Positions 1-64,000 of a DNA stretch of 64,000 nucleotides are shown here, in pieces. Below the pieces are notes generated by a model that made no database searches, had not been told where the DNA came from, and saw nothing but the letters and a program-made list of their open reading frames with translations. Numbering within the stretch: the stretch's first letter is position 1; each line of letters begins with the position of its first letter. Both the position numbers and the translations under genes were made by a program. The DNA is from Sphingomonas koreensis (GTDB lineage: Bacteria > Pseudomonadota > Alphaproteobacteria > Sphingomonadales > Sphingomonadaceae): positions 2,354,501-2,418,500 of the forward strand of contig NZ_PGEN01000001.1 of the NCBI RefSeq assembly GCF_002797435.1. The letters run 5' to 3'.

Positions 1-757
1 CCTCGATCTTCTGGAAGCAGCGGCTGTCAGGCACCGCCGCGATGTCGCGGTCCACCGTCACCTCGACCGCCTTTTCCTGGGTCTTGCCGACCAGCTCGCG
101 CGTCGGTTCGTTGGCGATCAGCTTGCCATGGTTGATGATGGCGATGCGATCGCACAGCTCCTCGGCTTCCTCCAGATAGTGGGTGGTCAGCACCACCGTC
201 ACGCCACGCTCGTTGAGCGAGCGGACATAGGCCCAGAGCTGCTGGCGAAGCTCGATATCGACGCCAGCGGTCGGTTCGTCGAGCACCAGCACGGGCGGGG
301 AGTGGACCATCGCCTTGGCGACCATCAGCCGCCGCTTCATGCCCCCGGACAGGGTGCGCGAATACGCGTGGGCCTTGTCCTCCAGATGCACCGCGCGCAG
401 CAGCTCCATCGACCGGCGCTGCGCCTTGGGCACGCCGTAGAGGCCGGCCTGGATCTCCAGCGTCTCGACGGGGGTGAAGAAGGGGTCGAACAGGATTTCC
501 TGATTGACGATGCCGATCGCGCGCTTGGCGTTGCGCGGGTGCTGGTCGATGTCGAAGCCCCAGATCGAGGCACGTCCGGCGGTCTTGTTGACCAGACCGG
601 CGAGGATGTTGATCAGCGTCGACTTGCCCGCGCCGTTCGGCCCCAGCAGCCCGAAGATCTGTCCGCGCGGCACCGTGAAGCTGACATCGTCCAGCGCCTG
701 TTTGCCGCCCTGATAGACCTTCGAAAGGCCTTCGATCTCGATCGCCGCGTCGCTCAT
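1..757 (-). CDS. ABC transporter ATP-binding protein (3' end cut by window edge)
   Basis: This is the ATPase subunit of an ABC transporter, probably an exporter of the CcmA/NatA type. About 252 residues are visible before the gene runs off the left edge. The Walker A motif GPNGAGKST is near residue 40, the signature LSGGMKRR near 137, and the Walker B LVLDEPTAGVD near 157, followed by the switch histidine in LTTHYLEE. The ATG at 757 places the first beta strand (AIEIEGLSKVYQGG) immediately after the start. A permease gene would be expected beyond the left edge. The substrate cannot be read from the sequence. Confidence 0.93.
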   Translation of the reverse strand, partial: MSDAAIEIEGLSKVYQGGKQALDDVSFTVPRGQIFGLLGPNGAGKSTLINILAGLVNKTAGRASIWGFDIDQHPRNAKRAIGIVNQEILFDPFFTPVETLEIQAGLYGVPKAQRRSMELLRAVHLEDKAHAYSRTLSGGMKRRLMVAKAMVHSPPVLVLDEPTAGVDIELRQQLWAYVRSLNERGVTVVLTTHYLEEAEELCDRIAIINHGKLIANEPTRELVGKTQEKAVEVTVDRDIAAVPDSRCFQKIE

Positions 758-838
758 GCGCGCTGATCTGGAACTGCGCCGACGGCTTGGCAAGTGAAAC
801 GATTGCCGCACCTGCGCGTCTTTGCTAACCGCACCCTC

Positions 839-1069
839 ATGATCGCGCCTCCCGAAGTCACCCGCGTCACCCATCGCCGCGTCGCCTGTGACGGCGCGCA
901 TGCGGGCATCCCCGCCGCGCTCGGCCATCCGCGCGTGTTTCTCGAGATCGACGAGCATGGCTATGTCGATTGCGGCTATTGCGACCGCCGCTTCGTGCTG
1001 GTCGGCGGCCCCGCCGACGGCGCGGATCAGGGCGAATTGCCCGATCACCCGGCTGGCGCGAGCGTCTGA
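839..1069 (+). CDS. Zinc-finger (zf-CHCC) domain protein
   Basis: This 76-residue protein has the zf-CHCC layout: a cysteine (VACDG), a histidine (LGHPRVF), and a closing CGYC pair. The same fold occurs in the 13-kDa NDUFS6 subunit of respiratory complex I, and small proteins of this kind are common in alphaproteobacteria. A longer frame starts at 794, but the ATG at 839 gives a normal family N terminus. It lies 19 bases before tldD and may share a transcript with it. An exact role is not known to me. Confidence 0.8.
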   Translation: MIAPPEVTRVTHRRVACDGAHAGIPAALGHPRVFLEIDEHGYVDCGYCDRRFVLVGGPADGADQGELPDHPAGASV

Positions 1070-1088
1070 GGCCACTATATCGGATCGC

Positions 1089-2510
1089 ATGTACAGCGAT
1101 CCCCGTGGCTTCCTCTATCGCGACGGCTTCGATGCCGACGCCGCCCAGCGCCTGACCGCCTTGATCCTCGGCCGCGCCGAGGATGGCGAGCTTTACCTCC
1201 AGTACCGCAAGTCCGAGGCGTTCGGATTCGACGACGGGCGATTGAAGACCGCGTCGTACAACACCGATTCGGGTTTCGGCCTGCGTGCGGTAAGCGGCGA
1301 GACGACTGCCTTCGCGCACGCCAACGAAATCAGCCAAGCCGCGATCCGCCGCGCGGGCGAGACGATGGCGCTGATCGATCCGGCGACCGGGCCGAAGGCT
1401 GCGGCGCCCGCGCGCACCAACCGCCACCTCTATACCGATGCCGACCCGCTCGACCTGGTTCCCTTCGCCGACAAGGTGAACCTCTGTCAGACGATCGATG
1501 CCGCCGCCCGCGCCCGCGATCCGCGCGTGGTGCAGGTGTCGGCGAGTCTGCTTGGCTCGTGGAGTGTGGTCGAGATCGTCCGTCCGGACGGCTTCATCGC
1601 CACCGATGTGCGCCCGCTGGTGCGGCTCAACGTGTCGATCGTGGTCGAGGCGAACGGGCGGCGCGAAACCGGCAGCTTCGGTACCGGCGGCCGTGCGCTT
1701 TATGACCGGCTGTTCGAGCCCGCGACGTGGAACCGTGCGATCGATGAGGCGCTGGCGCAGGCACTGGTCAATCTGGAGGCGGTCGATGCACCGGCGGGCG
1801 AAATGACCGTGCTGCTCGGCCCCGGCTGGCCCGGCGTGCTGCTGCACGAGGCGGTCGGTCATGGGCTGGAAGGCGACTTCAACCGCAAGGGCACATCGGC
1901 CTTCTCCGGCCGGATCGGCGAGCGTGTCGCGGCGCCGGGGGTCACCGTTGTCGATGACGGATCGATCCACGACCGTCGCGGATCGCTCTCGATCGACGAC
2001 GAAGGCACGCCGACGCGCGAGACGGTGCTGATCGAGGACGGAATCCTCAAAGGCTATATGCAGGACCGCATGAACGCCCGGCTGATGGGAGTCGAGCCCA
2101 CCGGCAATGGCCGCCGCGAGAGCTTCCAGCATTCGCCGATGCCGCGAATGACCAACACCTTCATGAAGGGCGGCAAGGACGATCCCGCCGAGCTGCTCAG
2201 CCGGGTGAAGAAGGGCATCTTCGCCAAGTCGTTCGGTGGGGGGCAGGTCGATATCGTTTCGGGCAAGTTCGTCTTCTCGTGCACTGAGGCATACCGGATC
2301 GAGGACGGCAAGCTGGGCGCCCCGATCAAGGGTGCGACACTGATCGGCGACGGCCCCACCTGCCTTACCAAAGTCGTTGGAATCGGGAATGATTTCGCAT
2401 TGGACGAGGGGATCGGCATGTGCGGCAAGGGTGGGCAGAGCGTGCCTGCGGGCGTCGGCCAGCCGACCCTGCTGGTCGAGGGGCTGACGGTGGGCGGCAC
2501 CGCGGCGTGA
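1089..2510 (+). CDS. tldD: TldD metalloprotease
   Basis: TldD is half of the TldD/TldE metalloprotease that trims unfolded or leader peptides, including microcin and antitoxin substrates in E. coli. The product is 473 residues, the usual family length. The zinc motif HEAVGH (HExxxH) sits near residue 253, followed by the conserved GLEGDFNRKG. The frame is open upstream to 888, but that extension is low-complexity and overlaps the zf-CHCC gene, so the ATG at 1089 was chosen. A tldE/pmbA gene is not in the window. The stop overlaps the next start (GTGA), so translation is probably coupled. Confidence 0.93.
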   Translation: MYSDPRGFLYRDGFDADAAQRLTALILGRAEDGELYLQYRKSEAFGFDDGRLKTASYNTDSGFGLRAVSGETTAFAHANEISQAAIRRAGETMALIDPATGPKAAAPARTNRHLYTDADPLDLVPFADKVNLCQTIDAAARARDPRVVQVSASLLGSWSVVEIVRPDGFIATDVRPLVRLNVSIVVEANGRRETGSFGTGGRALYDRLFEPATWNRAIDEALAQALVNLEAVDAPAGEMTVLLGPGWPGVLLHEAVGHGLEGDFNRKGTSAFSGRIGERVAAPGVTVVDDGSIHDRRGSLSIDDEGTPTRETVLIEDGILKGYMQDRMNARLMGVEPTGNGRRESFQHSPMPRMTNTFMKGGKDDPAELLSRVKKGIFAKSFGGGQVDIVSGKFVFSCTEAYRIEDGKLGAPIKGATLIGDGPTCLTKVVGIGNDFALDEGIGMCGKGGQSVPAGVGQPTLLVEGLTVGGTAA

Positions 2511-3325
2511 CGTTACGCGCGGCAGATCTCGACGCCTATTTCGCGCGGATCGGCTGGGCCGGGCCCGTGGCGGCGGATCGCCCGACGCTGAACGCGATCG
2601 CAGCGCACCATCCCGCCGCGATCGCGTTCGAGAATCTCGACCCTTATCTCGATCGACCGGTCGAGCTTGCGCCCGACATGCTGGTTGCAAAGCTGGTCCA
2701 TGGCGGTCGCGGAGGCTATTGCTTCGAGCAGAACGGGCTGTTGCGACTGGTGCTCGAGGCGCTGGGTTTCGCGGTGACGCCGCTGTCGGGCCGGGTCGTC
2801 TGGAACATGGATCCCGAAACCATCACTGCGCGCACGCACATGGTGCTCCGTGTCGATCTTGCCGAAGGGCCAGTGCTGATCGATTGCGGCTTCGGCAGCG
2901 CGGTGCCGACCGGGGTGCTCGACCTGGTCCCGGATGTCGAGCAATCGACTCCACACGAACCCTTTCGCTTCGTCCGCGTCGGTGAGGAATGGCGTGCGCA
3001 GATTCGCATCGGTGCGGAGTGGCGAACTACCTACCGCTTCGACCTGACGCCCCAGCAGAACATCGATTACACGGTGGCGAACTGGTACACCTCGACCCAT
3101 CCGGACTCGCACTTCCGTCACGGCCTGACGCTGGCGCGAGCCTTGCCGGGGCGGCGCATCAGCCTGCGTGGTGCCGACTTCGCCGTCCACCCGCTGAACG
3201 GTATGAGCGAACGGCGGGGCATCACCGACCCCGATGAGGTTGCAGCGATCGTCGAGCGGGAGTTCGGTATCCGCATCCCGGACCGGCCGGCGCTGCTGGC
3301 GCGGCTTTCCGCGGCGGCTGCCTGA
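2507..3325 (+). CDS. nat: Arylamine N-acetyltransferase
   Basis: This 272-residue enzyme transfers acetyl from acetyl-CoA to arylamines or hydrazines. The catalytic Cys-His-Asp triad is visible: Cys in RGGYCFEQN (near residue 72), His in RTHMVLR (near 111) and Asp in IDCGFG (near 126). The GTG start at 2507 overlaps the tldD stop by three bases. An open extension to 2420 lies wholly inside tldD and carries no NAT sequence. The natural substrate is unknown. Confidence 0.92.
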   Translation: MTLRAADLDAYFARIGWAGPVAADRPTLNAIAAHHPAAIAFENLDPYLDRPVELAPDMLVAKLVHGGRGGYCFEQNGLLRLVLEALGFAVTPLSGRVVWNMDPETITARTHMVLRVDLAEGPVLIDCGFGSAVPTGVLDLVPDVEQSTPHEPFRFVRVGEEWRAQIRIGAEWRTTYRFDLTPQQNIDYTVANWYTSTHPDSHFRHGLTLARALPGRRISLRGADFAVHPLNGMSERRGITDPDEVAAIVEREFGIRIPDRPALLARLSAAAA

Positions 3326-3529
3326 ATGGCGCTGGCAGAACTCGGCCGGTTTTCGCCTCCTGAAGCGTATATCATCATCGGCCTGCTTGAGGCCGAGGGC
3401 ATTCCCGCGATCGCGTTCGATACGGGCTCCAGCATCGTCGAGGGCAGCATCGCCGCGCTGATTCCGGTGCGGGTGATGGTCGATGAAGATGATTTGCCTA
3501 TTGCTCGGGCAGTGATCGGTGTAGCCTAA
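3326..3529 (+). CDS. DUF2007 domain protein
   Basis: This small protein has 67 residues. The pattern of an N-terminal helix (SPPEAYIIIGLLEAEGIPA), a variable loop and PVRVMVDEDDLPIARAVI matches the DUF2007 (putative signal-transducing) family, whose function is not established. It starts directly after the NAT stop (TGA then ATG) and is probably the last gene of the tldD-nat transcript. A small inverted repeat, GCCTAA-AAA-TTAGGC (3524-3538), overlaps its stop codon. Confidence 0.8.
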   Translation: MALAELGRFSPPEAYIIIGLLEAEGIPAIAFDTGSSIVEGSIAALIPVRVMVDEDDLPIARAVIGVA

Positions 3530-3622
3530 AAATTAGGCATTCGTTCGCACCTGCACAATTTTTTAACTTTGGGTAACCCCCGTTCTGGCGCGGACCCGCC
3601 GGAATCCTCACGATTCCGACTC

Positions 3623-3638
3623 TGGCACACCCCTTGCT
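3623..3638 (+). promoter_or_regulatory. Sigma-54 (-24/-12) promoter of glnK-amtB
   Basis: The sequence TGGCACA-CCCC-TTGCT matches the sigma-54 consensus TGGCACR-N4-TTGCW at every conserved base and at the exact spacing. Transcription should begin near 3650, leaving a leader of about 23 bases before glnK. A perfect 7-base inverted repeat, CGGAATC-ctcac-GATTCCG (3600-3618), lies just upstream. Control by NtrC under nitrogen limitation is inferred from the family; no clear NtrC site pair was found. Confidence 0.9.
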
Positions 3639-3672
3639 GATGGCTGTCCGGTCAATAGCGAAAGGGGGCGGA

Positions 3673-4011
3673 ATGAAACTCGTCATCGCCATCATCAAGC
3701 CGTTCAAGCTGGATGACGTCCGCGAGGCGCTCACGGAACTGGGCGTCGCGGGAATGACCGTGACCGAGGTGAAGGGGTTCGGCCGCCAGAAGGGGCAGAC
3801 CGAAATCTACCGTGGCGCGGAATACAGCACCAACATGGTGCCCAAGATCAAGATCGAGGTGGTCTGCGCGAGCGATCTCGCCGGCCGGGTGGTCGAGGCG
3901 ATCCAGGCCGCGGCCAACACCGGCGCGATCGGCGACGGCAAGATCTTCGTGCTCGATGTCGGCCAGGCGGTGCGCATCCGCACCGGCGAGACCGACCAGA
4001 CTGCCCTGTGA
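3673..4011 (+). CDS. glnK: P-II nitrogen regulatory protein GlnK
   Basis: P-II is a trimeric sensor of 2-oxoglutarate, ATP/ADP and glutamine. When paired with amtB it docks on the transporter and blocks it. The product is 112 residues, the standard length. The T-loop Tyr51 that is uridylylated is present in QTEIYRGAEY, and the B-loop motif TGAIGDGKIFV is intact. The ATG at 3673 follows a purine-rich site (AAAGGGGGCGGA); a TTG in frame at 3634 lies inside the sigma-54 promoter and is rejected. The stop is 14 bases before amtB. Confidence 0.96.
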   Translation: MKLVIAIIKPFKLDDVREALTELGVAGMTVTEVKGFGRQKGQTEIYRGAEYSTNMVPKIKIEVVCASDLAGRVVEAIQAAANTGAIGDGKIFVLDVGQAVRIRTGETDQTAL

Positions 4012-4025
4012 TGTCAGGAGCTCCG

Positions 4026-5495
4026 ATGAAGGGGGTATCGATGAAGAATGGCTTGAAACTGGCCGCCGGCGTGGGTGCCACGCTGCTTGCGGCCTTGCCC
4101 GCCTGGGCACAGGATGCGGCGGGCAACGTCGCCGAAACCGTCACGGAAACGGCGTCGGCTGCCGCTGCGGCGTTCGTGCCGACGGCCGAGATGGTCAACA
4201 AGGGCGACGTTGCCTGGATGCTGGTCGCGTCAGCCTTCGTGCTGATGATGTCGGTTCCGGCGCTTGCGCTCTTCTATGGCGGCCTGGTCCGCACCAAGAA
4301 CATGCTGTCGGTGCTGATGCAGGTGCTGACCATCGTCTGCGTCGCGGCGCTGGTCTGGTTCGCCTGGGGCTATTCGATGACGTTCACCAGCGGCGGCGAC
4401 TGGAACAAGGTCGTCGGTGGCTTCTCCAAGGTCTTCCTGAAGGGCGTCGATCCGACCACTTTCGCGGCGACCTTCTCCAACGGGGTCTATCTGCCCGAAT
4501 ATATCTTCGTGATCTTCCAGATGACCTTCGCGTGCATCACGCCGGCGCTGATCGTCGGGGCATTCGCCGAGCGCGTGAAGTTCACGCCCCTGGTCATCTT
4601 CGTGGTCGCGTGGCTGACGCTCGCCTATTTCCCGATCGCGCATATGGTCTGGTACTGGGCGGGACCGGACTTCCTGCATGCCGCGCCCGACGACAGCGGC
4701 CTGTTGTGGGGCTGGGGCGCGCTCGACTTCGCAGGCGGTACCGTGGTCCACATCAATGCGGGCATCGCCGGACTGGTCGGCTGTCTCGTGATCGGCCCGC
4801 GCCTCGGCTACAAGAGCGAGCCGATGCCGCCCCATTCGCTGGTCATGACCATGATCGGCGCCTCGCTGCTGTGGATCGGCTGGTTCGGCTTCAACGCCGG
4901 GTCGGGGCTGGAGGCCAATGCGTTCGGCGCGCTCGCCTTCATCAACACCTTCACCGCCACTGCGGCGGCGGGTGTTACCTGGGCGGTGATCGAGCAGATC
5001 ATCCACAAGAAGCCGTCGCTGCTTGGCGCGGCCTCGGGCGTCGTCGCCGGTCTGGTCGCGATCACTCCGGCGGCGGGCTTCGCCCATCCCGGCACGGCGA
5101 TCCTGCTGGGCGCCGTCGCGTCGGCGATCTGCTTCGTCTTCGTGACCACCGTGAAGAACAAGCTGAAGTATGACGACACGCTCGACGTGTTCGGCATCCA
5201 TTGCGTTGGCGGCATCGTCGGCGCGATCGGCACGGGCATCGTCGCGGACCCTGCGATCGGCGGTCAGGGCTGGATCGACTATACCGCGCCGGTCGCCAAG
5301 GCCGGTGCCTATGACATGGCCGGGCAGGTGATGACCCAGCTCTGGGCCGTCGGCACCACGGTGCTGTGGACCGGCGTCGTCAGCACCGTGCTGTTCCTCG
5401 CGCTCAAGCACACGATCGGTCTTCGCCCGAGCAAGGAAGTCGAAACCGAGGGTCTCGACATCAACGAACACGGCGAACGCGCCTATAATTACTGA
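4026..5495 (+). CDS. amtB: Ammonium transporter AmtB
   Basis: This inner-membrane ammonium channel has about 489 residues, with a cleavable signal peptide ending ALPAWAQ and eleven expected membrane helices. The conserved pore histidines are in VVHINAG (near residue 241) and FGIHCVGG (near 391). Family segments FYGGLVRTKN and GWFGFNAGS are present. Starts are possible at 4011, 4026 and 4041; the ATG at 4026 has AGGAG five bases upstream and is preferred. It is the second gene of the sigma-54 operon and is followed by a strong terminator. Confidence 0.95.
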   Translation: MKGVSMKNGLKLAAGVGATLLAALPAWAQDAAGNVAETVTETASAAAAAFVPTAEMVNKGDVAWMLVASAFVLMMSVPALALFYGGLVRTKNMLSVLMQVLTIVCVAALVWFAWGYSMTFTSGGDWNKVVGGFSKVFLKGVDPTTFAATFSNGVYLPEYIFVIFQMTFACITPALIVGAFAERVKFTPLVIFVVAWLTLAYFPIAHMVWYWAGPDFLHAAPDDSGLLWGWGALDFAGGTVVHINAGIAGLVGCLVIGPRLGYKSEPMPPHSLVMTMIGASLLWIGWFGFNAGSGLEANAFGALAFINTFTATAAAGVTWAVIEQIIHKKPSLLGAASGVVAGLVAITPAAGFAHPGTAILLGAVASAICFVFVTTVKNKLKYDDTLDVFGIHCVGGIVGAIGTGIVADPAIGGQGWIDYTAPVAKAGAYDMAGQVMTQLWAVGTTVLWTGVVSTVLFLALKHTIGLRPSKEVETEGLDINEHGERAYNY

Positions 5496-5553
5496 AAGAG
5501 ATCGGGGCTGCGCCGCGGCGTGGCCCCCCAATTCGTTCCTCCTGCGGACGACT

Positions 5554-5584
5554 GGGCCGGTGGCAAGACCACCGGCCCTTTTTT
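5554..5584 (+). terminator. Rho-independent terminator after amtB
   Basis: A perfect 10-base-pair stem (GGGCCGGTGG / CCACCGGCCC) with loop CAAGA is followed by six T. It lies 58 bases after the amtB stop. Confidence 0.93.
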
Positions 5585-5592
5585 GTGGCGGC

Positions 5593-5660
5593 ACCGGCCC
5601 GCTCCCCCACCCGGCCACCCATCAAGATATACTGGCGTGGGTGGCCGGGTTGGGGGGCGG
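5593..5660 (+). repeat. Palindromic intergenic repeat, copy A
   Basis: This is a long imperfect inverted repeat. The inner 13 bases ACCCGGCCACCCA (5609-5621) pair perfectly with TGGGTGGCCGGGT (5638-5650), and the arms continue for six more pairs after one mismatch. The loop is 16 bases. A related element, in the opposite orientation, lies at 40041-40107: both carry CCGGCCCGCTCCCCCAC, a GATAT-centred loop and a GGGTGG-x-CGGGT arm. It sits just after the 3' end of the GMC oxidoreductase gene and could also act as its terminator. Confidence 0.7.
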
Positions 5661-5666
5661 AGCCGT

Positions 5667-7247
5667 CTACTCGCTAAGGTCCGCGCGGATGAAGTCGGCG
5701 CAGCGTTCGCCGATCATGATGCTGGGGGCATTGGTGTTGCCACTGATCAGCCGCGGCATCACGGAAGCGTCTGCGACATACAGGCCATCGACGCCGCGCA
5801 CGCGCAGTTTCGGATCGCACACCGCGCGATCGTCCGACCCCATCCGTGCAGTGCCGACGGGGTGGTAGATGGTATCGGCGCGCGCGCGGATCAGCCGCTC
5901 GAGCGCGGCATCGTCGTTGCGGTCGAGCGGGTAGCGGTCGCGTCCGCCGAATGCCGTGAGCGGTTCCGCGTCGAGGATGCGGTACATCGCCCGCACGCCC
6001 TTGATCAGCAGATCGACGTCGCGCCGGTCGGTGAGGAAGCCGGGATCGATCAGCGGCGCCGCGCGCGGATCGGGCGAGGCGAGCCGCACCGTCCCGCGGC
6101 TTTCGGGCCGCAGCACGCAGGCATGGCAGCTATAGCCATGCGTCTTGATCTTGGCGCGGCCGTGATCCTCGACGATCGCGACCAGGAAATGGAGCTGGAT
6201 ATCGGGTGCTGGCAACTCCGGACGGGTGCGCAGGAACGCGCCGGCTTCGGCAAAGGGTGAGGTCATCGGCCCGCTGCGCGTGCGGAACCAGCGGGCCATC
6301 GCGCCGAGCCCCTTGAGCGAGCCGATCAGCGACCGGCCGAGGAACTGCGTGCCCTTGGTCTCGAACGCCGCGACATAGTCGAGATGATCCTGGAGGTTGC
6401 CGCCGACTTCGCCGCGATCGATGCGAACGGTGAGGCCGTGCTCCTGCAGATGCGCGCCCGGGCCGATGCCCGACAGCATCAGCAGCTGCGCGGTTCCGAA
6501 CACCCCGCCCGCAAGCACCACCGCGCGGCGGGCGCGGATCATCTTCGACTGGCCACCGCGCGAATAGGCGACCCCCCAGGCACGACCGTCTTCGAAGAGC
6601 ACACGCTCGACGACCGTGTCGCACAGGATCTCGAGATTGGGGCGCGGGGTCAGGTAGCCGCGCGCCGCGGTCCAGCGCTCGCCATCCTTCTGCGTCACCT
6701 GATAGATGCCGGCGCCTTCCTGACGCACGCCGTTGAAATCGTCGTTGCGCGGAATCTGAAGCGACGCCGCGGCATCGACAAAGGCCTGACTTCCCGGATG
6801 GACGAAACTCTGGTCGCTCACCTGCAGCGGCCCGTCCCCGCCATGCCACTGGCTCGCGCCGCGCTGGTTGGTCTCGCTCCGCTTGAACACCGGAAGGACA
6901 TCGGCCCAGCCCCAGCCGCTGGCGCCGAGCGCTTCCCAATTGTCGTAATCCCACGGGTTGCCGCGGATATAGAGCATCGCGTTGATCGCGCTCGATCCGC
7001 CAAGGCCCTTGCCGCGCGGCTGATAGCCGCGACGGCCGTTGAGGCCGGGCTGGGGAACGGTTTCATAGGCCCAGTTGGTCGCCGGGGTCTGCATCGCGAT
7101 CGCGCCGGGCATCAATGTGCGGAACCCGGTATTGCGACCCCCCGCCTCCAGCACCGCGACGCTGTACTTGCCGTCCTCGCTCAGGCGGCCCGCGGCGGCG
7201 CTGCCTCCGGATCCGGCCCCGATGACGACGATGTCGGCTTCTTCCAT
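5667..7247 (-). CDS. GMC family oxidoreductase (choline dehydrogenase-like)
   Basis: This FAD-dependent alcohol dehydrogenase of the glucose-methanol-choline family has 526 residues. The Rossmann motif VVIGAGSGGSAAAGRL starts at residue 6, and the GMC signature GLGGSSAINAMLYIRGNPWDY lies near residue 80. The C terminus carries the active-site His region (YHPVGTARMG) and SGNTNAPSIMIGER. The ATG at 7247 is fixed by the FAD motif. This start lies inside the 3' end of the upstream hydroxylase gene, a 67-base overlap, so the two are probably cotranscribed. The alcohol substrate is not known. Confidence 0.92.
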   Translation of the reverse strand: MEEADIVVIGAGSGGSAAAGRLSEDGKYSVAVLEAGGRNTGFRTLMPGAIAMQTPATNWAYETVPQPGLNGRRGYQPRGKGLGGSSAINAMLYIRGNPWDYDNWEALGASGWGWADVLPVFKRSETNQRGASQWHGGDGPLQVSDQSFVHPGSQAFVDAAASLQIPRNDDFNGVRQEGAGIYQVTQKDGERWTAARGYLTPRPNLEILCDTVVERVLFEDGRAWGVAYSRGGQSKMIRARRAVVLAGGVFGTAQLLMLSGIGPGAHLQEHGLTVRIDRGEVGGNLQDHLDYVAAFETKGTQFLGRSLIGSLKGLGAMARWFRTRSGPMTSPFAEAGAFLRTRPELPAPDIQLHFLVAIVEDHGRAKIKTHGYSCHACVLRPESRGTVRLASPDPRAAPLIDPGFLTDRRDVDLLIKGVRAMYRILDAEPLTAFGGRDRYPLDRNDDAALERLIRARADTIYHPVGTARMGSDDRAVCDPKLRVRGVDGLYVADASVMPRLISGNTNAPSIMIGERCADFIRADLSE

Positions 7248-8182
7248 GGCTCCCCCCGGTCGCTTGCTTCGTTGTCGCCGTCCGCGCTCGCGGACGCGCT
7301 TTGGCGCGCCAGCCAGCGTGCCTTGATGGTTTCGGACGTATCGCGGCTGCCGTCGTGGCTCCAGCCCGGCGGGCCGAACATATAGCCGAGGCGCGCCTTG
7401 AGCCCCGGCGCGGTCCGCACGTCCTTTGCGATGCCCCACCATTCGTGGAACGCAGCCCGCAGGATGCTGAAATCAGGCAAATTGTGGACGATGCCGTAGC
7501 GCGGCCGATCATCGTCGCGCTCGGGTTCGAACGTTCCGAACATCTTGTCCCAGACGATGAAGACGCCGGCATAGTTCTTGTCGAGATAGCGCGCGTTGGT
7601 CGCGTGGTGGACCCGATGGTGCGAGGGCGTGTTCATCACCGCTTCGAACCAGCGCGGCGTCCGGCCGATCACCTCGGTGTGGATCCAGAACTGATAGACA
7701 AGGTTGAGGCCCGCGCAGAAGAAGACCATCGCGGGCGGAAAGCCGATCAGGAACAGCGGCAGGCGGAAGACGAAGCCGAGGCTGAAAAAGCCGGTCCAGG
7801 TCTGACGCAGCGCGGTCGTGAGATTATAGTGCTGGCTCGAATGGTGGATGACATGGCTCGCCCAGAACCACCGCACGCGATGCGCCGAGCGGTGAAAGAC
7901 GTAATAGGCCAGATCGTCGAGCACGAAGGCGAGCACGAACCAGTACCAGGCGTAGGAAATGTCGAAGAGCCGGAACTGGTGCACCCAGGTGGCCAGCGCG
8001 AACACCATCCCTCCGGCCAGCACGCTTGCGATGGTGCTGCCGAAGCCGAGCATCAGCGATGTCAGCGTATCGCGCGGGCAATAGCGGCTGCGATCCTTGG
8101 CGCGTGCGACCAGCATCTCCGCCAGCACAAGCGCGACGAAGGCGGGAATGGCCAGATCGACGGGATCGGGCAGGTCGGGCAT
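7181..8182 (-). CDS. Sterol desaturase/fatty acid hydroxylase family membrane protein
   Basis: This integral-membrane di-iron enzyme has 333 residues. The histidine clusters that bind iron are visible as HRSAH, HVIHHSSQHYN and HRVHH. Several hydrophobic segments precede and separate them. The ATG at 8182 has AAGGAGAG directly upstream; a TTG start at 8221 is rejected. The last 20 or so residues (rich in Ser, Pro, Ala) are encoded in DNA that also codes for the FAD motif of the GMC gene. A hydroxylation or desaturation of a lipid is inferred; the substrate is unknown. Confidence 0.9.
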   Translation of the reverse strand: MPDLPDPVDLAIPAFVALVLAEMLVARAKDRSRYCPRDTLTSLMLGFGSTIASVLAGGMVFALATWVHQFRLFDISYAWYWFVLAFVLDDLAYYVFHRSAHRVRWFWASHVIHHSSQHYNLTTALRQTWTGFFSLGFVFRLPLFLIGFPPAMVFFCAGLNLVYQFWIHTEVIGRTPRWFEAVMNTPSHHRVHHATNARYLDKNYAGVFIVWDKMFGTFEPERDDDRPRYGIVHNLPDFSILRAAFHEWWGIAKDVRTAPGLKARLGYMFGPPGWSHDGSRDTSETIKARWLARQSASASADGDNEASDRGEPWKKPTSSSSGPDPEAAPPRAA

Positions 8183-8190
8183 CACTCTCC

Positions 8191-8204
8191 TTACACACGT
8201 GTAA
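8191..8204. promoter_or_regulatory. TTACAC-AC-GTGTAA inverted repeat, possible repressor site
   Basis: Six-base arms TTACAC and GTGTAA flank two bases. The repeat lies directly against the Shine-Dalgarno sequence of the fatty acid hydroxylase gene (start 8182). Short ACAC...GTGT palindromes at this position are typical of TetR-type operators, but no regulator gene lies nearby, so the assignment is only a suggestion. Confidence 0.4.
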
Positions 8205-8239
8205 ATAAGCGTGTTGCGCAAGGAAGCGCAATGGGGCGA

Positions 8240-8638
8240 TCAGTCTCCGAGGATCCGGGCGAAAGCCCGTGCGGCGCCGGCGTCGGCGACGGTGATGCGA
8301 AACATCTGCTGCGGCGCGAGCTGAAGCGTTACCACCGTGCCTTCGGGATCGTCGTTCAGCATCGCAACCCGGGCGTTCGAGAAACGCTCCGCCCGGTGGC
8401 GCGCGCCAAGCGGCTGGAGCAGCACCATATCGCCCGGCCCGCCTGCCGCCGCGGCAAGCTCTCCGCTGGTGGATACGATGCCAGCCTTGCCCTCGAAGCC
8501 GTTGCTCAGCGCCTCGGCCAGCCGGATTGCATCCGTCCCGGTTTCAAGCCGCTGCGTGCCGCCGAGTTTGAGCAGCCACGCAATTCCGGCAAGCGCCAGC
8601 ACCGCCGCCAGCGAGACGGCGGTGAGCCACCAATTCAT
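8240..8638 (-). CDS. Single-pass membrane protein of unknown function
   Basis: The product has 132 residues. One N-terminal membrane helix (about residues 3-23, WWLTAVSLAAVLALAGIAWL) is followed by a soluble domain of mixed alpha/beta character. No known domain was recognised. The start overlaps the stop of the upstream DUF442 gene by four bases (ATGA), so the two are translationally coupled and may work together. Confidence 0.7.
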   Translation of the reverse strand: MNWWLTAVSLAAVLALAGIAWLLKLGGTQRLETGTDAIRLAEALSNGFEGKAGIVSTSGELAAAAGGPGDMVLLQPLGARHRAERFSNARVAMLNDDPEGTVVTLQLAPQQMFRITVADAGAARAFARILGD

Positions 8639-9069
8639 GCCTTGCCGGAAAGCTGGTCAAGCATCGGGCGGATGCCATTGATATCATAGCCTGCGCCCGC
8701 TGCCGCTTCGACCAGTCCGGCGGGGTCTTCGCCGCGGCTCGCTTCGGCCAGCGCCCAGAGGTTGGTCGAGCGGGTGCCGGAACGGCAATAGGCGAGGACC
8801 GGGCCTTCGGCGGCGGCGAGCACCGCGCGCATCGCATCGACCTGCGGACCGGAAAAGCCGGCATGGGTGATCGGGATGGCGTGATAGGCAAGGTTCAGCG
8901 TTTCCGCGACCGCGCGGATTGCGGCGCCCTCGGGTTGGCCGGCTTCCTCGTCGTCAGGGCGGTTGTTGACGATGGTAGTGAAGCCGGCGCGCGCGGCCTC
9001 GACGATGTCGGCGGGGTCGAGCTGCGGGGCGACCGAGATCTGATCGTTGATGCGGCGGATGCTGGCCAT
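8635..9069 (-). CDS. TIGR01244 family sulfur transferase / DUF442 phosphatase-like protein
   Basis: This 144-residue protein has a dual-specificity phosphatase-like fold. The N terminus (ISVAPQLDPADI, then FTTIVNNRPDDEE) and the cysteine loop AYCRSGTRS match the DUF442 family, which is also fused to beta-lactamase-like domains (Blh) in sulfide-detoxifying proteins. The nucleophile would be the Cys of YCRSG. The ATG at 9069 has GAGGAG upstream. It lies eleven bases after recQ and overlaps the following membrane protein gene. Confidence 0.85.
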   Translation of the reverse strand: MASIRRINDQISVAPQLDPADIVEAARAGFTTIVNNRPDDEEAGQPEGAAIRAVAETLNLAYHAIPITHAGFSGPQVDAMRAVLAAAEGPVLAYCRSGTRSTNLWALAEASRGEDPAGLVEAAAGAGYDINGIRPMLDQLSGKA

Positions 9070-9080
9070 GAACTGTCTCC

Positions 9081-10850
<1,770 letters not shown>

Positions 10851-10930
10851 CACTGGGCGTATAACGGGTGCTTTCCGGAAATGCGCGCCATCGTGTAGGT
10901 TTCTGCGTGCACCTTCCCGAGGAGACATCC

Positions 10931-11221
10931 GTGGATTCCGATTCCGTCACCGACAATCGCGATCGCAGCCGTTACGAACTGGCAGTCGATGGACACACCG
11001 CCTTCGCCGCTTACAAGATCGATGGTGACGTCATCACCTTCACCCACACGGTGGTGCCGCCCGCGCTCGAAGGCCGCGGCATTGCCAGCCGGCTGATCCT
11101 GTTCGCGCTCACCGATGTACGTGATCGAGGTATGACGCTGATCGCGCAATGCCCGTTCGTCGCGGCCTATATCCGCAAGCATCCCGAATGGGCGGACCTG
11201 CTGGCCAAGCCGCTCGACTAA
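10931..11221 (+). CDS. GNAT-like N-acetyltransferase (YjdJ/COG2388 type)
   Basis: The product is a 96-residue minimal acetyltransferase. The sequence FTHTVVPPALEGRGIASRLI and the final CPFVAAYIRKHPEW are hallmarks of the small COG2388 family. The GTG at 10931 has GAGGAG eight bases upstream and is preferred over an in-frame GTG at 10868. It runs opposite to recQ, and its last four bases overlap the end of hisZ on the other strand. The substrate is unknown. Confidence 0.82.
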   Translation: MDSDSVTDNRDRSRYELAVDGHTAFAAYKIDGDVITFTHTVVPPALEGRGIASRLILFALTDVRDRGMTLIAQCPFVAAYIRKHPEWADLLAKPLD

Positions 11222-12309
11222 ACCGCGACGGGCGATCCGTCGACCAGGGCATGCGTGCAGAGCTGCGCCGCGGCGCTGTCGTCGGCGTCGAGCGCCGCCA
11301 CCGCGACCCAGCCTTCGGCGCGCAGCTTCGCTGCCAGGGCCGCATCGGTGCCGACCGGGACGAACAGCCGCCGCCGTTCGCCATTAGTCAGCCCTGCGTC
11401 GAGGATCGGATCGACGAACAGCGATACGCCGACCGCAGGCTCATCGGCATCTGCGCCGATCACTGAATAGCTGCCGCCGCGCCCGATCTCGCCGCGCACC
11501 CCGTGTGCGAACAGCGAGAAGCCGATCCAGCTCTGATACTCGAAGCCGTGCCGCTCGGTCGGGTCGAGCGTGAGGGCGACCTGGCCTGCAACCGCTTGGG
11601 CCACCGCCGCAAGGCCGTCGAGCCGCGAGGTGAGCGCGCCTCCCTTGTCGAGCGCACGCAGCCGTTCGAGCGCGGCGTCGAACGGCCCGGCGGCTTCGAT
11701 CAGCGGGAGGAAGCCGGGATCGATCGCCGCCACGCCGGCTGCGTCCTTGGCGTCGAGCCGGTCGCGCAGCTCCGCCAGCCGGTCGGGTGCCATATCGGGT
11801 GCAAGCTGCTCGACCAGATCGGGCAGGGTGAAATCGAGCGCGAGCTTGCTGACGCCCGCGCGTTCCAGCGCCTCGACCGCCACCGTGACGATCTCGCGCG
11901 CCGCCGCCACGCTGTCGCGCCCGATCAGCTCGAAGCCGATCTGACGCATCGCACGCTCGGGGCGCAGCTCGCTCGCGCGCAGCTTGAGCACGGTACCGGC
12001 ATAGGAGAGGCGGACGGGGCGCGGGTGATGCGCCATGCGCGTCGCGGCGATGCGGCCGATCTGCGCGGTGATGTCGGGGCGGATCGCCAGGGTGCGGCGC
12101 GAGGCGGGATCGGTGAAGCGCACCGCATCCTTGGCGGACGCTGCCTTGAGGCGGGCGCCAAGCGATTCCTCGAACTCCGCGAGCGGCGGGTCGACGCGCT
12201 CATAGCCATAGAGCCGGGCGACATCGAGTACGCGCCGTTCCATCGCCGCCGCCGTGTCGGCATGCGGGGGCAGGCGGTCGTGAAAGCCCTCGGGAAGAAG
12301 TCCGTTCAT
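11218..12309 (-). CDS. hisZ: ATP phosphoribosyltransferase regulatory subunit HisZ
   Basis: HisZ is a catalytically inactive histidyl-tRNA synthetase paralogue that activates the short form of HisG, the first enzyme of histidine synthesis. The 363-residue product begins MNGLLPEGFHDRLPPHAD and keeps class II synthetase features such as the region around RPDITAQIGRIAATR. It lacks the C-terminal anticodon-binding domain of true HisRS. It follows serA on the same strand after a repeat of about 110 bases. hisG is not in the window. Confidence 0.9.
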   Translation of the reverse strand: MNGLLPEGFHDRLPPHADTAAAMERRVLDVARLYGYERVDPPLAEFEESLGARLKAASAKDAVRFTDPASRRTLAIRPDITAQIGRIAATRMAHHPRPVRLSYAGTVLKLRASELRPERAMRQIGFELIGRDSVAAAREIVTVAVEALERAGVSKLALDFTLPDLVEQLAPDMAPDRLAELRDRLDAKDAAGVAAIDPGFLPLIEAAGPFDAALERLRALDKGGALTSRLDGLAAVAQAVAGQVALTLDPTERHGFEYQSWIGFSLFAHGVRGEIGRGGSYSVIGADADEPAVGVSLFVDPILDAGLTNGERRRLFVPVGTDAALAAKLRAEGWVAVAALDADDSAAAQLCTHALVDGSPVAV

Positions 12310-12317
12310 AGTCCAAT

Positions 12318-12427
12318 CCCGTCACCCCGGCCTCGTGCCGGGGTCCTGTTGGCCGCAGGCGACAGCGCTCGAGGCTCGAGCGTGCCGCTTGCCGCACTGT
12401 GGACCCCGGAACAAGTCCGGGTTGACG
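12318..12427. repeat. Paired-hairpin intergenic repeat between serA and hisZ
   Basis: Two hairpins (ACCCCGGC-ctcgt-GCCGGGGT at 12324-12344 and ACCCCGGA-acaag-TCCGGGTT near 12403-12423) sit inside a longer inverted repeat, with CGTCACCCCGG at the left and CCGGGTTGACG at the right. A central CTCGAGgCTCGAG is also palindromic. The layout is like that of mobile REP-type doublets and resembles the repeat at 14031-14111. Confidence 0.75.
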
Positions 12428-12434
12428 ATTGAAC

Positions 12435-14012
12435 CTAAAACTTCAACGCCATCGCGGTCTTGACGCCCGGAAGCGCGCGGACCTGGGCGATGAGTTCGGG
12501 CGTCACGGCATCATCGACCGACAGCAGCAGTACCGCCTCGCCGCCCGCCTCGCGGCGGCCGAGGTGGAAGGTGCCGATATTGACCCCGGCATCGCCCAGC
12601 GTGGTGCCGATCCGGCCGATGAAGCCTGGCGCGTCCTCATTGACGACATAGAGCATGTGACCGTCCAGATCGGCCTCGACCTTGATGCCGAACAGCTCGA
12701 CCAGGCGCGGGGTGCGGTTGCTGAACAGCGTGCCCGCGACCGAGCGTTCGCCGGCATCGGTCTTGACCGAGACGCGGATCAACGTGTGGTAGTCGCCTTC
12801 CTTCTCGGTCTTGATCTCACGCACCTCGATCCCGCGCTCCTTGGCGAGGAAGGGGGCGTTGACCATGTTCACCGTATCCGAATGGACGCGCAGGAAACCC
12901 GCCAGCACCGCGCTGACGATCGGCTTCTGGTTCACTTCCGCCGCGGCGCCTTCGGCATGGATCGACACGCGGTCGAGATTGCCGTGCGCGAGCTGGCCGA
13001 CGAGGCTGCCGAGCTTCTCGGCGAGCTCCATATAGGGCTTCACGCGCGGCGCTTCCTCGGCGGTCAGGCTCGGCATGTTGAGCGCGTTGGTGACGCCGCC
13101 ATTGACGAGATAGTCGGCCATCTGCTCGGCGACCTGGATCGCGACATTGACCTGCGCCTCGCTGGTCGACGCGCCGAGGTGCGGCGTGGCGACGAAGTTC
13201 GGCGTGTTGAACAGCGCATGCTCCTTGGCCGGCTCGGTCACGAACACGTCGAGCGCGGCGCCCGCGACATGACCCGAATCGAGCAGGTCCTTGAGCGCCG
13301 CCTCGTCGATCAGGCCGCCGCGCGCGCAGTTGATGATACGCACGCCCTTCTTGGTCTTGGCGAGATTCTCGGCCGACAGGATGTTGCGCGTCTGCTCGGT
13401 CAGCGGCGTGTGCAGCGTGATGAAGTCGGCGCGGGCGAGCAACTGCTCCAGCTCGACCTTCTCGACGCCCATCTCGACCGCGCGTTCGGGGCTGAGGAAC
13501 GGATCATAGGCGACGACCTTCATGCGCAGGCCATGCGCGCGATCGGCGACGATCGATCCGATATTGCCCGCGCCGATCAGGCCGAGCGTCTTGCCGGTAA
13601 CCTCGACGCCCATGAAGCCGTTCTTGGGCCACAGGCCCGCCTGGGTCTGGGTGTTCGCCTCGGGCAGCTGGCGCGCGAGCGCGAACATGAGGGCGATGGC
13701 GTGCTCTGCGGTGGTGATCGAGTTGCCGAACGGGGTGTTCATCACCACCACGCCCTTGGCCGAGGCGTTGGGGATATCGACATTGTCGACGCCGATCCCG
13801 GCGCGGCCGACGACCTTCAAATTGGTCGCGGCGTCGAGGATTTCCTTGGTAACCTTGGTCGCGCTGCGGATGGCGAGGCCGTCATACTGGCCGATGATCG
13901 CCTTGAGCTCCTCCGGCGTCTTGCCGGTGATCTCGTCGACCTCGACGCCGCGCTCGCGGAAGATCTGCGCGGCCTTGGGGTCCATTTTGTCGCTGATGAG
14001 TACCTTGGGCAT
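12435..14012 (-). CDS. serA: D-3-phosphoglycerate dehydrogenase
   Basis: SerA oxidises 3-phosphoglycerate with NAD, the first step of serine synthesis. The product has 525 residues and is the long form: an N-terminal substrate domain, a NAD domain with GLIGAGNIGS (near residue 148), the catalytic Arg/Glu/His set (NCARGGLIDE, VATPHLGAST), an ASB domain and a C-terminal ACT domain (last 75 residues). The ATG at 14012 gives the family start MPKVLISDKMD. It follows serC in the same operon. ACT-mediated serine feedback is possible from the domain content but was not shown here. Confidence 0.96.
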   Translation of the reverse strand: MPKVLISDKMDPKAAQIFRERGVEVDEITGKTPEELKAIIGQYDGLAIRSATKVTKEILDAATNLKVVGRAGIGVDNVDIPNASAKGVVVMNTPFGNSITTAEHAIALMFALARQLPEANTQTQAGLWPKNGFMGVEVTGKTLGLIGAGNIGSIVADRAHGLRMKVVAYDPFLSPERAVEMGVEKVELEQLLARADFITLHTPLTEQTRNILSAENLAKTKKGVRIINCARGGLIDEAALKDLLDSGHVAGAALDVFVTEPAKEHALFNTPNFVATPHLGASTSEAQVNVAIQVAEQMADYLVNGGVTNALNMPSLTAEEAPRVKPYMELAEKLGSLVGQLAHGNLDRVSIHAEGAAAEVNQKPIVSAVLAGFLRVHSDTVNMVNAPFLAKERGIEVREIKTEKEGDYHTLIRVSVKTDAGERSVAGTLFSNRTPRLVELFGIKVEADLDGHMLYVVNEDAPGFIGRIGTTLGDAGVNIGTFHLGRREAGGEAVLLLSVDDAVTPELIAQVRALPGVKTAMALKF

Positions 14013-14030
14013 GGGATTTGCCTTTCCAAT

Positions 14031-14111
14031 CGTCATCCCAGGGAAAGCTGGGATCTCGTGCGGCGAGCGCACGCTATGCGGAGGGAGGCCCCAGCTTTCG
14101 CTGGGGCGACG
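14031..14111. repeat. Paired-hairpin repeat inside the serC-serA operon
   Basis: The left hairpin is TCCCAG-ggaaag-CTGGGA and the right is CCCCAGC-tttc-GCTGGGG. The outer ends CGTC and GACG are complementary. The element fills almost all of the 102 bases between serC and serA, leaving 18 bases before the serA start. Confidence 0.75.
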
Positions 14112-14114
14112 GTG

Positions 14115-15251
14115 TCAGTTGGAAGCCTTGGCCGAGGCGTAGGCCCAGTCGAGCCAGGGGCCGAGCGCCTCGATATCGGCGGTATCGACGGTGGCGCCGC
14201 ACCAGATACGCAGGCCAGCCGGGGCATCGCGATAGCCGGCGACGTCGTAGGCGGCATCGGCCTTTTCGAGCAGCGACGCGAAGGTCTTGATGAACGCTTC
14301 ATCGGCGCCTTCGACGGTCAGGCACACGCTGGTCTTCGAGCGCGTGGCTTCGTCCGCGGCGAGATGGCCGAGCCAGTCGCGCTCTGCGACGATCTTGTCG
14401 AGCGCGGCGGCATTGGCGTCCGAGCGCGCGATCAGCCCGTCGAGACCGCCCAGACCCTTGGCCCATTCGAGCGCGAAGATCGCGTCTTCGACCGCGAGCA
14501 TCGACGGCGTGTTGATCGTCTCGCCCTTGAACACACCCTCGGCAAGCTTGCCCTTTGCCATCAGGCGGAACACCTTGGGCAGCGGCCAGGCAGGCGTATA
14601 CTGCTCCAGCCGCTCGACGGCACGCGGGCCGAGGATCAGCACGCCATGGCCGCCCTCTCCGCCAAGCACCTTCTGCCACGAGAAGGTGGCGACGTCGATC
14701 TTGTCCCACGGCAGGTCGTAGGCGAACACCGCGCTGGTCGAATCGGCGAAGGTCAGGCCCTCGCGGTCGTCAGGGATCCAGTCGCCATTGGGGACGCGCA
14801 CACCGCTGGTGGTGCCGTTCCAGGTGAACAGCACGTCGTCGGCGAAATCGACCTGGCTGAGGTCCGGAAGCTGGCCGTAATCGGCGCGGATCACCGTCGG
14901 ATCGAGCTTGAGCTGCTTGACGGCATCGGTGACCCAGCCCTCACCGAAGCTCTCCCAGGCCAGCGTGGTCACGCCGCGCGCGCCGAGCATCGTCCACATC
15001 GCCATTTCGAACGCACCGGTGTCGGAACCGGGGACGATGCCGATGCGGTGCGTGTCGGGCAGCTTAAGCATCTCGCGCATCAGGTCGATCGCGTACTGGA
15101 GACGCGTTTTGCCGAGCTTCGAGCGATGCGAGCGGCCAAGGACTTCGGTGTGGAGCTTGTCGGCGGACCAGCCCGGCGGCTTGGCGCACGGGCCGGAGGA
15201 AAAGTACGGACGCGCCGGCTTGGTTGCCGGGGCGGCGGGTAGATCAGTCAT
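14115..15251 (-). CDS. serC: Phosphoserine aminotransferase
   Basis: SerC is a PLP enzyme that converts 3-phosphohydroxypyruvate and glutamate to phosphoserine. The 378-residue product starts with [15 protein letters not shown] and keeps the [11 protein letters not shown] segment. The PLP lysine is in [11 protein letters not shown] (near residue 197). This is the alphaproteobacterial SerC subtype rather than the E. coli type. It is the first gene of the serC-serA unit and has a structured leader. Confidence 0.95.
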
Positions 15252-15253
15252 GT

Positions 15254-15312
15254 CAGTCTCTCCTTGCAGAGAGCACGCGCGGCGTTGGGACCGCGTGGCC
15301 CGTCGGCGGCCC
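15254..15312 (-). promoter_or_regulatory. serC leader RNA (probable serC motif)
   Basis: Two hairpins precede serC on its coding strand. The first is GGGCC-ACGC-GGTCC (15288-15301). The second is CTCTCT-GCAA-GGAGAG (15258-15273), with a GNRA tetraloop. The 3' strand of the second hairpin is the Shine-Dalgarno sequence, which would be hidden when the stem forms. The position and shape fit the conserved serC RNA motif described for alphaproteobacterial serC-serA operons. The ligand or signal of that motif is not known to me. Confidence 0.68.
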
Positions 15313-15430
15313 TAATGGCGGCGGACGCGAAGTCAAGCGAAGAGCGGGGAGTGGAATGGTATCTTTTGTACCCTTCCGCGTGGCGGAATGCGGTTGTGGC
15401 CGGTTCAATGCACTGGCTAGAGTTGCGGCG

Positions 15431-16111
15431 ATGCGTATCCTTCCCGTCCTGCTGCTCCCGCTGTTCCTCGCCGGCTGCATGTTTGGCGGCGGTGGCCGTG
15501 ACGAGCCGCCGCGCCGGCCCGCGGTGCGCCCCGATCCGCGCGGGCCGGTGACGCTGAACCTGCCGACCAGCCGCGAGACGCAGCAATGCTTTGCGGATCT
15601 TTCGCGCGCGAACGTGCGGTTCAGTCCGCTGCCGGACCGCGACTATGGCGGCGGGTGCCAGGTGGTGGGTGCGGTCGAGCTGATCGACATCGGGCTTCCC
15701 GTGACCAACCTCAAGGGCATGCGCTGCCCGCTGGCGCGCAACTTCATCGCCTGGATCCGCAACGCCGCGGTGCCGGCAGCACGCGAGATCCTGGACGGCG
15801 AGCTGGTGCGGGTGGAGACGATGGGCAGCTACTCGTGCCGCGGGATCATCGGTGCCGGCCAGGCCGCGGCGGGACGCGTCTCCGAACATGGCCTGGGCAA
15901 TGCCGTCGATGTCTCGGCGTTCGTCCTGCGCGACGGACGGCGGATCACGGTCAAGCAGGGGTGGCGCGGTGCCGAGGAAGAGCGGGAATTCCTGCAGGCG
16001 ATCCATCGGTCGGCCTGTCGGCGGTTCGCGACGGTGCTGAGCCCCGACTATAACGCCGCGCACCACGACCATCTCCATTTCGACATGGGGCGGGGGCCTT
16101 TCTGCCGTTGA
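15431..16111 (+). CDS. Extensin-like C-terminal domain lipoprotein
   Basis: The 226-residue product has a lipoprotein signal (LLLPLFLAGC). The C-terminal part carries YSCRGIIG, SEHGLGNAVDVSAF and AAHHDHLHFDMG, the His/Asp pattern of the extensin-like family, which resembles peptidase M15 (VanY/MepA-like) zinc sites. A role in cell-wall trimming is inferred. The ATG at 15431 is chosen because it leads directly into the signal peptide; the open frame upstream overlaps the serC leader. Confidence 0.85.
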   Translation: MRILPVLLLPLFLAGCMFGGGGRDEPPRRPAVRPDPRGPVTLNLPTSRETQQCFADLSRANVRFSPLPDRDYGGGCQVVGAVELIDIGLPVTNLKGMRCPLARNFIAWIRNAAVPAAREILDGELVRVETMGSYSCRGIIGAGQAAAGRVSEHGLGNAVDVSAFVLRDGRRITVKQGWRGAEEEREFLQAIHRSACRRFATVLSPDYNAAHHDHLHFDMGRGPFCR

Positions 16112-16133
16112 GGAATTGGATTAAGCGTCGCCG

Positions 16134-17003
16134 ATGACAGACACCAAAGTTCCCTCGCGCGTTTTTCCGCGCGCACGCCAGGATGCCGAGACCGCCGCGA
16201 CCGGCGTCTCCACCCCGCAGACCGAGCATCCCGCCTATCGCCTCGCCTTTCAGGACATGGACTTCCTGTTGCGCGAGGACCTGCGCCCGGTGCGCTTCCA
16301 GCTTGAGCTGCTCAAGCCCCAGCTGCTGCTCGACGAGGCGCGGATCGCGTCGACCTTCGTCATCTATGGTTCGGCGCGAATCCCCGAGCCGTCCAAGGCG
16401 CAGGCGCTGCTCGACCTCGCCACCGACGACCAGTCGCGCCGCATCGCCGAACGGCTGATCGAGAAGTCCAAATATTACGATGTCGCGCGCGAACTGGCCG
16501 GGCTGGCAAGCTGCTATCCGCTCGATACCGATGGCGAGCGGCATTTCGTGGTCTGCTCGGGCGGCGGTCCGTCGATCATGGAAGCGGCGAATCGCGGCGC
16601 GACCGAGAAGGGTTGCGAATCGATCGGGCTCAACATCGTGCTGCCGCACGAGCAGGCGCCGAACGAGTATGTGACGCCGTCGCTGTCGTTCCAGTTCCAC
16701 TATTTCGCGCTGCGCAAGATGCACTTCCTGCTGCATGCGCGCGCGGTGGCGGTGTTTCCGGGCGGGTTCGGCACCTTCGACGAATCGTTCGAGCTGCTGA
16801 CGCTGATCCAGACCGGCAAGATCGCGCCGATCCCCGTGCTGTTCTACGGCAAGGACTTCTGGAACCGCGTCGTCAACTTCGAGGCGCTGTGCGAAGAGGG
16901 GGTGATTTCCCCGCGCGACCTCAACCTGTTCCACTTCTGCGAAACCGCGGAAGAGGGCTGGGAGATCGTCCAGAAATTCTACGCGGACAAGAACGGGGGC
17001 TGA
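16134..17003 (+). CDS. LOG family / TIGR00730 Rossmann-fold protein
   Basis: The 289-residue product has the motif VFPGGFGTFDESFE (PGGxGTxxE) and the SGGGPSIMEAANRGA loop that identify the LOG (lysine-decarboxylase-like) family. Characterised members are cytokinin-activating nucleoside-5'-monophosphate phosphoribohydrolases or nucleotide hydrolases. An N-terminal extension of about 75 residues before the Rossmann core is typical of the longer bacterial version. The physiological substrate is unknown here. Confidence 0.85.
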   Translation: MTDTKVPSRVFPRARQDAETAATGVSTPQTEHPAYRLAFQDMDFLLREDLRPVRFQLELLKPQLLLDEARIASTFVIYGSARIPEPSKAQALLDLATDDQSRRIAERLIEKSKYYDVARELAGLASCYPLDTDGERHFVVCSGGGPSIMEAANRGATEKGCESIGLNIVLPHEQAPNEYVTPSLSFQFHYFALRKMHFLLHARAVAVFPGGFGTFDESFELLTLIQTGKIAPIPVLFYGKDFWNRVVNFEALCEEGVISPRDLNLFHFCETAEEGWEIVQKFYADKNGG

Positions 17004-17014
17004 CGCCCCATTGG

Positions 17015-17037
17015 TGCGGCGGGGTGTTCCCGCCGCA
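17015..17037. terminator. Hairpin between convergent genes
   Basis: A perfect 9-pair stem (TGCGGCGGG / CCCGCCGCA) with a five-base loop lies between the LOG-family gene and the cytochrome c gene, which converge. There is no T tract on either strand, so it may be a weak or Rho-assisted bidirectional terminator. Confidence 0.45.
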
Positions 17038-17044
17038 TGAGGGC

Positions 17045-17692
17045 TCAGTGGCCCTTCGGCGCTTCCGCCGCCGGAGCCGTGGCGTTCGTCGGCTCTGCCG
17101 GGGCGGCAGTGTTGCCCGCGGGTGCGGCGGCGTTGCCTTCGCCCTCAGCCACGGCGGGTGCCGCTTCGGCCGCGGGGAGCGGCAGGTTCGAGCCCTGCGC
17201 ATTCAGATAGGCGATGACGTTGGCGCGTTCCTGGGGGTCCGACAGGCCCGCAAAGGTCATCTTGGTGCCGGCAGCGTATTTGCGCGGGCTGGCGAGCCAC
17301 TCATCCATCGCTTCGAACGTCCAGTTGCCCGGAACGGCCTTGAGCGCTTCGGAATAGGCGAAGCCGGCAACATGGCCATGAGCCTTGCCCATCGACGCCC
17401 ACAGGTTCGGGCCGACGCCGTTGGCGCCGCCGCTGGTGATCGTGTGGCACGCCGCGCACTTGGCGAACGAGGCCTGGCCCTTGGCGACATCGGCCTTGGC
17501 AAGGCGGTTGGCGATCGGCTCGACCGCCGCGGCGCCGCCGCTGCCCTCAGCGCCATCGGCGCTCTCGACCGGATAGCCTTCCTTCTCGGGTGCACCGCTA
17601 TGGTAGATCATGCCGCTGGCGATCGACAGGCCGAGCGCCGAGGCACAGCCGAACAGGACCCAGCCTGCGATCGTGTTCATGCGATTGTCCAT
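17045..17692 (-). CDS. Membrane-anchored c-type cytochrome
   Basis: The 215-residue product begins with an uncleaved-type membrane helix (about residues 8-30). A class I cytochrome c domain follows, with the haem site CAACH (near residue 79) and the axial methionine in GTKMTFAGL. It resembles the CycM/c552 electron carriers of alphaproteobacteria that link the bc1 complex and terminal oxidase. The last 45 residues are an Ala/Pro/Glu-rich tail with no recognised fold. It is divergent from pheA. Confidence 0.9.
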   Translation of the reverse strand: MDNRMNTIAGWVLFGCASALGLSIASGMIYHSGAPEKEGYPVESADGAEGSGGAAAVEPIANRLAKADVAKGQASFAKCAACHTITSGGANGVGPNLWASMGKAHGHVAGFAYSEALKAVPGNWTFEAMDEWLASPRKYAAGTKMTFAGLSDPQERANVIAYLNAQGSNLPLPAAEAAPAVAEGEGNAAAPAGNTAAPAEPTNATAPAAEAPKGH

Positions 17693-17805
17693 TGCGCGCC
17701 CGTTTGCCCCGAAGTTGAAACTTTGGCGGTTCCTTTAGAGTGACGTTCTACGCACCGCAACCCGGGCTTGCTCCGCATTTCGCAGACGGCTAATCGCGCC
17801 CGCCA

Positions 17806-18699
17806 ATGGAAAATTTCGCTGCGCCCGCACGCCCGATCGTCGAACGCATGACGCAAGCCGCACTTGCCGAGCCCAGGCGCGCGGTCGCGTTTCAGGGTGC
17901 GCCAGGCGCCAACTCGCATATGGCCGTACTTGAAGCCTTTCCCACGGGATTGCCGCTCCCCTGCTTCAGCTTCGAGGATGCAATCGATGCGGTGCGCGAC
18001 GGCAAAGCCGATTGCGCGATGATTCCGATCGAGAATTCGCTGCACGGCCGCGTTGCCGACATCCATTTCCTGCTGCCCGAATCCGGCCTCACCATCATCG
18101 GCGAGCATTTCCTGCCGATCCGATATGCCCTGATGGGCATCGGCGAGCGTGCAGGGATTCGCCAGGCGATGAGTCATCCCCAGGCGCTGGGCCAGTGCCG
18201 TCTCTGGCTCAAGGCGCAGGATATCGCGCCGCTGTCCTATCCCGATACCGCGGGCGCCGCGGCGGTGGTGGCCGAGGAGAACGATCCAACGGTCGCCGCG
18301 CTGGCGCCACCCGGTGCTGCGCCGCTCTATGGTCTTACGATCTTCGAGAACGATGTCGCCGACGCCGATCACAACATGACCCGCTTCGTCGTGCTGGCAC
18401 GATCCGCGCCGCCGCTGCGCGATCATGGCATGTTCATGACGACCTTCGTCTTCGAAGTGAAGAACGTGCCCGCCGCACTCTACAAAGCGCTGGGCGGGTT
18501 TGCGACCAACGGGGTCAACATGACCAAGCTGGAAAGCTACCAGCGCGGCGGCAGCTTCGCGGCGACCGAATTCTATTGCGACATCGTCGGCCGCCCGGGC
18601 GATCCGGCGGTCGATCGCGCGCTCGACGAGCTTCGCTTCCACACCAAGTCCATGCGCGTGCTGGGCACCTATCCGCAGGCGCGCGCACGCCCCGAATAG
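17806..18699 (+). CDS. pheA: Prephenate dehydratase
   Basis: This enzyme converts prephenate to phenylpyruvate in phenylalanine synthesis. The 297-residue product has the dehydratase domain with VAFQGAPGANSH, IPIENSLHGRV and the TRF motif in NMTRFVVL. A C-terminal ACT domain carries ESYQRGGSFAATEFYCDI, the phenylalanine-binding ESRP-like region. There is no chorismate mutase domain. An alternative start lies at 17848. tyrA and hisC for related pathways occur at 45.7-47.6 kb. Confidence 0.94.
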   Translation: MENFAAPARPIVERMTQAALAEPRRAVAFQGAPGANSHMAVLEAFPTGLPLPCFSFEDAIDAVRDGKADCAMIPIENSLHGRVADIHFLLPESGLTIIGEHFLPIRYALMGIGERAGIRQAMSHPQALGQCRLWLKAQDIAPLSYPDTAGAAAVVAEENDPTVAALAPPGAAPLYGLTIFENDVADADHNMTRFVVLARSAPPLRDHGMFMTTFVFEVKNVPAALYKALGGFATNGVNMTKLESYQRGGSFAATEFYCDIVGRPGDPAVDRALDELRFHTKSMRVLGTYPQARARPE

Positions 18700-18757
18700 C
18701 GTCTCGCCGGCCCATGTGTCGCCTGCTACCTTTCTGACGGGCTTTGAGGGGGGAAGG

Positions 18758-19693
18758 ATGAGCGAGGAGTTGGAGGACGAGGGCGCGCGTCGCAGCGCGC
18801 TGTTCGGATGGCCGCTGCTGCTGGCGCTGCTGGGTTGCCTCGCGCTGATCCTTGGCGCCGCCTTTGCCCCGACGCTGCTGCCGCGCCTCGATTTCTGGAC
18901 CATGGTGCTCGCCGGTGCGGGTGCCGGACTGGCGCTGTGGCTGCTTGTCCTGCTGGCGGGAAGCCGGACGCGGCAATGGCTGGTCGTGATGGGCGCGCTG
19001 ATCGCACTGCCCGTCACCGGGGCGCTGGCGGGGCTGGGCGCAGGCCGCATCCATGTCGCGCGGGCGTCGATCGATGCGCGGACCTTCGCGGAGGTCGATA
19101 TCGCCGCCGACGGCAAGCCGAGCGTCCCCGGCGCCGCCGCTGATCGGGGAAGCGCGTCGGCCGCCTACCTCGCCGCAATCCGCGAGGACGCGGCCGATCT
19201 GCGCGCCTATGCCGACGCGATGGGCAAGTTCAACCTGGGCGTGCTCAGCAGCCCCTATCTGCTCCAGCAATCGCCGCAGATCCTGGCGGATTGCGCGTCG
19301 ATCTCCGGTCTCGAGACGGTGGCGCGGGACCAGAGCCGGCGCGCGCGCGACCGGCGGTCGCGGGCCGCAGAGGCGGTCGACCGCTCAGGCCTGCCCGCCG
19401 ACGCCAAGCCCGGCGCGCGGGCCATCGTCACTGCGGGGGACGAGGAGGCGATGCTGGCAAACCGGATCGAGATCATCCGCGCCAGCCGCGCGCAGTGCGA
19501 GCTGCTCGCACGGCGCAGCTGGCACAATGCGGCGGGCTATTTCGGCTTTGCGAACGGCGGCGATCGCGCGCGATTCGGCGAGACGACCAAGCGGCTGCTG
19601 GCCGCCGCCGGCGAGGCCGAACGGCTTCAGCGCGCCGCAGCGGATCAGCGCATCAAGGGCCGCGAACAGGTTCGCGAGGTGCTGATGCGCTGA
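18758..19693 (+). CDS. Membrane protein of unknown function
   Basis: The 311-residue product has three hydrophobic segments in the first 95 residues (about 17-40, 47-68 and 73-95). A charged, helix-rich C-terminal domain follows, with many Arg/Ala/Glu residues in the last 100 positions. No family was recognised. The ATG at 18758 follows GGGGGGAAGG. It ends ten bases from the end of the convergent bkdB gene. Confidence 0.65.
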   Translation: MSEELEDEGARRSALFGWPLLLALLGCLALILGAAFAPTLLPRLDFWTMVLAGAGAGLALWLLVLLAGSRTRQWLVVMGALIALPVTGALAGLGAGRIHVARASIDARTFAEVDIAADGKPSVPGAAADRGSASAAYLAAIREDAADLRAYADAMGKFNLGVLSSPYLLQQSPQILADCASISGLETVARDQSRRARDRRSRAAEAVDRSGLPADAKPGARAIVTAGDEEAMLANRIEIIRASRAQCELLARRSWHNAAGYFGFANGGDRARFGETTKRLLAAAGEAERLQRAAADQRIKGREQVREVLMR

Positions 19694-19703
19694 TCCGTTC
19701 GGG

Positions 19704-20987
19704 TCAGTCGGCGAAGAGCAGGACCGGCGTCTCGAGCAGCTTGCGCAGCGCCTGCACATAGCTGGCAGCATCCCAGCCATCGACGACGCGATGGTCGCAA
19801 CTGATCGACAGGTTCATCAGCTTGGCGCGGACGATATCGTCGCCGACGAAGACCGGGCGTTCGACGATCTTGTTGGGACCGATGATCGCGACTTCCGGCT
19901 TGTTGATCACCGGGGTGGTCGCGATGCCGCCGAGCGGGCCGAGCGAGGTGATGGTGATGGTCGAGCCGCTGAGCTCCTCGACCTTCGCCTTGCCGGTGCG
20001 CGCGGCTTCGGCGAGGCGGGTGATCTCGGCCGCGAGCTGCCAGACGTTCAGGTCCTGTGCGTCGCGGATCACCGGGACCATCAGGCCCGCATCGGTCTGT
20101 GTTGCCATGCCCATGTGCACCCGGCCGTGCCGCGTCACCACGCCCGCCTCGTCATCATAGCGCGCGTTGAGCATCGGGAAGTCGGGCAAGGTGCGGCAGA
20201 TCGCGGCGATCACGAACGGGAGCATGGTGAGCTTGGGCCGCGCGCCGCGATTGGCGTTGAGGTCCGCGCGCATCTCTTCGAGCGCGGTCACGTCGATCTC
20301 GTCGACATAGGTGAAGTGCGGGATGGCGCGCTTTGACGCGGCCATGTTCTCCGCGATCTTGCGGCGCATGCCGATGACCTTGACCGGCACATCCTCCCGC
20401 GCACGGCTGGCGTGCGGGGCGTGATAGCCCTGGGCCGAGCCATAGCGCAGGAATGCGTCGAGATCGGCGTGACGGATGCGGTCGCCCTCGGCCGCCTTCA
20501 CCTGGCTGAGGTCGATGCCGAGATCCTTGGCGCGCTGGCGCACCGCAGGCGAGGCGAGGATGTCGCGGTGCGGTGCGGCGGGGGCTGCAGCCACCGGCTC
20601 CGGCGCGGGAGCGGGTGGAGGCGCGGGAGGCGCGGGAGGCGCGACGGGCGCTTCGGGCGCCACAGGCGGCTCGACCGCGGGTGGCGCGGGCGGCGCCTCG
20701 ACTGCTTCGAGAGCCGGGGCTGCCTCGGGGGATTCGGCGGCATCGCCGTCGGTCTCGACCACGATCAGCGCGGCGCCGATCGCGACCTGGTCGCCGACTT
20801 CGCCGGCCAGCTCGACCACGATGCCGGAGACGGGCGATTCCATTTCGACCGTCGCCTTGTCGGTCATCATGTCGGCGACCTGCTGGTCCTCCTCGACTCG
20901 ATCGCCAACCTTGACGTGCCAGGCGACGATTTCGGCCTCGGCGATGCCTTCGCCGATATCCGGCAGACGAAACGTGAAGCGTGCCAT
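19704..20987 (-). CDS. bkdB: Branched-chain 2-oxoacid dehydrogenase E2 (dihydrolipoamide acyltransferase)
   Basis: E2 is the core acyltransferase of the branched-chain 2-oxoacid dehydrogenase complex (Val/Leu/Ile breakdown). The 427-residue product has a lipoyl domain (residues 1-76; lipoylated Lys in MMTDKATVEME), an Ala/Pro linker, a peripheral subunit-binding domain (ASPAVRQRAKDLGIDL) and a catalytic domain ending with DHRVVDGWDAA. The ATG at 20987 is fixed by the lipoyl domain. It follows E1beta by five bases. An E3 gene is not in the window. Confidence 0.92.
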   Translation of the reverse strand: MARFTFRLPDIGEGIAEAEIVAWHVKVGDRVEEDQQVADMMTDKATVEMESPVSGIVVELAGEVGDQVAIGAALIVVETDGDAAESPEAAPALEAVEAPPAPPAVEPPVAPEAPVAPPAPPAPPPAPAPEPVAAAPAAPHRDILASPAVRQRAKDLGIDLSQVKAAEGDRIRHADLDAFLRYGSAQGYHAPHASRAREDVPVKVIGMRRKIAENMAASKRAIPHFTYVDEIDVTALEEMRADLNANRGARPKLTMLPFVIAAICRTLPDFPMLNARYDDEAGVVTRHGRVHMGMATQTDAGLMVPVIRDAQDLNVWQLAAEITRLAEAARTGKAKVEELSGSTITITSLGPLGGIATTPVINKPEVAIIGPNKIVERPVFVGDDIVRAKLMNLSISCDHRVVDGWDAASYVQALRKLLETPVLLFAD

Positions 20988-20992
20988 GCGGG

Positions 20993-22054
20993 TCAGTCCT
21001 TCAGGATCTTCTTGAGCGCTTGTCCGATACGGACCGGCCCGGGGAAATATGCCCATTCGAGGCTGTGCGGATAGGGCGTGTCGAAGCCGGTGACGCGTTC
21101 GACCGGCGCTTCGAGGTGATAGAAGCAACGCTCCTGCACCAGGCTCGCAAGCTCGGCGCCGAAGCCGCTGGTGCGCGTCGCTTCGTGCACGACCATGCAG
21201 CGGCCGGTTTTCCTCACCGATTCCTCGATCGTCTCGATGTCGAGCGGGACGAGCGTGCGCAGGTCGATGATCTCGGCGTCGATGCCCATCTCCTCGACCG
21301 TCGCCTTCACCACATGCACCATCGTGCCGTAGGCGAGCACGGTCAGCGCCTCACCCGGACGGACGATCGCGGCCTTGCCCAGCTCGACGCGGTAATAGCC
21401 CTCGGGCACCTCGCCGCCCGGATGCTTCGACCAATTCTCGGCCGGGCGATCCCAATGGCCGTTGAACGGGCCGTTGTAGATGCGCTTGGGCTCGAAGAAG
21501 ATGACCGGGTCATTGTCCTCGATCGACGCGATCAGCAGGCCCTTGGCGTCGTACGGAGTCGACGGGATCACCGTCTTGACGCCCGAGACATGGGTGAAGA
21601 TCCCCTCGGGCGACTGCGAGTGCGTCTGCCCGCCGAAGATGCCGCCGCCATAGGGCGAGCGGATCGTCAGCGGCGCGGTGAACTGTCCGCCGGAACGGTA
21701 GCGCAGCCGCGCCGCTTCGGAGACGAGCTGGTCGAGCGCGGGATAGATATAATCCGCGAACTGGATCTCCGGCACCGGGCGCAAGCCGTACGCACCCATG
21801 CCGATGGCGACGCCGACAATGCCGCATTCGGTGATCGGGGTGTCGAACACCCGTGTCTTGCCATGCTTCGCCTGCAGCCCCGCGGTGGCGCGGAACACGC
21901 CGCCGAAATAGCCGACATCCTCGCCCATCACGATGACGTCGGGATCGCGCGCCATCATCACGTCGAGTGCGGAATTGATCGCCTGGATCATGTTCATGCG
22001 GGTGCCGGCACCCGCTTCGCCGGTGGCGGTTTCGCTCACGATTGCCTCGCTCAT
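20993..22054 (-). CDS. bkdA2: Branched-chain 2-oxoacid dehydrogenase E1 beta subunit
   Basis: This is the beta subunit of the TPP-dependent E1. The 353-residue product has the transketolase-type pyrimidine-binding region (VIVMGEDVGYFGGVFRAT) and the SPYGGGIFGGQTHSQSPE segment found in branched-chain E1beta rather than pyruvate E1beta. The C-terminal domain includes EIIDLRTLVPLDIETI. Its start overlaps the E1alpha stop by four bases, so expression of the two subunits is coupled. Confidence 0.93.
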   Translation of the reverse strand: MSEAIVSETATGEAGAGTRMNMIQAINSALDVMMARDPDVIVMGEDVGYFGGVFRATAGLQAKHGKTRVFDTPITECGIVGVAIGMGAYGLRPVPEIQFADYIYPALDQLVSEAARLRYRSGGQFTAPLTIRSPYGGGIFGGQTHSQSPEGIFTHVSGVKTVIPSTPYDAKGLLIASIEDNDPVIFFEPKRIYNGPFNGHWDRPAENWSKHPGGEVPEGYYRVELGKAAIVRPGEALTVLAYGTMVHVVKATVEEMGIDAEIIDLRTLVPLDIETIEESVRKTGRCMVVHEATRTSGFGAELASLVQERCFYHLEAPVERVTGFDTPYPHSLEWAYFPGPVRIGQALKKILKD

Positions 22055-23340
22055 TGCTTGCGCGCCCAGGGACGGCCCGAAGCCTCTTCCTCATCGAGCA
22101 TCATCTGGCGCTGCTCGCGCAGGTGCCAGGGCATCTCCTCGAACACGCCGTCGAACAGCGAATCGAGCGGCTGGTGCAGGCCATGGCCGAGGATGCCGTT
22201 CTTCTCGGCTTCCTTCTGCGCCACCTTCACCTGCTCGGCGAGCTCCCGGTCCATCTCGACATGGCGTTCCTCGTCCCATTCACCGATCGCGATCAGATGC
22301 GCCTTGAGGCGTGCGATCGGATCGCCGAGCGGCCAGGCGGTCGGCTCGCCCGCGCTGCGATACTGGGTGGGATCGTCGGAGGTCGAATGGCCTTCGGTGC
22401 GATAGGTGAAATGCTCGATCAGCGTCGGGCCCTGGTTGGTCCGCGCGCGCTCGGCCGCCCACAAGGTCGCGGCATAGACCGCGAGCGCGTCGTTGCCGTC
22501 CACCCGCAGCCCGGCGATGCCATAACCCAACGCGCGCGCGGCAAACGTCGTCGCCTCCGCACCGGCAAAGCCCGAGAAGCTCGAGATCGCCCATTGATTG
22601 TTGACGACGTTGAGGATGACCGGTGCCTTATACACGGTGGCGAAGGTCAGCGCCGAGTGGAAGTCGCCCTCCGCGGTCGAACCCTCGCCGCACCAGGTCG
22701 CGGCGATGCGCGTGTCGCCCTTGGCGGCGCTCGCCATCGCCCAGCCCACCGCCTGCGGATATTGAGTGGTGAGGTTGCCCGAGATCGAGAAGAAGCCCTT
22801 CTCCTTCGACGAGTACATGATCGGCAGCTGCTTGCCCGCCAGATCGTCGCCCTTGTTGGAGTAGATCTGGTTCATCATCTGCACGAGGCTGTAGCCGCGC
22901 GCGATCAGCAGGCCCTGCTGGCGATAGCTCGGGAAGCACATGTCGTCGCTGGCCAGCGCGTGCGCTGCCGCGATCGCCACCGCTTCCTCGCCGGTGCACT
23001 TCATGTAGAAGCTGGTCTTGCCCTGACGCTGCGCCCGGAACATGCGTTCGTCGAACGCACGCACCAGCGCCATGTCATGGAGCATTTTGCGCAGCGTATC
23101 GGGGTCGAGCTTGGGATTCCACGGGCCGACCGCCTGGCCGTTGTCGTCGAGGACGCGGACCAGCGTGTAAGCGAGCTCATGGAAGCTGGAAGGGTCGGCG
23201 GCAGTGTCGGGCCGGGACTGTGCGCCGGCGGGCGGCACCGCGACCTCGGTGAAATCGACCGCATCGCCCGGCCGGAATTTCGGCTCGGGCACATGCAGGC
23301 TGAGCGGCGGCAGATTGGCGCGCTTGGCGTCCACGGTCAT
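22051..23340 (-). CDS. bkdA1: Branched-chain 2-oxoacid dehydrogenase E1 alpha subunit
   Basis: This is the alpha subunit of the 2-oxoisovalerate dehydrogenase E1. The 429-residue product has the TPP motif GEGSTAEGDFHSAL...VVNNQWA (about residues 220-255) and the phosphorylation-loop-like region YRTEGHSTSDDPTQYR. An N-terminal extension of about 70 residues is typical of the alphaproteobacterial form. The ATG at 23340 has GGAGAG upstream; the open frame above it is not coding-like. It is the first gene of E1alpha-E1beta-E2. Confidence 0.93.
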   Translation of the reverse strand: MTVDAKRANLPPLSLHVPEPKFRPGDAVDFTEVAVPPAGAQSRPDTAADPSSFHELAYTLVRVLDDNGQAVGPWNPKLDPDTLRKMLHDMALVRAFDERMFRAQRQGKTSFYMKCTGEEAVAIAAAHALASDDMCFPSYRQQGLLIARGYSLVQMMNQIYSNKGDDLAGKQLPIMYSSKEKGFFSISGNLTTQYPQAVGWAMASAAKGDTRIAATWCGEGSTAEGDFHSALTFATVYKAPVILNVVNNQWAISSFSGFAGAEATTFAARALGYGIAGLRVDGNDALAVYAATLWAAERARTNQGPTLIEHFTYRTEGHSTSDDPTQYRSAGEPTAWPLGDPIARLKAHLIAIGEWDEERHVEMDRELAEQVKVAQKEAEKNGILGHGLHQPLDSLFDGVFEEMPWHLREQRQMMLDEEEASGRPWARKQ

Positions 23341-23566
23341 GCTCTCTCCAGCGTTAGAAGGCCTCCGGGTCGCCGTTCGGCGCGCGGAATATGATTTCAA
23401 GGCCTCGTTATATTCTTTCACTGCCCGAGTCGAGATGGGACAGCAACACTGTCGTGAATTTCATTCTACTCTGCGGTGAACGGATAGGCGAATCGGCCCT
23501 TTCCCCGATGACGATCCCCTCCTAATGGGGAGGTTTGAGGACAAACTTCGCTGGGGAGCGAGACAC

Positions 23567-24502
<936 letters not shown>

Positions 24503-24527
24503 GCCGAACGCGGTCTTTCTAGCGCTC

Positions 24528-24611
24528 CGTCGTACTGAACTTGTTTCAGCATCCACCGTGCCGCCCGCGCTCAGCTGGCTGGGGAGAAGTGCCTGAAACG
24601 GTCCTGGGTGA
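24528..24611. repeat. Degenerate paired-hairpin intergenic repeat
   Basis: The left half contains CTGAA-cttgt-TTCAG (hairpin near 24534-24549). The right half contains CCTGAAAC-gg-TCctGGGTGA, a decayed partner. This layout resembles a TGAACTTGTTTCAGCA-type repeat that I recall from sphingomonad genomes. It lies between prs and the TauE-like gene, close to where the two convergent transcripts end. Confidence 0.5.
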
Positions 24612-24641
24612 GGGTAGAGGCGCGATGAGCGCCGGCTCCCT

Positions 24642-25388
24642 TCATCCCAGCGCCTTCCACACCAGCACCGCGCCCACCGCAATCATCAGCCAGTAGATCG
24701 CGGTGTAGAAGCGGTCGGGCGAAACCCGCCGCACCAGCCATACGCCCGCGAAAGTCGATGCGATTGCGACCGGCAGCAGGGTCACGGAGGTCAGCAGATT
24801 CTCCCGCGTGAACTGGCCGAGCGCGAGATAGGCGGGCACCTTGATCCAGTTGACCAGCGCGAAATAGATCGCGGTCGTTCCCACCAGCATGTCGCGCGGC
24901 AGGCGGCGCGGCAGCACCCAGAGCTGCCAGGGCGGTTGTCCTGCATGGGCGATCTGACTGGTGAAGCCCGAGGCGATTCCGAACAGCGACCCGACCCAGC
25001 CGGGCGAGGTCGAGGCTGCGGCGGCGCCGAGCCGGTCGCGCCACAGGCGATACGCGCCGAACAGCATCGAGATGCCGCCGACCATCGCCAGCACGGCGTC
25101 TGCCGAAACGCTGGCGGCGTACCAATAGCCCAACGCGATCCCGACCACCGCGCCCGCCAGTGTCCACCCCAGCACGAACCCGTCGATGTGCCGCCGGAAC
25201 GCCCAGACGCCCACCACGTCCTGCGCGATCAGCAATGGAAGCAGGATCGCGGCGGCCTGAACCGGATCGGTGGCAAAGGCGATCATCGGCAGCGACAGCG
25301 CGCCCGCGCCGGCGAACCCACCCTTGGAAAGGCCGAGCAGCGCGACGGCGGGAATCGCCAGCGCGTAGAAGAGCGGGTCGGCGATCAG
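24642..25388 (-). CDS. TauE/SafE-like sulfite exporter family permease, probable CTG start
   Basis: This is a membrane permease of the TauE/SafE (DUF81) family, 248 residues from the proposed start, with about seven or eight membrane segments. From the first ATG in frame (25286), the protein would lack its first helix and the family motif GLSKGGFAGAGALSLPM, which is clearly encoded just upstream. No ATG, GTG or TTG exists in frame above 25286. The CTG at 25386-25388 overlaps the crtZ stop (CTGA) and is the best candidate. The transported substrate is unknown. Confidence 0.82.
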   Translation of the reverse strand: MIADPLFYALAIPAVALLGLSKGGFAGAGALSLPMIAFATDPVQAAAILLPLLIAQDVVGVWAFRRHIDGFVLGWTLAGAVVGIALGYWYAASVSADAVLAMVGGISMLFGAYRLWRDRLGAAAASTSPGWVGSLFGIASGFTSQIAHAGQPPWQLWVLPRRLPRDMLVGTTAIYFALVNWIKVPAYLALGQFTRENLLTSVTLLPVAIASTFAGVWLVRRVSPDRFYTAIYWLMIAVGAVLVWKALG

Positions 25389-25888
25389 GAGCGTGCGGCC
25401 GGCACGCGCACCCCGGCATTGCCGCGCGCGTTCAGCTCGGCCTTGAGCTTCTCCGGCGCGGGCGCCCAGAGGAAGCCGAAGCTGACCGTGCCGTCCTTGC
25501 TCTCGACCGCGTGGTGCAGCCGGTGGGCCTGAACGATACGCTTCATATAGCGCGAGCGCGGCACATAGCGGTGGTCGATTCGGCGATGAACGATGACGTC
25601 ATGGAAGCCGAGATAGATTGCGCCATAGGCGGCGATCCCGCCACCGATCCAGGTAAGGCCAGGCCACCAGTTGAGCTGTACCCCGGCATAGAGCAGGCCG
25701 ATCGAGGGGATGGCGAAGATCACGGCATAGAGATCGTTGAGTTCGAACATGCCGGTACTGGGTTCGTGATGGCTTTTGTGCAGGAACCAGCCCGGCCCGT
25801 GCATCACCCAACGGTGGGCGGCATAGGCGACGCCCTCCATCAGCGCGATGGTGCCGAGAAACAGCAGGATGCCGATTGCGGGACTCAT
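25385..25888 (-). CDS. crtZ: Beta-carotene 3-hydroxylase CrtZ
   Basis: CrtZ is a di-iron membrane enzyme that hydroxylates beta-carotene rings to give zeaxanthin, a precursor of sphingomonad yellow pigments. The 167-residue product has all four histidine motifs: HRWVMHG, HKSHHE, HRRIDHRYVP and HRLHHAVE, followed by the family segment SFGFLWAP. The ATG at 25888 gives the usual N terminus. It is followed, with a one-codon overlap, by the TauE-like permease gene and is divergent from a small lipoprotein gene 23 bases away. Confidence 0.93.
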   Translation of the reverse strand: MSPAIGILLFLGTIALMEGVAYAAHRWVMHGPGWFLHKSHHEPSTGMFELNDLYAVIFAIPSIGLLYAGVQLNWWPGLTWIGGGIAAYGAIYLGFHDVIVHRRIDHRYVPRSRYMKRIVQAHRLHHAVESKDGTVSFGFLWAPAPEKLKAELNARGNAGVRVPAARS

Positions 25889-25911
25889 GGTGGGCGATAT
25901 AGCGCTGCGCC

Positions 25912-26217
25912 ATGCGAAGCGCACCTCTTCTCCTGATCGTCTTGTCCCTTTCCGGCTGCGCGGTGCCGGAGGCGCGGCTGCGCACGGGCCTGGTCAATGC
26001 CGGCCTGTCGCGCCCGCTTTCGGCGTGCATGGCCGAGCGGATGGTCGATCGGCTCTCGCTGACACAGCTGATGCGCATCGCCGATCTGCCCAAGGCGCGC
26101 GAGGCCGAGTCGGTGGATCGGTTCCTGCATCGTATCCGCTCGCTTGGCGACCCGGAGATCGTTGCGGTAGCGACCAGCTCTGCGGCGCTTTGCGCCACGG
26201 GATACGGACGAGGCTAA
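25912..26217 (+). CDS. Small lipoprotein of unknown function
   Basis: The 101-residue product has a lipoprotein signal peptide (LLLIVLSLSGC, Cys at residue 16). The mature part is mostly helical, with two further cysteines (SACMAER and AALCATG) that could form a disulfide. No family was recognised. It is divergent from crtZ and 154 bases upstream of sucC. Confidence 0.7.
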   Translation: MRSAPLLLIVLSLSGCAVPEARLRTGLVNAGLSRPLSACMAERMVDRLSLTQLMRIADLPKAREAESVDRFLHRIRSLGDPEIVAVATSSAALCATGYGRG

Positions 26218-26271
26218 CAGGCTACGAAATACAAGGCTTTTGGCAGCAACATCGGGTCGTCCGGCTTTTTA

Positions 26272-26299
26272 TTGCAATTACGTCGCAATATCATACAAT
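26272..26299 (+). promoter_or_regulatory. Putative sigma-70-type promoter of sucC
   Basis: TTGCAA (26272-26277) and TACAAT (26294-26299) are separated by 16 bases in an AT-rich stretch that stands out from the surrounding DNA. Transcription would start near 26306, giving a leader of about 65 bases before sucC. This is inference from hexamer match and position only. Confidence 0.5.
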
Positions 26300-26370
26300 G
26301 CGTATTTGATTCCCGCAGGCCGCTGTGCTTAAGGCGGGCGGATTTTGCTGCAACGCAAGGGATCTGCCCC

Positions 26371-27570
26371 ATGAACATCCACGAATATCAGGCCAAGGAA
26401 CTGCTGGCGAAGTTCGGCGCGCCGATCGCCGCCGGCCACGCCGCCTTCACCGTCGAAGAGGCGGTCGAAGCCGCGAAGAAGCTGCCCGGGCCGCTGTTCG
26501 TCGTGAAGTCGCAGATCCATGCCGGCGGCCGCGGCAAGGGCAAGTTCAAGGAACTCGGCCCTGATGCGAAGGGCGGTGTTCGCCTCGCCTTCTCGCTTGA
26601 CGAGGTCCGCGCGCACGCCACCGACATGCTCGGCAACACGCTGGTGACGATCCAGACGGGTGAGGCCGGCAAGCAGGTCAACCGCCTCTACGTCACCGAC
26701 GGCGCCGACATCGCCAAGGAATTCTACCTCGCGCTCCTCGTCGATCGCACGACCAGCCGCATCGCCTTCGTCGTCTCGACCGAAGGCGGCATGGATATCG
26801 AGGAAGTCGCGCATTCGACGCCCGAGAAAATCCACAGCTTCGCGGTCGATCCCGCCACCGGCTTCATGCCGCATCACGGCCGCGCCGTCGCTGCCGCGCT
26901 GGGCCTGACCGGCGATCTCGCCAAGCAGGCGGCCAAGGTCGCCTCCTCGCTTTACGCGGCCTTCCTCGCCACCGATGCCGAGCAGATCGAGGTCAATCCG
27001 CTCGCGCTGACCGAGCAGGGCAACCTCCTCGTTCTCGACGCCAAGGTCGGCTTCGACGGCAACGCCATGTTCCGCCACAAGGACCTGATGGAACTGCGTG
27101 ACACCACCGAAGAGGATCCGATGGAGCTCGAGGCGTCGAAGTACGACCTCGCCTATATCAAGCTCGACGGCGACATCGGCTGCATGGTCAATGGTGCCGG
27201 GCTCGCCATGGCGACGATGGACATCATCAAGCTCAACGGCATGTTCCCGGCAAACTTCCTCGACGTCGGCGGCGGCGCCTCGAAGGAGAAGGTCACCGCG
27301 GCGTTCAAGATCATCCTCGCCGACCCCGCGGTGAAGGGCATCCTCGTCAACATCTTCGGCGGGATCATGAAGTGCGACATCATCGCCGAGGGCATCGTCG
27401 CCGCGGCCAGGGAAGTGAACCTCTCGGTTCCGCTCGTCGTCCGCCTCGAAGGCACCAATGTCGAGGAAGGCAAGGCCATCCTCGCCAATTCGGGCCTTGC
27501 GATCGTTCCGGCCAACGATCTGGGCGATGCCGCACGCAAGATCGTCGCGGAGGTCAAGCAGGCCGCCTGA
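26371..27570 (+). CDS. sucC: Succinyl-CoA synthetase beta subunit (ADP-forming)
   Basis: SucC is the beta subunit of the TCA-cycle enzyme that converts succinyl-CoA to succinate with ATP formation. The 399-residue product starts with [16 protein letters not shown] and contains the ATP-grasp region ([14 protein letters not shown]), IEVNPLALT and the subunit-contact segment [10 protein letters not shown]. sucD, usually the next gene in E. coli-like operons, is absent; a terminator follows instead. The alpha subunit must be encoded elsewhere. Confidence 0.96.
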
Positions 27571-27595
27571 GGCCGCTTGCCGAGCCAGAAGCAAG

Positions 27596-27625
27596 AGGGG
27601 CGGGCCGGCCGGCGCGCCCCTTTTT
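27596..27625 (+). terminator. Rho-independent terminator after sucC
   Basis: A GC-rich stem closes with GGGGCG (27597-27602) and CGCCCC (27615-27620), with further pairing of GCC and GGC inside, and is followed by five T. It lies 26 bases past the sucC stop. Confidence 0.85.
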
Positions 27626-27648
27626 GCTGGGTGGTGTCCGGGCTTGGC

Positions 27649-27909
27649 CTATCTCGCGCCGGCTTGGCGAGGATCTGCAACGCCCCGCAGCTGCGATACA
27701 TCTGCGCCGCTTGCGCCTTGGGGCGGCGGATTTCGACGGTTCTTCAGGGCTATTCCGCCGACCGGGCGTTGTGTCTCGGATGCTTCCGAGGCGGGCGGCG
27801 GGGTCCGCGCCGGCTCTGGGGCAGGTGTCTGACCCATGCACGTCGTGATGAAGGTCGGAGCCGCCATCACCATCGCGCGGCGAATGAACGCAATGCGGCG
27901 GCGTCTCAT
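27649..27909 (-). CDS. Small Pro/Ala-rich hypothetical protein
   Basis: The frame encodes 86 residues. It opens with a basic stretch ([11 protein letters not shown]) and a short hydrophobic segment, then a Pro-rich part ([12 protein letters not shown]). It has a good ribosome site, GGGAGGAA, just before the ATG at 27909. No family was recognised. It could be a short exported protein or a spurious frame in GC-rich DNA; the ribosome site is the main support. Confidence 0.4.
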
Positions 27910-28277
27910 ATGTTCCTCCCTGATCCTGATCCCTTCGTTGCGGATTGGCAATGAATGACGAGTGAACCGTCGCTACGACAGGCGGAGGCTTCCATACCGT
28001 ACTTGCGAAAAATAGAGAATCACTACAAGAATGCCGCAGACCCGATGCGGCAAAACAGCAATTTCGGGTTGCGCCCGCGCGGAAAATGCTGGCCAAGCGG
28101 GCAACGAAAATGTGATAGCGGCCGCCGAGGGTTGCCAAGGAGAAGGGCAAGGCCGTGGCGGTCAAGTTTTTGTCGTCGCCCCCACGGGCCTCCGGTCGTT
28201 AGAAGCCGGGGAACATGGGCGGTGCGAGCCGGTTCTTCTCTGTGGAATTTGGTCCTGATGCGTTGGGAAGGAATGCG
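27910..28277. other. Intergenic region upstream of etfB, no gene seen
   Basis: This stretch of 368 bases holds no convincing coding frame. It is locally AT-rich around 27995-28070. A weak promoter-like pair, TTGCGA (28003) and TACAAG (28024), is spaced only 15 bases apart. The last 60 bases lead into the etfB ribosome site (GGGAAGGA). Confidence 0.5.
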
Positions 28278-29027
28278 ATGAAAGTCTTGGTGCCGGTCAA
28301 GCGCGTGCTTGACTATAATGTGAAGCCTCGGGTGAAGGCCGACGGGACGGGGGTCGACCTCGCCAACGTCAAGATGAGCATGAACCCGTTCGACGAGATC
28401 GCCGTCGAAGAGGCGATCCGCCTCAAGGAAAAGGGCGCGGCGACCGAGATCGTCGTGGTCTCGATCGGCGAGGCCAAGGCGCAGGAAACGCTGCGGACCG
28501 CGCTCGCGATGGGCGCCGACCGGGCGATCCTGATCCAGTCCGACGGCCCGGTCGAGCCGCTCGGCGTCGCCAAGCTCCTTGCCAAGGTTGCCGCCGACGA
28601 GGCCCCCGGCCTGATCATTCTGGGCAAGCAGGCGATCGACGACGACAATAACCAGACCGGCCAGATGCTGGGCGCGCTGCTCGGCTGGGCCCAGGGCACT
28701 TTCGCGTCGAAGGTAGAGGTTGCGGGCGACAGTGTCGATGTTACGCGCGAAGTCGATGGCGGCCTTGAGACGGTGAAGCTCAAGCTTCCCGCGATCGTCA
28801 CCACCGATCTTCGCCTCAACGAGCCGCGTTACGCCTCGCTGCCCAACATCATGAAGGCCAAGAGCAAGCCGCTTGATCAGAAGACGCCTGCTGATTTCGG
28901 GGTCGATGTCGCGCCGCGCCTTACCGTGGTGAGCGTTGCCGAGCCGGCCAAGCGCCAGGCGGGCGTCAAGGTTGCGGATGTGGATGAACTTGTCGCCAAG
29001 CTGAAGGCGCTGGGAGTTGCGAAATGA
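28278..29027 (+). CDS. etfB: Electron transfer flavoprotein beta subunit
   Basis: EtfB pairs with EtfA to carry electrons from acyl-CoA and other dehydrogenases to ETF-quinone oxidoreductase. The 249-residue product starts [19 protein letters not shown]. It contains the AMP-binding region with [16 protein letters not shown] (about residues 115-130) and the dehydrogenase recognition-loop region around [18 protein letters not shown]. The ATG at 28278 follows GGGAAGGA. It overlaps etfA by four bases. Confidence 0.95.
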
Positions 29028-29953
29028 GCGTGCTGGTCTGGGTCGAACACGACAATGCGTCGGTCAAGGACGCGACGCTCTCTGCGGTGACTGCCGCGGG
29101 CAAGCTGGGTGATGTCGTCGCGCTGGTCGCGGGGCAGGGCGCGCAGGGCGTGGCCGATGCCGCGGCGAAGATCGCCGGCGTGTCGAAGGTGCTGCTGGCG
29201 GATGACGCCGCCTATGGCCACGCATTGGCCGAGAATGTCGCGCCGCTCGTCGCGGAGCTGATGGCCGGCTACGACGCTTTCGTCGCGCCCGCCACCACCA
29301 CCGGCAAGAACATCGCGCCGCGCGTCGCCGCGCTGCTCGATGTCATGCAGATCAGCGAAGTGCTCTCGGTCGAGAGCGCCGACACCTTCACCCGCCCGAT
29401 CTATGCCGGCAACGCGATCGCCACGGTCAAGTCGGCGGACGCCAAGAAGGTCCTTACCGTGCGCGGCACCGCGTTCGAAAAGGCCGCGGCGGAAGGCGGC
29501 AGTGCCTCGGTGGAAGCCGTATCGGGCAAGGGCGATTCGGGTCTCTCCAGCTTCGTCGGCGCCGAAATCGCCAAGTCGGAGCGCCCGGAGCTGACCAGCG
29601 CCAAGGTGATCGTCTCGGGCGGCCGCGCGCTCGGCTCGTCCGAGCAGTTCCATGGCCTGATCGATCCGCTCGCCGACAAGCTCGGCGCCGCGGTCGGCGC
29701 GAGCCGCGCTGCGGTCGATGCGGGCTATGCCCCCAACGACTATCAGGTCGGCCAGACCGGCAAGATCGTCGCACCGGAAGTCTATGTCGCGATCGGCATT
29801 TCGGGCGCGATCCAGCACCTTGCCGGCATGAAGGATTCGAAGACCATCATCGCCATCAACAAGGATGAGGACGCCCCGATCTTCCAGGTCGCGGACCTCG
29901 GCCTCGTGGGCGATCTGTTCAAGATCGTTCCGGAGCTGACCGAGAAGCTCTGA
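29024..29953 (+). CDS. etfA: Electron transfer flavoprotein alpha subunit
   Basis: The 309-residue product carries the FAD-binding C-terminal domain with [35 protein letters not shown] and the final [21 protein letters not shown]. The N-terminal domain is of the ETF alpha type. It is translationally coupled to etfB (ATGA). Branched-chain amino-acid breakdown enzymes at 20-23 kb would be a plausible source of electrons, although they form a separate unit. Confidence 0.95.
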
Positions 29954-30029
29954 GCGGGCGCGGGTCGTTCACGGTCCGCTAGCCTTTGAACAGGATGGGG
30001 CGGTTCGCCTTCGGGCGGCCGCCCTTTCC

Positions 30030-30635
30030 GTGCTTCCGGATCTTGATCGCCTGGTCGATGCCTTGCCGGCCGGACAGGCGGGCCTGCGCTTGCGCGGTAC
30101 CGCCGGCCTCGCGGGCCTGCTCGATCCGGGTTCGACGATTGCATCGGTCGCAGCCGGGGTGCTGGGGCCAAACGCACGTCCTGTGCGGGCGATCCTGTTC
30201 GATAAATCGCCGGGAACCAACTGGTCGCTGGCATGGCATCAGGATCGGACGATCGCGGTCCGTCAGCGGATCGACACACCGGACTTCGGCCCGTGGTCGA
30301 CGAAGCGGGGGCTTCAGCATGTCGAGCCGCCATTCGGCCTGATCGAACGCATGGTGACGGTTCGGATTCACATCGACGATGTGCCCGAGGACAATGCGCC
30401 TCTCCTTGTGGCGCCCGGATCGCACAGGCTGGGGCGGATCGCCGAGGATCGGATCGAGGCAGCAGTTGCGGCTTGCGGTGTCGCCACCTGCCTCGCGGAT
30501 CGCGGCGATATCTGGCTCTATGCGACGCCGATTCTGCATGCCTCGGCGGCGGGGCATCATCTGCATCGGCGCGTGCTGCAGGCCGATTACTCGCGGGACG
30601 AATTGCCGGGACAGCTCGAATGGCTTGGCATCTAG
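30030..30635 (+). CDS. Phytanoyl-CoA dioxygenase (PhyH)-like protein, start uncertain
   Basis: The 201-residue frame has the Fe(II)/2-oxoglutarate signature: HxD in WHQDRT, the distal His in [10 protein letters not shown] and Arg in [10 protein letters not shown]. The only ATG/GTG/TTG start in frame is the GTG at 30030. The frame stays open upstream and encodes [16 protein letters not shown], which looks like the usual FxxDG N terminus of this family, but no standard start precedes it. The gene may begin at a rare codon near 29979-29990 or be slightly truncated. The substrate is unknown. Confidence 0.75.
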
Positions 30636-30650
30636 GCGCTAGAAACAGGT

Positions 30651-30677
30651 AAGGCCCGTCGCTTTCGCGGCGGGCCT
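30651..30677. terminator. Hairpin between convergent PhyH-like and nhaA genes
   Basis: The stem AGGCCCGTCGC / GCGGCGGGCCT with loop TTTC has one mismatch. It lacks a long T tract, so termination strength is uncertain, but the position between convergent genes fits a shared terminator. Confidence 0.5.
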
Positions 30678-30738
30678 CCCTGGACGATCCATTCCGCGTG
30701 GGTCTGGGTCGTCAACATGCTCTTTCTCATCGATCAAG

Positions 30739-32007
30739 CTAGGTAAGAACGTCGCTTTCGCCATTTGGTTCCGAAGAATCTTTGCGATCAGCATCGTCGC
30801 CCCGGGCGTCCTGCCACGGCCGCGCGAAACGCAGCACGAGGAAGCCGGCTACAGCCGACAGGATCGATCCGGCGAGCACGCCGATCTTCACCTCGTCGAT
30901 CAGTTCGGGGCTGTCGGGGAAGGCAAGGCCACCGATGAACAGGCTCATGGTGAAGCCGATCCCGCACAGCATCGCGACACCATAGATCTGGGTCCAGGTG
31001 GCGCGGCCCGGGGGGCAGGCGAACCCGGTCTTCGCGGCGATCCACACGCTGCCGAAAATGCCGGCCTGCTTGCCGATGAACAGGCCGGCGGCGATACCGA
31101 GCGGGAGTGGCGCGAGCAGGATCGCGGGCGACATGCCGGCCAGGCTCACGCCCGCATTGGCAAAGCCGAACAGCGGCACGATGACGAACGCGACCCAAGG
31201 CGCGAGCGCATGCTCCAGAATATGCAGCGGCGAATCCGCGGCGTCGGGCGCACCGGGCGAGGGCTTTACCGGGATCATCATCGCGGTCAGCACGCCCGCG
31301 ACGGTGGCATGCACGCCGGACAGGAACACGAAGTACCAGAGCAGCGCGCCGAGCAGCAGATAGGGCCACAGCTTCGTCACCCCGCTGCGGTTCAGCACAT
31401 GCATCACCACCAGCACCAGCGCGCCGGCCGCCAGCGCGAGCGAGCCAAGGCTCTTGGTATAGGCGAGCGCGATGATCGCGACCGCGCCCATGTCATCGAC
31501 GATCGCGACCGTGGTGAGGAACAGCTTGAGCGAGGCGGGCGCGCGCTTGCCCAGCAGCGCGAGCACGCCGATCGCGAAAGCGATGTCGGTCGCGGCCGGG
31601 ATCGCCCAGCCGGGTGCGAGCGGTCCGCCGCCGGTGATGGCAAGATAGATCAGCGCGGGTACGACCATGCCTGCCGCGGCCGCGACGACGGGCAGCCGCC
31701 GGTCGTCCCAGCTGGAGAGCTGGCCATCGACGAACTCGCGCTTGATCTCGAGGCCGACGAGCAGGAAGAACACCGCCATCAGCGCGTCGTTGATCCACAG
31801 ATGCACCGTCATCGGCCCGTATTTGGGGCTGATGACCGGTCCGGTCTCCCAATGGAGCAGGTGGAAATAGTCCGCGGACAGCCCCGGCAGATTGGCGACC
31901 AGCATCGCCAGTGCCGCCGCCGCGATCAGCAGGATACCGCCTGCCGCCTCGCTCTTCATGAAGGTGCGAAGTGCCGAAGGAGCCGTGCGCCTCGTCGTGT
32001 TCGCCAT
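30739..32007 (-). CDS. nhaA: Na+/H+ antiporter NhaA
   Basis: NhaA exchanges sodium for protons across the inner membrane for pH and salt balance. The 422-residue product has about 12 hydrophobic segments. The paired ion-binding aspartates are present as D171-D172 in AIVDDMGA, with D141 (TDIAFAIGVLALLGKR) matching the E. coli D133 position. A charged C-terminal tail of about 20 residues is extra. It is divergent from the DUF389 gene. Confidence 0.95.
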   Translation of the reverse strand: MANTTRRTAPSALRTFMKSEAAGGILLIAAAALAMLVANLPGLSADYFHLLHWETGPVISPKYGPMTVHLWINDALMAVFFLLVGLEIKREFVDGQLSSWDDRRLPVVAAAAGMVVPALIYLAITGGGPLAPGWAIPAATDIAFAIGVLALLGKRAPASLKLFLTTVAIVDDMGAVAIIALAYTKSLGSLALAAGALVLVVMHVLNRSGVTKLWPYLLLGALLWYFVFLSGVHATVAGVLTAMMIPVKPSPGAPDAADSPLHILEHALAPWVAFVIVPLFGFANAGVSLAGMSPAILLAPLPLGIAAGLFIGKQAGIFGSVWIAAKTGFACPPGRATWTQIYGVAMLCGIGFTMSLFIGGLAFPDSPELIDEVKIGVLAGSILSAVAGFLVLRFARPWQDARGDDADRKDSSEPNGESDVLT

Positions 32008-32080
32008 GTTGCTCCCCGTTCTGGTGAAAGCCCCTGCCTAACGGCTGGAACCACGGCGGCAAAGTCCCTAACCTTCGCGC

Positions 32081-33556
32081 ATGGCCACCATCGCTCGCCC
32101 CCGCCGCAACCCGTTGTCGCTCTGGTGGCGGGGAACCGTCGTCGCTTCGGTCGATCATGCCGAGGTGCTGGAAAAAGTGCGCGGCGAAGCGGCGTGGAAT
32201 GGCCGCTACGTCTTCATGGTCTTGATGTCGGCGGGCATCGCGGTGCTCGGCCTGCTGCTCTCGTCGCCAGCGGTGGTGATCGGCGCGATGCTGATCTCGC
32301 CGTTGATGGGGCCGATCATCGGCCTGGGCTTCGGCCTTGCCACCTTCGACGGGGACGAGATCCGCCGATCGGGCATGGCGCTGGCGCTGGGCACGGTGAT
32401 CGCGGTGGGGTTCACCGCGTTGCTGGTGCTGCTCTCGCCGCTCCAGAACGTGACGTCGGAGATCGCCGCGCGCACCCGGCCCAATCTGTTCGACCTGCTC
32501 GTCGCGCTCTTCTCCGCCCTCGCCGGGGCCTATGCGATGATCCGCGGGCGCGAGGGCACGGTGGTCGGCGTCGCCATCGCCACCGCGCTGATGCCGCCGC
32601 TCGCGGTGGTCGGCTTCGGCCTCGCCACCTGGAACGGCACGGTGTTCGGCGGCGCGCTGCTGCTGTTCCTCACCAACCTCATCACCATCGCGATCTCGGC
32701 GGCGGTGATCGCACGCCTCTACGGCTTCGGGTCCGCGCTCTCGCCCAAGCAGACGATGCTTCAGACGGTGCTGGTGATCGCCGCACTGATCGCCTTCGCG
32801 ATCCCGCTCGGACTGGCGCTGCGCCAGATCGCGTGGGAGACGACCGCCTCGCGCCAGGCGCGCGAGGTGATATCGAGCCAGTTCGAGGGCGGGGTGCGCC
32901 TGGCCCAGCTCGAACTCGACTATGCGCACGAGCCGCTCCGGGTGAGTGCGACGGTGCTGACCCGGCAGCTGCGCCCCGATGCCGGGCGGGGTGCAGCGGC
33001 GACGCTCGAACAGCTGTTCGGACGCGAGGTGGACGTGGCGCTCGAGCAGGTGCGCGTCGGCACCGGCGCTCAGGCGGAGGCCGCGCAGGTTTCCGCTGCG
33101 CAGAACCAGCGTGTCGCGGCGGCGGATGCGGCGGCGGCGCGGACCGCCGAGCAGCTTGCGCTGGTCGCAGGTGTCGCACCCGATGCGGTGCTGATCGACC
33201 GCGATGCCCAGCGCGCGGTGGTGACTGCCGCACCCCTGATCGGCGCCGGGATCGGCGTCTATCGCACGCTTGAGGCGCGGGTCGCCGCGAGCGCATCGGA
33301 CTGGACCATCACATTGACTCCGCCGGCCGCGGCATTGCCCGACGTCGCGCAGCGCGACGGCAAGCCCGATCCCGACGCGCTCGCGACCGCGATCTGGGGT
33401 GCACAGCGGCTCAATCTGCCGATCGGCGTGTCGGGACCGGGCGCGGCGGCGGTGGTCGAGGCGCTGACCGCCGCCGGTGTCCGTGCGAGCACGGTTACCG
33501 GCACCGGATCGGGCAATGCCGCCCGGCTGCGCTGGCTCGCGCCGGCCGTCGAGTAA
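32081..33556 (+). CDS. DUF389 (TIGR00341) membrane protein
   Basis: The 491-residue product begins with the DUF389 membrane core: six or so helices with VIGAMLISPLMGPIIGLGFGLA and VVGVAIATALMPPLAVVGFGLA, which are family signatures. The C-terminal 220 residues form a soluble Ala-rich region with possible coiled coil and two OmpA/BON-like halves. The family has no established function. It starts 73 bases from the divergent nhaA gene and ends three bases before the end of lysK. Confidence 0.85.
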   Translation: MATIARPRRNPLSLWWRGTVVASVDHAEVLEKVRGEAAWNGRYVFMVLMSAGIAVLGLLLSSPAVVIGAMLISPLMGPIIGLGFGLATFDGDEIRRSGMALALGTVIAVGFTALLVLLSPLQNVTSEIAARTRPNLFDLLVALFSALAGAYAMIRGREGTVVGVAIATALMPPLAVVGFGLATWNGTVFGGALLLFLTNLITIAISAAVIARLYGFGSALSPKQTMLQTVLVIAALIAFAIPLGLALRQIAWETTASRQAREVISSQFEGGVRLAQLELDYAHEPLRVSATVLTRQLRPDAGRGAAATLEQLFGREVDVALEQVRVGTGAQAEAAQVSAAQNQRVAAADAAAARTAEQLALVAGVAPDAVLIDRDAQRAVVTAAPLIGAGIGVYRTLEARVAASASDWTITLTPPAAALPDVAQRDGKPDPDALATAIWGAQRLNLPIGVSGPGAAAVVEALTAAGVRASTVTGTGSGNAARLRWLAPAVE

Positions 33557-33559
33557 CGC

Positions 33560-35137
33560 TCAGCCCGCTTTCGCCAGTGCCTCGGCGATCAGCTTCCGGC
33601 TGTTCTCGATGCCATAGAGCGCGATGAAGCTGCCCATGCGCGGCCCCTGCGAGCTGCCCAGCAGCGTCTCGTACAGCGCCTTGAACCAGTCGCGCAGCTC
33701 GGCGAAGTCACCGGTCTTGCCGATCTCATAGACGATGTTCTGGATATCCTCGGCGCTCGCATCGGCGGGCAGTGCGGCGAGATCGGCGTCGAGCCGCTTG
33801 AGTGCCGCCACCTCGACGCCCATGGGCGCGCGGCGGTTCAGCGTCGGCGCGATGAAGTCGCGGCCATAGGCCAGCGCATAGCCGATCAGCGCGTCGAGCG
33901 CCGGATGCTTCTCGGGCGTCGCATCGGGGACGTAGTTGGCGAGATAGCCCCAGACCTGCTCCTTGCTCGCCTCGCCCATCACCCCGACGAGGTTGAGGAG
34001 CAGGCCGAACGTCACCGGCAGAGTCTCGCCCGGAACATCGCCATTATGGACATGGTGGACCGGGTTGCCGAGCTTCTGCTCGACCGGCTGGTTCGGATAG
34101 TTGCCGCGGAACTGCCAGTAATCGTCCACCGCGCGCGGGATCACGCCCATATGCAGCGCCTTGGCCTTCTTCGGCTCGCGATAGATGTAGAAAGCGAGGC
34201 TCTCGTCCGGGCCATAGGTCAGCCACTGTTCGAGACTGAGGCCATTGCCCTTGGACTTGGAGATCTTCTCGCCCTTCTCGTCGAGGAACATCTCATAGTT
34301 GAAGCCCTCGGGCGGGCGGCCGCCCATCACGCGCGCGATCTTGCCGGACTGGATCACCGAATCGATCAGGTCCTTGCCTGCCATCTCATAGTCGACGCCC
34401 AATGCGACCCAGCGCATCGCCCAGTCGACCTTCCACTGCAGCTTGGCCTTGCCGCCCAGGATCGTCTGCTCGATCCGCTCGCCCTCGTCCATGAAGGCGA
34501 TCATGCCGGTTTCCGGATCGAGCACCTCGACCGGGACCTGGAGCACGATTCCCGAGTTCGGGCTGATCGGCAGGACCGGGGAATAGGTCGCCTGGCGCTC
34601 GGCGCGCAGCGTCGGCAGCATCACATCCATGATGCCCTGATAGGAACGCAGGACGAGCTTGAGCGCCTCGTCGAAATTGCCGCCGGTATAATAGTCGGTC
34701 GAGGAGACGAACTCATAGTCGAAGCCGAACCGGTCGAGGAACTCGCGCAGCATCGCATTATTGTGATGCGCGAAGCTCTCATATTTCTCGAACGGGTCGG
34801 GCACCTTGGTCAGCGGCTTGCCGAGATACTGGGCGAGCATCTCCTTGTTCGGGACATTGTCGGGCACCTTGCGCAGGCCGTCCATGTCGTCGCTGAACGC
34901 GATCAGGCGGGTGGGCGCGTCCGACAGCGTCTCGAACGCGCGGCGGACCATCGTCGTGCGCAGCACTTCGTTGAACGTGCCGATATGCGGCAGGCCCGAG
35001 GGGCCGTAGCCGGTCTCGAACAGTACCGGTTCGCCGCCGGGCTTGCCGTCCGGATAGCGTTTCAGCAGCTTGCGCGCCTCCTCATAGGGCCAGGCCTTGG
35101 AGGTGAGGGCGGCGTCACGAAATGCGGAGTCGATCAT
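33560..35137 (-). CDS. lysK: Lysyl-tRNA synthetase, class I
   Basis: This charges tRNA-Lys. The 525-residue product is the class I enzyme, common in archaea and alphaproteobacteria, and unrelated in fold to E. coli LysS. The HIGH motif is PSGLPHIGTFNE (near residue 50) and the KMSKS motif is KISKSKG (near 293). The C-terminal helical anticodon-binding region is complete. It is transcribed divergently from feoA. Confidence 0.95.
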   Translation of the reverse strand: MIDSAFRDAALTSKAWPYEEARKLLKRYPDGKPGGEPVLFETGYGPSGLPHIGTFNEVLRTTMVRRAFETLSDAPTRLIAFSDDMDGLRKVPDNVPNKEMLAQYLGKPLTKVPDPFEKYESFAHHNNAMLREFLDRFGFDYEFVSSTDYYTGGNFDEALKLVLRSYQGIMDVMLPTLRAERQATYSPVLPISPNSGIVLQVPVEVLDPETGMIAFMDEGERIEQTILGGKAKLQWKVDWAMRWVALGVDYEMAGKDLIDSVIQSGKIARVMGGRPPEGFNYEMFLDEKGEKISKSKGNGLSLEQWLTYGPDESLAFYIYREPKKAKALHMGVIPRAVDDYWQFRGNYPNQPVEQKLGNPVHHVHNGDVPGETLPVTFGLLLNLVGVMGEASKEQVWGYLANYVPDATPEKHPALDALIGYALAYGRDFIAPTLNRRAPMGVEVAALKRLDADLAALPADASAEDIQNIVYEIGKTGDFAELRDWFKALYETLLGSSQGPRMGSFIALYGIENSRKLIAEALAKAG

Positions 35138-35233
35138 GGCAAGCCGGTGCGCGATGCCGTCATGTTTTGCAAGGCTGAGCGCCCGGAAAACGGGTGGGGG
35201 TGCGGAAGAGACTGGCCTTTACCCGATGTTGTT

Positions 35234-35252
35234 GATAATCGCTCGCATTATG
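35234..35252. promoter_or_regulatory. Fur-box-like palindrome overlapping the feoA start
   Basis: The 19 bases GATAATCGCTCGCATTATG match the classical Fur consensus in both arms (12 of 19 positions, GATAAT and CATTAT). ATAAT-N7-ATTAT is a perfect inverted repeat. The right arm overlaps the ATG of feoA at 35250. GATAAT could also be the -10 element, which would give a nearly leaderless message. Iron repression through Fur is inferred. Confidence 0.6.
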
Positions 35253-35498
35253 AGTCTTCCCCTGGCGCGCGCGGCGCGCAATGTACCTGCGACGGTTGCG
35301 TCGGTTGACTGGAATTCGCTCGATCCGTCGGAGGCGCGCCGCCTGCGCGAATTCGGGCTGGACGAGGGCGTCGAGGTCGAGCTGGTCAAGCCCAATGGCT
35401 GGCTGGGCGGACCGGCGGCGGTACGGATCGGGCGGATGACCGTGGCGCTGCGCCGCCATGTCACCGAAGCGATTCGGGTCGCGGTGGCAGCGGAATGA
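35250..35498 (+). CDS. feoA: Ferrous iron transport protein FeoA
   Basis: FeoA is a small SH3-like cytosolic partner of the FeoB iron transporter. The 82-residue product has the family pattern ARRLREFGLDEGVEVELVKPNGWLGGP...VRIGRMTVALRR. The ATG at 35250 is preferred by homology, although starts at 35226 and 35097 are open; no strong ribosome site is seen, in line with a possible leaderless message. It overlaps feoB by four bases. Confidence 0.88.
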   Translation: MSLPLARAARNVPATVASVDWNSLDPSEARRLREFGLDEGVEVELVKPNGWLGGPAAVRIGRMTVALRRHVTEAIRVAVAAE

Positions 35499-37339
35499 AC
35501 CAGTCCCCGCTCGTTGCGCTGGTCGGTAACCCCAATGCCGGGAAGACCGCGCTGTTCAACGCGCTGACCGGGGCGCGGCAAAAGGTCGGCAACTATCCCG
35601 GGGTCACCGTCGAGCGGCATGCCGGCCGCATGGCGCTCGACGACGGGCGGCCGGTGGAACTGGTCGATCTCCCCGGCACCTACAGCCTCGACCCCTCGAG
35701 CCCCGACGAGGCGGTGACCCGCGACGTCGTACTCGGCAAGCAGGATGGCGAACGGCTTCCCGACGCGCTGATCGTGGTGGCCGACGCGAGCAACATCGAA
35801 AATCACCTGCGCTTCGTGCTTCAGCTGCGCCAGCTTGGCCGGCCGATGGTGCTGGCGCTCAACATGATCGACATGGCGACGCGCGACGGCCTGACGATCG
35901 ACACCGACACACTGTCGGCCGAGCTCGGCGTGCCGGTGGTGAGCACCGTCGCGGTGCGCAAGCGCGGTCTCGAAGAACTGCGCGCGGCGCTCGCGGGGGT
36001 GCTCGCCGGCGCCCGGCCTGCGCCGCCCGAAGCACCCGACGCGGACATCACCCATTTCCAGCGCGACGCGCGCCGTATCGCGAAAGTCGCGATCACCGAT
36101 CAGCCGCGCGGCCGCGCCTTCACGCGCGCAGTGGACAGCGTCGTGCTGCATCCCGTCGCGGGACCGATCATTCTCGCCACGATCATGCTGGTCATGTTTC
36201 AGGCGGTGTTCGCCTGGTCCGAAGCGCCGATCGGCTGGATCGAGGGCTTCCAGGGCTGGCTGGCCGAAGCCGCGGCGGCGAACCTGCCCGCAAGCTTCCT
36301 GCGCGACCTGCTGATCGAAGGCATCATCAACGGCGTCGGATCGGTGGTGGTGTTCCTGCCCCAGATCGTGATCCTGTTCCTGTTCATCCTGATCCTCGAG
36401 GCGTCGGGCTATATGGTCCGTGCGGCATTGCTGATGGACCGGCTGATGTCCGGCGTCGGCCTGTCGGGCCGGGCATTCATCCCGTTGCTCTCCTCCTTCG
36501 CCTGCGCGATCCCCGGCATCATGGCCGCGCGCTCGATCGACGATCCCAAGGAACGGCTGACGACGATCCTGATCGCACCGCTGATGACCTGTTCGGCGCG
36601 GCTTCCGGTCTATGCGGTGATCATCGGCGCGTTCATCCCGGCGACCAGTCTCGGCTGGGGGATCGGATTGCAGGGGCTGGTGCTGTTCGGCCTGTATGTC
36701 TTCGGCATCGTCGGTGCGATCGCCGCCGCTTTCGTGCTGCGACTCACCGCGACCAAGGGCAAGAGCAGCGGCTTCATGATGGAGCTGCCGCGCTACCAGC
36801 TTCCCGCACTTCGCGACCTGTGGATCGGCCTGTGGCAGCGCGCCTGGCTGTTCCTGCGCCGTGCGGGCACGATCATCATGGGCGTCACCGTCGCCCTGTG
36901 GCTGCTCGCCTCCTACCCTGTCGCGCCGGAGGGCGTGAAGCAGAGCGAATATTCGGTCGCCGGCCGCATCGCCTCGGGCCTTGAGGTCGTGCTGAAGCCG
37001 ATCGGCTTCAATCATGAGATGAGCCTCGCCGTGATCCCTGCGATGGCGGCGCGCGAGGTCGCGGTGTCTGCGCTCCAGACGGTCTATTCGATCGATGCCG
37101 AAGCGGATGAAGAGGGTGAAGCGCTCGGCACCCAGCTGTCGGCGCGCTGGTCGCTCCCGACGGCGCTCGCCTTCCTCGCCTGGTTCGTATTCGCGCCGCA
37201 ATGCCTGTCGACCATCGCGGTCGCGAGGCGCGAGACCAATGGCTGGAAATGGCCGACGGTGATGATCGTCTATCTGTTCGCGCTGGCCTATATCGCCGCG
37301 GGCGTCACCTATTGGACGGCAACCGCGATCGGGCTTTAG
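35495..37339 (+). CDS. feoB: Ferrous iron transporter FeoB
   Basis: FeoB imports Fe(II) across the inner membrane. The 614-residue product has an N-terminal G domain (GNPNAGKT near residue 11, DLPGTYSL, NMID), then a helical insert and about eight membrane segments with two Gate motifs, including the metal-site region around SSFACAIPGIMAARSI and MTCSARLPVYAVII. It lacks the long FeoB C-terminal extension of gammaproteobacteria. It is coupled to feoA. Confidence 0.95.
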   Translation: MNQSPLVALVGNPNAGKTALFNALTGARQKVGNYPGVTVERHAGRMALDDGRPVELVDLPGTYSLDPSSPDEAVTRDVVLGKQDGERLPDALIVVADASNIENHLRFVLQLRQLGRPMVLALNMIDMATRDGLTIDTDTLSAELGVPVVSTVAVRKRGLEELRAALAGVLAGARPAPPEAPDADITHFQRDARRIAKVAITDQPRGRAFTRAVDSVVLHPVAGPIILATIMLVMFQAVFAWSEAPIGWIEGFQGWLAEAAAANLPASFLRDLLIEGIINGVGSVVVFLPQIVILFLFILILEASGYMVRAALLMDRLMSGVGLSGRAFIPLLSSFACAIPGIMAARSIDDPKERLTTILIAPLMTCSARLPVYAVIIGAFIPATSLGWGIGLQGLVLFGLYVFGIVGAIAAAFVLRLTATKGKSSGFMMELPRYQLPALRDLWIGLWQRAWLFLRRAGTIIMGVTVALWLLASYPVAPEGVKQSEYSVAGRIASGLEVVLKPIGFNHEMSLAVIPAMAAREVAVSALQTVYSIDAEADEEGEALGTQLSARWSLPTALAFLAWFVFAPQCLSTIAVARRETNGWKWPTVMIVYLFALAYIAAGVTYWTATAIGL

Positions 37340-37509
37340 TCGCGTTTCGACTCGTCGATCGCGCGCTCGATCCGGGTGCGTTCGGCGTCGTCGCGTGCCT
37401 TCTCGGCCTTGGTCCGCCCGAACTTCGCACGGTTCTCCACAGCCTTTGCGGCACCTGCCGCCCTGGCTTTGGCCTTGCGGGCCTTGTTCAGGTTGATGAT
37501 CTCGGCCAT
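37336..37509 (-). CDS. DUF4169 family protein
   Basis: This 57-residue basic protein begins [16 protein letters not shown] and continues [13 protein letters not shown], the conserved core of DUF4169, a family widespread in alphaproteobacteria with no known role. Its stop overlaps the end of convergent feoB by four bases, and its start is 38 bases from the divergent ssb start. Confidence 0.85.
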
Positions 37510-37547
37510 TCCTGCGGCAACACTACAGATCTCAAGGCGGAGTTGAA

Positions 37548-38108
37548 ATGGCGGGCAGCGTCAACAAGGTGATCCTGGTCGGCAATCTCGGGCGCGATCC
37601 CGAAAGCCGGTCCTTCTCGAATGGCGGCAAGGTGGTCGAACTGCGCGTCGCCACGTCCGAGACGTGGAAGGATCGCAACTCGGGCGAGCGCAAGGAGCGC
37701 ACCGAGTGGCACACGGTGAAGCTCTTTTCCGAAGGCCTCGCCAATGTCGCCGAGCGCTATCTGCGCAAGGGTTCGAAAGTCTATCTCGAAGGCCAGCTCC
37801 AGACCCGCAAATGGCAGGACCAGTCGGGTGCCGACCGCTATTCGACCGAGATCGTGCTGCAGGGCTTCGACGCCAAGCTGGTAATGCTCGACGGACCCGG
37901 CGGCGGCCAGGGTGGCGGCGGCATGGGCGGCGGTGGCGGCTCGCGCGACGACTGGGGCGGCGGCAATGACGACTTCGCCGGTCAGTCGAGCAGCCGTAGC
38001 GGCGGTTCCTCGGGCGGCGGCTATGGCGGCGGCGGTCGCGGCGGCAGCGGCGGCGCGCCTGCCGGCGGCGGCTTCCCCGACGATCTCGACGACGACGTGC
38101 CGTTCTGA
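37548..38108 (+). CDS. ssb: Single-stranded DNA-binding protein
   Basis: SSB coats single-stranded DNA in replication and repair. The 186-residue product has an N-terminal OB fold ([41 protein letters not shown]), a Gly/Ser-rich linker (about residues 118-175) and the acidic tip DDDVPF that recruits partner proteins. A purine-rich site (AAGGCGGAG) precedes the ATG. Confidence 0.95.
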
Positions 38109-38125
38109 GGGGAGCGCCGGTGCGG

Positions 38126-39664
38126 TCAGCTCGCTAAGGACGGCGCCTTGCAGTGGCGGTCGATAAAGGCCTGATGGGTCGGCATCGCCGCCGCGACATC
38201 GGCGTTCACCTCCTCGATGTCGCGCATGAACGCGATCACGTCCTCGTCGGGGATCATGTCGACGACCGGGTCGTAGGTCATCGCCATTCCCTGACCGAGC
38301 AGCACCTGAACCCAGCTCTCCTCGCGGAACAGCTCGGCCTTGCCGTGGACGAAGAAGCGGGCCGAGGCGCGGAACAGCTCAAGCCGCTCGGCGAGGCTGT
38401 CGGGCACCTCCATATGCCGGACATGCGCCCAGAAGGGCGTGTCCTCGCGATTGGTGACCTTGTAGTGCGCGATGATGAAGTCGCGGACGTCGTCGAACTC
38501 GAAATTGTGCTGGCGATTATATTCGGCGATGTCGGCGGCGTTGAAGCCCTGACCCGGGAACAGCGCCACGAGCTTCAGGATGCCGGTCTGGATCAGGTGG
38601 ATGCTGGTCGATTCCAGCGGCTCGAGAAAGCCGCTGGAAAGGCCGATCGCGACGACATTCTTCTCCCACGCCTTGTGGCGCTTGCCCGGCGCGAACCGCA
38701 CCGGGCGCGGATCGGCGAGCGCCTTGCCGTCGAGATTGGCAAGCAGCACGTCCGCCGCTTCGTCATCGCTGACATGCGCGCTCGAATAGACATGGCCGTT
38801 GCCGATCCGGTGCTGAAGCGGGATCCGCCATTGCCAGCCCGCTCCGTGCGCCGTGGAGCGTGTATAGGGCGTCAGCGGCGATACGCTCTCGCACGGCACC
38901 GCCAGCGCCCGGTCGCACGGCAGCCAGTGGCTCCAGTCCTCGTAGCCGACGCCCAGCGTCTGTCCGAGCAGCAGTGAGCGCATCCCCGAGCAATCGACGA
39001 ACAGATCGCCCGACACGGTCTGCCCGTCAGCCAGTACCACGCTCTCGACGAACCCGTCCTCCGGGCGCTGCCTGACCTCGACGATCCGGCCTTCGGTCCG
39101 CGTCACACCCTGCGCTTCGGACCGGCCGCGCAGGAAGCGGGCATAGAGCGATGCGTCGAAATGATAGGCATAGTCGAGATGCCCCATCGGCGATCCCGGA
39201 TTGCGCGGATCGGGGAAGCAGAACTTGTTCTGTCGCGCGGCCAGCGTATTGAGCGAATAGAGGTCGAAATGCTTCGCCTGCCCCATTGCGGCGAGCTTGA
39301 GCCACAGCTGGTGCGGGTGGAGCCACATCAGATCGGTGCCGATCTTGCCGAAGCCGTGGATGTAGCGGAAGCCCGGTTCGCGCCAGTTGACGAACTCGAT
39401 CCCCAGCTTGAACGTCGCCTGGGTGGCGCGGATCATCTCGGTCAGGTCGATCCCGGCGAGATGGTTGTAATCCTTGATGCCGGGAATGGTCGCTTCGCCG
39501 ACGCCGATGATCCCGATCTCGTCCGATTCGACCAGGGTGATGTCGTAGCCGCGGAAGAGGAGCTTGGAGAGCAGGGCCGCGGTCATCCAGCCGGCGGTGC
39601 CGCCGCCGACGATCACGATCCGGCGAATCGGCGGGTTTCCCGTGCCCGTCTGGCCAGCCTCCAT
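38126..39664 (-). CDS. Tryptophan 7-halogenase family flavin-dependent halogenase
   Basis: The 512-residue product keeps the defining features of flavin-dependent halogenases: GGGTAGW (near residue 20), the WxWxIP motif as WQWRIP (277-282), the catalytic lysine K86 in TFKLGIEFVNW (equivalent to RebH K79) and the EPLEST segment with E351. Sphingomonads and relatives carry such genes near TonB receptors rather than in antibiotic clusters, and their true substrate is mostly unknown. Here it stands alone, downstream of tRNA-Leu on the same strand. A flavin reductase is not nearby. Confidence 0.9.
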   Translation of the reverse strand: MEAGQTGTGNPPIRRIVIVGGGTAGWMTAALLSKLLFRGYDITLVESDEIGIIGVGEATIPGIKDYNHLAGIDLTEMIRATQATFKLGIEFVNWREPGFRYIHGFGKIGTDLMWLHPHQLWLKLAAMGQAKHFDLYSLNTLAARQNKFCFPDPRNPGSPMGHLDYAYHFDASLYARFLRGRSEAQGVTRTEGRIVEVRQRPEDGFVESVVLADGQTVSGDLFVDCSGMRSLLLGQTLGVGYEDWSHWLPCDRALAVPCESVSPLTPYTRSTAHGAGWQWRIPLQHRIGNGHVYSSAHVSDDEAADVLLANLDGKALADPRPVRFAPGKRHKAWEKNVVAIGLSSGFLEPLESTSIHLIQTGILKLVALFPGQGFNAADIAEYNRQHNFEFDDVRDFIIAHYKVTNREDTPFWAHVRHMEVPDSLAERLELFRASARFFVHGKAELFREESWVQVLLGQGMAMTYDPVVDMIPDEDVIAFMRDIEEVNADVAAAMPTHQAFIDRHCKAPSLAS

Positions 39665-39734
39665 CCCTTGATCCCCTCATGCACCGGCTCCGGTGTCCGG
39701 ATGCCTTGTATAGCGGGGTAGGTATAGAGAGGCA

Positions 39735-39770
39735 CTGGCGGGCGGTAAACGGTTACACACCACCCGCCAG
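39735..39770 (-). promoter_or_regulatory. Hairpin with operator-like sequence in its loop, between tRNA-Leu and halogenase
   Basis: An 8-pair stem (CTGGCGGG / CCCGCCAG, extended by GG/CC after one mismatch) encloses a loop that contains GTAAACGGTTAC (39745-39756). That core differs at one base from GTAACCGGTTAC found upstream of the TonB receptor and between lacI and the GH3 gene. As a hairpin after the tRNA it could limit read-through; as DNA it could bind the LacI regulator in front of the halogenase (start 39664). Confidence 0.5.
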
Positions 39771-39822
39771 CGCGACGGGCGGGGTTGCCCCCGGCCCGTA
39801 TCTTCAAACGCTTTTCAAGAAA

Positions 39823-39909
39823 TGGTGCGGTCGAGAAGACTCGAACTTCCACGGGCTTTCGCCCACAACGACCTCAACGTTGCGCGTCTACCAGTTCCGC
39901 CACGACCGC
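39823..39909 (-). tRNA. tRNA-Leu (anticodon GAG)
   Basis: The 87-base gene folds as a class II tRNA. The acceptor stem GCGGTCG pairs with CGACCGC; the anticodon stem CAACG/CGTTG encloses TTGAGGT (anticodon GAG, reading CTC/CTT); there is a long variable arm (GGGC-gaaa-GCCC) and a T loop TTCGAGT. The 3' CCA is encoded. No repeated 3' end that would mark an integrated element was seen nearby. Confidence 0.96.
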
Positions 39910-40040
39910 ACTGATTTCGTCCACCGGATGAACCCGGTAGCTGGTAAGGCAGCGGCCCCTAGCAAAGCGTTTCGGGGCATGCAACCTCCCTTTCCGCTTT
40001 GTTGTCGCATTGCGACGGCTCGCGGTTCCCGACCGCATGC

Positions 40041-40107
40041 GCCCCACCCGACCACCCATAGCATATCCTGACTGGGTGGGCGCGGGCGCGTGGGGGAGCG
40101 GGCCGGA
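40041..40107 (-). repeat. Palindromic intergenic repeat, copy B
   Basis: Read on the minus strand, this carries CCGGCCCGCTCCCCCAC, then a CCACCCA arm, a loop with GGATATGCT and a GGGTGGTCGGGTGGGG arm. It is the related, inverted copy of the element at 5593-5660, with a few extra bases in the left arm. It lies 43 bases before the MATE gene. Confidence 0.65.
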
Positions 40108-40150
40108 ACCGCTTCCGCGAACGCGGAACAAACGCTAAGCCCGCCGGCCC

Positions 40151-41509
40151 ATGCGTCTTCCCCACGACATTCGCGCGGAGACGCGCCGCATCCTCGCGCT
40201 GGCCTGGCCCGTGGTGCTGACCGCGCTCACCTGGACGATCATGCACGTCACCGACGTGATCGTGGTCGGGCTGGTCAGCACGCATGAGGTGGCGGCGCTC
40301 GGCGCCAGCCGGACGCTGACCTTTATCGGCATCGTCGTTGCGCTGGGCTGGCTCACCGGCGTGCTGGTCTTCTCGTCGCGCGCCGACGGGGCGAAGGATC
40401 TGCCCGCCACCGGTGCGGTGCTGCGCCAGGGCCTTGTGCTCGGCTTCCTGCTCGGGCTGATCAGCGGCGGAACGCTGTTCGCCTTTGCTCTGCCGATGCT
40501 GCAGGGCGTTGGCGTCGATCCCGCGATCGCGCCCGAGGCCGCGCGCGTCGTCCGCGTCATGGCGCTCGGCTATCCGTTCCAGCTGCTGCTGGTCGCCGCG
40601 ACCTTCTTCCTCGAAGGCGTCAGCCGCCCCAAGCGGGTGATGGTGGTCGATGTGGCGATCCTGCCGATCAACGGCGTGCTCGCTTGGATCCTGGCCACCG
40701 GCCAGTTCGGCCTGCCGGCAATGGGTGCCGTGGGCGCCGCCGCGGCCACCGTGACCGCGACGATGATCGGCGCGATCGCAATGATCGTCGCCGCGCTCAC
40801 GCTGCCGCGTGCCCGCGAGCGCGGGGTGCGCGACTGGCGCGACTTCGGTTCGCCGGCGATGTGGCGCGGTGTCTGGGCGCTGCTCGGCTTCGGCTTCGTC
40901 CCTGCGATCGCATCCGGGCTGGAGCTTGCGGGCTTCTCGATCCTGATCGCGCTCTCGACCCAGCTCGGTGAGACGGTGACGCACGCGTTCCAGATCGTCT
41001 TCTCGGTCCACAATGTCACCTTCGCCTTCGCGCTGGGCCTTGGATCGGCGGCGGGCGTGCGGGCGGGCAACGCGGTAGGCGAGGGAACTCCCGCGGAGGC
41101 CGGGCCGCGGACCGCGATCGCGGCGGTGCTGGCGGCGCTCACACTCGGCCTGCTCGCGCTGCCCCTGATCCTTGTGCCGCAGCTCATCGTCGGCGGCTTC
41201 CCGGCGAGCGCCGCAGTCGCCGCCGCCGCGATCGCGATGCTGCCGCTCTGGGGGCCGTTCATCCTGTTCGACGGAATCCAGGTCGTGTTCGTCTATGCGC
41301 TGCGCTCGCTGGGCGATCAGGTCGTGGCGGGCGTCAACGGCATCATCGCCTTCTTCCTGTTGACCGGCGGAATCGGGCTGTGGACGGTCCATGCCGGCTG
41401 GGGCGCCACGGGGCTGGTCGCGGCATCGGCATCGGGGATGGTCGCGGCCGCGCTGCTCAATGGCGGGCGGCTATGGTGGGTTACTCGGCGGCTTCGCCTG
41501 AAAAGCTGA
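40151..41509 (+). CDS. MATE family efflux transporter
   Basis: This is a multidrug and toxic-compound extrusion pump, driven by Na+ or H+. The 452-residue product has 12 predicted membrane segments in two similar halves; the first half includes [19 protein letters not shown] and the second [30 protein letters not shown], a typical MATE repeat. The last 29 bases overlap the end of the convergent MJ0042 gene. The drug range is unknown. Confidence 0.92.
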
Positions 41510-42179
41510 GCTGGATCGTCTTGCCGGTGGCGGGCACGTCGAGCTTGCCGCTGTTGAACTCAAGGCTTCCGCCCGGCGGCAGCGCGCGCGGTTCGGGGGT
41601 GATGGTCCAGTTGTAGACGACCGTGTTGTTGCCGTCGCGAAGCTCGGCCAGGATGTTGGGCACCCGCTGCCGTTCCTTGCTGGGGTTCATCACCTGTCCG
41701 CTCACCACGAACAGCTCGCCGCCATTGAGCCGCGGCTTGCGTTCGACCGAACGCGCAGTGAAGATCAGCGGTGTCCGGGCTTCGCCGACCGGCAAGCCGA
41801 GCTGCGCGGCGATGCCCGGCGCGCCGGTATAGAGGATCGCCGCGGCGCCGAGCAGCATGGAGATGCCGGCGATGAGCGCCGCCGCCGTCCAGCGCCGCTC
41901 GGGATTCCTGCGTGGCTTGAAGGGGGGCTCATGCGCGAAGGGATCGAAGTCGCGCTGGACGTCCTTGGCCGGCGCCGGGGGCGGAGGGGGTGGAGGCGGC
42001 GGTGCCGAATAGGCGTCGGCGCGGATGACCTCCGCGGCGGGGGCGGCAGCCGGAAGGTCGGCAGGTGCCTGGTGCCAGCTATGGCGGCAGCTCGCGCAGC
42101 GCACGGTGCGTCCCTCGGGCCCGATCGCACTGTCGGGAACCAGATAGCGGGTACGGCACTCGGGACATTCCAGGATCAT
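41481..42179 (-). CDS. MJ0042-type zinc-ribbon membrane protein
   Basis: The 232-residue product begins with a zinc ribbon, CPECRTRY...RCASCRHSW (residues 5-35). A Pro-rich linker with a run of nine prolines follows, then a single membrane helix (about 97-118) and a C-terminal DUF3426-like domain. Proteins of this shape are found in many alphaproteobacteria near ftsEX, as here, but lack an assigned function. It is divergent from ftsE. Confidence 0.85.
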
Positions 42180-42371
42180 CGCGGCACGTCTTGCTCGGGT
42201 ACTGGGGCGCGGAGATCGCCAATCCCGAATCTAAACACCCGTCGAGTCGGCTTGGCAAGGGGCAAGGGCAAGGAGTTGGGGACGAGTGCCGCCGCTTGAG
42301 CCCGCTTCGCGCCTGTGCGATGGCTGGAGCCTTCGGGGCAGTTACTATTTCAGGAGCGGCCGGGCGCCGGC

Positions 42372-43079
42372 ATGGCCAATATCGTCCAGTTCGAGAATGT
42401 CGGCCTGCGCTACGGGACCGGGGCGGAGACGCTGAGCGATGTCAGCTTCACGCTGAGCGCCGGCTCCTTCTATTTCGTCACCGGTGCATCGGGCGCGGGC
42501 AAGACCTCGCTGCTCAGGCTGCTCTATCTCGCCCAGCGGCCGACGCGCGGCATCGTGCGGCTGTTCGGCGAGGATGCGGGCGCCCTGCCGCGCAAGCGTC
42601 TTCCGGGTTTCCGCCGCCGTATCGGCGTGGTGTTCCAGGATTTCCGCTTGCTCCCGCACCTTTCGGCCTATGACAATGTCGCGCTGCCGCTGCGGGTCGC
42701 GGGCATTCCCGAGGCCGATATCGAAGGGCCGGTGCGCGAGATGATTGCCTGGGTGGGGCTCAAGGATCGCGATTCCGCCAAGCCGCCGACGCTGTCGGGT
42801 GGCGAGCAGCAGCGCATCGCGATCGCGCGTGCCGTCATCACCCGGCCCGAAATCCTGATCGCCGACGAGCCGACCGGCAACGTCGATCCCGACATGGCCG
42901 AGCGTCTGCTGCACCTGTTCGATTCGCTGAACCGGCTCGGTACGACGGTGGTGGTCGCAACGCACGACTTCCAGCTGATCAGCCGGATCCCCGATGCGCG
43001 GATGATGCGGATCGAGAAGGGGCGCCTCAACGATCCGACGGGGGCGCTTCGTTACCCGCCGGGGCAGGCGCCGGCATGA
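42372..43079 (+). CDS. ftsE: Cell division ATP-binding protein FtsE
   Basis: FtsE is the ATPase of the FtsEX complex, which activates cell-wall hydrolases at the septum. The 235-residue product has Walker A GASGAGKTS (near 38), signature LSGGEQQR and Walker B ILIADEPTGNVD. The ATG at 42372 gives MANIVQFENVGLRYG, the family N terminus. It overlaps ftsX by four bases. Confidence 0.93.
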   Translation: MANIVQFENVGLRYGTGAETLSDVSFTLSAGSFYFVTGASGAGKTSLLRLLYLAQRPTRGIVRLFGEDAGALPRKRLPGFRRRIGVVFQDFRLLPHLSAYDNVALPLRVAGIPEADIEGPVREMIAWVGLKDRDSAKPPTLSGGEQQRIAIARAVITRPEILIADEPTGNVDPDMAERLLHLFDSLNRLGTTVVVATHDFQLISRIPDARMMRIEKGRLNDPTGALRYPPGQAPA

Positions 43080-43966
43080 ACCCGTTCGTGCGCAACAAAC
43101 CCGAGGACCGCCTGCTCGATGAGAGCCGTCGTACCCGCGGCATGCTGTGGGTGATGGCGATCATGCTGTTCCTGACCGTGCTCGCTGCGGCGCTTGGCCT
43201 GGGGATGGCGGGCGCGAGCCGCACGCTCGACCGTCAGCTCGCCGGGCGACTGACGATCCAGCTGGTCGAGGGCGACCCCGCCCGGCGCGATGCCGCGGCA
43301 AAGGCGATCGTCCAGCGCGTCCGCACGCTGCCCGGCGTCACGCGCGTGGCGGAGGTGGATCGCAACCGGCTCGCCGAACTGCTCGAGCCCTGGCTGGGCG
43401 AGGCGGGGCTGGACGCCGATCTGCCGATGCCCGCGATGATCGACGTGGATCTGGCTTCGGGAGATGCCGCCGGAATCGAGCGCGTCCGCGCCGCTGCCCG
43501 CGCGGTTGCGCCGGCGGCGCAGATCGACCGGCACGCGCAGTGGCTTTCGCCGGTCAGCGCGTTCCTGAACACGATCACCTGGTTCGCCGTCGCGCTGGTG
43601 GTGCTGATGGCGACCGTGACGACGATCGTCGTGCTGCTCACCGCGCGCGGCGGGCTCGACACGCATCGCGACACGATCGCCGTGCTCCACATGCTCGGAT
43701 CGACCGACATGCAGGTCGCCAGGCTGTTCCAGCGGCGGATCGCGCTCGATACGCTGCTCGGCGGCTTGCTCGGTACGACCGCCGCGCTGGCGATGGTCTG
43801 GCTGCTCGGCCAGCAGGCGGCGGGGCTGGGGTCTGAGCTGCTGGGAGGAGTCTCGCTCGTCCCGCTCGACTGGCTGTTGCTGCTCGCCCTGCCGCTGGTC
43901 TTTGCGCTGATGGCGCTCCTCGCTGCGCGCGTTGCCGTGCTGGGCACATTGGGGAAGACGCTGTGA
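43076..43966 (+). CDS. ftsX: Cell division protein FtsX
   Basis: FtsX is the membrane partner of FtsE. The 296-residue product has four membrane segments (about 25-47, 165-190, 215-240 and 262-288) with a large periplasmic loop between the first two, the typical FtsX layout. It is coupled to ftsE and its stop shares one base with the ATG of the following gene (TGATG). Confidence 0.9.
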   Translation: MNPFVRNKPEDRLLDESRRTRGMLWVMAIMLFLTVLAAALGLGMAGASRTLDRQLAGRLTIQLVEGDPARRDAAAKAIVQRVRTLPGVTRVAEVDRNRLAELLEPWLGEAGLDADLPMPAMIDVDLASGDAAGIERVRAAARAVAPAAQIDRHAQWLSPVSAFLNTITWFAVALVVLMATVTTIVVLLTARGGLDTHRDTIAVLHMLGSTDMQVARLFQRRIALDTLLGGLLGTTAALAMVWLLGQQAAGLGSELLGGVSLVPLDWLLLLALPLVFALMALLAARVAVLGTLGKTL

Positions 43967-44514
43967 TGCGCGTGATCTGGCGCATGCTGGCGTTGGGCGG
44001 GATTGTCTGGTCGCTTGGCTTCGCGCTGTTCATGCTTTCGCTCGGCAAGCCGCTCGATCCGGGGATCAAGACCGATGCGGTTGTGGTCCCGACGGGCGGC
44101 GCGGGCCGCATCCCGCGTGGCATCGCGTTGCTCCAGGCCGGATCGGCCAAGCGCATGCTGATCACGGGTACCGATCCCACCGTACGCCCGATCGAGCTTG
44201 CGGTCGCACATCGCGCGCCGCCCTCGCTGTTCCGTTGCTGCATCGATCTCGGGCACGAGGCGGTGGATACTCGCTCCAATGCCGACGAGACCGCGGCCTG
44301 GGTGCGCAAGCATGGCTACAAGTCGGTGCGCCTCGTCACCGCCGACTGGCATGTGCCGCGCGCGAAGCTCGAGCTCGGCAACGCGCTGGGCGGCGATGTC
44401 GAAATCCGGGGCGACGGGGTGCGCACCAATGCGCGCTTCTCAACGCTGCTGCGCGAATATCACAAGTATCTGGTCCGGCGGATCGCACTGCTGTTCGGGA
44501 TCGGCAATGGCTGA
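43966..44514 (+). CDS. YdcF family (DUF218) protein
   Basis: The 182-residue product has an N-terminal membrane helix (about 7-25) and a DUF218 domain with DAVVVPTGGAGRIPRGIALLQ, the family acidic patch and SNADETAAWVRKHG. Related proteins (SanA, ElyC, YdcF) act in envelope integrity. A GTG at 43963 is also possible; the ATG at 43966 overlaps the ftsX stop by one base. It overlaps plsC by eight bases. Confidence 0.87.
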   Translation: MRVIWRMLALGGIVWSLGFALFMLSLGKPLDPGIKTDAVVVPTGGAGRIPRGIALLQAGSAKRMLITGTDPTVRPIELAVAHRAPPSLFRCCIDLGHEAVDTRSNADETAAWVRKHGYKSVRLVTADWHVPRAKLELGNALGGDVEIRGDGVRTNARFSTLLREYHKYLVRRIALLFGIGNG

Positions 44515-45193
44515 CCGGCTGCGCAGCATCGCCTTCGCGATCTTCTTCTATGGACTGTCGGTGCCGATCGTCCTCGGCACGCCCGTGGCGGCACTGTTCG
44601 GTGCCCGGGTCCTGCGCCCCTATTGCATCGGCTGGGCGCGGCTCGGCGTCTGGTCGGCGCGGCATATCCTCGGCATCCACGTGCGGGTGGAGGGGCAGCT
44701 CGCGGCAGGGCCGGCGCTCTATCCCGCCAAGCATCAGGCGATGTTCGAGACGATGGCGGTTGCGGCGATGCTCGGCGCTCCCGCGATCGTGATGAAGCGC
44801 GAGCTTGCGCAGATTCCGCTCTGGGGCTGGGCGGCGCAGCGCTACGGCGTGATCGTGGTCGATCGCGCCGCCAATGCGAAAGCGTTGCGCCAGATGATGC
44901 GGGAGGCGAAGGCGGCGCTGGGCGAGGGGCGGTCGGTGCTGATCTTCCCTGAAGGGACACGCGTCGCGCCGGGCGAATCGCCGCCGATCCGCTCGGGCTT
45001 TGCGGGACTCTATCGCGCACTCGGTCTTCCGGTCGTACCGGTGGCGCTGGACAGCGGGCGGTTCTGGCCGCGGCGCGGTCCGAAGCGTCCGGGCACCGTG
45101 ACGGTCCGCTTCGGTGCACCGATCGCTCCGGGGCTGGAACGGGCGGATGTCGAAGCGCAGGTCCATCGGGGGATCAACGCGCTCGAGCCCTGA
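44507..45193 (+). CDS. plsC: 1-acyl-sn-glycerol-3-phosphate acyltransferase (PlsC-like)
   Basis: This adds the second acyl chain to lysophosphatidate in phospholipid synthesis. The 228-residue product has an N-terminal membrane segment, an HX4E motif (HQAMFE, in place of the commoner HX4D) near residue 77, and FPEGTR near 147. The HX4E form occurs in related alphaproteobacterial proteins as far as I recall. It lies at the end of ftsE-ftsX-ydcF-plsC, an arrangement that links cell division and envelope growth. Confidence 0.88.
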   Translation: MADRLRSIAFAIFFYGLSVPIVLGTPVAALFGARVLRPYCIGWARLGVWSARHILGIHVRVEGQLAAGPALYPAKHQAMFETMAVAAMLGAPAIVMKRELAQIPLWGWAAQRYGVIVVDRAANAKALRQMMREAKAALGEGRSVLIFPEGTRVAPGESPPIRSGFAGLYRALGLPVVPVALDSGRFWPRRGPKRPGTVTVRFGAPIAPGLERADVEAQVHRGINALEP

Positions 45194-45221
45194 AAAAGGG
45201 GGCGACATTCAAGGGAGACGG

Positions 45222-45710
45222 ATGATGATCGGATTGCTCAAGCTTCCCGTCCTGATCGCCGCGATCGGCGCCTTTGTCATCGGCGGGGTCTTCTACGGTT
45301 TCTCGACCTTCATCATGCAGGCGCTAGCGCGCGTGCCGGGGCCGGAAGGCATTCGGGCGATGCAGGCGATCAACATCACCGTCATCAATCCGTTCTTCCT
45401 CGGACTCTTCATCGGCACGGCGCTGCTGCTGCTCGGGCTGGCCGTCGTCGCGGGGCTCAACTTCGGACAGCCCGGCGCGATCCATGTGCTCGCCGGCGCG
45501 GCGCTCTATGTCCTGGGCTGTTTCGCGGTGACGATGGTGTGCAACGTACCGCTCAACAACGCACTCGCTGCGGTCGATCCGGCCGGCGCCGACGGTGCGG
45601 CGCTCTGGGCGCGCTATCTGCGCGACTGGGTGTTCTGGAACCATGTCCGCACCGCCGGCTCGCTGGCGGGCGCGGTGGTTCTGGTCCTCGGCTGGGCGCA
45701 AGCCCGCTAG
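45222..45710 (+). CDS. DUF1772 (anthrone oxygenase-like) membrane protein
   Basis: The 162-residue product has four membrane segments. The pattern FYGFSTFIMQAL, then NPFF, NVPLNNAL and WNHVRTAGSL matches DUF1772, a family that includes anthrone oxygenase-like proteins. No substrate can be assigned. The ATG at 45222 follows AAGGGAGA. It ends four bases from the end of convergent tyrA. Confidence 0.85.
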   Translation: MMIGLLKLPVLIAAIGAFVIGGVFYGFSTFIMQALARVPGPEGIRAMQAINITVINPFFLGLFIGTALLLLGLAVVAGLNFGQPGAIHVLAGAALYVLGCFAVTMVCNVPLNNALAAVDPAGADGAALWARYLRDWVFWNHVRTAGSLAGAVVLVLGWAQAR

Positions 45711-45714
45711 CCGC

Positions 45715-46464
45715 TCAGTCCGCCGCGCTGCGGTTCCCGGCCTTCAGGCTCTCCGCCAGCAGGCCGTTGGCCTCGGCGATGAACTGGCGGGTGATCTCCT
45801 CGGCATAGGGATTGAGGTTCTGGATCGCGAAGAACAGCTCCTTGCTGTCGTCGCGGATCAGCCCGCACAACTCCAGCAGATGCTGGTAGCTGTTGGTCTT
45901 CAGCTCCTCGTCGGGGATGCGGATATTGACCAGCGCGCGCCCGATCAGATGCGTCAGCGCCTGGACATAAGCCATCTCGCGGTCATGCTCCTCGGCGGTG
46001 GTGATCGAGACCGACAGGCCCAGGCTGCGGCCGAATTCGGCGACCTTGTGATGCCGCTCGCCGCGCACCGCGCAGACGACCAGCGGCTGCCCCTCGAGGC
46101 CGCCGCGCGCGCTCTGCGGGCCGAACAGCGGGTGGGTCGCAACGATATCGACGCTTTCGGGCAGCGCCTCAAGCATCCAGCGCGCGGGCAGCATCTTGAC
46201 CGAGGCGACGTCGAGCACCAGCGCGCCCGGCCGCACCAGCGGCGCGATCGCCGCGATCGTCGCCGCCATCGCCTGTACCGGCACGGCCAGCATCACCACG
46301 TCGCAATCGGCTGCGTCCGCAAGGCTGCCCGTTTTGACACCGATTGCCGCCGCCGCCTCGCCGACATCAGCCGTATCGGTCACGACCACGCTGAAATGGT
46401 CGCGCAGATGCCTTGCGGCGAGCTGCCCGAACCGGCCGAAGCCGATGATGCCGAACCGCTTCAT
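45715..46464 (-). CDS. tyrA: Prephenate/arogenate dehydrogenase
   Basis: TyrA makes 4-hydroxyphenylpyruvate (or tyrosine from arogenate) with NAD(P). The 249-residue product begins [17 protein letters not shown], a Rossmann motif, and contains the catalytic-His region [15 protein letters not shown] and [10 protein letters not shown]. It is the short form without mutase or ACT domain. Its start overlaps the hisC stop by four bases. Confidence 0.9.
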
Positions 46465-47591
46465 CCCGCGGTCGCGGGCTGCTGCGTCTCCGCCACCAGC
46501 TTGTTCAGGATCGCGGCGACTGCGCGCGTCTCCTCCTCGGTGCCGATGGTGATGCGCAGGCCATGGGGCAGGCCCTGTCCTGGCAGCCAGCGGACGATAT
46601 AGCCTTCGTCCATCAACCCCTTGTACGCCGCCTCGGCGGTCAGTGCGCCCTCGAACAGCACCAGCACGAAATTCGCCTGGCTCGGCACCGCGCGCAGCCC
46701 TGCATTGCCGAGCTTGGCGATTTCGTCGGCGAACCAGCGGCGCCACTGCGCATTGTGGCTGCGCGTATGCTCGACGAACGCGCTGTCGTGCAGCGCTGCG
46801 ATCGCCGCCGCGGTGCCCGCGATGGTGATGCTGAAGGGCAGGCGGATGCGGTGCATCGCCTCGATCACCTCGGCCGAGCCATAGCCCCAGCCGATCCGCT
46901 CCGCGGCAAGGCCATAGAGTTTGGAGAAGGTACGCGTGACCAGCACATTGGGCTGGGTCTTCGCCAGCTCCATCCCGCCATCGTCGATCTCGCCCTCGAT
47001 ATATTCGGCATAGGCGTGGTCGAGCACCAGCAGGATGTCGGGACGCAGGCCCGCGTGCAGCCGCGCAATCTCCTCGCGACTGGCATAGGTGCCGGTCGGG
47101 TTGTTGGGGTTGGCGACGAACACGATCCGCGTCCTGTCGGTCACGCTGGCGAGGATCGCGTCGACATCGGTCGCATAATCGGCATCGGCGGCGACTACCG
47201 GGGTGGCGCCCACACGCTTGGTCGCGATCGGATACACGGTGAAGCCGTAATTGACGTAGATGATCTCGTCGCCCGGCCCGGCGAACGCGCCGGCGGCGAG
47301 ATGAAGCACCTCGTCCGACCCGTTGCCATAGATGATCCGCGCGGCATCGAGCCCATGCAGTTCCGCCAGCGCCTCGCGCAGCTCGACCGCGCTCGCATCG
47401 GGGTAGCGCTCAAGGCTGTTCGCGGCGGTCGCGAACGCCGCGCGCGCCTTGTCCGACGTGCCGAGCGGGTTCTCGTTCGACGAGAGCTTGATCGCCTTGC
47501 GGCCGTCGTCGGTCTTGGACTTGCCCGGCACATAGGGGGCGATGTCCATGATCCAGGGCTTGGGCTGCGGTTTGCTGTTGGTCGCGGTCAT
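46461..47591 (-). CDS. hisC: Histidinol-phosphate aminotransferase
   Basis: This PLP enzyme acts in histidine synthesis and, in bacteria with this hisC-tyrA arrangement, often also transaminates aromatic precursors. The 376-residue product has SNENPLGTS near residue 40, the PLP lysine in [10 protein letters not shown] (near 232) and GWGYG after it. The ATG at 47591 was chosen over one at 47627. It is coupled to tyrA. Confidence 0.93.
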
Positions 47592-47678
47592 GGCGCGCGC
47601 GATGGCCGATGCGGGTAAGAATGGCAAGGTTTGCGAAATTGCTCTGTGCTAAGCCCTGCTTCGAACAGGGGACGATGG

Positions 47679-49238
47679 ATGCGGGGAAGCGAGACGCTGT
47701 GGCGCGCATTGGCGTTGGCGCGGCGGCAGGATCTGGCGGCGCGCGGCAAGGCCGCACCACGCGCCGGTCATGGCGGCATCGGCCGCCGCGCGCTGCTTCA
47801 GGGCATGGCGGCGAGCGGCGTCGCGGCGGGGCTGCCGGTCCAGGCGATGGCGTTGCCCGCTTCGGGCCGGGTGGCGATCGTTGGTGGCGGAATCGCGGGG
47901 CTTTCGGCGCTGCATCATCTGGCCAAGGCGGGCATCGACGCGCGATTGTACGAGGCGCGCAATCGTCTCGGCGGGCGCATGTACACCCAGCTTACTTCGG
48001 AAGGGCAGGTGTTCGAAGCCGGCGGCCAGCTCGTCAATTCGGACCATGCCGACATGCATGCACTGGCGAAGGAGTTCGCGGTGCCGCTGGTCGACCGCAA
48101 GTCCGGGCCGCACCGCTCGGTGATCCTGGCGGATGGCGCGGTCGCATCGCAGGCCGAGCTTGCCCGACTGCTTGCCCCGCTCGCCGCACGGATCGCGCGC
48201 GATTCGGAGGCGGTCGATGCCAGTCCCCGCGCCGCGGCGGCGATCGACCGGCTCTCGGTCGCGCAGTATCTCGACCGCCACGCCGCGTTGATCCGCGATC
48301 GGCGCATCCGCGCGCTGATCGAAGCGAGCATCCGCACCGAATATGGTTCCGAGCCGGGCGACGCCTCGGCGCTCCAGCTCATCTTCAACCTGCCCACGGT
48401 GAAGGGCGAGCATGTCGAGGTGTTGGCCGGCAGCGACGAGCGCTATGTGATCGCGGGCGGCAGCGGTCGGCTCGTCAACGCCATTGCCGATGCGCATCGC
48501 GATCGGATCGAAACCGGGCGGCGCCTGCGGGCGATCCGTGAGACCGGGAGCGGACTCCGGCTCGAATTCGTCGATGGCACGCATGTCATGGCCGATACCG
48601 TGATCGTCGCCGCGCCCGCACCGATCCTGCGCCAGATCGATTTCGCGGTCCCGCTGTCCGCGCGCTGGCGCGAGTTCGTGGCCGAGGCCGATCTTGGCCG
48701 CAACGAAAAGCTGCAGGCGACGGCTTCGGCGACGCCATGGCAGGCGATACTCGGTACCGGCGGGGAGCTGTGGGATACCGCGCCGCCCTATGCGCTGGGC
48801 TGGGAGGGCACCATCCGGGGCGGGGAGGACGGCAGGCCGGTATGGACCTGGTTCCTCGGCGGCGAACAGGTCGATGCCGCGGCCGCCGTTTCGCCGCACG
48901 CGCTGGCGGATGCTTTCGCCCGGCTTTCCGAAATCGGCATTCCCGGCATCGCGCAAGCGGTGGCAGGCGGCATGGTCCGTCGGACCAATTGGTGCAACGA
49001 CGCGCTGACGCTCGGCGCCTATACCAACAGCGCACCGGGCCAGCTGACCCGTTTCGGCCCGCTCTTCTGGGTCGAATCCGCTACGCCGGCCGAGCGGCAG
49101 CAGGCGGTTGCCGGACGGGTCCTCTTCGCGGGCGAGCATGTGTCCGATGCCTGGGTCGGCTTCATGAACGGCGGCGCGCAGACCGGACGTCTGGCGGCGC
49201 AAGCCGTGATCGCCGCACGCTCCCGCAGTGCCAGATAA
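47679..49238 (+). CDS. Tat-exported flavin amine oxidase
   Basis: The 519-residue product has a twin-arginine signal (GRRALLQGMAASGVAAGLP) about 35 residues in, then the FAD motif VAIVGGGIAGLSALHHL and the amine-oxidase pattern YEARNRLGGRMYT. The C-terminal FAD segment is LFAGEHVSDAWVGFMNGG. The family includes monoamine and polyamine oxidases and L-amino acid oxidases; the substrate is unknown. The ATG at 47679 has AGGGGA upstream; an open TTG at 47631 adds no clear sequence. Confidence 0.88.
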   Translation: MRGSETLWRALALARRQDLAARGKAAPRAGHGGIGRRALLQGMAASGVAAGLPVQAMALPASGRVAIVGGGIAGLSALHHLAKAGIDARLYEARNRLGGRMYTQLTSEGQVFEAGGQLVNSDHADMHALAKEFAVPLVDRKSGPHRSVILADGAVASQAELARLLAPLAARIARDSEAVDASPRAAAAIDRLSVAQYLDRHAALIRDRRIRALIEASIRTEYGSEPGDASALQLIFNLPTVKGEHVEVLAGSDERYVIAGGSGRLVNAIADAHRDRIETGRRLRAIRETGSGLRLEFVDGTHVMADTVIVAAPAPILRQIDFAVPLSARWREFVAEADLGRNEKLQATASATPWQAILGTGGELWDTAPPYALGWEGTIRGGEDGRPVWTWFLGGEQVDAAAAVSPHALADAFARLSEIGIPGIAQAVAGGMVRRTNWCNDALTLGAYTNSAPGQLTRFGPLFWVESATPAERQQAVAGRVLFAGEHVSDAWVGFMNGGAQTGRLAAQAVIAARSRSAR

Positions 49239-49286
49239 TTCGAGCACCGCTTGAACGGGGGCCTTCGCGTCCCTAGTCAGACGCGC

Positions 49287-50402
49287 ATGTCAGACGACCA
49301 GCGTTTCGGTCTTTCGCGCCACGTCACCCTGCCCGGGCCGCTCCGGCTCGACGGTGGCGTGCTGCTGTCGCCGGTCGAGATCGCGTACGAGACCTACGGG
49401 ACGCTGGCGCCCGATGGCGGCAACGCGATCCTGATCTGCCATGCATTGACCGGCGACCAGCATGTCGCTTCGCCGCATCCCGTGACGGGCAAGCCCGGCT
49501 GGTGGACGCGGATGGTGGGGCCGGGCAAGCCGGTCGATCCCGATCGGCACTTCATCGTCTGTGCCAATGTGCTGGGCAGCTGCATGGGCAGTTCAGGCCC
49601 CGCCACGGTCAATCCCGCGACCGGCAGGCCCTGGGGCATGGACTTTCCGGTCATCACCATCCGCGACATGGTCCGTGCGCAGGCGATGCTGCTCGACCAT
49701 CTCGGTGTCGGGCGGCTGAAGGCGGTGGTCGGCGGATCGATGGGCGGGATGCAGGCGCTGAGCTGGCCCGCGACCTTCCCCGACCGGGTCGATGCGGTGG
49801 TGGTGATCGCCTCGACCGCACGGCATTCGGCACAGAACATCGCCTTCCACGAGGTCGGGCGTCAGGCGGTGATGGCCGATCCGCGGTGGAACGGCGGCGC
49901 CTATTATGACGGCGATCCGCCCGCTGCGGGCCTCGCCGTCGCGCGCATGGCGGCGCATATCACCTATCTGTCCGAGGCGGGTCTGACCGAGAAATTCGGG
50001 CGGCGGCTTCAGGCGCGTGAGGCGAAGTCGTTCGGCTTCGACGCCGACTTCCAGATCGAAAGCTATCTGCGCCATCAAGGCCTCTCGTTCGTCGATCGGT
50101 TCGATGCCAACGCCTATCTCTACATCACCCGCGCGATGGACTATTTCGACCTGGCCGAGGAGCATGGCGGCCTGCTCGCCAACGCCTTCCGCGAGACCAG
50201 GGCGCGCTTCTGCCTCGTCAGTTTCGATACCGACTGGCTCTATCCCACTCGCGATTCGCGCGCGATCGTCCATGCGCTCAACGCGGCGGGTGCGCCGGTC
50301 AGCTTCGTCGAGCTGTCCTCGCCCTTCGGCCATGACGCCTTCCTGCTCGAGGCGCCCGAATTGAACCGCGTCGTCGATGGGTTCCTGAGGGCGGGGCGAT
50401 GA
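49287..50402 (+). CDS. metX: Homoserine O-acetyltransferase MetX
   Basis: MetX activates homoserine for methionine synthesis. The 371-residue product is an alpha/beta hydrolase with the nucleophile in GGSMGGMQ (near residue 152). The Asp and His of the triad lie in FDTDWLYPT and [20 protein letters not shown] (near 50) is typical of the family. The ATG at 49287 was chosen over one at 49251. It overlaps the next gene by four bases. Confidence 0.93.
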
Positions 50403-50833
50403 CGCAGGGCTATGATATCAGCCTCGATCCGGCGCGGCTCCAGCTCGACGTGATCCACGGCTTCATCGCCGGGAGCTATTGGGCGAGCGGGATGCCGCGC
50501 GAGACGCTGGCGCGGGCGATCTCCAATTCGGTCTGTGTCGGCGCCTATCGTGACGAAGAGCAAGTCGGGTTCGCGCGTGTCGTGACCGATCGCGCGACCT
50601 TCGCCTACCTCGCCGATGTGTTCGTGCTGCCTGATCATGGTGGCAAGGGGCTGGCAAAGGCGATGGTGCGGGCCCTCCACGATCACCCGGAACTCCAGGG
50701 TCTGCGCCGCTGGATGCTGGCGACCAGCGATGCCCATGGCGTGTACGCCGCGCTCGGCTGGCAGCCGATCGCCCAGCCGGAGCTGTTCATGCAGCGCCAT
50801 GATCCCGATGTGTACCGGCGGAGCGCCGCATGA
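50399..50833 (+). CDS. GNAT family N-acetyltransferase
   Basis: The 144-residue product has the acetyl-CoA binding segment [21 protein letters not shown] (residues about 75-95), and begins with [15 protein letters not shown], which is common in this GNAT subgroup. It lies between metX and metW and overlaps both by four bases. A link to methionine metabolism is suggested only by position. Confidence 0.85.
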
Positions 50834-51420
50834 CCGCGCTGCGCCCCGATCTGGCGATCATCGCCGCCAATGTGCGGGCCGATAGCCGCGTGCTCGACGT
50901 CGGCTGTGGCGATGGTGCGCTGATGGCCGCGCTGCGCGACGATCGCCAGTGCGATGCACGCGGGCTCGAGATCGATCCGGTCAATGTCGCGACTGCGGTG
51001 TCGCGTGGACTCTCGGTGATTCAAGGCGACGCGGATCGCGATCTGGCCGACTATCCCGACGCCAGTTTCGACTATGCGATACTCAGCCAGACGCTCCAGA
51101 CGACGATGCACCCGCACCACGTCCTGGATCACCTGTTGCGCATCGGGGAGCGTGCTTTCGTTTCCTTCCCCAATTTCGCGCATTGGCGGGTTCGCATGTC
51201 GCTGCTGTGGGGCGGGCGGATGCCGGTGACACGGCTGCTGCCCGTTGCATGGTACGAGACTCCCAATATCCACCACGTCACGGTCGACGATTTCCGCGCC
51301 TATGTCCGCGAGCGCGGGATCACGGTGGAGCAGGCCTGGTTCCTCTCGGGCGACCAGCGCACCAGCGCCGCCGCGGCCAATTTCCGCGCCGAGCATGCGG
51401 TGTTCCTGCTCCGCCGCTAG
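50830..51420 (+). CDS. metW: MetW, methionine biosynthesis protein
   Basis: MetW is a SAM-methyltransferase-like protein needed with MetX for homoserine acylation in several proteobacteria. The 196-residue product has VLDVGCGDGALM (motif I), the family segment SQTLQTTMHPHHVLD and FPNFAHWRVR. It ends the metX-GNAT-metW unit, where all three frames overlap. Confidence 0.93.
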   Translation: MTALRPDLAIIAANVRADSRVLDVGCGDGALMAALRDDRQCDARGLEIDPVNVATAVSRGLSVIQGDADRDLADYPDASFDYAILSQTLQTTMHPHHVLDHLLRIGERAFVSFPNFAHWRVRMSLLWGGRMPVTRLLPVAWYETPNIHHVTVDDFRAYVRERGITVEQAWFLSGDQRTSAAAANFRAEHAVFLLRR

Positions 51421-51477
51421 GTTTGACTTCGTCGAAGCGGTACCGGCCCGCGCCCCAACCTCAGCAAGAGGATGACG

Positions 51478-51499
51478 CGGGCGGTTTCGCCCGTTACCA
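51478..51499 (+). terminator. Possible terminator hairpin after metW
   Basis: CGGGCG-gttt-CGCCCG forms a 6-pair stem 58 bases after the metW stop, followed by only a short T pair. Weak; could be Rho-assisted. Confidence 0.3.
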
Positions 51500-51534
51500 C
51501 TCCCGCCTGACAACAGGGTTCAGGGAGTTTTCGG

Positions 51535-54732
<3,198 letters not shown>

Positions 54733-54741
54733 AGCTCCAGA

Positions 54742-54768
54742 TGGTCCGGGCGTCGCATGCCCGGACCA
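54742..54768 (+). terminator. Terminator-like hairpin after the amidohydrolase fusion gene
   Basis: A perfect 10-pair stem (TGGTCCGGGC / GCCCGGACCA) with a 7-base loop lies ten bases after the stop and is followed by CTTTA. It separates this gene from the TonB receptor promoter region. Confidence 0.65.
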
Positions 54769-54872
54769 CTTTACCCATTCTGGTCGGTCGCGCCGACAAA
54801 TGCGATTGACAACGTAGTCATAAACAGCTTCTCTAGGCGAGTGTCAGGAGATGTTAAAAGCTCCGACGGCAT

Positions 54873-54886
54873 TGTAACCGGTTACA
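54873..54886. promoter_or_regulatory. Palindromic operator upstream of the TonB receptor gene
   Basis: TGTAACCGGTTACA is a perfect 14-base palindrome with a central CG, as is usual for LacI-family operators. It lies 45 bases before the receptor ATG; TTGACA at 54806-54811 could be a -35 element upstream of it. The same core recurs at 63005-63016 beside the lacI gene. Confidence 0.75.
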
Positions 54887-54931
54887 TCAACGATCCAGAT
54901 CGATCGAACCGGTGTTTAGGGGAGCAGATTG

Positions 54932-57871
54932 ATGACGGATTTCCGTAGCAAACGTTCGAGTCTCGTCCGCGGCGTTTCCGCGGGCGCCTTTGCCGCCGCG
55001 CTGATGGTCAGCACCTCCGCCTTCGCCCAGACCACCGCGACCCTGCAGGGGCGCGTAGAGGGTGCGAGCGCGGGTAGCACCGTGACCGTCACCGACACCG
55101 TCACCGGCCGGTCGGTAACGACCACCACCCGCGCCGACGGCAGCTTCACGGTCGTCGGTCTGCGTCCCAGCACCTATCGCGTCGAGGCGCAGGGGCAGGA
55201 GGCGCAGCAGGTCTCCCTCCCGGTCGGTCAGATCGTCAACGTCGATCTCGCGCCGCCGGCTCCCGCCGGCGATGAAGTCGTGGTAACGGGCCTGCGCGGC
55301 CGGTCCGAAGTTCGCACCGCAACGATCGGAACCAGCGTCAGCCAGGCGCAGATCGAGAATCTGCCGCAGACCAGCCGTAACTTCCTGAACTTCGCGGCGC
55401 TGGCTCCGGGCGTCACCCTGCCTGCCGGCGAGAATGTTGGCATCCAGGCTGGCGGCGTCAGCTCGAACAACGTCAACGTCTTCATTGACGGCACCAGCCA
55501 GAAGAGCCAGGTCGGCTTTGGCGGTGTGGCTGGTCAGAATTTCTCGAAGGGCAATCCCTTCCCGCAGTCGGCGATCCAGGAATTCCGGGTCGAGACCCAG
55601 AACTTCAAGGCTGAGTTCGAGAATGCCGGCTCCGCGATCATCACCGCGGTCACCAAGACCGGCGGCGAAGAGTTCCACGGCAGCGCATTCGGTAAGTATG
55701 TGCCCAAATCCTGGTACGGCCGTCCGTTCTTCGACCGGCCGGGCGAAGCCAACAATCCGACCGGCGCCAATGCAAAGCCCGATTACAAACGTTGGCAGTT
55801 CGGCGGCGATCTGGGCGGCCCGATCGTTCCCGGCGTGCTGCACTTCTTCGGCGCCTATGAAGGCACGCGCCAGACGAGCCCGGCAAAGATCGTCAATCCG
55901 TCCGCACTGCTGCCCGGGACGATCCGCGACCGCTTCGGTGGCAACTTCGCCGCGGATTTCAAGCAGGACCTGTACTTCGCGAAGTTGACGCTGTTCGCGT
56001 CGGATCGCGATACGATCAGCGGCAGCTACTTCTTGCGCAAGGAAACCGACGTCAAGGACTATGGCGACAACCGCGCATTCGAACAGGGGCGCGACGTCGG
56101 TACCGAGAGCAAGAACTACCAGCTCGAATGGGCGCATCGCGGCGACGGCTTCCTGAACGAACTCACCTTCAGCTATTTCAACAACTTCACTGGCACGCCG
56201 ACAATTACGACCGGCCCGGAATATGTGCTGACCAACGGCGTCGGCGGCGGCGACCTGTTCTTCTTCGGGGCGAATTCGTTCCAGCAGGCGAACGAGCAGG
56301 AAAGCTTCACCTTCAAGAACAACTTCACCTACACCGGCTGGGAAAACCATGTGGTGAAGGCGGGCGTCAAGATCTCGATGAATACGCTGACGCGTGTCGA
56401 GGATGCGTTCGCCAACGGCTCCTACAAGTTCGCCTACCAGAATTTCACCAGCGAAAGCAGCAGCATACCCTATCGCGCGACGATCTCGCTGCTGCCGCCA
56501 ACGCCGATGGAGGCGGACAATGTCCAAGTCGGTCTGTTCCTGCAGGACGACTGGACGATCGACGATCACTGGACCGTCAATCTCGGCCTGCGCTGGGACT
56601 ATGAATCCAACAACTTCAACAACAACTACCGCACGCCTGAGAAAGTCGCGACGGCGCTGCGCAATTATCAGCCGTGGCAGGCCGCGGGAATCAACCCTGA
56701 GGATTACATCACCGACGGGACCAAGCGGAAACCGTTCCTGGGTGCGTTCCAGCCGCGCGTCGGCATCAGCTACGACGTCAACGGCGATCGCGATCTGGTC
56801 TTCTTCGCCGGTGCCGGCCGCTACTATGACCGCAACATCTACTACCTCGCCTCACTGGAGACACTGTTCAACAACATCCGCAGCGATGCATCGGTGAACT
56901 TCTGCGGCGCGTCCGGCCTTCCGGCATGCGCACCGGGGCTGTTGCAGTGGAGCGAGGCTTATCGCAATCCCGATGCGCTGCGCGCCGCGGTCGCGCAGAC
57001 GGGGCTGTCCGGTGACATCTGGGTCATCAACAATGATGCGAAAGTGCCATACACCGACCAGTTCACGCTCGGCGTGCGCAAGCGGCTCGGCCCGGTCCAG
57101 CTCTCGGCCGCGGTCGCGCACAATCGCTCGCACAACGCCTTCATCTTCGTGCGGGGCAACCGCCAGACCAACGGAAATTATACCGATGGCGGCTTCGGCT
57201 GGGTGCGCGACAATTTCCCGGCGGGCAACGGCCTCGTCCCCGGCTATACCGGGCGCCTCAACATCGGATCGAGCGAAGGCAAGGCCAAGTACACCGCGCT
57301 CTACCTGACCGCCGACAAGACCTACACCAAGGATTCGGGCTGGGGCGCGACCGCATCGCTCACAATCTCGGATGCCAAGTCGAACCAGGCGATCTCGTTC
57401 GACGAGGGGCAGATGTTCAACGCGGGCAAGCAGGATGCGTTCGGCTGGCAGCCGACCCGCAACCTCGAACGCTGGCGCTTCGTCGCGACCGGCATGGGCG
57501 ACCTGCCCTGGGGTTTCCAGGTCGCGGGCACGCTGACGCTCGCCTCAGGACCGCGCTTCGGCAATGTCGACTTTAGCCGCACGCCTCCGCCCAATTGCGG
57601 TGGCTGCTTCTACTACAACGATGCCGGCGTCTTCTCGCCCAAGCAGAGCATCGGGTACAAGAATGTCGATCTGCGCATCGCCAAGACGTTCAAGGTGCCG
57701 GGGATCGGCGGTGAACTGACCGCAGACTTCGAAGTGTTCAACGTCTTCGACTGGGTCAACCGCAACTATTCGACCTGGGGTGCCGGCAGCGGCCCCAATC
57801 CGACGCGTGAAGAGAATTCGACCGTTGGTTACGCCCGTACCTTCCAGGCGGGCCTCAAGTACAAATTCTGA
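54932..57871 (+). CDS. TonB-dependent receptor with N-terminal carboxypeptidase-regulatory-like domain
   Basis: This outer-membrane transporter, 979 residues, takes up a substrate with energy from TonB. A signal peptide ends SAFA (about residue 33). A CarboxypepD_reg-like domain (about 35-105) and a plug domain (about 115-240, EVVVTGLRGRSEV) precede the barrel, which ends with an aromatic residue (KYKF). This Oar/SusC-like shape is common for glycan or siderophore-like substrates. The ATG at 54932 has GGGGAG upstream. The genes around it suggest a carbohydrate. Confidence 0.92.
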   Translation: MTDFRSKRSSLVRGVSAGAFAAALMVSTSAFAQTTATLQGRVEGASAGSTVTVTDTVTGRSVTTTTRADGSFTVVGLRPSTYRVEAQGQEAQQVSLPVGQIVNVDLAPPAPAGDEVVVTGLRGRSEVRTATIGTSVSQAQIENLPQTSRNFLNFAALAPGVTLPAGENVGIQAGGVSSNNVNVFIDGTSQKSQVGFGGVAGQNFSKGNPFPQSAIQEFRVETQNFKAEFENAGSAIITAVTKTGGEEFHGSAFGKYVPKSWYGRPFFDRPGEANNPTGANAKPDYKRWQFGGDLGGPIVPGVLHFFGAYEGTRQTSPAKIVNPSALLPGTIRDRFGGNFAADFKQDLYFAKLTLFASDRDTISGSYFLRKETDVKDYGDNRAFEQGRDVGTESKNYQLEWAHRGDGFLNELTFSYFNNFTGTPTITTGPEYVLTNGVGGGDLFFFGANSFQQANEQESFTFKNNFTYTGWENHVVKAGVKISMNTLTRVEDAFANGSYKFAYQNFTSESSSIPYRATISLLPPTPMEADNVQVGLFLQDDWTIDDHWTVNLGLRWDYESNNFNNNYRTPEKVATALRNYQPWQAAGINPEDYITDGTKRKPFLGAFQPRVGISYDVNGDRDLVFFAGAGRYYDRNIYYLASLETLFNNIRSDASVNFCGASGLPACAPGLLQWSEAYRNPDALRAAVAQTGLSGDIWVINNDAKVPYTDQFTLGVRKRLGPVQLSAAVAHNRSHNAFIFVRGNRQTNGNYTDGGFGWVRDNFPAGNGLVPGYTGRLNIGSSEGKAKYTALYLTADKTYTKDSGWGATASLTISDAKSNQAISFDEGQMFNAGKQDAFGWQPTRNLERWRFVATGMGDLPWGFQVAGTLTLASGPRFGNVDFSRTPPPNCGGCFYYNDAGVFSPKQSIGYKNVDLRIAKTFKVPGIGGELTADFEVFNVFDWVNRNYSTWGAGSGPNPTREENSTVGYARTFQAGLKYKF

Positions 57872-57891
57872 CCCCAGGATCAGGCATGTGC

Positions 57892-57918
57892 GGGGGAGGG
57901 AGCCGTGCTTCCTCCCCC
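57892..57918 (+). terminator. Long hairpin between the TonB receptor and DUF6445 genes
   Basis: GGGGGAGG-g-AGC pairs with GCT-t-CCTCCCCC around a three-base loop, a 12-pair stem with one wobble. It starts 20 bases after the receptor stop and has no T tract. It could trim or dampen read-through into the downstream genes, so that the receptor is made in excess. A GTG at 57905 falls inside it. Confidence 0.5.
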
Positions 57919-57943
57919 ATTCCTACCGGCCGGGAGAGATGGG

Positions 57944-58618
57944 GTGAAACCCGAGCTGCACCGTTTCGGCCATAGCCGGCAGCCGGTCGTCACCGTCGAC
58001 GGGATCACCGGCGATCCTGCCGGCGTGATTGCACTGGCCGCGCGCCTTGCTCCCTTTCCGCTGAGCTCGACCTATTACCCCGGGCTACGCCGCGTCCTGA
58101 GCGAAGACGATGCCGATGCGTTTTCCTATGCCTGCGGGCTGCTCGAAGCTGCCGCGCCCTTCATTGGCGGCGCCTTCGACGCCGACAGCTTCGATCTGCT
58201 CGAGGCGAGCTTTTCCATCGTCACGACGCCGCCTCAGGCACTGACTCCTGCGCAGCGCGCGCCGCATTTCGACTCGACCGACGCCCGCTATGTCGCGGTG
58301 CTTCACTATCTCGCCGAAGCGCCCGGCAGCGGCACCGGCTTCTACCGCCAGCGCTCGACGGGCATCGAACTGATCGACGAGCGCAATCGCGATGCCTTTG
58401 TTTCAGCGGCGAAGGCAGAAAGCGCGAGGCTCAAGGGATATACCAATGCCAGCAACGCCAGCTTCGACCAGATCGGCCGAATCGACGCGGTGCCCGACCG
58501 GCTCGTCATCTATCGTGGGGCATTGCTCCACTCCGGGATCATTCCATCCGGCCTCAAGCTCAGCGCCGATCCGCGTCAGGGCCGGCTTACCGCCAATCTG
58601 TTCATCCATATTCATTGA
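57944..58618 (+). CDS. DUF6445 family protein, dioxygenase-like
   Basis: The 224-residue product matches DUF6445 (FPLSSTYYPGLRR, SIVTTPPQALTPAQRAPHFDST). A pattern of HFD, then YRGALLHSG and GRLTANLFIH gives a HxD...H...R arrangement seen in Fe(II)/2-oxoglutarate oxygenases. The fold is inferred. The GTG at 57944 has GGGAG upstream; the alternative GTG at 57905 is buried in the hairpin. Members often lie near TonB receptors and tryptophan-halogenase-like genes, as this one does at a distance. Confidence 0.8.
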   Translation: MKPELHRFGHSRQPVVTVDGITGDPAGVIALAARLAPFPLSSTYYPGLRRVLSEDDADAFSYACGLLEAAAPFIGGAFDADSFDLLEASFSIVTTPPQALTPAQRAPHFDSTDARYVAVLHYLAEAPGSGTGFYRQRSTGIELIDERNRDAFVSAAKAESARLKGYTNASNASFDQIGRIDAVPDRLVIYRGALLHSGIIPSGLKLSADPRQGRLTANLFIHIH

Positions 58619-58629
58619 GGACCCGACCG

Positions 58630-60447
58630 ATGCTCAGGCACGCCGTTGCACTCACCGCGCTGATCGTCGCCACCACAACCGCGGCGCAGCCGGGCAAACG
58701 CAGCTATGCCAATCCGATCGACATCGATTACCGCTACAATTTCGAGCAGGTGAACGAGGGGGTTTCATACCGCACCGGTGCCGATCCGGTGATCGTTCGG
58801 CACAAGGGTGCCTATTATCTCTTCCAGACGCTCGCCGACGGATATTGGCGATCGACCAACCTCGTCGACTGGACCTTCATCACGCCGAGCCGGTGGGAGA
58901 ATGACAGTTTCGTCGCGCCCGCCGCCTGGTCGGACGGCGAACGGCTCTACCTCATGCCCTCGATGATGGAGCCGGGCGCGATCTACGTCTCCGACGCGCC
59001 TGAGACCGGCAAGCTCGACTATTTCGTTCGCCGCATGCCGCGCCTTCCTGGACAGGTGCGCCCGGGCGAGGAGGAGAAGATGAAGCCCGGCGAGATCCCG
59101 CCCGGCCCGTGGGACCCCGCGCTGTTCCTCGACGATGACGGCAAATGGTATCTCTACTGGAACTCGTCCAACGTCTTCCCGCTTTATGGGCTGGAGATCG
59201 AGTTCAGGGACGGCAAGCTCATTTACAAGGGGCCGGCGAAGGAAATGTTCAGGCTCCATCCCGACCGGCATGGCTGGGAGCGGTTCGGGCAGGATCATTC
59301 GGGCGGCCTCCCCAACGGCACCCCGATCGCGCCCTTCATGGAGGGCGCATGGATGACCAAGGTCGGCGGCACCTACTATCTCCAGTATGGCGCGCCGGGC
59401 ACCGAGTATAACGCCTATGCCAACGGCACCTACACCTCGAAATCGCCGCTCGGCCCGTGGACCTATGCGCCGTGGAACCCGGTCGCCTACAAGCCCGGCG
59501 GCTTTGTCGAGGGGGCAGGGCACGGTTCGACCTTCGAGGACAATCACGGCAACTGGTGGAACACCGGCACGCCGTGGCTCGGCGCCAACTGGACGTTCGA
59601 GCGGCGGATCAACCTGTTCCCGGCGAAGTTCGAGGCGGACGGGCAGATGTGGTCGTCCGCGCGCTTCGGCGACTTCCCGCACTGGGCGCCGGAAGGGAAG
59701 GTCGACGACATCGAATCGCTCTTCACCGGCTGGATGCTGCTGTCCTACCGCAAGCAACTCACGGCCTCCTCGACGCTCGGCGAGTATGAGGCGAGCCGCG
59801 CCGCGGACGAGAATCCGCGCAGCTTCTGGGTCGCGGGGAGCAAGCAGCCGGGCGAGACGCTGACGATGGATCTTGGCGCGGCGAAGACCGTCCGCGCGAT
59901 TCAGGTCAATTTCGCCGACTACAAGGCCGGCCGCTTCGCCGATGCGCCCGACATCTATACCGAATTCCGCATCGAGGGTTCGGCCGACGGCAGGAGCTGG
60001 TCGACGATCGCGCAGACCGAGGGCCCGCGCCGCGACCGGCCGAACGCCTATCTCGAACTCAGGACGCCCGCGAAGGTCCGCTATGTCCGCTATGTCCACG
60101 GTCATATCGGCGGCGCACATCTCGCGATCAACGACCTGCGCGTGTTCGGCAATGCCGACGGCGCCGCACCCGCCGCGCCGGGCGGGATCACCGCGATCCG
60201 CGACACCGATCAACGCAACGCCCGCGTGACCTGGCGCAAGGTGCCGGGCGCGACCGGCTACAATGTCTTGTGGGGCGTGCGCCCCGATCGGCTGACGCTC
60301 ACCTATCAGGTCTTCGCCGACGAGCTGGGCGCGGACGCGAAGCTCGATATCCGCGCGCTCAACCTCGGTACCGGCTACTACGCCGCGGTCGAGGCGTTCA
60401 ACGAAACCGGCGTATCGAAGCGCAGCAGGCCGGTGCGCATCCGCTGA
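58630..60447 (+). CDS. GH43-like glycoside hydrolase with discoidin and fibronectin-like domains
   Basis: The 605-residue product has a signal peptide (about 19 residues, ending TTAA). A five-bladed GH43-type propeller follows: the base Asp in RTGADPVIV (D52), the middle Asp in WDPALFLDDDGKWYL (near 160) and the acid Glu in FMEGAWMTKVGGTYYL (near 240). A F5/8-type-C (discoidin) domain (about 375-505) and a fibronectin-III-like end (about 510-600) follow. Arabinosidase or xylosidase activity is typical of GH43, but the actual sugar cannot be read. The ATG at 58630 follows GAGGACC. Confidence 0.82.
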   Translation: MLRHAVALTALIVATTTAAQPGKRSYANPIDIDYRYNFEQVNEGVSYRTGADPVIVRHKGAYYLFQTLADGYWRSTNLVDWTFITPSRWENDSFVAPAAWSDGERLYLMPSMMEPGAIYVSDAPETGKLDYFVRRMPRLPGQVRPGEEEKMKPGEIPPGPWDPALFLDDDGKWYLYWNSSNVFPLYGLEIEFRDGKLIYKGPAKEMFRLHPDRHGWERFGQDHSGGLPNGTPIAPFMEGAWMTKVGGTYYLQYGAPGTEYNAYANGTYTSKSPLGPWTYAPWNPVAYKPGGFVEGAGHGSTFEDNHGNWWNTGTPWLGANWTFERRINLFPAKFEADGQMWSSARFGDFPHWAPEGKVDDIESLFTGWMLLSYRKQLTASSTLGEYEASRAADENPRSFWVAGSKQPGETLTMDLGAAKTVRAIQVNFADYKAGRFADAPDIYTEFRIEGSADGRSWSTIAQTEGPRRDRPNAYLELRTPAKVRYVRYVHGHIGGAHLAINDLRVFGNADGAAPAAPGGITAIRDTDQRNARVTWRKVPGATGYNVLWGVRPDRLTLTYQVFADELGADAKLDIRALNLGTGYYAAVEAFNETGVSKRSRPVRIR

Positions 60448-60468
60448 CGCGCACCGGTTGAGCCAGGG

Positions 60469-61908
60469 TCAGGCGGCCAGCCACCCGCCGGTGAACCCGG
60501 CCGCCTCCAGCCCGCGCCGGATCACCTTCGATCCGCGCATCACCTTCCAAACGAAATCGCTGCGATAATTCGCCGCCTGCAACAGGATCGGTCCCTGATC
60601 GATGCCGATATAGTCGGTATCGACCCAGCCATGCTTGCCGTTGATCCGGCCGTTGGCGAGCTTCTTGTCGGTCCAGGTGAAGCTGGGGTTGAACGAATCG
60701 AGGAAGCCGTACTGGCTGTAGAGGCCCGGCCATTTGCGCAGTGCGTTCGCGGCCGGGATCACGATCTCGGGCGCGAAGGGCAGCGAGCCGAGCGCCGCGG
60801 TCGGCGCGAGCGTGCCGTCGTCATACGCGTCGGGCTGGCCCAGCGGCCCGCGCGCCGAATAGGCACGGAACGTGGCCGTCCGCCCCTTGAAGGGAAGGTT
60901 GTATCCGCCCGGCCCGTCGCAAGCCGTCAGGCCCCAAATGTCCTTGGAATAGCCGGTCCAGCCCATCGGGTTGGCGATGGCATAGGCGCGCTGCGCATGC
61001 GTCGCGCGGCGGCTGTTCTCGAAATAGTCGATACCCGCTTCGCGCATCACCTTGTCGCGGATGCCGCGGAAATCGACCCAGACATGGCTGTACTGGTGTC
61101 CGAACAGCGGCGCAAAGGCGAGGTGACGGGTCTCGCCCTGCCCGCGCCAGCAATGGTCGTACTTCGCGGTCCACACGTCCCAGCTGTTCGCCGGCACCGG
61201 GTGCGTCGGCGAGGCAAGCGCGAGGATGTAGACGCACATCCCCTCGTTATAACCCTGCCAGCTCGCCGGGATCAGGCCGCGCTCGGGGTGCCAGCCCATC
61301 GAAATCGGCGCGCGGCCGTCGCTGCGGAAGAAGTTCCAGTCGGCACGGGCGTAGATGTCGTGCGCCAGCTTGCGGATCTCGGCTTCGACAGCGTTGTCGG
61401 CGCTGAAATACTCGGCCGCGAACAGGATGCCCATGAACAGAAGTGTGGTGTCCACGCTCGAAAGCTCGTTGGTGCGGAACCGGTGGCCGGTCTCCATGTC
61501 GATGAAGTGGTAGAAGAAACCCTTGTGGCCCGCGGTACCGCTCGGCTCCGGTCCCTGCGGCGCGTTCCAGAAGAAACGCAACGTGGTCAGCGTCAGCTCG
61601 GCCGCCTCGGCACGCGTCACCCAGCCGCGCTCCACGCCCACGGGATAGGCGGTCAGCGCATAGCCCACAGACGCGATCGAGCAGAAGGACTTGCTCGGCC
61701 AGCGATCGGGCACCAGCCCGTTCTTGCGGTTCGCCGTCTGCCAGAAGAAGTCGAAGGTGCGCTTCTCGAGATCGGCGTACCAGCCGGGCAGCGCCGGTTT
61801 GGCAGGGCCGGCCAGCAGCGGGCGGGCGCATGCCGGGGTCAGTGCGGCGGCGCCCAGCGCGGGCGCGGCGAGCAGGGACCGGCGGGTGATCGGGAAACGC
61901 ATCGTCAT
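60469..61908 (-). CDS. GH144-like glucoamylase-family protein (probable beta-1,2-glucanase)
   Basis: The 479-residue product has a Tat-type signal (TRRSLLAAPALGAAALTPAC), with a Cys that could also serve as a lipid site. The body matches the putative glucoamylase family (PF10091), whose characterised members in GH144 are endo-beta-1,2-glucanases. Recognisable segments are WYADLEKRTFDFFWQ, SIASVGYALTAYPVG, FFYHFIDMETGHRF and FGHQYSHVWVDFRG. It follows lacI by 24 bases on the same strand. The substrate is inferred from family membership. Confidence 0.82.
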   Translation of the reverse strand: MTMRFPITRRSLLAAPALGAAALTPACARPLLAGPAKPALPGWYADLEKRTFDFFWQTANRKNGLVPDRWPSKSFCSIASVGYALTAYPVGVERGWVTRAEAAELTLTTLRFFWNAPQGPEPSGTAGHKGFFYHFIDMETGHRFRTNELSSVDTTLLFMGILFAAEYFSADNAVEAEIRKLAHDIYARADWNFFRSDGRAPISMGWHPERGLIPASWQGYNEGMCVYILALASPTHPVPANSWDVWTAKYDHCWRGQGETRHLAFAPLFGHQYSHVWVDFRGIRDKVMREAGIDYFENSRRATHAQRAYAIANPMGWTGYSKDIWGLTACDGPGGYNLPFKGRTATFRAYSARGPLGQPDAYDDGTLAPTAALGSLPFAPEIVIPAANALRKWPGLYSQYGFLDSFNPSFTWTDKKLANGRINGKHGWVDTDYIGIDQGPILLQAANYRSDFVWKVMRGSKVIRRGLEAAGFTGGWLAA

Positions 61909-61932
61909 ATCCTCTCCAGATGTTCCTGTCGT

Positions 61933-62928
61933 TCAGTCGCGCGCCGCGGTGGTGCCGCGCACCACCAGTTCGGCGTCGTGGCGTTCGGCGCGCTGATCCG
62001 CCGGTCCGCCTTCGAGAATATCGATCAGCCGCTCGATCGCGCGCGCGCCCATCTCGGCGATCCGCACGCGCACCGTGGTGAGGCCGAGATAGCGGGCCAG
62101 CGGCACGTCGTCGAAGCCCGCCACGGCGATCTCGCCGGGGACGTCGGCCCCGCCGTTGCGCAGCGCCTGAAGGCAGCCGATCGCCATCATGTCGTTGGCG
62201 GCGAACACGGCATCGCACGCGATACCGTTGGCGCGGATCGCATGGGCTGCAGCTTCACCCGCTTCCTCGGAAAAGTCGCCCGCCAGCACGACCGGTTCGA
62301 TCCCCGGCGCATGGCGGGCCATGGCTGCGCGATAGCCCTCGACGCGTTCGCGCGCATCGACATTGCCGTCGGGTCCGGCGATGTGGACGATCCGCTTGCG
62401 GCCACCGGCAACCAGATGCGCGACCATCGCCTCCATCGCCGCGACATTGTCGAGCCGTATCGTGGGGCGGTCGTCGATCTCCTCCGGGCCGTTGATGAAC
62501 AGCGACGGCAGGGTCGGGGGCAGCGCCGACTGGAGCATCCCGGCGGAAAGGTGCGGCGCCATCACGATCAGCCCGTCGACGCGCCCGCGCATCGCACGCA
62601 GCGCGTTGGCAGCCTGTTCGCTCTCGTCATGGATGTTGGACAGCAGCAGCACATAGCCGCGGCGGCTCGCTTCGCGATCCATGCCGCGCACGAACTCGCT
62701 GAAGAACTCGCCGTGCAGGTCGGGCAGCACGACGCCGACAGCGTGGGCGCGGGCGAGGCTCAGGCTGCGCGCGCCGGCGTGCGGGACGTAGCCCAGCTCG
62801 GCTGCCGCGGCCATGACGCGGTCGCGCGTTTCCTGGCGGACATTGCCGAGCCCGTTCAATGCGCGCGATACCGAAGCGATCGATACCTGCGCCCGGCGTG
62901 CCACATCGCGGATCGTCGCCTCGGCCAT
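61933..62928 (-). CDS. LacI family transcriptional regulator
   Basis: The 331-residue product has the LacI-type N-terminal HTH (TIRDVARRAQVSIASVSRALNG), a hinge helix (LGYVPHAGARSLS) and a periplasmic-binding-like sugar domain. It is transcribed with the GH144-like gene and divergently from the GH3 gene. The palindrome at 63004-63017 lies between them. The effector, probably an oligosaccharide or sugar released by the locus, is unknown. Confidence 0.92.
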   Translation of the reverse strand: MAEATIRDVARRAQVSIASVSRALNGLGNVRQETRDRVMAAAAELGYVPHAGARSLSLARAHAVGVVLPDLHGEFFSEFVRGMDREASRRGYVLLLSNIHDESEQAANALRAMRGRVDGLIVMAPHLSAGMLQSALPPTLPSLFINGPEEIDDRPTIRLDNVAAMEAMVAHLVAGGRKRIVHIAGPDGNVDARERVEGYRAAMARHAPGIEPVVLAGDFSEEAGEAAAHAIRANGIACDAVFAANDMMAIGCLQALRNGGADVPGEIAVAGFDDVPLARYLGLTTVRVRIAEMGARAIERLIDILEGGPADQRAERHDAELVVRGTTAARD

Positions 62929-63003
62929 CTACCCTCTCTCCCCCGGAACGATTACGTATTCGGGCGGATCATTCGCGATTGCAAATTGCAAGTTTCAACG
63001 GCA

Positions 63004-63017
63004 TGTAACCGGTTACT
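63004..63017. promoter_or_regulatory. LacI-type operator between lacI and the GH3 gene
   Basis: TGTAACCGGTTACT matches the perfect palindrome upstream of the TonB receptor at 13 of 14 positions, with the core GTAACCGGTTAC intact. It lies 76 bases before lacI and 92 bases before the GH3 start, so it could control both. Nearby TTGCAA-A-TTGCAA (62979-62991) is a second repeated pattern of unknown meaning. Confidence 0.75.
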
Positions 63018-63108
63018 GTTCGGCGCGACAAGCCCAAAACGATGGGGGCCGCCCGATCAACTCGCATCCCTCGCGCCGTTGCGCGATGCGTTCAGGAGAG
63101 GACTAGAA

Positions 63109-64000
63109 ATGCTCGACACCCGGATTTCCCGCCGCGGGGCGCTGATGGGCGCTGGTGCGATCGCGGCGTGGCTCCACAGCCCGGCGCATGCGCTGCTTAG
63201 CCAGGCTGCAACGGTCGAGGTTCCTCCGTTCATCGACGCGCTGATCGCCAAGATGACGCTCGCCGAAAAGGCGGGCCAGCTCAGCCTGATGGCTTCGGCC
63301 TGGGGCGGCAGCACCGTGATCAACCCTGCCAGCGGCTCGAACGCCAACTTCGAACAGCAGGTCGAGGAAGTCCGCAAGGGCATGCTCACCGGCGTGTTCA
63401 ACGGCAGCGGTACGCATATGTGCCGGATCATGCAGACTGCGGCGATGAAGGAGTCGCGGCTCAAGATCCCGCTGATCTTCGCCGCGGATATCATTCACGG
63501 CCACCGCACCATCTTCCCGGTTCCGGTGGGCGAAGCCGCGAGCTTCGATCCGGCGCTGGCGGAAAGGACTGCGGCCGCTGCATCCTACGAGGCCGCTGCC
63601 GCGGGTATCGACTGGACCTTCGCGCCGATGGTCGACGTCGCACGCGACCAGCGCTGGGGCCGCACCATGGAGGGCGCGGGCGAGGACGTGCATCTCGGCA
63701 ACCTCTTCGCCGCGGCGCGCGTGAAGGGCTTCCAGGGCGCCAGCCTCAAGGCGATCGATACGATGATGGCCTGCGCGAAGCACTTCGCCGCTTATGGCGC
63801 GGCCGAAGCGGGGCTTGATTACAACACCGTCGACGTATCGGAACGGACGCTGCGCGAAGTCTATTTCCCGCCCTTCCAGGCGGCGTTCGGCGCGGGCGCA
63901 CTGTCGGCCATGTCCTCGTTCAACGAGATTTCCGGAATCCCCTCGAACGGCAATGAGTGGCTGATGCGCACCGTGCTGCGCGACGAGTGGAAATATCAGG
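63109..64000 (+). CDS. bglX: GH3 beta-glucosidase, BglX type (3' end cut by window edge)
   Basis: About 297 residues are visible. A Tat-like signal (ISRRGALMGAGAIAAW) is followed by the GH3 core: LIAKMTLAEKAGQL, IPLIFAADIIHGHRTIFPV, WGRTMEGAGEDV and KHFAAYGAAEAGLDYNTVDVSE, which match BglX. The frame ends at LRDEWKYQ, just before the expected nucleophile Asp (VSDW-type), which lies outside the window. The ribosome site AGGAGAGG precedes the ATG. It would cleave glucose from the ends of beta-glucan fragments. Confidence 0.93.
   Translation, partial: MLDTRISRRGALMGAGAIAAWLHSPAHALLSQAATVEVPPFIDALIAKMTLAEKAGQLSLMASAWGGSTVINPASGSNANFEQQVEEVRKGMLTGVFNGSGTHMCRIMQTAAMKESRLKIPLIFAADIIHGHRTIFPVPVGEAASFDPALAERTAAAASYEAAAAGIDWTFAPMVDVARDQRWGRTMEGAGEDVHLGNLFAAARVKGFQGASLKAIDTMMACAKHFAAYGAAEAGLDYNTVDVSERTLREVYFPPFQAAFGAGALSAMSSFNEISGIPSNGNEWLMRTVLRDEWKYQ

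Follow-up and report, generated by a model that had tools for sequence, protein, structure and literature searches.

Three copies of one palindrome within a 64,000-nucleotide stretch of the Sphingomonas koreensis genome (the window) probably act as operators for the LacI-family regulator at 61933..62928, which would govern a set of sugar genes and a displaced halogenase gene. When the window was searched with the 14-mer allowing up to 3 mismatches, matches were limited to three sites (expected 0.31), a number reached in none of 100 shuffles. The perfect palindrome TGTAACCGGTTACA (54873..54886, 0 mismatches) is located 5' of the receptor operon and TGTAACCGGTTACT (63004..63017, 1 mismatch) between lacI and the GH3 gene, both recorded without strand. 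The halogenase operator GGTAAACGGTTACA (39744..39757, minus strand) has 2 mismatches in 14 positions and reads TGTAACCGTTTACC on the strand of the gene. A preliminary description of this DNA had reported the perfect palindrome before the TonB receptor gene, the 13/14 copy between lacI and GH3, and a third site upstream of a tryptophan-halogenase-like gene, with no further such palindrome in the window; these statements all hold, and the third site contains the core GTAANCGNTTAC. As an even palindrome with a central CG, located upstream of the regulator and of its targets, the sequence is a predicted LacI-family operator, in line with the earlier reading.

Many unrelated matches in the genome, the outcome set beforehand as speaking against a shared regulon, were not seen: the core occurs exactly three times in the 4,398,689-base (4.4 Mb) genome, always inside the window, and the reversed control of the core occurs once in the same count. 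The 14-mer with up to 2 mismatches was found at 7 places in the genome, compared with 3 for its reversed control. One place outside the window, the one-mismatch site TGTAACCGGTTTCA, is near a second receptor gene. Two of the two-mismatch sites were set aside, one at 862302 between two ORFs that are presumably ruvB and ruvA, and one at 3891248 at the start of a 154-amino-acid ORF without a Pfam match. A third receptor gene is preceded, at a distance of 52 bp, by the two-mismatch site at 3573365, which was not counted either, as it has 3 mismatches in one genome (G286) and at least 4 in the five further orthologs that a search of 12 genomes turned up. We also scanned the window with a matrix derived from the 18-mers that surround core copies in the loci of relatives (99 distinct sequences, after omission of those identical to window sequence). 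The three operators ranked 1 to 3 (29.7, 23.6 and 20.4 bits), followed by a score of -1.7 and compared with 18.5 for the best of 20 shuffles; these scores are biased in favour of the core, by which the 18-mers were chosen.

The receptor operon on the plus strand encodes a TonB-dependent receptor with a CarboxypepD_reg domain match (54929..57871), a DUF6445 protein (57905..58618) and a GH43-like hydrolase with F5/8C and Fn3 domains (58615..60447). A predicted GH144-type beta-1,2-glucanase (PF10091; 60469..61908) and the LacI-family regulator with the HTH sequence VSIASVSR (61933..62928) are on the minus strand, and a GH3 beta-glucosidase of the BglX type begins at 63109 on the plus strand (63109..64000, start only) and runs beyond the end of the window. 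Matches above cut-off to PF00356 (N-terminal HTH) and PF13377 (periplasmic-binding-like sensor) place the regulator in the LacI family, and domain matches agree with the identities given earlier for the Trp_halogenase, TonB receptor, DUF6445, LacI and GH3 proteins. The solved sequence closest to the GH144-type enzyme is XCC2207 (E 2e-169 over 445 residues), a characterised member to which it is thereby related. In a check of the clan residues E239, F286 and Y367 of XcSGL, GYNE of the query aligned with GYNQ of the chain; the available part of the corresponding paper describes the chain with GYNQ as a mutant (PMC12102758). Because the PF10091 enzyme is closest to the GH144 beta-1,2-glucanase XCC2207, as described in that part of the paper (PMC12102758), the sugar handled by the locus is probably beta-1,2-glucan. 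Three of the proteins were compared with an anti-phage library, and none matched.

The DUF6445 protein is a predicted 2-oxoglutarate/Fe(II) oxygenase according to the fold of its model. Its residues H121, D123, H209 and R227 are invariant across 27 sequences, and we take the HxD...H pattern to be the metal triad and the arginine to be the 2-oxoglutarate residue (HxD...H...R). A DUF6445 profile gave a single, chance-level match among solved sequences. The presence of DUF6445 in the locus agreed with that of the halogenase in the genome in 37 of 39 genomes. The 2-oxoglutarate oxygenase PiuC (9QN4), with 14% identity, differs in its association with iron uptake rather than glycan uptake.

The displaced gene encodes a flavin-dependent halogenase of 512 amino acids (Trp_halogenase, PF04820; 38126..39664, minus strand) with the motifs GxGxxG (GGGTAG at 20) and WxWxIP (WQWRIP at 277), ATFKLGI at 83 and EPLEST at 348; the lysine and glutamate of the last two are presumably the catalytic residues. 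The gene is ∼15 kb (15,000 bases) away from the sugar genes, yet has the same type of operator. From its sequence, the promoter would consist of a -35 element TTTACC (39744..39749, minus strand) inside the operator and, after a 17-nt spacer, a -10 element TATACC (39721..39726, minus strand); a scan for strict E. coli consensus (sigma-70) promoters at the halogenase found none. Two of the three closest PDB relatives of the enzyme are BrvH (6FRL) and Xcc4156 (6Y1W).

Conservation of the sites and co-occurrence of the genes were observed directly in relatives. In the genus, 43 halogenase orthologs were compared: 18 of them, the window's among these, are closely preceded by a core of their own, and another 19 stand behind lacI or GH144 and read the same way, in a unit that is itself preceded by a core. 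In the 17 other genomes with an own site, the 14-mer starts 26-78 bp before the start codon. The asymmetric variant of the window, GTAACCGTTTAC, is present in the same orientation at 15 of the 18 own sites, and 15 of the 18 promoters have a -10-like YTA box 17-18 nt downstream of the core; the selection of the 18 sites by the pattern itself largely accounts for the conservation of their columns in an alignment. None of nine paralog halogenase loci searched contained the core. Two genomes, G286 and G301, have the displaced layout of the window and retain the sites, and G327 has the same layout with a decayed match only. Of 40 LacI-ortholog loci, 35 contain the core, and in 33 the core is no more than 200 bp upstream of lacI, which supports the prediction of a LacI-type operator. 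The six orthologous halogenases that neither have a core of their own nor follow lacI/GH144, and the five LacI loci without the core, count against a regulon.

A further set of 37 loci on named contigs (35 titled Sphingomonas), which shares members with the 40 LacI-ortholog loci, contains the core in 36 cases. Four locus sets contained 48, 57, 50 and 36 core copies, whereas 59 permuted palindromes averaged 0.7, 0.2, 0.4 and 0.4 copies, with maxima of 12, 11, 3 and 6. Most LacI orthologs with sites have the recognition helix VS[IV]A[ST]VSR. Among 43 non-Sphingomonas loci outside the named set, 19 lack the core and 15 encode a halogenase, in 13 cases in the order LacI-receptor-halogenase-GH144, which is also found in gammaproteobacteria. 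The gammaproteobacterial halogenases were rejected as strict orthologs because they form a separate clade (one of the 15, L265, was left out of the comparison for its match of <400 residues), and their linkage may therefore be an independent recruitment. A search for an aromatic receptor residue that tracks the halogenase (51 versus 56 receptors) returned many differing columns between groups that differ in ancestry too; these differences are therefore no evidence for or against such a residue.

The sites of the glycan locus could be real and that of the halogenase a chance match, given that the latter is off at 2 of 14 positions and next to a tRNA-Leu gene just upstream, and that the reversed control pattern is found in the genome as well. 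We consider such a coincidence highly improbable, and it is contradicted by the conservation of the core before the halogenase ortholog of 17 other genomes, by the variant, orientation and YTA box spacing shared by 15 of 18 sites, and by the core-free paralog loci. What seemed the weakest site is therefore a conserved one, mostly in the same asymmetric variant. It is also quite unlikely that the sites form one regulon bound by a different LacI-family or global sugar regulator. The genome encodes ∼21 further LacI-like candidates at first look, and, according to the sections available of PMC4052901, LacI-family operators are most often even palindromes centred on CG; against this stand the position of the core close to lacI in most ortholog loci and the lack of any core copy at five further halogenase/receptor loci in this genome, of which three include a LacI-like gene.

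A different question is whether the halogenase belongs to secondary metabolism and took over the operator simply as a signal from the environment. The family name derives from tryptophan halogenases of natural-product pathways, and close characterised relatives act in vitro on free indole or indole derivatives, as stated in the accessible text of PMC5945002 and PMC7336383. We regard this as unlikely, since all seven other halogenase genes of the genome are located at TonB-receptor glycan loci and the gene stands behind lacI/GH144 in 19 of 43 genomes. The sugar genes and the halogenase gene carry the same DNA tag, which suggests that the halogenase works in sugar uptake. Most likely, it was formerly within the locus, moved 15 kb in this lineage and kept the same operator control.

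Comparative genomics supports the earlier proposal that uptake, hydrolases, DUF6445 and the halogenase would respond to one sugar signal. We infer that, without sugar, LacI binds the three operators and represses three units. The first would comprise lacI-GH144 together with the divergent GH3 gene, and the second the operon of the TonB receptor, DUF6445 and GH43-like genes; the third would be the distant halogenase gene, whose -35 box would be covered by the operator. A beta-1,2-glucan fragment such as sophorose would be the inducer that releases LacI, so regulation would be negative. The oligosaccharide would then be imported via the receptor and broken down by GH144 and GH3, and the halogenase and the DUF6445 oxygenase may jointly act on a partner of the uptake system as their substrate.

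In the parts available of Ravcheev et al. 2014 (PMC4052901), LacI-family local sugar regulons have >75% of their sites 30-140 bp upstream and, as here, an even palindrome with a central CG and a regulator adjoining its own sugar genes. The main text seen there contains neither a halogenase nor TonB, unlike the predicted regulon of the window, which includes a halogenase and a predicted 2-oxoglutarate oxygenase. The text available on XcSGL (8XUL; PMC12102758), the nearest solved sequence to the 60469..61908 product, mentions LacI once and TonB not at all, and describes neither the genomic surroundings nor the control of this enzyme. Likewise, the portions available on the sequence relatives BrvH and Xcc4156 (PMC5945002, PMC7336383) contain no mention of TonB and describe no regulon, and the native substrates of BrvH and the Xanthomonas halogenases are reported there as unknown (PMC7336383). 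A search of open-access literature by title and start of abstract, with regulon databases (RegPrecise) outside its scope, found no paper joining such halogenases, TonB receptors and a LacI regulon.

We tentatively propose that halogenases of the BrvH/Xcc4156 type, a large family, might not belong to secondary metabolism, each possibly being an accessory dedicated to a single glycan-uptake system with a TonB receptor and switched on with that system. Together with a 2-oxoglutarate oxygenase (DUF6445, perhaps Cupin_8), such an enzyme could modify an aromatic residue, either in the receptor itself or in an envelope partner bound to it. The conserved operator would assign a BrvH-like enzyme, even when displaced, to the regulon of an uptake system that is probably for beta-1,2-glucan and includes a predicted 2-oxoglutarate oxygenase. 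The regulon gives an inducer to try, a set of partners and a regulator mutant to compare, and the question of the halogenase target therefore becomes testable. It also offers a candidate sensor and operator for the use of beta-1,2-glucan in Sphingomonas.

A search of the window bore out the three palindromes of the preliminary description, which lie ahead of the TonB receptor gene (54873-54886; gene 54929..57871), between lacI and the GH3 gene (63004-63017) and upstream of the tryptophan halogenase gene (39744-39757; gene 38126..39664, minus strand). They are also, as had been claimed, the only ones. No other place in the 64 kb matches the 14-mer TGTAACCGGTTACA at up to 3 mismatches, against an expected 0.31 matches, and none of 100 shuffles reached three. 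Within the whole genome, a single contig of 4,398,689 bases including the window, we found the core GTAANCGNTTAC, a putative LacI operator, exactly three times, always inside the window, and its reversed control pattern once. At up to 2 mismatches, the 14-mer occurred at 7 places and its reversed control at 3, so looser matches alone are uninformative. Using a matrix built from 99 distinct 18-mers of relatives, with the window sequence excluded, the three sites scored 29.7, 23.6 and 20.4 bits. The fourth-ranked place scored -1.7, and 20 shuffles reached at most 18.5. This ranking is biased toward the core because the 18-mers had been selected by it. Very probably, the three sites define a shared regulon that includes the halogenase.

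Relatives of the LacI regulator (61933-62928) are present in 64 of the 100 genomes searched (E <= 1e-40). We sampled 40 LacI loci of up to 20 kb each, 39 from the same genus and one from another family, and found the core in 35 of them; in 33 it is at most 200 bp upstream of lacI, mostly between lacI and GH3. The core occurs 48 times in this set, compared with a mean of 0.7 and a maximum of 12 for 59 other palindromes with permuted half-sites. Among named contigs, which overlap in part with the genomes of the 40-locus set, the core is present in 36 of 37 loci of the Sphingomonas set (35 titled Sphingomonas) and in 24 of 43 loci from Massilia, Luteibacter, Dyella, Rhodanobacter and others. We predict with good confidence that the neighbouring LacI is the protein that binds these sites.

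Some loci differ in detail. The LacI orthologs of L057, L058, L069, L070, L080-L082, L192 and L193 have the recognition helix VSVASASR and not VSVASVSR; most of these loci have no core beside lacI, and L069 and L070 retain it. Tandem operators precede the receptor gene in L119, L177, L180, L181, L188 and L191, the second being GTAACCGGTTTC, GTAACCGGTTCC or a perfect core (L177); their spacing of 20 bp from start to start places both on one helix face. The fetched stretches of L046, L047, L197-L199 and L225 gave no match to the receptor or to DUF6445, and the operator there lies directly ahead of the GH43-like gene. Among these relatives, genome G026 has no halogenase above 57% identity and G015 none at E <= 1e-120 among the matches listed.

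The halogenase (512 amino acids, PF04820 at 1.6e-189, expected motifs present) stands alone between an SSB-family gene and tRNA-Leu, 15 kb from the receptor. The tRNA-Leu(gag) gene (39823-39909) is just upstream on the same strand. The nearest solved relatives are 6Y1W, 9LUQ and 6FRL, the first and last of which are the enzymes Xcc4156 and BrvH. Orthologs with 67-100% identity occur in 43 of 295 genomes of the genus, own genome included; the next matches have at most 59% identity (101 genomes, among the matches listed). The suggestion that the halogenase site is an operator was supported, as the core lies upstream of the orthologous gene in 18 of the 43, with the 14-mer starting 26-93 bp ahead of the start codon. 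A further 19 halogenases lie downstream of, and are co-oriented with, lacI, GH144 or both; a core precedes the unit, and we infer that these units are operons. The remaining six have neither arrangement: in G281, G227 and G041 the core is on the other side, ahead of the receptor; in G309 and G170 the halogenase adjoins the receptor with no core nearby; and in G327 the gene, displaced like that of the window, has a decayed match only. The close relatives G286 (92%) and G301 (87%) share both the displaced halogenase and its operator. MatE adjoins the displaced gene in G301 and G327 too. No core was found in 177,978 bases around nine paralogous halogenases (best identities 56-58%).

On the gene's strand, 15 of the 18 own sites have the window variant GTAACCGTTTAC, two have GTAACCGGTTAC and one has GTAACCGCTTAC. 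A YTA box follows the core after 17 or 18 nt in 15 of the 18, indicating that TTTAC[CG] of the operator can act as a -35 box; the putative window promoter would read TTTACC, 17 nt, TATACC (39749-39721). Hence, the one-base asymmetry of the third site is itself conserved, with a plausible reason. It was this asymmetry that had made the site appear weak. Searching with the strict E. coli consensus, we detected no promoter at the window halogenase; genomes of this sort often deviate from that consensus.

A fourth, less certain but likely member of the regulon is the one-mismatch site TGTAACCGGTTTCA outside the window (genome position 4159605-4159618; L295:9606), with a matrix score of 21.4 bits. 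The gene that it precedes by ~100 bp encodes a second receptor, with a barrel of the same family. In G286 and G026 the same site precedes a receptor gene, with a GH144 paralog (53-55%) coming after it; no GH144 follows the second receptor in the own genome. Of 8 relatives with a close ortholog of the neighbouring response-regulator gene, 2 have the site beside it and 6 lack it.

Among the 43 loci not in the Sphingomonas set, 15 encode a halogenase with 53-59% identity, and the gene order is LacI-receptor-halogenase-GH144 in 13 of the 15. Of these halogenases, the 14 that could be placed form a separate clade, and the link to the locus may thus have had more than one origin. Eight PF04820 genes are present in the own genome. 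The seven besides the window halogenase are spread over five loci, and in every case the 20-kb stretch (part of the ORFs scanned) includes a TonB receptor and a glycoside hydrolase. Because TonB receptors are common here, chance would produce some such neighbours, but the receptor-halogenase gap is 57-76 bp in three of the five loci. These loci contain GH13 and GH97 (L308), GH20 and Cupin_8 with three halogenases (L309), GH20 (L310), SapC, Cupin_8 and GH3, the last by tblastn only (L311), or LacI, GH3 and GH30 (L312). The core GTAANCGNTTAC is present in none of the five.

The locus encodes the TonB-dependent receptor, DUF6445, a GH43-like hydrolase with an F5/8C domain, a PF10091 enzyme (60469..61908), LacI and a BglX-type GH3. 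A PD40/amidohydrolase gene (51535-54732) ends 140 bp ahead of the receptor operator and is also found at the locus in L046, L047, L197-L199, L225 and L299. The PF10091 protein matches XCC2207 (8XUL) over residues 34-478 with an E value of 2e-169. XCC2207 is XcSGL, a GH144 enzyme reported to be narrowly specific for beta-1,2-glucans (PMC12102758). Judged by family, this match and the adjacent GH3 beta-glucosidase point to beta-1,2-glucan or a sophoro-oligosaccharide as the likely inducer as well as the likely substrate. The open-access literature searched did not describe this regulon; subscription journals or regulon databases may do so. In the mechanism that we favour with modest confidence, LacI would repress these genes until a beta-1,2-glucan fragment lifts the repression. 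The halogenase and the predicted DUF6445 oxygenase would more likely act on a protein or an aromatic co-substrate than on the sugar, because the glucan has no aromatic carbon.
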